Part shown: one piece after another, positions 1 through 32,326 of the stretch
Layout: the number at the start of each line of letters is the position of its first letter
Numbering within the stretch: the first letter of the stretch is position 1
From: a virus
IMG/VR virus record: IMGVR_UViG_3300044295_000097
Coordinates: 1 to 32,326 of that record
Length of the DNA stretch: 32,326 nucleotides
Direction: 5' to 3' (one strand)
Translations under genes and position numbers: made by a program
Notes under the pieces: generated by a model
What the model saw: the letters and a program-made list of their open reading frames with translations, nothing else
Told to the model about the DNA's origin: nothing
The model's database searches: none

Positions 1-1467
1 ATGGGTGCATACGGTTTGAGCAAACTGGTCAAAGATGGCGGCCTAATTAACTCATACGCTGAAGGTGGTGAGGTCAAAACCTATGCAGGTGATAAAGGTT
101 CAGTGACCAGCGACTATTTTGAACGCTCTGCCCTTGACGATATTCGTGCAAATGATGGGGCGTTACAAAAAGCCAGACAGGCTGCACTGGCGCGTCGAGA
201 CCTTGAGACTGTCAACTATATTGACAAACTGTTGGCTGAAAATGTCTCCATGCGTTCCGGTCTTGGCGGTGCGTTTAACTCTTTGTCTCCCGAAGTGCAA
301 GACAACATTGTTGCTGCCGCTGGTGGTGGCATTGTGGCGTTTGCCAAGGGTGGTGATAAGGGTGAAGAGGTTGTGTATCAAGACCCACTGGGCGCACCGG
401 ACTATGAGGTGGACACACAGGCGCTGAGTAGAACATTTAGCCCCAAACAAAACGTTCGTGAGGGTGAGACCTACACACCGGGGCTGCGTGGCATGTTGTT
501 TGGTTATGACGTGTTGCCACGTGAAGAAAAAGCCGCGCCTAAAGTTCCAGCCTATTCTGATAGTGATGCCGCTGAAAGAGCTGACCGGATGACTGGCACA
601 ACCGCTTCATCCGCATCAACTGGTGCTGGAGTGAAAGAAGCCCTCAAAGTTATGGCTGATGCGCATGGTCTATCTGTAAATAGCCTTATGGGTGCATACG
701 AGCAAATGCGAGATAGGTTGTCCGCAGAAAACAAACCCATATTGGACAGACTGGACAAATTGGGAGAGAAACTTTCAGGGCGTGCAGATAAGATTCGTTC
801 GGAAATGTTGCCCAAAATGTTGGCTGAATTTGGGTTCCAATGGGCGGCTGGTGCCGCTAAACCCGGTCAAGCCCGTCGTCCTGGTCTTGCTGGAGCGCTT
901 GAATCTGCCGCTGCCGCTTCACCTGCGTTGGCCGCATCTGCCGCTGAAAGCCAAAAAGCAATCGACAAGGCCGAAGATGCCTATACGCTATTGCAAATGG
1001 AGAACGCCAAATACCGTTTGGCTATGCAGAAAGGCGACAACGCCACAGCCATGCAACACGCCACCAACATGCGTCAGTTGGAAGTGTCTATGCGGCAACT
1101 CCAATTGCAAGCGCAACAAATTGCACAGGCTGGTGCATACCAACAAGGCATGTTGGGTATCCACGGTGAAGAGTTGGGCATTAAAAAAGAGTTGGCCAAA
1201 TCTCGTGGCATATCCGCAGCCGCTTCTGCGCTGCAAGGCCAAGCTCGTGTTGCTGATGTTGCTCGTAAAGCTGGGTTGGATTTTGACAACTCCAGAGATG
1301 CTCGCACATTGATGAAACAATTGACTGAACAGTACGGCCCAGATAAGGCAAGGTATATGTACGGTCAGCAACGCCGTGCATATATTTCGGATAACACACA
1401 AGGTATTCGTGACCAAGTGTCACAAGACGCACAAGTGCGAAACGTGTATGACCTGTTGAGCGAATAA
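1..1467 (+). CDS. Probable virion structural protein (possibly 5'-truncated)
   Basis: The 488-residue reading frame begins at the first base of the window, so the true start may lie outside it. The N-terminal third is rich in Gly and Ala, with two glycine-flanked motifs (YAEGGEVKTYAG near residue 19 and GGGIVAFAKGGDKG near 109) of a type common in phage structural proteins. Residues about 290-390 are Ala/Gln/Met-rich and look helical or coiled-coil. No enzymatic motif is visible. It ends 3 bp before the giant polyvalent gene on the same strand, so the two are almost certainly co-transcribed. A neighbouring internal virion or ejection protein role is inference from position; no family was recognised with certainty. 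Confidence 0.7.
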   Translation: MGAYGLSKLVKDGGLINSYAEGGEVKTYAGDKGSVTSDYFERSALDDIRANDGALQKARQAALARRDLETVNYIDKLLAENVSMRSGLGGAFNSLSPEVQDNIVAAAGGGIVAFAKGGDKGEEVVYQDPLGAPDYEVDTQALSRTFSPKQNVREGETYTPGLRGMLFGYDVLPREEKAAPKVPAYSDSDAAERADRMTGTTASSASTGAGVKEALKVMADAHGLSVNSLMGAYEQMRDRLSAENKPILDRLDKLGEKLSGRADKIRSEMLPKMLAEFGFQWAAGAAKPGQARRPGLAGALESAAAASPALAASAAESQKAIDKAEDAYTLLQMENAKYRLAMQKGDNATAMQHATNMRQLEVSMRQLQLQAQQIAQAGAYQQGMLGIHGEELGIKKELAKSRGISAAASALQGQARVADVARKAGLDFDNSRDARTLMKQLTEQYGPDKARYMYGQQRRAYISDNTQGIRDQVSQDAQVRNVYDLLSE

Positions 1468-1470
1468 ACC

Positions 1471-4400
1471 ATGATCGTCAATCTGCCAAAACTGGGAGCC
1501 GTTGAGTTCCCTGACAACCTTACATCTGAACAGTACGACAGTTTGGTTGGGAGACTGGCAGAAAAATACGACTTCTCAATGCCCAAACCACCAGCCAGTT
1601 TGGGCACAATAGCCAAACGTGGCTTCATGCGAAGTGCGGGTGAACTTGGGATTGCCGCTACCGACATCATCCCTGCAATGATCAGCACGGGGTTAGGTGG
1701 TGACAAAGAATACGCTGAACGCCAAATGCAAGAGGCGGCACAGGCACGTCAGGAATTGGAGCAAAAGTATCCCACTCGATTCCGCTCGTACAAGGATATT
1801 AGCAGCCCTTTTGAGGCTTTGGAATACGGGGCTGAAACAATAGGTGAATTGGCTCCCAGCGCATTGGCCTCTATAGTCCCAGGCGGTGCAGGTAGTCGAG
1901 TTCTTGGTACTGCCGCCAGAAGAGCCGCTCTTGCTGAAGCCACAGCCGCTGGCGCACCTACCCGTGCTGCTTTGGCTGGAGTGGAGCAAGCCGCTGAAGC
2001 TGGTGCCCGTAAAGGTATGTATGGCGGTGTCTTTCTTGGTTCGTATGCCCAAAACGCTCCTGAAATTTTTGAAGGTATTTACCGAGAGACAGGCAATTTT
2101 GAGTCTGGCATTGCTGCCCTGACTGGTGGCTTGAGTGCGTCATTGGATTCGGTATTGCCAGCTAAAGTCCTGAACACGTTGGGTAAATACGGCAAACTTA
2201 AAGTTGTTGAGGAGATGGCAAAGAGGTCTGGTGCCGCTCCCGTGGCTTGGAAAACAATTGGCAGGGAGGCCGCTGAGACTGCCGCATCCGAAGGTTTGAC
2301 CGAATCCGTTCAAGAAGCCATTGGCGTGTACGCCCAAAAGTTGGCTGGCAGTGCCAAAGATTTGTTGTCTCCTGAGAACATTGAGCAGTACAAAGAGGCA
2401 TTTATTAAAGGAGCGGTCGGCGGTGGCCTGTTTGGTCTACCCGGTGGTGTGGTTCAAGCCCGTCGTGAAAGGGCCGACTTCCGAAATACTCAAGAGGCGC
2501 AGAAGGCTCTGGCTGAACAAGAGGCGGCACAACAAGGTATCACTACCCCCTTGCAGGAGCGAATTGACGCTCTGGTGTCTGGTCGTATGGACACCCCGAT
2601 AACGGAAGAGGAGCTGTCTACCGCTTTCAAATATACAAAAGATGAGTTGGCTGAATTACAAGCCCGTATGGATGCCGCACGTCCAGGTTCAGAAGCCTAT
2701 GCTGAGTTAGATGCCGCCATCAAACAGAAACAAGAAGCCCTGACCGCTCTCGATACAAAGAAGGCGCAGACAAGTGCGTTTGCCACGGCTGTCCCCGATG
2801 AACAGGGTCTCTTCCAAGCGCAACAGCGCATTGACGTTGAAACTCTCAAGTCTGTTGGTATTAACCCTAAGTCTAAGGCCGCTCAAACCCTAATAGGGGC
2901 CGATCTAACTACACCTGAAGGTGTTAGTACGTTCATCAAAACAATTGAGGCTCCCGGCTTCATGGGTAAAGTTGATGAAAAAGCGTATGACCAGTTAGTA
3001 GGACAGTTAAATCCTGAGTATGTGACTGCGGCTCGTACCGAATTGAAAGGAGCGCCCAGTGTTGCAAAACCTATCGAACAACCAAGTGGAGCAGGCGTTG
3101 GCGTGGCTGGCAAGTCCGATACAGGAGCCGCCCCCGCAGGAGTTGGAGCACCTAAGTCAGATGGAGTGGTTCGTCCTGCAACGGATGTTGGACAGGCTAC
3201 AACAGGAACAGAAGGAAAGCCCCGTTCAGTAGATAAGGCATCGGTAGACGCCGCATGGGGGATGCTCCAACGTGCGGAAAAAGCCCAGCGTGAAGCTGAT
3301 ATGGTCGATCAGTTTTCCAAACAGGATAACCTGTTTGAGGTTGCCGTTTCGTTGTATCAGCAGGGTTTTACCGACCCCAAGGAGTTGGCTGCTGAACTGG
3401 GTATTGGTTACAACCGTGCCGCCAAACTGCTGGAGATGACCAAACAGTTTGACCTTGAGGTCGAACCACAGGATGTTTCACGTGGAACAACTGAAGGCGA
3501 AACAATCGAGGACACTGAAATACCTGAGAATGCGTATGTCGATAACGAATCAGACAACGCTAAAGTTGCCAGCCTTGACACGCCTAACTTGCCTCCTATG
3601 AACAAAGACGCCCGTGCTTATTTCGGGCGTGCTGATACCGAAACTGCTCTACGAAACATCGCCAACGACTTGGTGTTTCAACCCACCGCCTACCGTAACT
3701 CCAAGATGAAGGCGTTTGAAAAGTCGCCTCAAGGCCCGGAACCTGCGTTCCGAACCGAAAGAGAAGCGGCTATGTTTGTTGGGCAAGGTGGAGTGCATGC
3801 CAAAAACGCTGAGAAATGGGCACGAGAGAACCTGACACCTGAGAATGTGGCGTATCTGGACAAGTGGATTGCCCAGTACAAGAAAGAGGACGAACGCTCC
3901 AAACAATACCGCAGTAAGTTGGAGAAAAGGCAGAAGGCCAAAGCCGCTCTTAAACAAGACATAGAGGCGGCACCAGTTGAACTCACCACGGCACAGGAGC
4001 TGGAGAACTACGGCATCAAACAGGAAGCCCGTACCCGTTCGGAAGCCAAAAAGATGGCACGTAAAGCCATCAGTGAAATGCAGACCGTTGATGAGGATTT
4101 CGCACCCATCCTTGACTCTGATCTGAATGCGCTTTTGGCGTCACCAGAGATTGCCGCACTGTCCACATCGCTCCACCCTGCGGTTGAGGCGGCGCTTAAA
4201 CAGGGCAATCTGGTTCGGGCCTTGGGTCTATTTGCTGACTCTATAAACAACGCGCGGTTAACACGTATAGCTGAAACACTGGCGAGCGTGTTGGGGAATG
4301 TAAAGGTTGTGTATGGCGCCGAGAAGTCCATGTACGACCCCAAGACCAACACAATCTACCTGCCAAACAACGCTACGGACTACGACCTGATTCACGAAGC

Positions 4401-7400
4401 AAGCCATGCAGGTCTGTCTCACATCATCGCCAACCCGTCCCACCCCATCACCCGTCAACTGAACAAGGTGTTTGAGCAGGTCAAGTCGGACATCGACGGT
4501 GCGTATGGGGCAAGGAACCTACAAGAGTTTGTGGCAGAGGTGTGGAGCAACGATGACTTCCGCACCCAGTTGAAAGAAAAGCGATCTGAAGTACCCACTT
4601 TGTCGTTGTGGGACAAGATCATCCGCACCATTCGTCGGTTCTTCCGCATGCCTGACCGCATGGAGCCCACCTTAGATCAGGTTGATCGCCTACTGGATGC
4701 CATCGTTGGCCCCCCGCCAGATAGCCGCAGTGGGGATACGTTGTATGCCCAAGCCATTCATGGACGCAATATTCCTCAGAAAATTTTTGAGGGGTTGGAT
4801 AAAGTGTTGCAGTCTGGCACAAAAATGACCCCGCAACAGGCCGCACGATTCATTGGTGCGATGGAGAATACGGGGATGAGTCTGCGCCGTGGGTTGCAGA
4901 AATTCTTGAACCTGTCGGCTGTTGGGCAGGTTGGCGCTGAGGTGTTCCGTCGTGGGGTGTTCAACCGTGAGTTGGCACGCTTGCTCAAAGAAGGTGTGGT
5001 CGAGGCCGACGCCCGTAAACAAGCCAAAGCGATTGCCGATCAAGCCGCCAAGAATCCCATTGACTTTGCCGATACGGTCAACGAGATGGCTGGTTATCGT
5101 GAGAACCTGATTGAGAAACTGATGCCGCTCGACAAGCGGTTGCAGGAGTTCAGTACCAAACCTGAGTTTGCCAAATGGACAAAGATGGTTCACGAACACA
5201 CCCGTGAAGACATTGACCCAGAGGCACCAGCCAGCAAATATGCCAACTCTGAGAAAGCCAAACTGCACGCTCAGTTCCAAAAAGAGTTCAACTCTTTGAC
5301 GCCAGAAGGCAAAAAACTGTATCATGATTTGTTCGGTGCGTATAAGAAACTGTTTGAAGAGTTGCAGTCATCGCTCTATGCCAATTTGGTAGATGTGCAT
5401 AAAGAAGGTACGCCAGAACATAAGGCGGCTCTAGGTGCATATGAGAAGGTGATTGGCATGATCATCGCCAAGGGTATTGACCACTATGCACCGTTGTATC
5501 GTCAGGGTTCATTCTGGCTGGAATATAAAAACAAAGATGGCGAACTTGTACGTGAGTTGTACAACAGTCAGGTTGAACGCCAACTTGCCCGTAAAGCGAA
5601 AGAAGCCGAAGGCAACAGTGACTTTGATGAATATGTGAAGGTTGAGGGGGCGATTGCCCGTCGTGCCCCCACTGGCACTATTGCCGCACAAATCATCAAG
5701 ATTATGAAAGAGGGTGGTGCTGACGATAGTGCGGTGGAAAAATTCTTGGAGTTGATCATCAGTGCCATGCCTGAGACCAGCGTTCTCAAATCGTTCAACG
5801 CTCGTAAAGGCACTTTGGGTTACGAAGAAAACGCCGCTACCGCTTTTCGCAATGTCACCAACAATTTGGTGGGGCAGCTAGCCCGCATGCGCTACTCTGA
5901 CAAACTACAACGTCTTTTGGATGGCATGGCGCAGAAGGCCAATCAGCTGCGTGGTGAAGACAACATTCGTGCAAAAGAGGTTGTGCAAGAGTTAGATGCC
6001 CGTTATTCGTTTGCCATGAAGCCAACTATTGAGGCATGGGCACGATGGGCAAGTGGCGGTGCGTTCTACTTTAACTTGGCTGGCAACGTATCTTCAGCAC
6101 TGGTCAACGTGTTGCAGACACCGATGGTTGTATTTCCGCAGCTGGGCGGTACGTATGGCTTTACCGATGCTGGTAAGGCTTTGATGGCGGCAACTAAATT
6201 GTATAGTTCGTCGCAATTGAAACGGGTTGTCACCGACATTAACGGGGAAAAAACAGAACAGAACGCCATGTTGTCCATTGAGAACCTTGTCAATTCTGGC
6301 AAGGCTCCTCAGTATGCTCCTCTGGTGCAACGGCTCAAAGACCTTGGCTTCTTGCAAACATCTACCGCCCGTGACGCTTTGGAAGCGTCAAACATGTCAG
6401 GTGCTGACCCGACCAAGTTTAAAACCATGGCTGAAAGAACAGCCCTATATTCATCGTTCCTCTTCCATCATGCCGAACGCATGAACCGTGAGGTCACGGC
6501 AATTGCCGCTTTTGACTTGGAGATGAATCGACTGAAAGGTAAAGGCATCACTGGTGAAGCGGCGCAAGCCCAAGCCATCGACAAAGCCATCCGTATGGTT
6601 GAGTTCACGCACGGCGCTGGTCATGCGGAATCTGCCCCCAGTATCGGGCATAGTAGTTTGGGTAAGGTATTGACGGTGTTCAAGCGGTTCGCCTTCACCA
6701 TGTACTACATGTTGTTCGACACAATCCGTAGATCGTTGCCTGTGCCTCCTGATGCCACACCTGAACAACGAGAATTGGCTATGGCGGCTCGTCGCCAACT
6801 GTTGGGAATCTATGGCATGTCGGGGTTGTTTGCTGGCGTTAAGGGTATGCCCTTATACTGGGTTGCTCAAATGGCTTATGACGCTTTCGCTGATGACGAC
6901 GAGGACAAGTTCGACGAGGTGATGCGTAAGTATCTTGGTGAGTTCCTGTTCAAAGGCCCCGTCAACTACGTCACCAACCTTGGCATCGCTGACCGTGTGG
7001 GCTGGACTGACCTGATCTATCGTGACCAAAAGGGTGACAAGGCTGATGCCTCTGTGCTATCTCAGTTCCTTGAGAACATATTGGGTGCGCCTTATGCCGT
7101 GGTAAACAACGTGTTCCGTGGTCAGGAATTGATTGGGGAGGGGCAGTTCTATCGTGGTGTGGAGACGATGCTCCCTGTGTCGCTCAAGAACCCCATGAAA
7201 GCATTCCGTTACGCCACCGAAGACGCACGTACCCTGCGGGGTGATATGGTCGGTGAGGTGAATGGCTACAACGCCGCCATGCAAGTGCTGGGCTTTGCTC
7301 CTGCTGACCTGCTCACTAAATATGAGGAAAACTCATACATTAAGAGCAAAGAGGACGCCACCGTTGGTCAGGCAAAGAAACTGCTCAAACAATATTACAT

Positions 7401-7617
7401 CGCACTCAACATGGGCGACCAAGACCGTATGGATGCGCTTGAGGACAAACTCTTTGCGCTGGGCGACCGTCACCCTGACTTGAAGATCAGCCAAGATACT
7501 ATCAATAAATCTGTGAAGGCACGAGACGCCATCACCAGAGATATGTATCAGGGTATTGAGATAAACAAGAAGATGCGTAATGAGTTGATTGACTCTGCCG
7601 AAGAAATCTTCAAATAA
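1471..7617 (+). CDS. Giant polyvalent protein with HExxH metallopeptidase motif (putative ejected internal virion protein)
   Basis: The protein has 2048 residues. The N-terminus (MIVNLPKLGAVEFPDNLT) is the short strand-rich opening typical of large phage polyvalent or internal virion proteins. Residues about 330-1100 are largely charged and helical. A zincin motif HEASH lies at residues 975-979, followed by Glu candidates for the third zinc ligand at 1019 and 1023 (LQEFVAEVW). The C-terminal third (about 1500-2040) has amphipathic and hydrophobic helices, including a stretch near 1790-1815, resembling the C-terminal domains of large polyvalent proteins. Such proteins are packaged in virions and delivered with the DNA; that role here is inference. 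The peptidase could mature virion proteins or attack host targets after entry. The stop codon overlaps the terminator of the opposing operon. Confidence 0.85.
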   Translation: MIVNLPKLGAVEFPDNLTSEQYDSLVGRLAEKYDFSMPKPPASLGTIAKRGFMRSAGELGIAATDIIPAMISTGLGGDKEYAERQMQEAAQARQELEQKYPTRFRSYKDISSPFEALEYGAETIGELAPSALASIVPGGAGSRVLGTAARRAALAEATAAGAPTRAALAGVEQAAEAGARKGMYGGVFLGSYAQNAPEIFEGIYRETGNFESGIAALTGGLSASLDSVLPAKVLNTLGKYGKLKVVEEMAKRSGAAPVAWKTIGREAAETAASEGLTESVQEAIGVYAQKLAGSAKDLLSPENIEQYKEAFIKGAVGGGLFGLPGGVVQARRERADFRNTQEAQKALAEQEAAQQGITTPLQERIDALVSGRMDTPITEEELSTAFKYTKDELAELQARMDAARPGSEAYAELDAAIKQKQEALTALDTKKAQTSAFATAVPDEQGLFQAQQRIDVETLKSVGINPKSKAAQTLIGADLTTPEGVSTFIKTIEAPGFMGKVDEKAYDQLVGQLNPEYVTAARTELKGAPSVAKPIEQPSGAGVGVAGKSDTGAAPAGVGAPKSDGVVRPATDVGQATTGTEGKPRSVDKASVDAAWGMLQRAEKAQREADMVDQFSKQDNLFEVAVSLYQQGFTDPKELAAELGIGYNRAAKLLEMTKQFDLEVEPQDVSRGTTEGETIEDTEIPENAYVDNESDNAKVASLDTPNLPPMNKDARAYFGRADTETALRNIANDLVFQPTAYRNSKMKAFEKSPQGPEPAFRTEREAAMFVGQGGVHAKNAEKWARENLTPENVAYLDKWIAQYKKEDERSKQYRSKLEKRQKAKAALKQDIEAAPVELTTAQELENYGIKQEARTRSEAKKMARKAISEMQTVDEDFAPILDSDLNALLASPEIAALSTSLHPAVEAALKQGNLVRALGLFADSINNARLTRIAETLASVLGNVKVVYGAEKSMYDPKTNTIYLPNNATDYDLIHEASHAGLSHIIANPSHPITRQLNKVFEQVKSDIDGAYGARNLQEFVAEVWSNDDFRTQLKEKRSEVPTLSLWDKIIRTIRRFFRMPDRMEPTLDQVDRLLDAIVGPPPDSRSGDTLYAQAIHGRNIPQKIFEGLDKVLQSGTKMTPQQAARFIGAMENTGMSLRRGLQKFLNLSAVGQVGAEVFRRGVFNRELARLLKEGVVEADARKQAKAIADQAAKNPIDFADTVNEMAGYRENLIEKLMPLDKRLQEFSTKPEFAKWTKMVHEHTREDIDPEAPASKYANSEKAKLHAQFQKEFNSLTPEGKKLYHDLFGAYKKLFEELQSSLYANLVDVHKEGTPEHKAALGAYEKVIGMIIAKGIDHYAPLYRQGSFWLEYKNKDGELVRELYNSQVERQLARKAKEAEGNSDFDEYVKVEGAIARRAPTGTIAAQIIKIMKEGGADDSAVEKFLELIISAMPETSVLKSFNARKGTLGYEENAATAFRNVTNNLVGQLARMRYSDKLQRLLDGMAQKANQLRGEDNIRAKEVVQELDARYSFAMKPTIEAWARWASGGAFYFNLAGNVSSALVNVLQTPMVVFPQLGGTYGFTDAGKALMAATKLYSSSQLKRVVTDINGEKTEQNAMLSIENLVNSGKAPQYAPLVQRLKDLGFLQTSTARDALEASNMSGADPTKFKTMAERTALYSSFLFHHAERMNREVTAIAAFDLEMNRLKGKGITGEAAQAQAIDKAIRMVEFTHGAGHAESAPSIGHSSLGKVLTVFKRFAFTMYYMLFDTIRRSLPVPPDATPEQRELAMAARRQLLGIYGMSGLFAGVKGMPLYWVAQMAYDAFADDDEDKFDEVMRKYLGEFLFKGPVNYVTNLGIADRVGWTDLIYRDQKGDKADASVLSQFLENILGAPYAVVNNVFRGQELIGEGQFYRGVETMLPVSLKNPMKAFRYATEDARTLRGDMVGEVNGYNAAMQVLGFAPADLLTKYEENSYIKSKEDATVGQAKKLLKQYYIALNMGDQDRMDALEDKLFALGDRHPDLKISQDTINKSVKARDAITRDMYQGIEINKKMRNELIDSAEEIFK

Positions 7618-7642
7618 AAAAACCCCCGGCGTGAACCGGGGG
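7616..7642 (-). terminator. Intrinsic terminator of the leftward operon
   Basis: On the minus strand a 7-bp GC-only stem (CCGGGGG/CCCCCGG as seen on plus, arms 7623-7629 and 7636-7642, 6-nt loop) is followed directly by seven T residues (plus-strand A tract 7616-7622). This is a canonical rho-independent terminator for leftward transcription. The T tract overlaps the TAA stop of the convergent polyvalent gene. On the plus strand there is no T tract after the stem, so it is likely to work mainly in one direction. Confidence 0.9.
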
Positions 7643-7704
7643 GTAACAGAGCAACTACATACAGAGAGAGGAGATCAAGTTGCCGAGCGAACTGTAGCAC
7701 AAGA

Positions 7705-7908
7705 TCATTTAATCCGCCAGAACCTTACCCCGTATGTACCGCCCTCTTTGGAGAAACGGTGTCTTACGACTATCCCTCGCTCCTTGGCGGCCTGTCTAAT
7801 ATCCTCTGCCAGCGTGTCGGGCGTTAGCGTAGGTATATAAAACGAGCTGCCAACTGCGAATTTGTGCCATTCTATTACAACTGGCACTCCGCTATTCAAT
7901 ATCGTCAT
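7705..7908 (-). CDS. Small conserved phage protein, unknown function
   Basis: This 67-residue protein is the last gene of the leftward operon, 62 bp before the terminator. It overlaps the 3' end of the primase-helicase gene by 17 bp. The pattern (a strand-rich start, FAVGSSFYIPTL, a helix DTLAEDIRQAAKERG, then GTYGVRFWRIK) suggests a small alpha/beta fold and resembles short proteins often found next to phage replication genes. No catalytic motif is visible. The SD upstream of the ATG is weak, so translation may depend on coupling to the upstream gene. Confidence 0.7.
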   Translation of the reverse strand: MTILNSGVPVVIEWHKFAVGSSFYIPTLTPDTLAEDIRQAAKERGIVVRHRFSKEGGTYGVRFWRIK

Positions 7909-10762
7909 CTGCGGGTGAAGGCAGTGGGGTCTTGTCTTCAGGGTCTAGGGCTGTTGCTTTTGTGCAATCCACGACCAGCGCATTCACTGGTGGGGTGGAC
8001 ATATCAGACCCACGGGACATGGCTTTCTTTATGGAACCCTGACATGCGCCCATCTTGTAGAGGTCATCCACCAGAGACTTGTAGGACACTTGATTCTCAC
8101 TGCACCACTCACGCAGGGTCTTGGTGGTGATGAACAACAGTTTCGTGTCTGGCTCGTAGCGGGTAATTAACTCGCCTCTTGGCTCCCGCACGGGCGCATC
8201 CATCAGCCCTGAGCGTTTGTCCACTGTGCTGTTGACGATCAACATATTGTTGTTGTGTGCGTTTAAGAACAAACCCAGGTGCGCCAGCGGCCCAACAACT
8301 CCTGGGCGTACTTCAATACGCATACGACCTAACTCATGCACTGCCCACTCGTAGACTGCCGCCACATCAATATTGTGCAGACCCAGTTTCTTGGTGATGA
8401 TGCCTGATGTGATGGCGCAAGCCGCAGTAGCTGACCAGAACCGTTCACGCTGAGTGAACCCCGCCGCCTTGTCCAGTTTGCGTTGGACACGCTGGAGCAG
8501 TTTTTTGACCTCTGGTAGATTGGCTATGACATAGCGCATGAACACTTCACCCGCCACCCCGTAGTTTTCATACATGGGGTTGAACGCTTCGTCCGACTGC
8601 GCCTTGGTCATGTTGTCGGTCTTGGAGACAGAAAATTCCAATATCCGCATGAGTTCGCCCTCTGGAAAGTCCTTGAGGTTGAACAGTTGGTCATACAGGC
8701 TCTTGTTGCCAGATGTGATGGCTATGAGCGCCCACCGCATGGTGTTGCTTCGTTCTGCGTTGACTTGGGACTGCATCCTGTTTCGCCCACGACCGTGGGT
8801 GATGCTGTAACCCATGTTGCTGACCTCTTCGTCAGGCATATTTGTCAACTCATCAATGGTCGCAACTATGTTGCCCAAGACGGATATGCGGTGCATACGG
8901 GCGAGGTATTTGTCCTCTTGGTTCAACAATGTCTCTACGGGTCTACCCCATATACTGTTGACCATGTGCTGGATGGTGGTCTTACCCACGCCAGACCCGT
9001 TGTTGGTCAGGTGGATGATTGCCCCACTTAGTTTGGTGAATTTATAAAGCGCAGACCCGAACCCTGCAAACAGGGTGAAAGCCCGAACCTCATTGCCTTT
9101 ACCAGCGTAAATGTTGGCAACCTTTGCCCATTCAGCGACAGTCCCCTTCTTGGAATATAACGTGGCAACATCTGCTGTTGCGCTTGAAGAAGGGCTGTAT
9201 GAAACCCCAGTGGCTGAAATTTCTCGGTTGCCAACAATAAATTTAGTGTCATTCTCATGCCACCCAAACTGTTGCCGTGCCTTCTCAGCCTCGGTCATTT
9301 GTTGCAGTTCGTTTACCCAGCGAGTTACATATCCCATAAGTCCATCCAGTTTTGCGTTGTATGCGGTTACACCCTGATACGCCACCACATCCCTAAATTT
9401 GTCACGGCTTGTGACACTGGCAAGGGGGCATGAAAACTCCCTGATGCCATCTTTGGGCATATGCAGACGCATCCACAATGACTCACCTACATCGGGGTCG
9501 GTGAGGCGTTTTACAACATAGAAGTCGTATTCGTATATCAGTTCATCTTTCGGTTCATCATCCTCTTCGTCTTTCTTTTTCTTTTTATCGCTGGGCATAC
9601 CCCGCTTATACACACCGCCGTTTTTGCCACGGAAATATGGAAACGGGTATTCAGGAATCTCAACCGTCACTTCCTCTTCCAACACCGCATTACGCATAAC
9701 AACAATGTTGTCCTCTGCCTTGGCTTCAGCGATGGATGCGCCAATCTGTATGGGTGATGTGATCTTGCCTCGGTTGGGGCAGTCATCACAAACCCCAGGA
9801 TTTAGCCCGTGGAATGTGGCGCACTTGTATGGTTTGCCCAGTAGAGCATCTGCCTTGACTTGCGTATCGGTCGGGTCGTATTCAGGATGGGCATGAGATA
9901 TTTTGTGTATTGCCAGCTCACCATCTTCACAGTTGGCGGCAATAGATAATCCTGCCCGCCAAAGTGGTTCTTCAGTCTCCTCCTGATTTTTGTATATGTA
10001 AACCAGTTGAGCGCACCCTTTACCTTGGGCGCTTTTGCGCATGATCGTGCCAAATCTTGATACGCTATTTCCCATGAGCGCACGGGTTGTGGCATCCATG
10101 GGTCTGCGGGGGACATTCTTGGCAAACGGTAAGTCTGGTTCATCTTCATCGGCCCCGATACCCACAATCGACTGGAACCTATCAAGTGTTATAGGTTGTG
10201 ATGACAACATGACATTCACCGGGTTTGGTGGAACGTCTTTAAAGTTAAGGGTCTCGGGTATCCGTAGAATCCGTGCGGCATCCGCAGTCACTGCGGGGTC
10301 AGCCTTGAGGTTGTATGCGGCACAGAATTTTTTGAAAGCCTCTGCGGTTGGCTTCCAATCGTTGTAGTAGATCGGCTCGGTGAGTGTCCAGTATGCGTGT
10401 ACGCCACGCCCTGAATTCACCAGTGTTGGTCTTGGCAGTCCAGTTGCCTTCACAAACCCTTTGAGGGCATCAAGAGCATCGGATTGTGTTTCGTAGGGTT
10501 TGCCTTCGCCGCAGTCCATATCCAGCCAGAAGGCTTTGAACCACTTAGCGTTTTGTGCGGTACGCCCTTCTGTGGCGTGTAAATATTTCGCACATCCAAA
10601 ATAGGCGTCGTACCCTTGGGCAATCAGCCCTTCCACAACTCCATCAATCTCTTCAATTGTCTCAACGAATGTTTGCCTTGGCGCACCTTTCTTCAAACCA
10701 ACCACACAGTACAAGCCCTCTTCTGCCAAAACAGAAGAGAGAAAAGGAATCCGTGAGGTCAT
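7892..10762 (-). CDS. Primase-helicase: PrimPol-like domain plus DUF927-like ATPase
   Basis: The 956-residue protein probably primes and unwinds DNA at the phage fork. The N-terminal half looks like an archaeo-eukaryotic-type primase: DMD metal-binding motif at 81-83 (FWLDMDCG), GRGVHAYW near 120, and ARILRIPETLNFK near 163-175, matching the RxP..N.K signature of PrimPol enzymes. A Cys cluster (C-x(11)-C-x(2)-C, near 318-335) may bind zinc. The C-terminal half carries Walker A (NNGSGVGKTT, near 585-594), Walker B (IVATIDELTN, near 633-642) and a following GRGRNR segment, an arrangement typical of DUF927-type helicases. An acidic, Lys-rich linker lies near 390-410. It starts 45 bp after the small HTH gene, with a hairpin in the gap, and only a weak SD precedes the ATG. 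Confidence 0.88.
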   Translation of the reverse strand: MTSRIPFLSSVLAEEGLYCVVGLKKGAPRQTFVETIEEIDGVVEGLIAQGYDAYFGCAKYLHATEGRTAQNAKWFKAFWLDMDCGEGKPYETQSDALDALKGFVKATGLPRPTLVNSGRGVHAYWTLTEPIYYNDWKPTAEAFKKFCAAYNLKADPAVTADAARILRIPETLNFKDVPPNPVNVMLSSQPITLDRFQSIVGIGADEDEPDLPFAKNVPRRPMDATTRALMGNSVSRFGTIMRKSAQGKGCAQLVYIYKNQEETEEPLWRAGLSIAANCEDGELAIHKISHAHPEYDPTDTQVKADALLGKPYKCATFHGLNPGVCDDCPNRGKITSPIQIGASIAEAKAEDNIVVMRNAVLEEEVTVEIPEYPFPYFRGKNGGVYKRGMPSDKKKKKDEEDDEPKDELIYEYDFYVVKRLTDPDVGESLWMRLHMPKDGIREFSCPLASVTSRDKFRDVVAYQGVTAYNAKLDGLMGYVTRWVNELQQMTEAEKARQQFGWHENDTKFIVGNREISATGVSYSPSSSATADVATLYSKKGTVAEWAKVANIYAGKGNEVRAFTLFAGFGSALYKFTKLSGAIIHLTNNGSGVGKTTIQHMVNSIWGRPVETLLNQEDKYLARMHRISVLGNIVATIDELTNMPDEEVSNMGYSITHGRGRNRMQSQVNAERSNTMRWALIAITSGNKSLYDQLFNLKDFPEGELMRILEFSVSKTDNMTKAQSDEAFNPMYENYGVAGEVFMRYVIANLPEVKKLLQRVQRKLDKAAGFTQRERFWSATAACAITSGIITKKLGLHNIDVAAVYEWAVHELGRMRIEVRPGVVGPLAHLGLFLNAHNNNMLIVNSTVDKRSGLMDAPVREPRGELITRYEPDTKLLFITTKTLREWCSENQVSYKSLVDDLYKMGACQGSIKKAMSRGSDMSTPPVNALVVDCTKATALDPEDKTPLPSPADDDIE

Positions 10763-10777
10763 CGTTCGCTCTCAAAT

Positions 10778-10803
10778 CAACACCCTGCTGGCGGCAGGGG
10801 TTG
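10778..10803 (-). other. Intergenic hairpin before the primase-helicase gene
   Basis: Inverted arms CAAC-A-CCCTGC (10778-10788) and GCAGGGGTTG (10794-10803) form a 10-bp stem with one bulged A and a 5-nt loop. It fills the 45-bp gap between the HTH gene and the primase start. Only a short ATTTGAG follows on the minus strand, so it is not a classical terminator. It could be an attenuator, a processing site or a translation-control hairpin. Confidence 0.5.
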
Positions 10804-10807
10804 GGGG

Positions 10808-11056
10808 TTACTGGGATTGTCTGGCTTTCAGGTTTTTTATCAGGTCTTTAAGTGCGTCACGCATCATTGGGTGCGGTAACGACTTGCCCAAAAACCACAG
10901 ATAAACTGCCTGACGAGATACTTGTAGGTACTCAGCCACATCGGGTACGGGAATGTCCTTTGCAATACAGATGCGTCCAAGTTGCACACCAATATGAGAC
11001 TGGTCTGCCTTCTTGTTGGCATCCGCAAATTTGCGGGAGTATCCTTTGTTGTTCAT
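10808..11056 (-). CDS. Small Cro/CI-like helix-turn-helix DNA-binding protein
   Basis: This 82-residue protein contains a clear HTH core (VPDVAEYLQVSRQAVYLWF, about residues 37-55), with the SRQAVYLW recognition helix typical of XRE-family regulators, and a basic C-terminus (LIKNLKARQSQ). It could be a Cro-like or CI-like regulator and is one of two candidates in the window to bind the dispersed 17-bp palindromes; no direct evidence links them. The start has almost no SD sequence. The upstream 108 bp hold no gene and a small GGCG/CGCC hairpin near 11107-11117. Confidence 0.8.
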   Translation of the reverse strand: MNNKGYSRKFADANKKADQSHIGVQLGRICIAKDIPVPDVAEYLQVSRQAVYLWFLGKSLPHPMMRDALKDLIKNLKARQSQ

Positions 11057-11164
11057 GGTGTTAGGTGGGGGTACTCGCTACGTCTGTGCCGACAGGACTT
11101 ATAACAGGGCGTATCGCCACAGTGCCTCTCGATTTGCACAGCATCCGCTTTCCCCCCGTACTCC

Positions 11165-12046
11165 TTACTCAGCCCAATCGTCGAGGATGGCGGCTACATC
11201 TTTCGGTGCGGCCTTTTTCTCACGCTTAGTGGGTTCTTTGGCTGGTTCATCAGCAGTGGCGGCGGGGGCTTCGTCATCAGACTTGGCTTCTGCCTTGGGT
11301 GCGGCTTTGGGTTTCGCACCATCCAGAGAAGCGGGGGTTTGACTGATAGCGGCCTTGGCGTCTGGGCTACGACCCTTCTCTTGGCACTGCGCCATCTCTG
11401 TTTCCTCCAGAGGGCGAATAGCCTTGAAGGTCAGCTTCGGGGTTGCGCTTGATGTGTCGAAACGCATCTCGGTCACAACGGCAGTGACGGGCAAACCATG
11501 ACCACCCAAGAATTTAGCATACGCTTGCATGGGCATCTTGCCATTCTCAGCCGCACCAAAGATCGACTGTGAGGGGAGTGTCAACTGATACACATCACCC
11601 TGCAAGTCATTCTCCAGCATCACAGCCAAGCGTTGGCTGAAACGGCAAGCACGACCGCCGCCCTGTTTTGCAGAGCCTGAGATGTTTTGAGGACAACTGG
11701 CGCACTTACTGGCTTGGGGTTCTTCGACTTTTGCATCAGGGCTGATGCCATCGTTTGACCAGCAATCGGGGGCAATGTTTTTGCCTTCTTCATAATCACC
11801 TGCATAGAAACTACGGGACACATTTGCATTTGCCGCCACGATCACAATGTTCATGGAGCGGTCTTCATTTTGGGCAATCTCTTTGCCATCCACAATCATG
11901 CGGAACACACCACCACGGATGGAGATGCGTTTGCCAGATGCGCCATTTCCACCCATCAGGGCTTTCGTGGTCTCATCCAGTTCAAGGTTACGCAGGTGTG
12001 CGGGGAGGTTGTTGCCGCCTTTGGCAAACAGGGTCATTTCACTCAT
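11165..12046 (-). CDS. Putative single-stranded DNA-binding protein with Cys cluster and acidic tail
   Basis: The protein has 293 residues. An N-terminal beta-rich region (residues about 40-85) leads to a Cys-containing segment, CWSNDG...KCASCPQN...ACRFSQR (about 96-140), that may bind zinc as in gp32-like ssDNA-binding proteins. The C-terminal 70 residues are low-complexity, Ala/Lys/Glu/Pro-rich and end in ILDDWAE, resembling the acidic tip of SSB proteins that recruits partner enzymes. Position between the replicative primase and the helicase/polymerase genes supports an SSB role, but this is inference. The ATG overlaps the upstream HTH gene by 8 bp, with a good SD (GGAG, 6-nt spacer). Confidence 0.65.
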   Translation of the reverse strand: MSEMTLFAKGGNNLPAHLRNLELDETTKALMGGNGASGKRISIRGGVFRMIVDGKEIAQNEDRSMNIVIVAANANVSRSFYAGDYEEGKNIAPDCWSNDGISPDAKVEEPQASKCASCPQNISGSAKQGGGRACRFSQRLAVMLENDLQGDVYQLTLPSQSIFGAAENGKMPMQAYAKFLGGHGLPVTAVVTEMRFDTSSATPKLTFKAIRPLEETEMAQCQEKGRSPDAKAAISQTPASLDGAKPKAAPKAEAKSDDEAPAATADEPAKEPTKREKKAAPKDVAAILDDWAE

Positions 12047-12242
12047 CTTCAGCTCCAGTGGTTACGGGTTGGGTTTCGATTTTGGTTTGGGTCAGGGCAA
12101 GCACATCGTCACGCTTGAATCGGACTTTCGTACCGACACGGAAGCAAGGGATTTTGCCTTGTTTGACCATGGTGTAAACGGTTTGTCGGGAGACACGCAA
12201 AAAGTCTGCGACCTCCTTCACCGTCATGTTTTCAGTTTGCAC
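12039..12242 (-). CDS. Excisionase-type (MerR-like) helix-turn-helix protein
   Basis: This 67-residue protein matches the HTH_17/excisionase-family pattern: MTVKEVADFLRVSRQTVYTMVKQGKIPCFRVGTKVRFKRDDV, with recognition helix SRQTVYTMV and wing RVGTKVRF. It starts with GTG at 12242, chosen because AAGGAG lies 8 nt upstream. It overlaps its upstream neighbour by 11 bp and its downstream neighbour by 8 bp, so translation is probably coupled. It may act as an excisionase, replication initiator accessory or transcription regulator; no integrase is seen nearby, so a true excision role is unsupported. Confidence 0.85.
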   Translation of the reverse strand: MQTENMTVKEVADFLRVSRQTVYTMVKQGKIPCFRVGTKVRFKRDDVLALTQTKIETQPVTTGAEDE

Positions 12243-12639
12243 TTGAGTTTCTCCTTATGGTAACAGCGTACCGACTATCGACATTCATGCCAGGGGGCAT
12301 GAGGTCGGGTTTCTCATCTAAAAGTTGTTTCATCGTGGTTTGGCTGACCCGCCTCTCCAGCAGTTCAGGCATATTGTGTTCCATGATGAATTTGTGCATG
12401 GAGTTCCAGTCACTCGTCCAGTAACGGGTCTTCACCGTGCGAATGATGGTTCCATGTTGGGTCTTGAGGCTATCAGCTCCGATGGATTTGCAGAGGTCAA
12501 GCAATCTGCCTTCCACTACTTCCATCTGGCTTTTTATAGCCTCATCTTGTTCCTCATACTCTCGTAAGAGGGATGCTCTTTTTTCTCGCATCTTCATGTA
12601 AACGGCGACAAGTTTGTCTGCCGAAACGTCTTCGGACAT
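12232..12639 (-). CDS. Conserved phage protein with N-terminal coiled coil
   Basis: The protein has 135 residues. An N-terminal helix (LVAVYMKMREKRASLLREYEEQ and onward, residues about 10-50) looks like a coiled coil. A compact domain follows, TIIRTVKTRYWTSDWNSM... LLERRVSQTTMKQLL... PPGMNVDSRY, of a kind recurrent in phage replication clusters. The length and coiled coil recall small Gam-like or host-nuclease-interacting proteins, but I cannot assign a function. The SD AAGGAG is 6 nt from the ATG. A sigma-70-like promoter (12667-12694) lies immediately upstream, so this is the first gene of a sub-operon covering the HTH, SSB-like and primase genes. Confidence 0.8.
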   Translation of the reverse strand: MSEDVSADKLVAVYMKMREKRASLLREYEEQDEAIKSQMEVVEGRLLDLCKSIGADSLKTQHGTIIRTVKTRYWTSDWNSMHKFIMEHNMPELLERRVSQTTMKQLLDEKPDLMPPGMNVDSRYAVTIRRNSSAN

Positions 12640-12666
12640 ATGGTTCTCCTTCTCTCTGTGATTGGT

Positions 12667-12694
12667 ATGATAGCGGCAAATTTTACAATGTCAA
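12667..12694 (-). promoter_or_regulatory. Internal leftward sigma-70-like promoter
   Basis: On the minus strand a perfect -35 (TTGACA, 12694-12689) is separated by 16 nt from TATCAT (12672-12667). Transcription would start near 12660, about 20 nt before the ATG of the coiled-coil protein at 12639. It lies in the 62-bp gap after the SNF2 gene and would drive the replication-gene half of the operon on its own. Confidence 0.65.
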
Positions 12695-12701
12695 GACCTC
12701 C

Positions 12702-14249
12702 TTATCCTAGTATTTCCCCGTATAGATCGACAATCTTGTGGTGAATGTCGACCTTGTTTTGAAGCATGGAATACATTCGTTTCTCGACTCCACTGCCTTG
12801 CAGATGCACGACTGTTGATGGGTTCTTCTGCCCCGCCCGATGTACCCGTGCGTTACATTGCAGATAGGTCTCCACCGACATGACAGGACTCCAATACACA
12901 ATAGTGTTAGCGGCATGAAGCGTGACACCGTGTGATGCGGCTTGTGGTTGTATGACCAGCACTTGCGGGTCTAACTTGGTTTGAAAACGATGGAATATAT
13001 CGGCTCTGTGGGTTGCGGATATGCCCCCATGGATGACTGCCGTGCTATACCCATGTTTCTTCAAATCTTCAGATACGACCTCAATGGCGTGTCTGTATGG
13101 AACAAACACCAACACCTTGTGGCTTGATTCTTCTACAACCTCACGCAACACCGCCAGCCTGTTGCTTGCGTCAAACTGCACCACCTCACCGTTGTCGGAA
13201 TACACCGCCCCGCCAGACAATTGCAGTAGTTTGTTCAGGTTGGCGGCGGCATTTACAGTAGTTATCTCTTCTCCGGCCGCTTGAACGATAAGTTGCTTTC
13301 GTAGCAACTCATAGTATTTTGTTTGTTGTGCCGTTAGTGGTACATCACGGAAGGTATAGGTTATTTCAGGCAGATCAAGACATTGCTCTTTGGTAAACCT
13401 GATAGCGGGTTGTAACACCTTATGCACGGTTTCTTGGGCGTTTGGTTTCGGAACCCATTTGAATTGCGTCACCTTGTTCATCACCATGTCCCTAAACGCC
13501 CCACCAAATCGGGGGACGCCAGTTGGGTTGACCAGTTTGGCAAGTCCGTAGGCATCAACGGGGGATTGGGATGCGGGAGTGCCCGTCAACAACCATAGCC
13601 ATGTCTCGGGGGTGAGCATGGTGTTGAGTGCCTTGAACCGTCTTGTCTGTGGGTTTTTGTAGGCGTTGGCTTCATCGACAACAATCAGGTCAAAGCCACC
13701 GTTGCGTAGCTCCTCTCCTACGATTTCAACACCGTCATAATTGATGATGACGAATTCAGCATCGCTTTGAACAATCTCTTTGCGCTTCTCTGGTTTGCCA
13801 TGGGCAACATCGACTTTACGGTGCATGGCAAATTTGAACAGATCGTTACGCCACGCCGCATCCATGATGGACAGGGGGCATATCACCAGCACCCGTTTGA
13901 CGATGCCAAGATTCATCAGGTAATCAGCCGCCCATATAACTGATGCGGTCTTACCCGTGCCTTGTTCGTTAAAACAAAATGCTCTACGGTTTAGGGTCAG
14001 GAATGACGATGTGACTTTCTGATGTTCGAACGGTTTGTTCAGCCCTGTCCATTTGTATCGACCCGTGATAGGTGACGGGGCTTTAATCTTCAAGTTCTTT
14101 AGGATGATGGATTCTTCAAGACCCCAGTTCACCAACACCTTGGCTATACCGTTCTCACTCTCCAGCACCTTGCTCTTGGGTATGACTGTTGTGATGCGGT
14201 CAGGGTTTCGCACCGTCAACAACAACGCTTTGTTTTCTACGATCTCCAT
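12702..14249 (-). CDS. SNF2-family DEAD/H-box helicase/translocase
   Basis: The protein has 515 residues from the ATG at 14249, preferred over an in-frame TTG 27 nt upstream because GGAGAG precedes it at good spacing. Motif I is NEQGTGKT (94-101), motif II is DEAN (192-195, a variant of DEAH), motif III is LTGTPAS, and the C-terminal RecA domain has TYLQCNARVHRAGQKNP (motif VI). This order is diagnostic of Swi2/Snf2 ATPases, which translocate along double-stranded DNA. Phage members are thought to help recombination-dependent replication or remove bound proteins. The upstream 195 bp contain strong inverted repeats. Confidence 0.93.
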   Translation of the reverse strand: MEIVENKALLLTVRNPDRITTVIPKSKVLESENGIAKVLVNWGLEESIILKNLKIKAPSPITGRYKWTGLNKPFEHQKVTSSFLTLNRRAFCFNEQGTGKTASVIWAADYLMNLGIVKRVLVICPLSIMDAAWRNDLFKFAMHRKVDVAHGKPEKRKEIVQSDAEFVIINYDGVEIVGEELRNGGFDLIVVDEANAYKNPQTRRFKALNTMLTPETWLWLLTGTPASQSPVDAYGLAKLVNPTGVPRFGGAFRDMVMNKVTQFKWVPKPNAQETVHKVLQPAIRFTKEQCLDLPEITYTFRDVPLTAQQTKYYELLRKQLIVQAAGEEITTVNAAANLNKLLQLSGGAVYSDNGEVVQFDASNRLAVLREVVEESSHKVLVFVPYRHAIEVVSEDLKKHGYSTAVIHGGISATHRADIFHRFQTKLDPQVLVIQPQAASHGVTLHAANTIVYWSPVMSVETYLQCNARVHRAGQKNPSTVVHLQGSGVEKRMYSMLQNKVDIHHKIVDLYGEILG

Positions 14250-14270
14250 TTTCTCTCCAATGTAGTTGCA

Positions 14271-14291
14271 CTCCAAACATGATGTTTGGAG
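14271..14291 (-). repeat. Perfect 10-bp-arm palindrome in the SNF2 helicase leader
   Basis: The arms CTCCAAACAT (14271-14280) and ATGTTTGGAG (14282-14291) flank a single G. The site ends 21 bp before the SNF2 ATG. It could be a DNA operator or an mRNA hairpin controlling ribosome access. It is unrelated in sequence to the dispersed TTTCATAC palindrome. Confidence 0.75.
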
Positions 14292-14359
14292 GAAAGTCCC
14301 CGTCTTTCCGAGGAGTCAGCCAGTTCCCGACAGAAAGGTTAGGAGCATCGTGCTGGCTG
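14291..14359 (-). other. Further inverted repeats in the SNF2 leader (possible structured RNA)
   Basis: Next to the 21-nt palindrome are a 6-bp inverted repeat GGAAAG/CTTTCC (14291-14296 and 14304-14309) and a 7-bp pair CAGCCAG/CTGGCTG (14317-14323 and 14353-14359) enclosing a smaller AGCA/TGCT hairpin. The intergenic stretch 14250-14443 is otherwise without a convincing gene. A structured leader or attenuator is inference; no known riboswitch was recognised. Confidence 0.4.
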
Positions 14360-14443
14360 GTGTAGTTATTTAATGAAGGGATTTCAACATGCACCCCGTC
14401 GTACCTATCACCCACACCTTACTTCAGTACGATCTTCTGCAAA

Positions 14444-14773
14444 TCACTTTTTCTTTTTGCGTTCACGAACGCTGGTCTCGGATAAAACACCCATGCCTTT
14501 GTCTCGTTTGAACGAACGGTTCTTCGATGCGGCTTCAATCCGCACACCTTGTTTGTTACTGCCGCCATTGCTCAACGCTTTACGATGGGCAACATCTTTG
14601 CCCTCACGAATTTCGGCGGTCTTGTCTTTGTCCTTTGGGTCATCAGGATATTTCTTGTCTATGGCTCGTCTGGCTCTTTGACGCTCCATTCGTGCCTCAT
14701 GCGCCCCAGGTCGCTTCTTCTCCATCTGCCATTCGTGTTTGGCATCACGGTCTGCTTTGTTCTTGTACGGCAT
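14444..14773 (-). CDS. Small basic phage protein, possibly HNH-related
   Basis: This 109-residue protein is very rich in Lys and Arg (MPYKNKADRDAKHEWQ at the start, ERKKKK at the end). The central segment GKDVAHRKALSNGGSNKQGVRIEAASKNRSFKR resembles the core of small phage HNH-like proteins (G-K-D-V-x-H ... GG-N ... NRSF), with the first His of an HNH motif visible but the full catalytic set uncertain. It probably binds DNA. The start ATG overlaps the stop of the Cas4-like nuclease gene (TGATG), indicating translational coupling; a GTG one codon earlier is less likely. Confidence 0.75.
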   Translation of the reverse strand: MPYKNKADRDAKHEWQMEKKRPGAHEARMERQRARRAIDKKYPDDPKDKDKTAEIREGKDVAHRKALSNGGSNKQGVRIEAASKNRSFKRDKGMGVLSETSVRERKKKK

Positions 14774-15459
14774 CACTCATTCCTTCCATTGTGAGCGCAG
14801 GTCAGCACAGGACACCACGCTTTGCAACTGAAATTACGCTTCGGGTTGAACACACCCGTCTCGTATGCGGTTTCTCTGGCAATCAAAACACCATCCAGCT
14901 CCGAGAAAATGTTGAACCCAGTCTCAGCCTTGTAATCCGCTTTAACGAATTCATCACTCACCACAAACAACAAACCAGACTTGACAACTTTGACTTCGGG
15001 GAAATGCGTGAACACACAAGCCGCCATCAATGCCAACTGTTTCGTGTCTGCATATTTTGCGCTCTTTCCCGTCTTGTAGTCAATGACCCTTGCCTCACCT
15101 TTTTCTTTGTTGATGATGATCAGGTCGGCTATCCCACGATACCAAACATCTTTATCAAAAAACCCGCAAGGCACAAGACGACCATCTGCCTTCTTGATGC
15201 CCATTTTGATTTCACAGTGCCTCTCGCCAGATATGGATTTCAACTTTTCCAACAGGGGCAACATGAAACCGTATTTAGCGGGTATGGGTACGCCATCCCG
15301 CATGAAGTCCTCAGCCGCTTTGTGAACCGCAGAACCGTACAGCATGGCTTCGCTCTCAGGCTCCTTAATATCTTTTGCCACCCGCAAGTGGTAATATTTT
15401 TTGGGGCACTGATCAAACAGCGTGATGCTGGAGTAACTCCATGCAGGGGGTTTTGTCAT
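14773..15459 (-). CDS. Cas4/RecB-like PD-(D/E)XK nuclease with Fe-S cysteine set
   Basis: The protein has 228 residues. It shows the RecB/Cas4 nuclease order: Tyr/Ser-rich start (WSYSSITLFDQCPKKYYH), conserved His 46 (GSAVHKAAE), Asp 112 (RGIADLI), the core IDYKTGK with Asp 127 and Lys 129, and Gln 141. Cys 18 plus a C-terminal trio (Cys 212, 216, 221 in CKAWCPVLTC) match the four cysteines that hold a 4Fe-4S cluster in Cas4 and AddB nucleases. It is likely a single-strand exonuclease used in recombination or DNA end processing. No CRISPR array or other cas gene is present, so this is a phage recombination nuclease rather than a CRISPR adaptation gene. It overlaps its neighbours on both sides by a few bases. 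Confidence 0.9.
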   Translation of the reverse strand: MTKPPAWSYSSITLFDQCPKKYYHLRVAKDIKEPESEAMLYGSAVHKAAEDFMRDGVPIPAKYGFMLPLLEKLKSISGERHCEIKMGIKKADGRLVPCGFFDKDVWYRGIADLIIINKEKGEARVIDYKTGKSAKYADTKQLALMAACVFTHFPEVKVVKSGLLFVVSDEFVKADYKAETGFNIFSELDGVLIARETAYETGVFNPKRNFSCKAWCPVLTCAHNGRNE

Positions 15460-15611
15460 CGTTTCATTTCCCGTACCAAAGCCGCAAAACTGGCGACGGT
15501 GTCCGTGCCAAATGGAAACTCAAACTGTTCGATTCGTTTGGCTACCTCTTCCAACAACTCGTTGCGGTAGCACATCACATCATCGTCAGGGTCTCGGCGT
15601 CTCTCGTCCAT
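15456..15611 (-). CDS. Small acidic/basic protein of 51 residues
   Basis: This short frame fills the gap between two assigned genes. It starts ATG at 15611 after GGAAGAG, encodes MDERRRDPDDDVMCYRNELL and ends FAALVREMKR. Its TGA overlaps the ATG of the Cas4-like nuclease (ATGA), and its 5' end overlaps the previous gene by 26 bp, exactly as other real genes do here. The sequence is charged, with one predicted helix. The function is unknown. Confidence 0.65.
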   Translation of the reverse strand: MDERRRDPDDDVMCYRNELLEEVAKRIEQFEFPFGTDTVASFAALVREMKR

Positions 15612-15795
15612 TTTTCTCTTCCATCAACTTGATACAGTTCATAGCCAACTTTACCTCAACAATGGCTTGCATGAGTTCACCCAACGCCACATCAGAGTCT
15701 TTCTCCAACAGGGCATCGTGGGCAAGTCGCAAATGTTTTTCAGCCATCATCATGGGGTGGGCGTAGTCGACGATTGGATTAACTTGATTCAACAT
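15586..15795 (-). CDS. Small helical conserved protein
   Basis: This 69-residue protein is mostly helical: MMMAEKHLRLAHDALLEKDS then VALGELMQAIVEVKLAMNCI. This tetratricopeptide-like two-helix arrangement is common in small phage proteins of unknown role. GAGG sits 8 nt before the ATG. It overlaps the sigma-like gene upstream by 7 bp. No catalytic residue pattern is visible. Confidence 0.75.
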   Translation of the reverse strand: MLNQVNPIVDYAHPMMMAEKHLRLAHDALLEKDSDVALGELMQAIVEVKLAMNCIKLMEEKNGRETPRP

Positions 15796-16223
15796 TCTAT
15801 TGCCTCTATGAGTTGGTAGAGATTGCGGTTCGGTTGTTTAAGTTTGCGTAGGGCTTTGGCTTCGATCTGGCGTATGCGCTCCCGTGTTACATCAAAATAC
15901 ACAGCAATTTCATCAAGGGTGTAGTCGCATGGCAGTTCAATGCCAAACCGCATACGGATGACCTTGGCTTCTCTTGGTAAAAGTTCATCTAATCTGTCAC
16001 GAATGATGGCGTATATCTCTTGCCGCCAAATCTCATGCTCTATGTCATACGATGGCTCATCCTCAACGGGTGGGCACGGCAGTTCTGGCATCATCTCGTC
16101 TTTGGGGTAGCCATAGGTGTAGTACGCCTTACGCAATTCATCGGATGCACCGACCAATGTGCCATACGGGGTATAGTGGGTTCTTAAAACCCTGCCGTAT
16201 CTTGAGTCTTTAACACGCTCCAT
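15789..16223 (-). CDS. Sigma-70 region 4-only protein
   Basis: The protein has 144 residues from the ATG at 16223 (GGGGG 5 nt upstream); an in-frame GTG eight codons earlier is less likely. Residues 82-131 match sigma-70 region 4 closely: LPREAKVIRMRFGI, then TLDEIAVYFDVTRERIRQIE and AKALRKLKQP, near-identical to the RpoD 4.2 helix-turn-helix that reads the -35 box. Regions 1-3 are absent. The N-terminal 80 residues are Tyr-rich and unlike known sigma regions. It could compete with host sigma, redirect RNA polymerase to phage promoters, or act as an appropriator. It overlaps the DNA polymerase gene by 14 bp. Confidence 0.88.
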   Translation of the reverse strand: MERVKDSRYGRVLRTHYTPYGTLVGASDELRKAYYTYGYPKDEMMPELPCPPVEDEPSYDIEHEIWRQEIYAIIRDRLDELLPREAKVIRMRFGIELPCDYTLDEIAVYFDVTRERIRQIEAKALRKLKQPNRNLYQLIEAIEC

Positions 16224-18033
16224 AGTTGCCCCCAAAGCCAGCCTCACAGTTTAGAGGTATGCCTTGCGCCCACGACGGGACATGGCGCATACACTCCATG
16301 ACATATTGCATAGCCTCTTGCGCTTCGGCTTCTGGTGCGACACACGCCACGGCATCGTGAACAGTTAGCACTACCTTATACCGTTTTGCAATCAACAGCA
16401 TCTGCTCACCAATGATGCACCGTGCCAAACCCTGACAAATGTTCTCTGTCAATTTGCCACCATACAACTTGGTCGAACCCTTGCGGGAGTCATAAATATA
16501 CTGCTCTTTCCCATCTTTGTCTTTGACTTTTTTCAGGTTGGGGTAACGCTGAAACAGTCCGTTGGGCATGAGGATGCCATCCTTGCGAATGTCGATCACA
16601 CCCTTGCGCCCCCACTTGGCGGTCTTGCCCTTGGACATGGCTTCAATGGCGGCGGAACCAGACTTCCACAACGCAGGTATCCATGGATATGTTTCCCTGT
16701 ATGTGTTGATGATGCGGGTTGCTTCAGCATCGTCAATCTCCACCCCAAAGGTCTTAAGTTGCGCCTTGAATTTGACGCTACCCATGCCATACCCACTGCC
16801 CAAAATTGTGGTCTTGCCCACGAATCGTTCGGGTGCGGTGATCTCGTCCACCCCCTTGCGGTAGATGGCAGACGCCATGATCTTGTAAACATCACGCTTG
16901 TTGGCAAAGTCTTCTACCAAATCGTCTTGTTGTGCAAACCACGCCAACACACGGGCTTCAATTTGGGATGAGTCACAGTCGATGATGACATGACCCTCGG
17001 GCGCAAGGATGGCAGACTTGAGTTTCCCTGCGTTCTCACCACGGCTTGGGAAATTCTGGAAGTTCAGTTTATCTGCGCCACCCCACCGTCCCGTGTGTGC
17101 GGCGTAGTAGGAGAGGGGAACAGGTATCTTGCCTCGGTCGGCAATCCCCAACAACCTGATGGTTCTGGTTTCCTCAAGAGTGGTTTTGTTCCCAAGACGG
17201 GCGGCAACCAATGTCTGCACCCGTTCGTCTGGATGTTCAGCCAACGCCTTGAATTCCTCATCGTTCTTTGCCAACGCCAGAGTTTCTTTACCAGTGGTTG
17301 GGCTGACCTTCATGGGCGGCTCAACGCCAAACCCACGCAACAGTTCTGCAAACTTGTTGTTGGACATGAGATCGTCAATGTTTGCCCCGGCAGCCTCCAG
17401 TAGTTTTGCCTTACGACCACGAACGTCCGTGAGATGGGCTTCCAGCAGGGGTCTATCCAGACGCAACACAGGCTCTGTAAACATCCTGATGGTTAGGTCA
17501 ATCAAGCGCAATTCCAGGATCGCAAACTTAGGCACCAGATGTAAAAACAAATCGTAGGTCAGCGACACATCGTTCATGCAGTATCGACCATACTGGGCGA
17601 GTTGCTCCTCTGGAAAGTCCTCCCGCCGTTTGTTCATGGCGTCCACCACCTCAGTGCCCTTGACCCCCAGTTTGTAGTGGGTTGCCAGTTTCGCCAAACT
17701 GTTACCAACTTCCGTGCCGTGGATAGCCCGTGCCATACTAAGAGTGTCGGCAATTGCCTTGGGCTTGATGCCGTAGTGCCAATTCAGGATTGCCATGTCG
17801 AACAGGGCGTTGTGCGCCAACGCCATGCTGTTGTCCCAGTCATAGGTTTTTAGGAACGCTTTGATCTGGTTGTGGGTTCCCGAACACCACATGGGTTCCC
17901 CATCGTTAATCTGCACCGACACACCGATGACCTCAAAACGAGAGTCACGGACATATTCCTCCGTGGTCTGCGTCTTGAAGCCAAGATCGGTGCTGGTGTA
18001 GTAAGTCTCAAAATCGACTGTTAAGACATTCAT
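16210..18033 (-). CDS. Family A DNA polymerase with 3'-5' exonuclease
   Basis: The protein has 607 residues and is the replicative polymerase. The exonuclease domain has ExoI VDFETYY (Asp 7, Glu 9), ExoII LAHNALFDMAIL and ExoIII YCMNDVSLTYDLF. Polymerase motif A is IIDCDSSQIEARVLAWF (near 345-362), motif B is in GKTTILGSGYGMGSVKFK (near 405-422) and motif C is LTVHDAVACV (near 555-564). Motif C normally reads HDE; here the Glu is Ala while the catalytic Asp is kept. There is no 5'-3' exonuclease domain, as usual for T7-like phage polymerases. Its ATG overlaps the stop of the small upstream gene (TAATG). Confidence 0.96.
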   Translation of the reverse strand: MNVLTVDFETYYTSTDLGFKTQTTEEYVRDSRFEVIGVSVQINDGEPMWCSGTHNQIKAFLKTYDWDNSMALAHNALFDMAILNWHYGIKPKAIADTLSMARAIHGTEVGNSLAKLATHYKLGVKGTEVVDAMNKRREDFPEEQLAQYGRYCMNDVSLTYDLFLHLVPKFAILELRLIDLTIRMFTEPVLRLDRPLLEAHLTDVRGRKAKLLEAAGANIDDLMSNNKFAELLRGFGVEPPMKVSPTTGKETLALAKNDEEFKALAEHPDERVQTLVAARLGNKTTLEETRTIRLLGIADRGKIPVPLSYYAAHTGRWGGADKLNFQNFPSRGENAGKLKSAILAPEGHVIIDCDSSQIEARVLAWFAQQDDLVEDFANKRDVYKIMASAIYRKGVDEITAPERFVGKTTILGSGYGMGSVKFKAQLKTFGVEIDDAEATRIINTYRETYPWIPALWKSGSAAIEAMSKGKTAKWGRKGVIDIRKDGILMPNGLFQRYPNLKKVKDKDGKEQYIYDSRKGSTKLYGGKLTENICQGLARCIIGEQMLLIAKRYKVVLTVHDAVACVAPEAEAQEAMQYVMECMRHVPSWAQGIPLNCEAGFGGNYGAC

Positions 18034-18224
18034 TAGAAGTGCAACCCAAAGAATGCGGCAAGATGGGATTCAAATGCGCTCTTGTCAAACACACCACACT
18101 CACCGCTTGGATGGGCGATGATGAATTGTTTGTCATCCATGTCGCAGATTAGGTATTGCCCAAACTGCATCACGGTATCGCCTTCCCGTGCGAACGAGAT
18201 GTGTACCCCTCTCGCTCCAACCAT
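18033..18224 (-). CDS. Small protein upstream of DNA polymerase
   Basis: The protein has 63 residues from the ATG at 18224, which follows a GAGAGAGGAG purine-rich SD; longer in-frame starts would overlap the previous gene without an SD. The sequence is strand-rich (FGQYLICDMDDKQFIIAHPS) and ends in an aromatic helix (HLAAFFGLHF). Its stop shares an A with the polymerase ATG. The function is unknown. Confidence 0.7.
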   Translation of the reverse strand: MVGARGVHISFAREGDTVMQFGQYLICDMDDKQFIIAHPSGECGVFDKSAFESHLAAFFGLHF

Positions 18225-18246
18225 ATCTCCTCTCTCTTGCATAATG

Positions 18247-18873
18247 TCAGCTCCCAAACGCTTCTTTGAGTTCTTTATACAACTCTTTTGCCTGTGCAAA
18301 GTTGATGCCTTGCAGAATCTGCATGGCTGTCAGTCCATTCAGGGCGGCGCGGTGTATGGTGCGTACTGTGGCTGGGGTGGCGGGAGCAGTTTCAAGTGGC
18401 AGGGGTATTTGTGCCTGATTCTGTAACTCTTCTCTCTTGGCTTTGATTTTCTCTGCCTTAACCTGTCGTGCCCGTTCCGCACGGGCTTGGGCTTTCGCCA
18501 ACCTACGCTCACGCTCTTGCCGCAACTGTTCAGCCAAACTCAAGTCAACCACGGAATATGCGTAAACATCCCTATGAGTGTTTTGGTCACGAACGAGCTC
18601 ACGAGTGAGTAGAAACTCTTGGAACATGGTAGTCAGTTGTGACGAAATAGAACTGTGCCCCATGTGCGGATGTTTCTTCTGCATTAACTCCAGCACTTGG
18701 TTGCAGTTTAGTTTGGGTTTGTTTTTGATTGTGTTGTAAATTTCCAAACGATACGAGTTGGGGTCTATCAATGTCTGCACGGGTTGTCCTTTCTCTTGGG
18801 TTGTGGTTTGCGGCTCGGGTTTGTTATCCCATTTAGCCATAATTTTTTTCATCTCTTCGCTCATGTTTCCCAT
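18247..18873 (-). CDS. Protein with possible winged-helix segment and basic coiled coil
   Basis: The protein has 208 residues from the ATG at 18873, which has GGAG 7 nt upstream; an ATG six bases earlier overlaps the previous stop but is too close to the SD. Residues about 40-100 (LEIYNTIKNKPKLNCNQVLE, then SSISSQLTTMFQEFLLTREL) look like a winged-helix domain. Residues about 115-155 form a long Arg/Lys/Ala-rich helix. The C-terminus carries a compact helical motif (ALNGLTAMQILQGI). DNA binding is plausible but not established. Confidence 0.75.
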   Translation of the reverse strand: MGNMSEEMKKIMAKWDNKPEPQTTTQEKGQPVQTLIDPNSYRLEIYNTIKNKPKLNCNQVLELMQKKHPHMGHSSISSQLTTMFQEFLLTRELVRDQNTHRDVYAYSVVDLSLAEQLRQERERRLAKAQARAERARQVKAEKIKAKREELQNQAQIPLPLETAPATPATVRTIHRAALNGLTAMQILQGINFAQAKELYKELKEAFGS

Positions 18874-18875
18874 TT

Positions 18876-19169
18876 TCATACTCCTTTAAGTTGCTCTAAC
18901 AATTCCTGAACGGTGTTCAGGTTCTCCTCATTGACAACGATGGCTACGCCACCGCTATCCCTGATTTTCTTCATGTGCCGCTCCTGTAAGTCTGTGGGTT
19001 GGTTCTTACCCGCCTTACATTCAATGGCAAAAAATTTACCGTTGTAACAACCGATAATGTCTGGTACACCTGATGAACCATATGCACCCATCATGGCGTA
19101 GAAGTGATACACATTAGCGTCTTTCAGTATGGCTGTTACCTTGCGCTTGACCTTGGCTTCTGGTGTCAT
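18876..19169 (-). CDS. VRR-NUC domain nuclease
   Basis: This 97-residue protein is a stand-alone VRR-NUC (PD-(D/E)XK superfamily) nuclease. The motif GSSGVPDIIGCYNGKFFAIE gives Asp 37, followed by Glu 50-x-Lys 52 (IECKAGK), with a downstream QxxH-type helix (LQERHMKKI). The length is typical of phage members, which cut structured DNA such as flaps or junctions. Together with the RuvC-like, Cas4-like and SNF2 proteins it makes a recombination set. The stop overlaps the next gene region. Confidence 0.92.
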   Translation of the reverse strand: MTPEAKVKRKVTAILKDANVYHFYAMMGAYGSSGVPDIIGCYNGKFFAIECKAGKNQPTDLQERHMKKIRDSGGVAIVVNEENLNTVQELLEQLKGV

Positions 19170-19227
19170 AGCAGTGCTTCCTCTCCATCAATTTCTGTCT
19201 GCTTTTTGTACCTTCGGTTAAGTTGTT

Positions 19228-19446
19228 TCAGGGCTTTTCCTGTCGCTCTTTCAAACGGGTTCCACTCGTTCCATCGAATCGTGACCGCTTTGGTTTTGGT
19301 TCGGTCAACACCACTTCCTTCGTCTTGAATGTGTGTAGGTTGTAACACTCCCTTGTCCTGATGTAGTGTTCGTCTACCAGTCGGGTCAGCGTCACATCGC
19401 TCGTTGCCTTGCACAGGGGGCATGGCATCCCCTTCGTCTTTGGCAT
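19228..19446 (-). CDS. Zinc-ribbon protein resembling the NrdR N-terminus
   Basis: This 72-residue protein begins immediately after the previous TGA. Its first half, MPCPLCKATSDVTLTRLVDE then HYIRTRECYNLHTFKTKEVV, has CPxC and C...H ligands of a zinc ribbon with spacing like NrdR, but no ATP-cone follows. The C-terminus is basic (EPKPKRSRFD...RLKERQEKP). It may regulate transcription or bind nucleic acid. An alternative frame stays open from here to the VRR-NUC start, so a frameshifted longer product cannot be excluded. Confidence 0.7.
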   Translation of the reverse strand: MPKTKGMPCPLCKATSDVTLTRLVDEHYIRTRECYNLHTFKTKEVVLTEPKPKRSRFDGTSGTRLKERQEKP

Positions 19447-19656
19447 TCATTGTCTCGGTTTGATTTTTGCTTCCATGGACTTGATGAATTCCTCATCCTC
19501 GGGGTCAACGGGCGTGGAGTTTTGCTCCAGTGTTCCGTCTGCCGCCATCTGTCGGATTTGGGCAATCATCTCTTGGAGTTCCTCCTGTGTGCCGTCAAAG
19601 TTGTCAAAGCAACCTGGGGCGAACTCAATCTTGATTTCTTTCTTTTGCTCAGTCAT
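19447..19656 (-). CDS. Small conserved phage protein (FAPGCFDNFDGTQEEL)
   Basis: This acidic 69-residue protein has the segment KIEFAPGCFDNFDGTQEELQ, a motif I recognise from many phage hypothetical proteins, and a predicted second helix (EMIAQIRQMA). The function is unknown. Its ATG and SD (AAGGAG) are encoded by the KLKEKNT tail of the preceding gene, so its expression is built into that repeat. Confidence 0.8.
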   Translation of the reverse strand: MTEQKKEIKIEFAPGCFDNFDGTQEELQEMIAQIRQMAADGTLEQNSTPVDPEDEEFIKSMEAKIKPRQ

Positions 19657-20054
19657 GTGTTCTTCTCCTTGAGTTTGGCTTCAATCGCACGGATAAAGTG
19701 AGTAAAGTTGACACCATCGCCCCAACGAGCATCAATGAACATTTGCACTTCCTCATCCGTCAGCCCCTGCCATTCACGCTTGGGTGGGGATGTATAGAAA
19801 GGCCCTTGTATCCAAGTTGCCTGTCCTTTGCACCAAATGTCATTCTCTGCGTGGTCAGGATGTTCTTGCACAGACTTGCAGGTGTTGTACCAAAAAATGC
19901 CATCGCCAAGTTGAGGGACAGGCTCTGGCTCTGGTTGTTCCAATGCTTGTTTGATAGCGGTGATGGCGGGTGCAATAATTTCAGGTCTGCGGTTACCTGT
20001 GCTTGCATATTCCAACGCCTCCAACGCCAGCCTCAATGCTTCGTCTTTGTTCAT
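19653..20054 (-). CDS. Two-module accessory protein with KLKEKNT tail
   Basis: The protein has 133 residues. The N-terminal module ALRLALEALEYASTGNRR...EIIAPAITAIKQALEQ is shared with the protein at 21256-21624. The C-terminal module KREWQGLTDEEVQMF...FTHFIRAIEAKLKEKNT is shared with several neighbours. The middle (GDGIFWYNTCKSVQEHP) is variable. The last seven codons contain the SD and start codon of the next gene. GAGG is 8 nt from its own ATG. It may be a modular small regulator or host-interacting protein; the function is unknown. Confidence 0.8.
   Translation of the reverse strand: MNKDEALRLALEALEYASTGNRRPEIIAPAITAIKQALEQPEPEPVPQLGDGIFWYNTCKSVQEHPDHAENDIWCKGQATWIQGPFYTSPPKREWQGLTDEEVQMFIDARWGDGVNFTHFIRAIEAKLKEKNT
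19654..19685 (-). repeat. KLKEKNT/SD junction repeat, copy 1
   Basis: This 32-bp sequence is identical to copy 2. On the minus strand it encodes the tail of the 133-residue protein (EAKLKEKNT) and, within the same bases, AAGGAG, an 8-nt spacer and the ATG of the next gene (ATGA overlap). Confidence 0.9.
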
Positions 20055-20500
20055 AATCCATACCTCGCAATCAGTGCGGCATCAGCCAATGCTTGGCCTT
20101 CACCTTTTTTGTCCAGCACCCTCCATTCAGGCCACATCTGTATGGCCAGCGACCGGGCGGCATCTTTGTCTTTGTTCAACAACCCCACATATTTCTTCCA
20201 GGCCTGAGGGGTTACTAGTCTGACTGGTATCTCAAGCGCCCCCAGCACCCCACGCACCGTCCCAGTGGCATGGCCAAACGTGAACATCGATGTCACGCCC
20301 TGACCAGGCATCGCCCCCACGTTTTCAATGAAGGCAACATCAATCTTGGTGTTGCGCCAAATAGCGGCCAGGGAACTGGCATTGATGCGTTTACTGCTCC
20401 CCTCGACCACGGTCGGCATCACTCCCCATTCAATCGGTACACCATCTTCCAGCACGACAAACGCACCAGACAAACCAGGGTCAATTCCCAAAATGTTCAT
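20051..20500 (-). CDS. RuvC-like Holliday junction resolvase
   Basis: This 149-residue protein has an RNase H-like fold of RuvC type: MNILGIDPGLSGA supplies catalytic Asp 7, AFIENVGAMPGQGVTSMF supplies Glu 59, and the C-terminal LADAALIARYGL supplies Asp 140. The length matches phage RuvC-type enzymes. It would resolve branched DNA before packaging. AGGGG lies about 6 nt before the ATG. It sits between accessory genes rather than with the main replication block. Confidence 0.92.
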   Translation of the reverse strand: MNILGIDPGLSGAFVVLEDGVPIEWGVMPTVVEGSSKRINASSLAAIWRNTKIDVAFIENVGAMPGQGVTSMFTFGHATGTVRGVLGALEIPVRLVTPQAWKKYVGLLNKDKDAARSLAIQMWPEWRVLDKKGEGQALADAALIARYGL

Positions 20501-20715
20501 GCTTGTCCCCTTGCTTGGATTTCATCGGCAATGATTTCCGAATAGTTTCGCTCAAGCCCTTCAGCGTATTTATTAGCCACTTTTGCGCAAGCCTCACGCT
20601 CATGGGCGGCAACAAGGCTAGCAAAGCGTTCAAGGTACGGATCAAACCAATTCAAATCCCATGCTCCGGGAATCTCGGCCTCTCGCGCCATGCGAATGAT
20701 GTCATCTTTGTTCAT
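20497..20715 (-). CDS. Small conserved phage protein (RFASLVAAHEREACAKV)
   Basis: This 72-residue protein has the pattern MNKDDIIRMAREAEIPG...LERFASLVAAHEREACAKVA...AEIQARGQA-like end, frequent among small phage and prophage proteins. It is helical and charged, with no catalytic motif. Its start is supplied by the junction repeat of the gene upstream, and its TGA overlaps the RuvC ATG. Confidence 0.8.
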   Translation of the reverse strand: MNKDDIIRMAREAEIPGAWDLNWFDPYLERFASLVAAHEREACAKVANKYAEGLERNYSEIIADEIQARGQA

Positions 20716-20954
20716 GTGTTCTTCTCCTTGAGTTTGGCTTCAATGGCTTCGTAAACGCTTCTTTTTGTGTAAACATTTCCATTCATTTCACTTTCCCAAC
20801 AAGCGGTAATTTCCTCATCAGTCAATCTATGCCATTCACGCCGCACAAAACCGCCTTCAAATGCAAGAGCAACCAACTTTAATATCTCTGGCGACATGGC
20901 AACTTGGGGGATGTTTGCCAAACGCCATGTTTCAAATGGGGTGTCTTCGCTCAT
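20712..20954 (-). CDS. Accessory protein with WxxLTDEE module and KLKEKNT tail
   Basis: The protein has 80 residues. A unique N-terminus (MSEDTPFETWRLANIPQVAM) leads to the shared module REWHRLTDEEITACWESEMN and the tail EAIEAKLKEKNT. It is a shorter paralogue of the proteins at 19653 and 21256. It starts from a junction repeat and ends in one. The function is unknown. Confidence 0.8.
   Translation of the reverse strand: MSEDTPFETWRLANIPQVAMSPEILKLVALAFEGGFVRREWHRLTDEEITACWESEMNGNVYTKRSVYEAIEAKLKEKNT
20713..20744 (-). repeat. KLKEKNT/SD junction repeat, copy 2
   Basis: Identical over 32 bp to copy 1. It encodes the tail of the 80-residue protein and the SD plus ATG of the 72-residue gene. 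Confidence 0.9.
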
Positions 20955-21259
20955 GTGTTTTTCTCCTTGAGTTTGGCAAGCCCGAAACGGCCAATCATTC
21001 TGTATTTAATATCACCGCCAAATTCTTTGTTTTGAAAACATGCTGGCGCTTTGCGGACAAAAAGAAAGTGGCTTTGCGCATCCGTTGCTAATTCGCTGAA
21101 CTGAAAAGCAAAGTTAATGATGGCCTCCTCTCTTGTGTTCCAGTAGCCATCTGGGTCGTCTGGGTTGGCCCCAATAAGCACATGCTTGGTGAATTCAAAT
21201 GGGTAGTCCTCTGCTGGCTTTTCGTTACCAAAGCCAAACAACGTTGGGTGCTCACTCAT
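20951..21259 (-). CDS. Accessory protein of 102 residues with grafted KLKEKNT tail
   Basis: The start at 21259 is set by the upstream junction repeat (longer in-frame starts would run into that repeat). The body (MSEHPTLFGFGNEKPAEDYP ... WNTREEAIINFAFQFSELAT) is unrelated to its neighbours, yet it ends FGLAKLKEKNT. It therefore carries the tail without the WxGLTDEE module, which suggests that the tail sequence was acquired as a DNA unit. The function is unknown. Confidence 0.78.
   Translation of the reverse strand: MSEHPTLFGFGNEKPAEDYPFEFTKHVLIGANPDDPDGYWNTREEAIINFAFQFSELATDAQSHFLFVRKAPACFQNKEFGGDIKYRMIGRFGLAKLKEKNT
20952..20977 (-). repeat. KLKEKNT/SD junction repeat, copy 3
   Basis: A 26-bp copy with one mismatch to copy 1. 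It ends the 102-residue gene and starts the 80-residue gene. Confidence 0.88.
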
Positions 21260-21624
21260 GTGTTCTTCTCCTTGAGTTTGGCTTCGATGGCTCTGATGCA
21301 CTCAACTCGATGAGGTAGCGCGCCCATGTTGTGATCTATCAAAGTTTGTTCAACTTCGTTTTTTGTCAGCCCAACCCATTCACGCTTGGGTGGGTGGGTG
21401 TAGAGGGGTGTACCCGTTTGTCCTCCATAAAACTGCAAGCCCCATTTGTCTACAGTTTTGCCATCAGGCATCGCCCACATCACAGGCTTTTCCTTCTCTG
21501 CTTCTGCTATGGCTTGGCGTAGGGCGGTGATGGCTGGATGAATTAACTCATCTTCGTCTTGGCTTGTTTCGGTATGGATGTATTCCAACGCCTCCAGCGC
21601 CTGTTTCATTTCTTCAATGCTCAT
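21256..21624 (-). CDS. Two-module accessory protein with KLKEKNT tail, paralogue
   Basis: This 122-residue protein has an N-terminus (MKQALEALEYIHTETS...ELIHPAITALRQAI) that parallels the protein at 19653, and a C-terminus (KREWVGLTKNEVEQTLIDHN ... CIRAIEAKLKEKNT) that repeats the second module. The central WAMPDGKTVDKWGLQFYGG segment differs. It starts at a junction repeat and ends in one. The function is unknown; duplication and divergence within the window are clear. Confidence 0.8.
   Translation of the reverse strand: MSIEEMKQALEALEYIHTETSQDEDELIHPAITALRQAIAEAEKEKPVMWAMPDGKTVDKWGLQFYGGQTGTPLYTHPPKREWVGLTKNEVEQTLIDHNMGALPHRVECIRAIEAKLKEKNT
21257..21288 (-). repeat. KLKEKNT/SD junction repeat, copy 4
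   Basis: Matches copy 1 at 31 of 32 bases. It encodes the tail of the 122-residue protein and the SD plus ATG of the 102-residue gene. Confidence 0.9.
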
Positions 21625-21818
21625 GTGTTCTTCTCCTTCAATATTTGCTCTGCCTTACGCAAAATTAAATCCCATGCAGGTTCATCAATACAGGTTGCCA
21701 TGTCTTCAGTTGTCAGACCAACCCAAGGCAGTTCAACCTCATGCCCTGTTAGTTTGTAGGCTTCAGCCCTCCACCTTGCGGCTCGGTTCTTGTGGTATTC
21801 GCAGTCAGGGCAGGTCAT
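21621..21818 (-). CDS. Small protein with CPDC motif and LKEKNT tail
   Basis: The protein has 65 residues. The N-terminus MTCPDCEYHKNRAARWRAEA has one CxxC pair and a basic helix. The C-terminus LPWVGLTTEDMATCIDEPAW ... AEQILKEKNT is a divergent form of the shared module. Its own start lies in a degenerate junction (GTTCCTC instead of the usual SD complement). The function is unknown. Confidence 0.75.
   Translation of the reverse strand: MTCPDCEYHKNRAARWRAEAYKLTGHEVELPWVGLTTEDMATCIDEPAWDLILRKAEQILKEKNT
21622..21638 (-). repeat. KLKEKNT/SD junction repeat, copy 5 (short)
   Basis: Seventeen bases identical to copy 1 (the SD, spacer and ATG part), after which the sequence diverges. The conserved part is exactly the translation-initiation signal. 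Confidence 0.85.
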
Positions 21819-22006
21819 GTGTTCCTCGCTCTTATCAATGCGTCTGCCATCTCGTATGCAAACTGTGCCACCTTTTCAACTTGCACATCATCTGAACCCA
21901 TGTTGGTAGGAAATGTCGCTAACCACCCCTGCATCGCTTGTGCGGCAAAGTAGTCACGCAAACTCATACCACCGATACCAAAAGCTGACCCACCTGTTTT
22001 GCTCAT
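21815..22006 (-). CDS. Small conserved phage protein (GMSLRDYFAAQAMQ)
   Basis: The protein has 63 residues from the ATG at 22006, chosen because AGGAG lies 7 nt upstream and overlaps the preceding stop. GGMSLRDYFAAQAMQGWL followed by AQFAYEMADALIRARNT is a pattern found in many small phage and prophage proteins. It ends RNT, a degenerate version of the KNT tail, and overlaps the next start by ATGA. Confidence 0.8.
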   Translation of the reverse strand: MSKTGGSAFGIGGMSLRDYFAAQAMQGWLATFPTNMGSDDVQVEKVAQFAYEMADALIRARNT

Positions 22007-22010
22007 TTGT

Positions 22011-22217
22011 TTACTCCTCTCCACATTCAGTTAATGTTTCAATTGTCATTGCTCTGATTTGTTCAATCAGTTCTTCATGGTTCGCCCCGTCATGTTTCTC
22101 CCATGTACTGATTTTCATGCGAATCACATTCAGCGCACCAATGGCTTTACCCCCGTGTAAAGCCCATCGTAAGCGGTCTTCATCTTCGGGGTAGTTGAAT
22201 TCAAGAACGGCTTTCAT
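22011..22217 (-). CDS. Small conserved phage protein ([17 protein letters not shown])
   Basis: The protein has 68 residues from the ATG at 22217; a longer in-frame version would cover most of the neighbouring 58-residue gene and lacks an SD. The sequence [20 protein letters not shown], then [19 protein letters not shown], resembles small phage proteins with a strand-helix start. It overlaps the upstream gene by 17 bp. The function is unknown. Confidence 0.72.
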
Positions 22218-22377
22218 TGAACCGCTCACTTGGGGGAACCCACCCAAACTTGCGCCAAGTTCTTTGCACATCCGTTGCGGCGGCAGGGTAGTATTTAAAA
22301 TCAGGGTCAAGAATTGACCGAGGTTCGGGCACGGGTTGCGGTTGGTTGTCAACCGACTTCAGTTTACGATTGTTCAT
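22201..22377 (-). CDS. Small conserved protein ([12 protein letters not shown])
   Basis: The protein has 58 residues from the ATG at 22377 (SD AGAGGTGA upstream). The C-terminal half, [20 protein letters not shown] then FGWVPPSE, is a pattern I recognise in short phage proteins of unknown function. It overlaps genes on both sides by 14-17 bp. Confidence 0.72.
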
Positions 22378-22789
22378 TTTCACCTCTCTTATCAACGATG
22401 TAATACAACTTGTCAGACACTTTGAAACCAACGCCATGCACAGGAGACCTTTCGTCTGCTATGCGGAGAATGGATATGGCTTCAATTACCCAAGTCGGTA
22501 TGTCCTCTTGTGGGACATTGTGAAATAGCAATCTACCACTTCTCCGAGCAGTTGTAAAGTCTACAATGTCAAATTTATTATCAGGGTTTACCTGCACCCT
22601 GAGTAACTCGGGTTCTGAGTTCGTGTCATCCTGTGCCATGGCTACCCAACACATTTCAACGGTGCGTATCTCCTCCATGATGTGCATGGCTGTATCACGG
22701 GGTTCCCCTGTTACGGGGTCAGGTTTGTTCATGCCAACCAAACCATTCACGCATCTGGTCAGCCCATGCCATGTGCCGTAGTCAATCAT
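22364..22789 (-). CDS. Unknown protein of 141 residues
   Basis: The start is ATG at 22789, which overlaps the upstream TGA (ATGA). The sequence has a helical start ([20 protein letters not shown]) and a strand-rich middle ([20 protein letters not shown], then [15 protein letters not shown]). The C-terminus ([20 protein letters not shown]...[11 protein letters not shown]) resembles the ending of the next gene upstream (KIAVLQIGADRSAVINVGVK then IDNTKYWVF). The two may therefore share a small C-terminal domain. No function is assigned. Confidence 0.75.
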
Positions 22790-23718
22790 TGGAACACCCA
22801 ATATTTGGTGTTGTCGATTTTGACACCGACATTGATGACCGCAGACCTATCTGCGCCAATCTGCAACACGGCAATCTTGTTACGAATATCTTCTGGTATG
22901 GCATCGGGGGAGGTCGCTATTGTCTCTGTCCCATCAGAGTCCAGTATGTGTGCTGAGTCTTTCTTAAGCCACACGAATGTTGCCTTGGGTTTGTATTTTG
23001 ACAGTCGTTTGAGTTCATCACCCTCCTGTTTGATTAGGTTAAACGCCTTGAGAAACTCCGTGGTCTTGGGTGTGTAGTCAAATGAAATCATGCTCTCAAT
23101 CTCTTCCTTTACCTGTTGCCAATTTATGCTACAAGACTCATACAGTTTGTGTTGGGCGGGGGCTGTAATCTGCGATTGAGCGTGTTCAAGGTCAGACTCA
23201 AAGTTAACCTTCAACGCCTGAACCGTCTTTGGCTTGAGATACTGGTTGGCAGTCTTGACTGCATTGGCGAATTTTTTAGTGTGTTTACTGTGATAGTCAT
23301 CGTTGTAAGTGGCATACCTATCATTCTTTATATCGTCTGCACACACAGTAAACATTGGCTCACCATTTTTGTTCCTATCGTAAATGAGTTTGCCCACCAT
23401 GATTTCAGGCGCATCGGTGTAGGCAATGCCAATATGGTTGTAGATTTGCACCTCGTCCTCACCACAAGGTACACGCCACCGAGGGTTTCTGTAAATGACG
23501 AATGTCATGTGAGGTTGTTTATGTTTAACTTCATCGTAGAGTTTCTTGAGACCCAACGGCACGGGGATGATGCCATCGATGAACGAATCGTGTTGATACT
23601 CACCCGTAATGCTCAATGCGCCCAACACACCTATCGCTTGTCTGCGGTAGTTGGGTGATGTAAAGCTGGTGTCAGGTAATTCCTGAATCAACTCCAAAGG
23701 TGTTTTGCTGTTATTCAT
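22786..23718 (-). CDS. Unknown protein of 310 residues
   Basis: The start is ATG at 23718 after a strong SD (GGAGGG, 7-nt spacer). The N-terminus is MNNSKTPLELIQELPDTSFT. A central region (HMTFVIYRNPRWRVPCGEDE ... IGIAYTDAPEIMVGKLIYD) is strand-rich. A helical segment rich in Lys follows (KHTKKFANAVKTANQYLK). The C-terminus repeats a motif seen in the downstream 141-residue protein. There is no catalytic signature. The upstream gene contributes its SD: the stop of the 35-residue membrane protein is 2 bp before this ATG. Confidence 0.82.
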   Translation of the reverse strand: MNNSKTPLELIQELPDTSFTSPNYRRQAIGVLGALSITGEYQHDSFIDGIIPVPLGLKKLYDEVKHKQPHMTFVIYRNPRWRVPCGEDEVQIYNHIGIAYTDAPEIMVGKLIYDRNKNGEPMFTVCADDIKNDRYATYNDDYHSKHTKKFANAVKTANQYLKPKTVQALKVNFESDLEHAQSQITAPAQHKLYESCSINWQQVKEEIESMISFDYTPKTTEFLKAFNLIKQEGDELKRLSKYKPKATFVWLKKDSAHILDSDGTETIATSPDAIPEDIRNKIAVLQIGADRSAVINVGVKIDNTKYWVFQ

Positions 23719-23720
23719 TT

Positions 23721-23828
23721 TCAAGCCCTCCAAACAAAAATATCAAGAATCAGCACAATGAGTGCCACCAAAAACACGACACGCTCAATCCGTTCGTATC
23801 GTGTAAACCCATCCCATTCGTCTCTCAT
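23721..23828 (-). CDS. Single-pass membrane microprotein, 35 residues
   Basis: A short frame fills the gap between two large unknown genes. It starts with ATG at 23828 after GGGAGGA (strong SD), in ATGA overlap with the upstream stop. The sequence is MRDEWDGFTRYERIERVVFL followed by VALIVLILDIFVWRA, a charged N-terminus and one hydrophobic helix of about 18 residues. The overlap geometry and SD argue that it is real. It may be inserted in the inner membrane; the function is unknown. Confidence 0.72.
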   Translation of the reverse strand: MRDEWDGFTRYERIERVVFLVALIVLILDIFVWRA

Positions 23829-24811
23829 AGAGTCCTCCCATTCGGTCTGAAGCCAACGCCAATCGGAACATCCACACTCTTGTATGGCTTAGTCATTCTC
23901 ACCAACTTGCTTCGTGGCATCTTCAAAATATCCTCTAAGTTGCCACGATGTATGTCGATTGTGTAAAAAGTTCTCTGCGTTACCCTGTTGTTGATTTGAA
24001 AGAACGCCACGATTGCATCAGCCCATTTACTCCCATAGTCCTCGCCTTTCTCACGAAACAACCAGTCGTTGGATGATAAAAATGCTAAACCCTTTCGTTC
24101 ACGCCAATGGTCTTTAACATCCATACCACTTGTAATCAGGTCTCCCATCATTTTGTGATACTCAATGAACGCTTTAAATTCCTCATCCATACGCTTGGAT
24201 TTGTCACGGTCAACGACAATTTTGGATTCTCTGGTAATGTCATCAGGGTGGACACGGAAGAACTGTTTACCATCACTTTCATACGGTATGAAACGCATGG
24301 CTAGTCCATCCTTCGATAACAAGAAATATTCGTATGACCCATCAGGTTGCGCCAACTCCATGTATTGTTTTGAACCAAACTTTGCGAACCGCATCCCATC
24401 GGGCAACACCGCCGCCAGAATATCCCATGTCGTGTATGAACTCGCCCAGTTTGCGGTGTATGTCACCACACCATCAGGTGAGAACATCACTACGGGATAT
24501 ACAGTCCCATTTAGTTTGATAGGTTTGGCAACATTTTTGCCATCCTCATCTTTTTCATGGGTGTATGTTATGTAAGACGAACTAAACCCAAACCCATAGT
24601 CATCCCCGTTTCGCATGAACACTTCCCATGTGCGATAGCGGTCAGTAATGGGTCGGAAGTCACCTCCCAACTTCTTACGCAGACCACCGATTGGTGTGAC
24701 AGACTCATACCGAGCCTTGGCTTGCTCGTAGTTATTTAAGCGGATGTTACAACCACGATACCACATGGTTTCATACACCACACCACCATTGCGCAAGATT
24801 CGCTGATTCAT
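23825..24811 (-). CDS. Unknown protein of 328 residues containing an intragenic palindrome
   Basis: The N-terminus MNQRILRNGGVVYETMWYRG is followed by a strand-rich middle (DDYGFGFSSSYITYT, KLNGTVYPVVMFSPDGVVTY) and a helical C-terminal half (RMDEEFKAFIEYHKMMGDLI, KGEDYGSKWADAIVAFFQI). No family was recognised. Codons about 173-178 (FIPYE) are encoded by a perfect copy of the 17-bp palindrome TTTCATACNGTATGAAA. The ATG overlaps the TAA of the upstream membrane protein (TAATG), so the two are coupled. Confidence 0.82.
   Translation of the reverse strand: MNQRILRNGGVVYETMWYRGCNIRLNNYEQAKARYESVTPIGGLRKKLGGDFRPITDRYRTWEVFMRNGDDYGFGFSSSYITYTHEKDEDGKNVAKPIKLNGTVYPVVMFSPDGVVTYTANWASSYTTWDILAAVLPDGMRFAKFGSKQYMELAQPDGSYEYFLLSKDGLAMRFIPYESDGKQFFRVHPDDITRESKIVVDRDKSKRMDEEFKAFIEYHKMMGDLITSGMDVKDHWRERKGLAFLSSNDWLFREKGEDYGSKWADAIVAFFQINNRVTQRTFYTIDIHRGNLEDILKMPRSKLVRMTKPYKSVDVPIGVGFRPNGRTL
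24277..24293. promoter_or_regulatory. 17-bp palindrome TTTCATACNGTATGAAA, copy 1 (intragenic)
   Basis: Perfect copy with central G, inside the coding region of the 328-residue protein. It is identical, including the centre, to the copy at 28338. Confidence 0.85.
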
Positions 24812-25008
24812 TATTTACCCCCTTCTGTTTTGATGATTTCAATGTAATCACCGTGGTCTTTCAAGTCCAGTTCTTTGCGGTGCAAGCCCATCAAGACTGC
24901 GGTGAATTCCCTGCGCTGGTCACGCCTGTGGTCACGCTCACGAAAATACATGAACACAACCACGATGAACGCAACGCCCAAAACAAATTCCAACTCTGTA
25001 AATGTCAT
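24811..25008 (-). CDS. Small membrane protein with charged cytoplasmic tail
   Basis: The protein has 65 residues: a short N-terminus, a hydrophobic helix (FVLGVAFIVVVFMYF, about residues 8-22), then a strongly charged tail (RERDHRRDQRREF ... ELDLKDHGDYIEIIKTEGGK). A perfect SD (AGGAGGT) precedes the ATG. The layout recalls small phage membrane proteins, but no lysis context is visible, so a spanin or holin role is not supported. The stop is fused to the next start (TAATG). Confidence 0.8.
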   Translation of the reverse strand: MTFTELEFVLGVAFIVVVFMYFRERDHRRDQRREFTAVLMGLHRKELDLKDHGDYIEIIKTEGGK

Positions 25009-25038
25009 ATCGACCTCCTCTCTTGAGACCTGTTTCCA

Positions 25039-26208
25039 TCAATCCACATGAATGGTTTGACCGACAGGCGCATTGCTACTCGAACCATTGACGATGCACC
25101 ACAGCACAGGCTGTTGCCATGTGCCCCAATCACTTACATATCCATCAGTCAGCATGACAACGCACTCGGGTTTGATGCCACGCTCTTTGATGTAAATGGG
25201 AACGCATGATGCGTCTGTCCCCCCGCCACCTGCGGGTTTGGTGCTACTCACCAGTTTGTCCAGACTGTCTCGGGCATACACTTCGTGTGCCGCTACTGAG
25301 GTGTCCCAATACAGTAAGTCCACCAACTCGGGAGACACATTCTCACAGATTGCCTTGACCTCAGAGAGAAACGCATTCAGCTCACGCCCACCAATCGAAC
25401 CCGATGTGTCCACGCCAATCACGATACGCCCCATGCTCTCGGACACAGTAGAGGGCATATACATATCGTGTTGTAGCCAACGACGATTGACTTTCTGCCA
25501 TGTAGAAACATCCTTACCATCTGCAAGGCTAGACAGATACTCCCGTAACTTATCTTGCCAACGCACCTTGGGTTCAAGCAACTCACCCAACTCACGGGTT
25601 ATGCGCCCACCCATCTTGCCAGCCAACATCTGACCTTGACGCAGGGCTTGGTCAATCTCTTTCTGAAGTTGTTCCTTCTCTTGGTCAGTCAGTTGTTCGC
25701 CACTCTCCCAGTCGTGTTCGTCAAGCGGTTCACCCTCATCGCCACCATCCCCACCCTCATCCATGAGAATGTCAAACACTTCCTGTGAGTCCATGCCACG
25801 AAAACGCTCGTCAATCAAACCCTGTTTGGGCAGAGTCACGAACCCATCCGATGCCCTATCAATATCTTTGATGATGAGATTGATTACATAGTCGCAAGCC
25901 ATGTTTGCAACCTTGGGGTTCTGCTCATACAAGTGACGCCACAGGAAAGTATGTTGGAACGCCTTGTGCAGATTCTCATGCAAGATAAGACCACGCAAGT
26001 CGCTATCAGACAGTCCCTCAATGAACGCCTTGCCATACTTACAGTCGATGCCATTGGTGCAAGCAGTAGGGACATTCTCATCGACAAAATATTTGCCGAC
26101 CATGATGACACCCGCATACTCCATAGTATCTTGGTGCGCCATGAGTTCCACATGAGCACGCTCAATTTTCTGCAATGCAGTCATCTGATTAAGTTGTGTA
26201 ACAAACAT
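25039..26208 (-). CDS. DUF2201-type metallopeptidase/VWA protein
   Basis: The protein has 389 residues from the ATG at 26208 (AGAGGA SD); a longer frame would run through the palindrome upstream. The N-terminal domain has a zinc-peptidase motif HENLH (77-81) followed by ANMACDYVIN (101-110), the signature of the DUF2201 N-terminal domain. An acidic linker (about 150-185) leads to a VWA-like C-terminal domain with a MIDAS set: DTSGS (267-271), Thr 331 (GGGGTD) and Asp 355 (MLTDGY). Such proteins partner with MoxR AAA+ ATPases, the gene directly upstream. Likely role: an ATPase-driven chaperone or protease complex that remodels a target protein. Confidence 0.93.
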   Translation of the reverse strand: MFVTQLNQMTALQKIERAHVELMAHQDTMEYAGVIMVGKYFVDENVPTACTNGIDCKYGKAFIEGLSDSDLRGLILHENLHKAFQHTFLWRHLYEQNPKVANMACDYVINLIIKDIDRASDGFVTLPKQGLIDERFRGMDSQEVFDILMDEGGDGGDEGEPLDEHDWESGEQLTDQEKEQLQKEIDQALRQGQMLAGKMGGRITRELGELLEPKVRWQDKLREYLSSLADGKDVSTWQKVNRRWLQHDMYMPSTVSESMGRIVIGVDTSGSIGGRELNAFLSEVKAICENVSPELVDLLYWDTSVAAHEVYARDSLDKLVSSTKPAGGGGTDASCVPIYIKERGIKPECVVMLTDGYVSDWGTWQQPVLWCIVNGSSSNAPVGQTIHVD

Positions 26209-26241
26209 GATTTCCTCTCTTTCTCTGGTTAACGAATGGGG

Positions 26242-26258
26242 GTTCATACTGTATGAAA
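26242..26258. promoter_or_regulatory. 17-bp palindrome, copy 2, before the VWA gene
   Basis: Matches 16 of 17 bases (first base G), with central T. It lies 34 bp upstream of the VWA ATG, in the 64-bp gap after the AAA+ gene. It is flanked by five Gs (26238-26242) and five Cs (26259-26263) that would extend the inverted repeat with one mismatch or bulge. Confidence 0.85.
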
Positions 26259-26272
26259 CCCCCGCCAAAAAA

Positions 26273-27352
26273 TCAACGACGGGCAAACATATAGTTGTTG
26301 TCTGCCGCCCACTTCGCAAACTTCATATTGGTCGCCGCCACTTCACGGTTGGGGCAACGCTCTTGCATAACGCTACGGGCAAACAAGCCCTGCGCTTCTT
26401 TGGACATACGGGGTAAGAAGTCCATCCATGAACCGATGTTGTCCTTACGGATACGCTGAACCGCTTTGGCAACCAACATACACGATGCCGCACCATTGTT
26501 TGGCACAGGCACAGTTGTTGGCGATTTGATAATGTCATCCCAATCGGCGAGCTGTGCGTCCATGTCCACCATCGTCAGGATGTTGAGCATTGCCTTGTCA
26601 CCGACTGTGCCTTTCAACGCATGAGCCAAAACATCTTTACCCAAGATAGAGCAACGGTCAACGATGTGACCCGCTTTCTCCAATGAACGGGGCGTGACAA
26701 ACGACAGGCGAACATCACGGGGGTCATACACATAGGTGTTTTGTGTTGGCGATTCGTAGTCCTCAAACGATGCCATCATGTCGGGATACTCACGCACAGT
26801 AGCAATGACTGTGTGATTGACACCCTTACTGATTGCATAGGTCATCCATTCCTCTGCCGTAGGTTTAGCAACACGCACCTGAGTCACACGATTTCTGGCG
26901 TGGGGCGGAACATTGTCACCAATACCCTCCACAGCCAAATTTGTTGTGGCAAACACAATACCCTGCAAGTCATACACACCCAACGAACGCTCTTGCATCA
27001 GGCGCAGACAGGCATTCATCACGCCACCCTTTGCCTTGCCCAACTCATCGAGCATCATCACCACCTTGCGGTCTTTGAAGTGCAAACCGAATTCCTCATT
27101 CGGAACAAAACGACACACCTCGTTGCCATCAATGTCTTTGATTTTCGGAACCATGAAGTCGCCAACATCTTTGGTTGTAATGTCGACATAGCAGAAGTAG
27201 TGGTCTTTGAATTCAGGCTTTTCACGCAACATCTTTAGGATGGATGATTTGCCAATGCCCATTTCGCCTTGCGCTAGTATGGTTTGAACATCACCGACTG
27301 CGGCGATGAGGTCAGCGGTCTGTTGCAGAGAGATTGATTTGTAAAGTGACAT
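26273..27352 (-). CDS. MoxR-like AAA+ ATPase
   Basis: The protein has 359 residues from the ATG at 27352 (AAAGGA SD, 7-nt spacer), two codons after another ATG that sits too close to the SD. Walker A is GEMGIGKSS (29-37), Walker B is VVMMLDE (97-103), sensor 1 is ATTN (135-138) and HARNRV (151-156) carries a probable Arg finger. MoxR ATPases act as hexameric chaperones with VWA partners; here the VWA/DUF2201 protein is the next gene. The 95-bp upstream leader holds a palindrome copy and a motif shared with the gene before it. Confidence 0.92.
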   Translation of the reverse strand: MSLYKSISLQQTADLIAAVGDVQTILAQGEMGIGKSSILKMLREKPEFKDHYFCYVDITTKDVGDFMVPKIKDIDGNEVCRFVPNEEFGLHFKDRKVVMMLDELGKAKGGVMNACLRLMQERSLGVYDLQGIVFATTNLAVEGIGDNVPPHARNRVTQVRVAKPTAEEWMTYAISKGVNHTVIATVREYPDMMASFEDYESPTQNTYVYDPRDVRLSFVTPRSLEKAGHIVDRCSILGKDVLAHALKGTVGDKAMLNILTMVDMDAQLADWDDIIKSPTTVPVPNNGAASCMLVAKAVQRIRKDNIGSWMDFLPRMSKEAQGLFARSVMQERCPNREVAATNMKFAKWAADNNYMFARR

Positions 27353-27408
27353 TTTCATTTCCTTTCAAAGGGTTGAACAAACTAACACACAAACACAAAA
27401 TGGGGAAG

Positions 27409-27425
27409 TTTCATACTGTATGAAA
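27409..27425. promoter_or_regulatory. 17-bp palindrome, copy 3, before the MoxR gene
   Basis: Perfect copy, central T, extended to 19 bp by outer G/C. It lies 56 bp upstream of the MoxR ATG. GGGG (27402-27405) and CCCC (27429-27432) flank it symmetrically, across 2-nt internal loops. On the minus strand the hairpin is followed by ATTTTGTGTTTG, weakly terminator-like. Confidence 0.88.
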
Positions 27426-27446
27426 CCGCCCCGCAGATACCTGTTC

Positions 27447-28328
27447 TCACAGGGAAAATTTGTCGAGCAACGCATCGACTTTGGATTTGGTCTGCTCACG
27501 CAGTAAGTCAGACTCACGCAATGACTGTGCATCTACACCACGCATGGCATCCTCAAGTTGTTGACGCATGGCTTCCAACTTAGTGTCATTGGTCGTGTTG
27601 AAATGTTTGAGTAACTTACAAACATCTATGGCGTTATCCACCAGACTGTCACGGAATATCTTGCGTTTGGTTTCACCCGTGCTTGGGTCAACATCGTCAG
27701 ACAAACGCTCGGACATTTTCGACAGTGCGTCATACAGTCTGTCCCACGCATCCTGCATCATGGTCGTGGTGCGCTCAGTCAACACGCCCTCGTAGTGGTC
27801 ACGCAACTCGGACAGCCCCTGCTCACCAATGTCCACACGGAAGTCACCCGCAGTAGGTAGTGGCGTGAACGCATACCTAAACCCAAACTTACTCACGATT
27901 TGCTCACGGGCGGGATAGTCCTCACGATTAAACAAGTTACCCAGTTGGAACGCCGCCGCCGTCACCAGCGTGTCGTATTCACTCAGGAAACTGTTTACCA
28001 GTGTTGCAAACTGATTCTCGTAGTTGGTCAGTTGCCCACGATAGTCCACGAACATGGTCATGGGTAACACCCTGTCCCCATTGTCCCCCCACGGTTGCGT
28101 GTGGGTGTAGTGCCATGTGCGGATGGCGTTTGCCAGTTTGGTGATTTCATCCAACTTACCCGAACCCGCCAATAGGTTCTTGTGGTAGTTCCCTGCACGG
28201 GTCTTGGTTGCCTTGGCTTGGTCAATCTCTTGAGACACGCCCTTGTCCATCTTTCGTGCAGTCCATACGGACAGATTCAGGTTGACGATGAGTGCCGAAC
28301 CCGAGAGTTTGCTTACTTCGATTGTCAT
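27447..28328 (-). CDS. Conserved partner protein of the MoxR/VWA module
   Basis: The protein has 293 residues from the ATG at 28328 (AGGA, 6-nt spacer). The N-terminus, ALIVNLNLSVWTARKMDKGV, and the block TKTRAGNYHKNLLAGSGKLD are typical of a phage family that accompanies MoxR and VWA genes. It may be DUF3150-like, but I hold that loosely. The body is largely helical, with Arg/Glu-rich C-terminal helices (EAMRQQLEDAMRGVDAQSLR). No catalytic residues are evident. It is the first gene of the module and has its own consensus promoter and palindrome, so it may be the substrate adaptor or target of the ATPase. Confidence 0.82.
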   Translation of the reverse strand: MTIEVSKLSGSALIVNLNLSVWTARKMDKGVSQEIDQAKATKTRAGNYHKNLLAGSGKLDEITKLANAIRTWHYTHTQPWGDNGDRVLPMTMFVDYRGQLTNYENQFATLVNSFLSEYDTLVTAAAFQLGNLFNREDYPAREQIVSKFGFRYAFTPLPTAGDFRVDIGEQGLSELRDHYEGVLTERTTTMMQDAWDRLYDALSKMSERLSDDVDPSTGETKRKIFRDSLVDNAIDVCKLLKHFNTTNDTKLEAMRQQLEDAMRGVDAQSLRESDLLREQTKSKVDALLDKFSL

Positions 28329-28337
28329 TTCATTTCC

Positions 28338-28354
28338 TTTCATACGGTATGAAA
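28338..28354. promoter_or_regulatory. 17-bp palindrome, copy 4, before the MoxR-module partner gene
   Basis: Perfect copy, central G. It ends 10 bp before the ATG at 28328 and abuts the SD (AAAGGA begins within its last bases on the minus strand), about 45 nt downstream of the -10 box. A bound protein could block both transcription and ribosome access. An alternative ACGGT/ACCGT hairpin (28344-28358) overlaps it. Confidence 0.9.
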
Positions 28355-28397
28355 CCGTGTTGGTTGACTAACACACAAATTTACTAACACAAACTAC

Positions 28398-28426
28398 ATT
28401 ATAACAGATTGTCATGGGTATGTCAA
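28398..28426 (-). promoter_or_regulatory. Consensus extended -10 promoter for the MoxR/VWA module
   Basis: On the minus strand TTGACA (28426-28421), a 17-nt spacer and TATAAT (28403-28398) match the sigma-70 consensus exactly, and TG-n precedes the -10 (extended -10). Transcription would start near 28391. The -35 box overlaps the end of the preceding gene. The leader then carries a repeated TTTGTGTGTTAGT motif and the palindrome. Confidence 0.9.
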
Positions 28427-28644
28427 TCTATCACTGCCCACCCATGTCTTGACACATTAGGCGGGAGATTACGCTCGGTGCATTTGTGCATACGCACGGC
28501 TTGGGTTTTGGTCAGCGGTCGCCACTCGATGACCTCGCCATTGTCTGCACACTCAATCCAAAATACGCAACGCTCAACAAGTTTGGGTGTCTTGCCCCCG
28601 CCCCCGATGAAGTCGATGGTCTTGTTGTCCTCTGGTTGTTTCAT
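28423..28644 (-). CDS. Small unknown protein, 73 residues
   Basis: The sequence MKQPEDNKTIDFIGGGGKTP...ERCVFWIECADNGEVIEWRP... CTERNLPPNVSRHGWAVID is strand-rich with four Cys. AGGGG precedes the ATG, which overlaps the upstream TGA. Its last codons lie within the -35 region of the MoxR-module promoter. The function is unknown. Confidence 0.78.
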   Translation of the reverse strand: MKQPEDNKTIDFIGGGGKTPKLVERCVFWIECADNGEVIEWRPLTKTQAVRMHKCTERNLPPNVSRHGWAVID

Positions 28645-28826
28645 TTGATTAGCCCCTTGGGTTGGTATTTGTTAGGCACAGACTCCGAGAACACACGCTT
28701 ACAGTATGTGCATCTGTATGTTGTGCGGGATTTGTTGGCTCCCCTTCTGAACCTCAGTATTTCGTTGTCTGGATTCAGACAAGTCGGACACGGCTTGCGA
28801 ATCATCATGTTGGGTGCGTCAGTCAT
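28641..28826 (-). CDS. Zinc-ribbon protein, 61 residues
   Basis: The start is ATG at 28826, with GGGGGCAGAGA upstream. CPTCLNPDNEILRFRRGANK followed by TTYRCTYCKRVF gives two CxxC pairs about 25 residues apart, a classic zinc ribbon, with a basic stretch between them. It is likely a nucleic-acid-binding or transcription-related early protein. It overlaps the upstream gene by 8 bp and the next start by 4. Confidence 0.8.
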   Translation of the reverse strand: MTDAPNMMIRKPCPTCLNPDNEILRFRRGANKSRTTYRCTYCKRVFSESVPNKYQPKGLIK

Positions 28827-29073
28827 TCTCTGCCCCCACATACGCACCACGGAAAAAATGCTTTACCCCAAACGCACGGATGAGTCCAACCGATAGTCGG
28901 TTCAGTCTGCGCCCGTAACGCCATGAGTCCCTGTCAAACTTCAACGCCAACATACTGGATGATGTTGTAGGGTATTTGCCTTTGAACAGGCAATCCCTTA
29001 GTGCGCCTTGCAGTTGCCTGCGATTGCCCACTTCCCAATCGTTGAATGGTTTACTGTATGGCATTCGTTTCAT
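28819..29073 (-). CDS. Unknown basic protein, 84 residues
   Basis: The protein MKRMPYSKPFNDWEVGNRRQ ... FDRDSWRYGRRLNRLSVGLI is rich in Arg and aromatic residues. GGAGGA is 6 nt from the ATG, in a leader nearly identical to that of the next gene upstream. It may bind nucleic acid; no family was recognised. Confidence 0.75.
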   Translation of the reverse strand: MKRMPYSKPFNDWEVGNRRQLQGALRDCLFKGKYPTTSSSMLALKFDRDSWRYGRRLNRLSVGLIRAFGVKHFFRGAYVGAEND

Positions 29074-29074
29074 T

Positions 29075-29314
29075 TCATTCCTCCATTGCTTCTCTTACAT
29101 CGTTGAACATCTGGTCAATGTGTGGGTTGTCATCGAGGTAGAACCCCTCCAATGTCCAGTTCATTTTGGTATAACCTGCGGCTATCCCATACTCACGCTC
29201 ACCCTTGTGATACACCTCATGGGCAACATCTCGGTCGGTGAAATACGCTTCAAAAAGGTTTTCCATACCATCGTCTATGATGTATCCAGTTACTTTCCAC
29301 ACGCTCTTTTTCAT
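29075..29314 (-). CDS. Unknown acidic protein, 79 residues
   Basis: The sequence MKKSVWKVTGYIIDDGMENL then FEAYFTDRDVAHEVYHKGER suggests an alternating strand-helix fold. The C-terminus is acidic (NPHIDQMFNDVREAMEE). The SD GGAGGA has a 6-nt spacer. One base separates its stop from the next start. The function is unknown; an early host-interacting protein is possible. Confidence 0.78.
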   Translation of the reverse strand: MKKSVWKVTGYIIDDGMENLFEAYFTDRDVAHEVYHKGEREYGIAAGYTKMNWTLEGFYLDDNPHIDQMFNDVREAMEE

Positions 29315-29327
29315 TTCATTCCTCCAT

Positions 29328-29549
29328 TTAGGTTCTTACCGATTTCTGGTTGGTTTCTCTCAGGGTAGTGTGTGCCGCATTCGCAGTCACAAACATATAC
29401 CCGCCCTTGCCAAACTCTTGCACCACAGTCCATGACTTGCGCTCGGCTTTCGCCATGTCCTCACCACAGAATAGGCAGGTCTTGTAACCAAGTTGCGCCC
29501 GTTTGGGCGGGTCGATTTCATCAGAACAAACAATACAAAACATAGTCAT
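29328..29549 (-). CDS. Treble-clef/zinc-ribbon-like protein, 73 residues
   Basis: FCIVCSDEIDPPKRAQLGYK then TCLFCGEDMAKAER contains two CxxC pairs separated by about 20 residues, as in DksA/TraR-like or other zinc-finger proteins. The C-terminal half (SWTVVQEFGKGGYMFVT) is strand-rich. The ATG overlaps the upstream TGA (ATGA). It could modulate host RNA polymerase, but this is only suggested by the fold type. Confidence 0.78.
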   Translation of the reverse strand: MTMFCIVCSDEIDPPKRAQLGYKTCLFCGEDMAKAERKSWTVVQEFGKGGYMFVTANAAHTTLRETNQKSVRT

Positions 29550-29956
29550 TTCACACCTCCCATAAAAGTCCCGTTGATTCCCTGCGCCAGTTTCGAGAAT
29601 GCCGATTCAAATAGCGACTCCCTTCTACTGTGTGCCTCTGCCGCTTCAATCAACCCCACCGCACCACGCCGTTCCACATACTTCATGTCGCTGAGGTGTA
29701 GCGGGATAATGTCCACGCCATTGGGTCGGCATTGGCTACGGTGCTTGGATGTGGTTCGGCTTGCGTAGGTCATGTTCTCATACCATTGCCCTGCGTTCTC
29801 ATCAAACACAAACAACGGGTGGTGTGTGCCAAATGAATAGACAACATAGAGCGTCCCATCGTTGCGCCTCTCCGCAAACAAATTAGACCCCTTGAACGAC
29901 GAACGCCGTTCGACATACCCCCGTGCATCACGGTTTGCAATGTTTGTAGTTCTCAT
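29546..29956 (-). CDS. Conserved phage protein (WYENMTYASRTTSKHRSQ)
   Basis: The protein has 136 residues from the ATG at 29956, which has AGGG 6 nt upstream and overlaps the previous TGA; an ATG two codons earlier is too close to the SD. The central LYVVYSFGTHHPLFVFDENA then GQWYENMTYASRTTSKHRSQ is a pattern recurring in phage proteins of unknown function. The C-terminus is helical. Confidence 0.8.
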   Translation of the reverse strand: MRTTNIANRDARGYVERRSSFKGSNLFAERRNDGTLYVVYSFGTHHPLFVFDENAGQWYENMTYASRTTSKHRSQCRPNGVDIIPLHLSDMKYVERRGAVGLIEAAEAHSRRESLFESAFSKLAQGINGTFMGGVK

Positions 29957-30129
29957 TTCCATCCCTCTCTTTCAAGTTTCAAATCGTCACGATGGCGCTG
30001 TTTCATACAGTATGAAACTGGCTTGTGCTGAGTTACGGGTCGCTGCCCCGCGTTGTTGAAGTGTGTCCACCCATCAAAATGTTTGTGGGTGTGTTTGTCG
30101 TTTAGTTGTTTGCGTTCCAGTTTATTCAT
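29953..30129 (-). CDS. Small basic protein containing a palindrome-encoded VSYCMK
   Basis: The protein has 58 residues from the ATG at 30129 (AAGGGG SD). It is rich in His, Lys and Arg (MNKLERKQLNDKHTHKHFDG ... QRHRDDLKLEREGWK). Codons 38-43 (VSYCMK) coincide with a perfect palindrome copy. The function is unknown. Confidence 0.68.
   Translation of the reverse strand: MNKLERKQLNDKHTHKHFDGWTHFNNAGQRPVTQHKPVSYCMKQRHRDDLKLEREGWK
30001..30017. promoter_or_regulatory. 17-bp palindrome, copy 5 (in coding sequence)
   Basis: Perfect copy, central A, extended to 19 bp by G30000/C30018. It lies in the 58-residue gene, 45 bp upstream of the 136-residue gene start. Confidence 0.85.
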
Positions 30130-30142
30130 TTGGTTTCCCCTT

Positions 30143-30448
30143 TCATGCAACGATAAAGTCAATGTCACCCAAACACTCAATGCTCTCCAATCCGTCATAC
30201 TCTCTGATGCGGAATGGCATTCCCTGTGGTATCCACTCAACCTCCAAGTTCTTCACTCCCCCTTCATACACATCAGACCACTTGCGCTTGGCAATTTCCT
30301 CTGCCAACTTGTGGTTGTTAGCCAATACCGCTTCGACCATCTCAGGGTCAAACACGGCTTCGATAGGCGCACCCCATGTGTGCCACCCCGCACCATGGGC
30401 AGAGGTGGACAACACGGCGACCTTCCCATCACGAATTACTTTTTCCAT
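30143..30448 (-). CDS. Conserved phage protein, 101 residues
   Basis: The sequence MEKVIRDGKVAVLSTSAHGA then GWHTWGAPIEAVFDPEMVEA, followed by a helix (AVLANNHKLAEEIAKRKW) and a strand-rich end (FRIREYDGLESIECLGDIDF), indicates a compact alpha/beta protein. AGGGG precedes the ATG. It overlaps the upstream gene by 13 bp. I recognise the type from phage genomes without a known function. Confidence 0.8.
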   Translation of the reverse strand: MEKVIRDGKVAVLSTSAHGAGWHTWGAPIEAVFDPEMVEAVLANNHKLAEEIAKRKWSDVYEGGVKNLEVEWIPQGMPFRIREYDGLESIECLGDIDFIVA

Positions 30449-30639
30449 TTCATTCCCCTTTCAAGTGAGCGTGGCGGGATAAACGACATGGGTCTACCCT
30501 CAATCTTTGCCACAAATTCCTCCCGCAACACCCTCAATTTGTTGAGGTGTAGTTGTTTTATCTGTTCCGCACCAGGCGAGAACAAATCAGTCTGTTTCAT
30601 ACCGTATGAAACCCACTGTCTCTTACTTGGCTTTTTCAT
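30436..30639 (-). CDS. Small basic protein containing a palindrome-encoded VSYGMK
   Basis: The protein has 67 residues, starting MKKPSKRQWVSYGMKQTDLF. Residues 10-15 are encoded by a palindrome copy, placing it about 30 bp inside the gene. A helix follows (IKQLHLNKLRVLREEFVAKI) and then a basic tail. The SD (GGAGAGGG) is close to the ATG. The function is unknown. Confidence 0.72.
   Translation of the reverse strand: MKKPSKRQWVSYGMKQTDLFSPGAEQIKQLHLNKLRVLREEFVAKIEGRPMSFIPPRSLERGMKWKK
30595..30611. promoter_or_regulatory. 17-bp palindrome, copy 6 (in coding sequence)
   Basis: Perfect copy, central C, extended to 19 bp. Outer CAGT (30588-30591) and ACTG (30615-30618) pair across 2-nt internal loops, the same geometry as the GGGG/CCCC pair around copy 3 but with different bases. 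Confidence 0.87.
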
Positions 30640-30868
30640 ATTCCCTCTCCATGGTTAGTTGTGTTTGGGTTCGGTCGATGAAAGACTGCAAGCGGTCAAG
30701 TCTGGTCTGCACATCGCCAATCTTGCAGTTGCGGAACGATTCATCCATGTGGGCATATCGCTTGTCCACATACTCACGCACAGGGGTGCGGATGTTCAGG
30801 TATTCCCGCAACGCCCATAGAAGTGCGTCTGCGGTTTCCTGTGTAATGGTGATGTTGATTGGTCTCAT
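30623..30868 (-). CDS. Unknown helical protein, 81 residues
   Basis: The sequence MRPINITITQETADALLWAL starts with a strand and a helix. The rest is charged and helical (VQTRLDRLQSFIDRTQTQLT, probable coiled coil). GGAGGA lies close to the ATG, which overlaps the upstream stop. The N-terminal strand-helix recalls ribbon-helix-helix proteins, but this is weak. The function is unknown. Confidence 0.78.
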   Translation of the reverse strand: MRPINITITQETADALLWALREYLNIRTPVREYVDKRYAHMDESFRNCKIGDVQTRLDRLQSFIDRTQTQLTMEREYEKAK

Positions 30869-31059
30869 GCTTCCTCCGTGTTTCCATTGACAAACTTACC
30901 AGCGAAATACTCGGTGATGAATTGCGGTGCTTGCACCTCTTGGCACAGACGCACAGCCGATGCGTATTCCTCCATGTTCATCGACCCCGTGCATTTGTGC
31001 TCCATACGGATGATGGCGGCAAGCAGGTTCTCTTTGTCGGTTTTGGTTAGCAGGTTCAT
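30865..31059 (-). CDS. First early gene: small helical protein, 64 residues
   Basis: The start is ATG at 31059 (GGAG, 6-nt spacer); a longer in-frame extension to 31182 lacks a comparable SD. The sequence MNLLTKTDKENLLAAIIRME, then YASAVRLCQEVQ and FITEYFAGKFVNG, is helical. It is the first convincing gene after the strong early promoter, about 826 nt downstream of the predicted transcript start. The function is unknown. Confidence 0.72.
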   Translation of the reverse strand: MNLLTKTDKENLLAAIIRMEHKCTGSMNMEEYASAVRLCQEVQAPQFITEYFAGKFVNGNTEEA

Positions 31060-31297
31060 GGTTTTCTCCATACGGGCAGGATTGCCCCACAAGCACACCA
31101 GTGTGATGTGCTTGGAGAGTTTCCTCGTTGTATGTTGTTGATGTTTGGTCTTGTCCCACGATAGTGCTCGTTGTTCACGCATATCCCGTATTACTGGTTC
31201 GTGTTCCTAGTGGCGTGTCATCGTTGCGTGACTTATTGACTCTTTCTACACGCATTGCATTTCGCCACATTAGGGGTTTGGGTGATTCGCCCAAGGC

Positions 31298-31314
31298 TTT
31301 CATACAGTATGAAA
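31298..31314. promoter_or_regulatory. 17-bp palindrome, copy 7
   Basis: Perfect copy, central A, in the long early leader about 240 bp upstream of the first early gene. Confidence 0.85.
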
Positions 31315-31476
31315 CTGATGAAGCCCAGCCCCGCACAGTTAAGTGGGTTGGCACTGGTGGTTTGTCACCATGTGCCTTGTATTGCACTTTGTAAATGCTA
31401 TCGGTCGTGTTCGGTGCCACAGTTGACGCACACTACTGACCTACACCACATTTACACCAGACTGGCTACTGGACGC

Positions 31477-31623
31477 CTATTCGCATGGGGAGGTGTCACA
31501 CATCGTTGTGGGGTATCTTGGATAGTCTAGATTGGGTTCGTGTCGAACAGAAATTACTTTGTAGGTCATGGCACAGTTGCCTGTGCCTGATTCAATACGC
31601 TGTATATGTAAGCCCGTGTGCAT
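31477..31623 (-). CDS. Weak candidate small protein, 48 residues
   Basis: The frame starting MHTGLHIQRIESGTGNCAMT and continuing YKVISVRHEPNLDYPRYPTT has protein-like composition, and the frame stays open another 28 codons upstream of the ATG. However, there is no SD before the ATG, and a perfect hairpin (31570-31587) sits within it. It could be a degraded gene or chance. Confidence 0.22.
   Translation of the reverse strand: MHTGLHIQRIESGTGNCAMTYKVISVRHEPNLDYPRYPTTMCDTSPCE
31570..31587. other. Perfect hairpin in the early leader
   Basis: GGCACAG (31570-31576) and CTGTGCC (31581-31587) form a 7-bp stem with a 4-nt loop. No T tract follows on either strand, so it is not a terminator. Confidence 0.5.
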
Positions 31624-31750
31624 CAGTCTGTCGTGCACATCAAAGTCAAACCAAATCCTCGCAGTTCCGTCCCTTCTTCTACGCTTGCTTCTACCTACAT
31701 GGTTCTCGTATTAACATTAGTTCCGAGCGGCGGTTTGAGTAACACACGAC

Positions 31751-31769
31751 AACACCTATAAAGATGTTG
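31751..31769. repeat. Direct repeat AACACNNATAAAGATGTTG, left copy
   Basis: A 19-bp sequence that recurs at 32120-32138 with two mismatches; the last 12 bases (ATAAAGATGTTG) are identical. The two copies flank the strong promoter. Confidence 0.65.
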
Positions 31770-31841
31770 CTATGTGTATGCCTGATTGATTGTTAAAGAA
31801 CATGGTCATGGGGCTTGGCACGATGGCGGTTGCCCTTGGGG

Positions 31842-31858
31842 TTTCATACTGTATGAAA
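31842..31858. promoter_or_regulatory. 17-bp palindrome, copy 8, downstream of the early promoter
   Basis: Perfect copy, central T. It lies about 27-43 nt downstream of the predicted transcript start. Outer GGG (31838-31840) and CCC (31860-31862) pair across one G-G mismatch. Confidence 0.88.
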
Positions 31859-31867
31859 GCCCGAACA

Positions 31868-31893
31868 TTCATTTTTAAATGAACTGCGTTCAT
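31868..31893. promoter_or_regulatory. Overlapping inverted repeats at the early promoter start site
   Basis: TTCATTT-TT-AAATGAA (31868-31883) and ATGAAC-TGC-GTTCAT (31879-31893) overlap by 5 bp and cover the predicted transcription start, touching the -10 box. They are operator-like and different in sequence from the 17-bp palindrome. A second regulator, or a competing site for the same one, is possible. Confidence 0.6.
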
Positions 31894-31920
31894 TATACCC
31901 CAAAAAGGGGGGCTTGTCAA
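31892..31920 (-). promoter_or_regulatory. Consensus sigma-70 early leftward promoter
   Basis: On the minus strand TTGACA (31920-31915), a 17-nt spacer and TATAAT (31897-31892) match consensus exactly. The spacer contains CCCC-AAAAA-GGGG symmetry. The predicted start is near 31885. It would drive the leftward early genes after a leader of about 826 nt. Confidence 0.92.
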
Positions 31921-31954
31921 GTTGTTACTTTTGGGTTGTAGAGGGTGTTAAATC

Positions 31955-31974
31955 GTGTTTTGTCTCAAACCTCT
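31955..31974. repeat. 20-nt inverted repeat, left arm
   Basis: GTGTTTTGTCTCAAACCTCT on the plus strand matches the reverse complement of 32279-32298 at 19 of 20 bases. The arms bracket an AT-rich segment of 304 bp. Confidence 0.8.
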
Positions 31975-32259
31975 TATATTATTCTGGAGGCGGGAATAAA
32001 AGGAAAGCCTTTAAAATCAACGGGTTACGAGCGAGAAAAGGGGTATTATTACAATATTCCGTGAATTTTGGGAAATGAGCCAGCAAAAACAAAAGAGCGA
32101 GAAAAATCATATTTTTATGAACACACATAAAGATGTTGGATAGATGATTAAAAATTTGCAGATTTGGTAGGGGGTGTATATATTATTTTTATGGAATAAT
32201 GTAATAATAGGGAATTTTCCCCGTGCAAGTGCTTGATTTAAAAGGGTTTTATATTATTC
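31974..32259. other. AT-rich segment with repeated TTATATTATTC and ATTATTCC motifs
   Basis: TTATATTATTC occurs at 31974-31984 and 32249-32259. ATTCCGTG occurs near 32056 and 32256. GGAATAATGTAATAATAGGG gives inverse copies near 32193-32212, and GGGAA-TT-TTCCC is palindromic at 32210-32221. The density of short repeats in both orientations within AT-rich DNA, flanked by an inverted repeat, would fit a replication origin or unwinding element, but that is inference. Confidence 0.45.
32120..32138. repeat. Direct repeat AACACNNATAAAGATGTTG, right copy
   Basis: Second copy of the 19-bp repeat at 31751-31769, inside the AT-rich segment. Confidence 0.65.
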
Positions 32260-32278
32260 CGTGTGTCTGGAATATTTG

Positions 32279-32298
32279 AGAGGTTTGAGATAAAACAC
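32279..32298. repeat. 20-nt inverted repeat, right arm
   Basis: Reverse complement of 31955-31974 with one mismatch; see the left arm. Confidence 0.8.
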
Positions 32299-32319
32299 CA
32301 AACAGCACTGCCTTTACAC

Positions 32320-32326
32320 TTTCATA
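32320..32326. promoter_or_regulatory. Likely ninth palindrome, cut by the window end
   Basis: The window ends in TTTCATA, the first seven bases of the 17-bp palindrome. Whether it completes depends on sequence outside the window. Confidence 0.45.

Follow-up and report, generated by a model that had tools for sequence, protein, structure and literature searches.

A recurrent coding junction at which small genes of uncultured freshwater phages change neighbours

The small-gene array and its hinges

The window, that is, the whole stretch of 32,326 nt that was analysed, contains an array of small genes joined by a recurrent junction that we call hinge B. All array genes with hinge B junctions lie on the minus strand, and the genes of the array are listed below.

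19653..20054, minus strand: small gene, 133 aa, module protein, paralogue of 21256-21624
20051..20500, minus strand: RuvC-like Holliday junction resolvase, within the array (phrog_1770, E=1.2e-35)
20497..20715, minus strand: small gene, 72 aa (MNKDDIIRMAREA...QARGQA)
20712..20954, minus strand: small gene, 80 aa, module protein
20951..21259, minus strand: small gene, 102 aa from the ATG at 21259, tail without module
21256..21624, minus strand: small gene, 122 aa, module protein
21621..21818, minus strand: small gene, 65 aa, module protein
21815..22006, minus strand: small gene, 63 aa, LRDYFAA family (phrog_2201, E=1.4e-17)

No family was found in Pfam or PHROGs for the module and most of the small proteins. 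Peptide patterns revealed no relatives of the 20951-21259 protein; one homologue is present in contig L013, with a different downstream gene.

The sequence AAGGAG-AAGAACAC-ATGA occurs at five junctions of the window (minus strand). Each copy reads LKEKNT-stop and holds AAGGAG, an 8-nt spacer and an ATG, the ATGA being common to both genes (4-nt overlap), and copies 1 and 2 have about 32 nt in common. The hinge pattern gave 5 matches in the window against 0.0 in 300 first-order Markov versions.

19653..19684, minus strand: hinge B copy 1, CTCAAGGAGAARAACACATGA at 19653-19673; 3' end of gene 19653-20054 (IEAKLKEKNT-stop), with the SD AAGGAG and the ATGA start of gene 19447-19656
20712..20744, minus strand: copy 2, CTCAAGGAGAARAACACATGA at 20712-20732; end of gene 20712-20954, start of gene 20497-20715
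20951..20974, minus strand: copy 3, AAA variant of CTCAAGGAGAARAACACATGA at 20951-20971; tail on a protein without the WxGLT module, start of gene 20712-20954
21256..21287, minus strand: copy 4, CTCAAGGAGAARAACACATGA at 21256-21276; end of gene 21256-21624, start of gene 20951-21259
21621..21641, minus strand: copy 5, TTGAAGGAGAAGAACACATGA, LKEKNT still encoded (...QILKEKNT); start of gene 21256-21624
21815..21829, minus strand: partial sixth junction, GCGAGGAACACATGA, ...RARNT-stop; start of gene 21621-21818, related to the type-2 junction
20497..20517, minus strand: type-2 junction (QARGQA-stop, AAGGGGACAAGCATGA); end of gene 20497-20715, start of the RuvC-like gene
19749..19772, minus strand: hinge A, TGGCAGGGGCTGACGGATGAGGAA (WQGLTDEE)
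20811..20834, minus strand: hinge A, degenerate (WHRLTDEE)
21355..21378, minus strand: hinge A, partial (WVGLTKNE)
21702..21725, minus strand: hinge A, partial (WVGLTTED)

A preliminary description, made from the sequence alone, had claimed five junctions with near-identical bases that encode KLKEKNT-stop and contain AAGGAG, an 8-nt spacer and the ATG, as well as a tail without the neighbouring module on the 20951-21259 protein, and both claims held. Its claim that copy 5 keeps only the initiation signal failed: copy 5 (21621-21641) differs from the other copies only 5' of AAGGAG, and the copy reduced to the start signal is the sixth junction. Two features are additions to that description, namely a second junction type, which encodes IRARGNT, and a frozen hinge belonging to the module itself (hinge A), in frame and located approximately 100 nt upstream of hinge B (TGGGTWGGGCTGACGGATGAGGAR, W-x-GLTDEE).

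The codons of hinge A are frozen, with GGG in 84 of 98 copies (14% genome use) and ACG in 81 of 98 (20%). Sixty-four matches extend just from hinge A to hinge B, and the module from hinge A (19749..19772) to copy 1 is 97% identical in contig L027, where it precedes a different gene. A nested gene starting at the hinge A ATG was considered and rejected (median 15 codons).

Nucleotide-level conservation of hinge B

Hinge B junctions were found across hundreds of uncultured freshwater phage contigs. The exact 21-mer is present in at least 120 IMG/VR viral contigs. Seven stretches of bacterial or archaeal genomes contained it in the 257 Gb searched, 5 of them without a phage-like array, and a host search gave one match among 399 genomes of one order. 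The samples are metagenome assemblies picked for hinge or module, so that some counts are inflated; the 246 tails used below were chosen by the module, blind to the tail sequence.

In 223 of these 246 tails (~90%), a start codon lies at one of positions -2 to +5 past the KEKN codons. The spacing between SD and start is near-constant at 7-8 nt, a figure partly fixed by the search pattern. Codons of hinge B are frozen far beyond the needs of the peptide: for K2 the AAG:AAA ratio is 193:18 in the tails versus 166:266 in the rest of the module (p=2e-41), and for E3 the GAG:GAA ratio is 152:50 versus 157:443 (p=5e-35). The peptide itself varies. The substitution of LKEKN by LRSKN retains AGGAG, and homologous proteins end in KEKNT, KENT, KEPQ, KELT, KEGT or VKEFDE with AAGGAG mostly retained. 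The tail is also found on unrelated proteins, and in 11 junctions a close upstream stop leaves hardly any or no coding frame ahead of the hinge.

Three copies without a nearby start (L132, L134 and L184) encode LKEKN with codons of the AAA/GAA/AAT type. For truly uncoupled tails only the K2 codon difference is significant (p=0.001), their small number making the test a weak one. The module W-x-GLTDEE...IEAKLKEKN, whose conserved end is IEAKLKEKN, is under protein-level constraint (216 synonymous versus 77 non-synonymous single-difference codons). Since the tail is the normal end of a conserved module, peptide history contributes to it, and part of the tail peptide is inherited along with the module. 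The sequence features of a translation-coupling unit are present: an SD inside the upstream gene, start/stop overlap and near-constant spacing.

Switching, gain and loss of neighbouring genes

The 358 junctions analysed lead into 210 downstream families. One side was the same and the other unrelated in 83 junction pairs (59 with the same upstream and an unrelated downstream gene, 24 the reverse), versus 6 pairs with both sides the same. In switched pairs identity falls from about 0.9 to about 0.25, the chance level, within 6 nt of the ATG. Whole genes are also gained or lost. The related contigs L266 and L318 differ by one gene between two hinge copies, with the crossover within GAAGCCAAACT/AAGGAG, and L163 and L354 likewise differ by one gene, at a type-2 junction. 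Gained genes lie between two hinge copies, and one copy remains where the gene is absent. As expected of a boundary sequence, the same short sequence is found at joints between unrelated genes, and the exchange points fall inside it.

Between related pairs, the alignment breaks at 31% of hinge B junctions, 14% of other ATGA overlaps and 4% of random sites; hinge A and type-2 junctions (B2) alone break at 15% each, no more than ordinary overlaps. An all-pairs test placed ~85% of alignment-gap edges between contigs away from hinges; its background was unfair owing to the choice of loci, and as a test it is replaced by the comparison of related pairs. The high share of edges away from hinges and the ordinary break rates of hinge A and B2 count against the hinges as exchange sites.

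These results bear on the remaining claims of the preliminary description. It would have been refuted by the same genes in the same order in all relatives, which is not what the switched pairs, the 210 families and the gain and loss of whole genes show, or by a peptide conserved without its nucleotides. The reverse was observed: codons are frozen, AAGGAG is retained where the peptide has changed, and the DNA is kept even outside reading frames. Unrelated genes between junction copies in other genomes, and gain or loss at the junctions, were both found, as it had proposed to look for. The view that a portable translation-coupling unit imposes the tail is thus supported, with the corrections that the tail is also the module's normal end and that coupling is inferred. 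Swapping, adding and deleting of small genes is likewise supported, homologous recombination being inferred from crossover positions. An integrase, said not to be evident, was not found among the window genes scanned (the contig may be incomplete).

Interpretation, rival explanations and known systems

What is established here is conservation at the nucleotide level, a start at a fixed position, a wide range of unrelated neighbours, switches, and the gain and loss of whole genes with crossovers inside the hinge. As neighbours switch, appear or vanish exactly at the junction, phages seem able to assemble small genes through it in the manner of cassettes. The whole explanation, which we consider likely, is that hinge B is a portable junction acting both as a translation-coupling unit and as an exchange site; coupling, and recombination on hinge homology, are inferred without experiment. 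In the mRNA, AAGGAG in the end of the upstream gene, the 7-8 nt spacer and the next start codon would form the coupling unit: SD and start lie inside that end, and therefore a ribosome finishing one small protein could start the next. In the DNA, hinge B would provide ~15-35 nt of common sequence where small genes of co-infecting or related phages join, swap, add or delete, the start signal surviving each exchange. Hinge A would allow exchange of the last 30-45 codons, or of the N-terminal part, without loss of frame. The putative route is phage or host recombinases acting on hinge homology; the RuvC-like, Hjc-like and PD-(D/E)XK nucleases encoded in the window are merely compatible with it. 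A bolder reading, possible but no more, is that the two hinges together constitute a dedicated two-site exchange code, maintained either by selection or through a phage nuclease or recombinase acting on these sequences. If true, such a code would generate chimeric small proteins and novel operon orders in a combinatorial manner among unrelated phages, integron-like without an integrase.

The best surviving rival, although unlikely, is illegitimate recombination followed by selection, in which joining is random, only joints keeping SD and start survive, and the hinge is carried along rather than being the crossover site. Selection for a working start could yield similar maps, ordinary ATGA overlaps are also breakpoint-prone (14% versus 4% at random sites), and mosaicism at gene boundaries is common in phages (PMC3029335). 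Against it, both partners share the hinge including spacer and codons unneeded for the SD, crossovers are located inside it, breaks are roughly twice as frequent at hinge B1 as at ordinary overlaps, and gained genes are bounded by two copies of which one is left in their absence.

We regard as very unlikely that the tail is a conserved protein feature, e.g. a binding or degradation signal, with an incidental SD. The constrained module ending in IEAKLKEKN and the start-less copies retaining LKEKN speak for it; the frozen codons, LRSKN substitutions, tail exchange among homologues, near-frameless copies and fixed start distance speak against it. Also very unlikely is that the switches are artefacts of chimeric assembly at short repeats. 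Almost the entire data set consists of metagenome assemblies, including the Dishui Lake phages (PMC10611076), but exact common runs at switched joints are ≤35 nt, frames and starts are intact, and the evidence from frozen codons and variant tails does not rest on switched joints at all. Usual late assembly k-mers are longer than 35 nt. Local tandem duplication, by which neighbours share ends as paralogues, may have made some copies (the 19653-20054 and 21256-21624 proteins are 46% identical), but is practically ruled out as a full explanation by the tail on unrelated families, the 20951-21259 protein lacking the module, and the same modules found between otherwise unrelated contigs.

Returning to the portable junction, the origin of phage mosaics is contested, since joints seldom show a common sequence (PMC3029335, PMC2327257). 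Here the joint sequence is known in a large natural set with hundreds of partners and crossovers mapped to the nucleotide, which permits a direct comparison of homologous and illegitimate routes. The identical last residues of many small phage proteins are also accounted for: for the most part they reflect the start signal of the following gene, a point of importance for annotation and for protein-family counts.

Among known systems, lambdoid boundary sequences, T4 PeSLs and mycobacteriophage SAS come nearest. The hinges are a variation on this kind of element; the recombination enzyme is inferred, not shown. In lambdoid phages, short conserved boundary sequences at gene joints have been proposed to serve module exchange by homologous recombination (PMC3029335, PMC2327257). 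HK620 and the nin region (ninR) belong to the same background, the latter being a chain of small genes interlinked by start/stop overlaps. Hinge B is likewise short, at gene joints and between overlapping small genes; it differs in that one sequence joins >200 gene families in freshwater phages that have otherwise no relation to each other, is itself part of the coding sequence, sets the C-terminal peptide and is accompanied by a second in-frame hinge.

The SAS/ESAS of Cluster K mycobacteriophages are repeated 13-bp sequences in which AGGAG stands a few bases ahead of gene starts in different families, and which are more conserved than an SD requires (PMC3203893). Hinge B is likewise a repeated sequence with AGGAG before the starts of different families. 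Its consensus, AAGGAGAAGAACACATG, differs from that of SAS (GGGATAGGAGCCC), and SAS is not the coding tail of a protein module. PMC3203893 is not known to demonstrate exchange at SAS. T4-type PeSLs are mobile regulatory cassettes mediating modular shuffling (Arbiol 2010, Comeau 2014, via PMC4503421). Hinge B is also a repeated regulatory element between small genes tied to shuffling; a PeSL, however, is an early promoter with a stem-loop between genes, whereas hinge B is a translation signal in overlapping coding sequence without intergenic space. In mycobacteriophage Island3, neighbouring genes 67/68 have their last 18 codons in common, also at the DNA level, and a gene was gained or lost by recombination between ~50-bp repeats (PMC3029335); unlike hinge B, 67/68 represents a single event in one phage pair, without a widespread common sequence. 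Integron gene cassettes are likewise plug-in small genes between repeated sequences, but here the crossover position is variable inside the repeat, and hinge A is a crossover site as well.

The junctions and their tail codons

Nine small minus-strand genes follow one another from 22006 down to 19447, joined by ATGA overlaps. At five of the joints the sense strand reads ...AAGGAG AAGAACAC ATGA, the upstream gene ending in LKEKNT-stop and the next gene starting 8 nt past the SD sequence. This junction (hinge B) was absent from first-order Markov versions of the window. The preliminary description, which had proposed a portable translation-coupling unit, was confirmed in detail with regard to the joints, except for its claim that copy 5 keeps only the initiation signal: copy 5 (21621) still codes for LKEKNT, and it is a sixth joint, at 21815, that has been reduced to a start signal.

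The likely reading is a junction for translation coupling which also acts as a hinge for recombination. The SD sequence, spacing and overlap are shown; coupling, like the use of the hinge by enzymes, is inferred without experiment. Coupling at the hinge is proposed on the basis of what is established for overlapping genes.

Alternatively, the repeat might reflect selection on its peptide alone. Loci for the tail analysis were gathered by the upstream module, which runs from hinge A (W-x-GLTDEE) to the KEKN tail, and not by the tail. In 223 of 246 distinct tails, counting from where the KEKN codons end, an ATG, GTG or TTG lies at one of positions -2 to +5. The residues after KEKN vary (T, NG, HG, A, G, HD...), since the reading frame of the upstream gene continues into the first codons of the next. 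Tail codons are frozen relative to other codons of the same module (p from 1e-13 to 1e-41), with counts of 193:18 vs 166:266 for K2, 152:50 vs 157:443 for E3, 148:45 vs 166:266 for K4 and 190:56 vs 84:113 for N5. AGGAG is retained where LKEKN is replaced by LRSKN. Homologues of one protein end in KEKNT, KENT, KEPQ, KELT or KEGT and those of another family in LKEKNT, VKEFDE or VKEMGA, most variant endings of both retaining AAGGAG or a close form. At 11 joints a stop lies within 8 codons upstream, and therefore the same DNA is in use with little or no coding. An EAKLKEKNT-like sequence behind a gene that ends at its own stop (L091, strand-coordinate 1051; L101, 6982) is probably what remains of a junction, with hardly any upstream frame. 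Given the frozen codons, substituted tails and near-uncoded copies, the peptide alone does not account for the repeat.

Exchange of genes at the hinge

Downstream of the 358 joints (223 loci) lie genes of 210 families. The search pattern detects no module in 99 of the upstream genes, for some because their module is degenerate. Among joints in different contigs, 59 pairs matched upstream of the joint (≥80%) and were unrelated downstream of it, in 24 it was the other way round, and only 6 matched on both sides. Sequences agree at about 0.9 identity as far as the joint; 6 nt past the ATG and beyond, the value is about 0.25. The window module ending at 19653 has a 97% identical copy in L027, there preceding a different gene.

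The related loci L266 and L318 (88-97% identity over several blocks) differ by a gene (MNPTKTGLY...) lying between two hinge copies in L266; L318 has a single hinge, identical with the left copy as far as GAAGCCAAACT and with the right copy immediately after it. L058 and L074 carry common units in different order. Pairs sharing 1 kb or more, each counted in both directions, were compared for breaks: 31% of hinge B sites had one no more than 30 nt away, against 14% for ordinary ATGA overlaps and 4% for random positions. The sequences themselves demonstrate exchange at the hinge.

Codons at the module's upstream end (TGG GTW GGG CTG ACG GAT GAG GAR; hinge A) are also frozen, two of them minor in these phages: GGG (84/98 vs 14%) and ACG (81/98 vs 20%). 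Alignments spanning just hinge A to hinge B numbered 64 (median 124 nt, 92% identity), most between contigs with nothing else in common. The DNA in between is translated as part of a protein (107/73/276 differences at the three codon positions), and exchange at hinge A would replace portions of proteins while keeping the frame. A type-2 joint (B2; IRARGNT, GCAAGGGGAAACACATGA), with one exact 25-mer in 33 stretches, behaves like hinge B, with several unrelated proteins upstream and many genes downstream, and gives the same gain/loss picture (L163 vs L354, L362 and L365). Breaks at hinge A and B2 showed no excess over ordinary overlaps in the break comparison above. In L337-L367 this second, independent junction type, with the tail AIRARGNT, was seen on several unrelated proteins.

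Occurrence and known relatives

The data are metagenome contigs, the loci were selected for the features and the scans are incomplete. At least 120 IMG/VR contigs carry the exact 21-mer. Among 50,697 phage records, convincing matches were limited to uncultured freshwater phages (Dishui Lake, Manatee Spring), an Arthrobacter phage giving one weak, partial match. In the fetched loci, 374 occurrences of the hinge pattern against 0.33 expected are descriptive only, because these loci were selected for the pattern or its module. In 257 Gb of genomes from bacteria and archaea, a somewhat relaxed pattern matched 7 stretches: two in betaproteobacterial MAGs, resembling the phage arrays, and five in ordinary bacterial gene pairs, which means that an independent origin of the joint is possible but rare. 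The bacterial pairs at L214 (5663), L215 (4746) and L217 (strand-coordinate 4464) consist of an upstream gene for a regulator-like protein ending in LKEKN and one for a protein containing DPKLDLVLEREIDVPRELVW; their junction is probably of independent origin.

Lambdoid boundary sequences, T4 PeSLs, mycobacteriophage SAS (PMC3203893) and the Island3 67/68 case (PMC3029335) are the same kind of element. Neither a coding tail, SD-start unit and exchange point combined and common to unrelated phages, nor a paired in-frame hinge, is described in the relevant passages on them. WVGLTDEE was not mentioned in the literature searched; this was open-access only, so a prior description is not excluded.

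Putative enzymes and other genes of the window

Small genes would be exchanged at the hinge by enzymes using its homology, an inferred step. Red/Rad52-type recombinases of phages tolerate sequence divergence (PMC2327257, PMC3945230). The window has a gene for a PD-(D/E)XK nuclease and two different resolvase-like genes; no annealing protein was identified.

20051-20500, minus strand, RuvC-like Holliday-junction resolvase gene, within the array
18876-19169, Hjc-like Holliday-junction resolvase gene, in or beside the array
1471-7617, plus strand, single open frame of 2048 aa, likely a virion-associated protein

A VWA-like/metallopeptidase-like (DUF2201) gene adjoins an ATPase gene (phrog_1297), at 25039-26319 and 26273-27358. 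The near-perfect palindrome TTTCATACNGTATGAAA occurs in eight copies spaced by 0.5-2 kb across the right-hand part of the window (24276, 26241, 27408, 28337, 30000, 30594, 31297 and 31841); judged from sequence alone, these might form an operator series.
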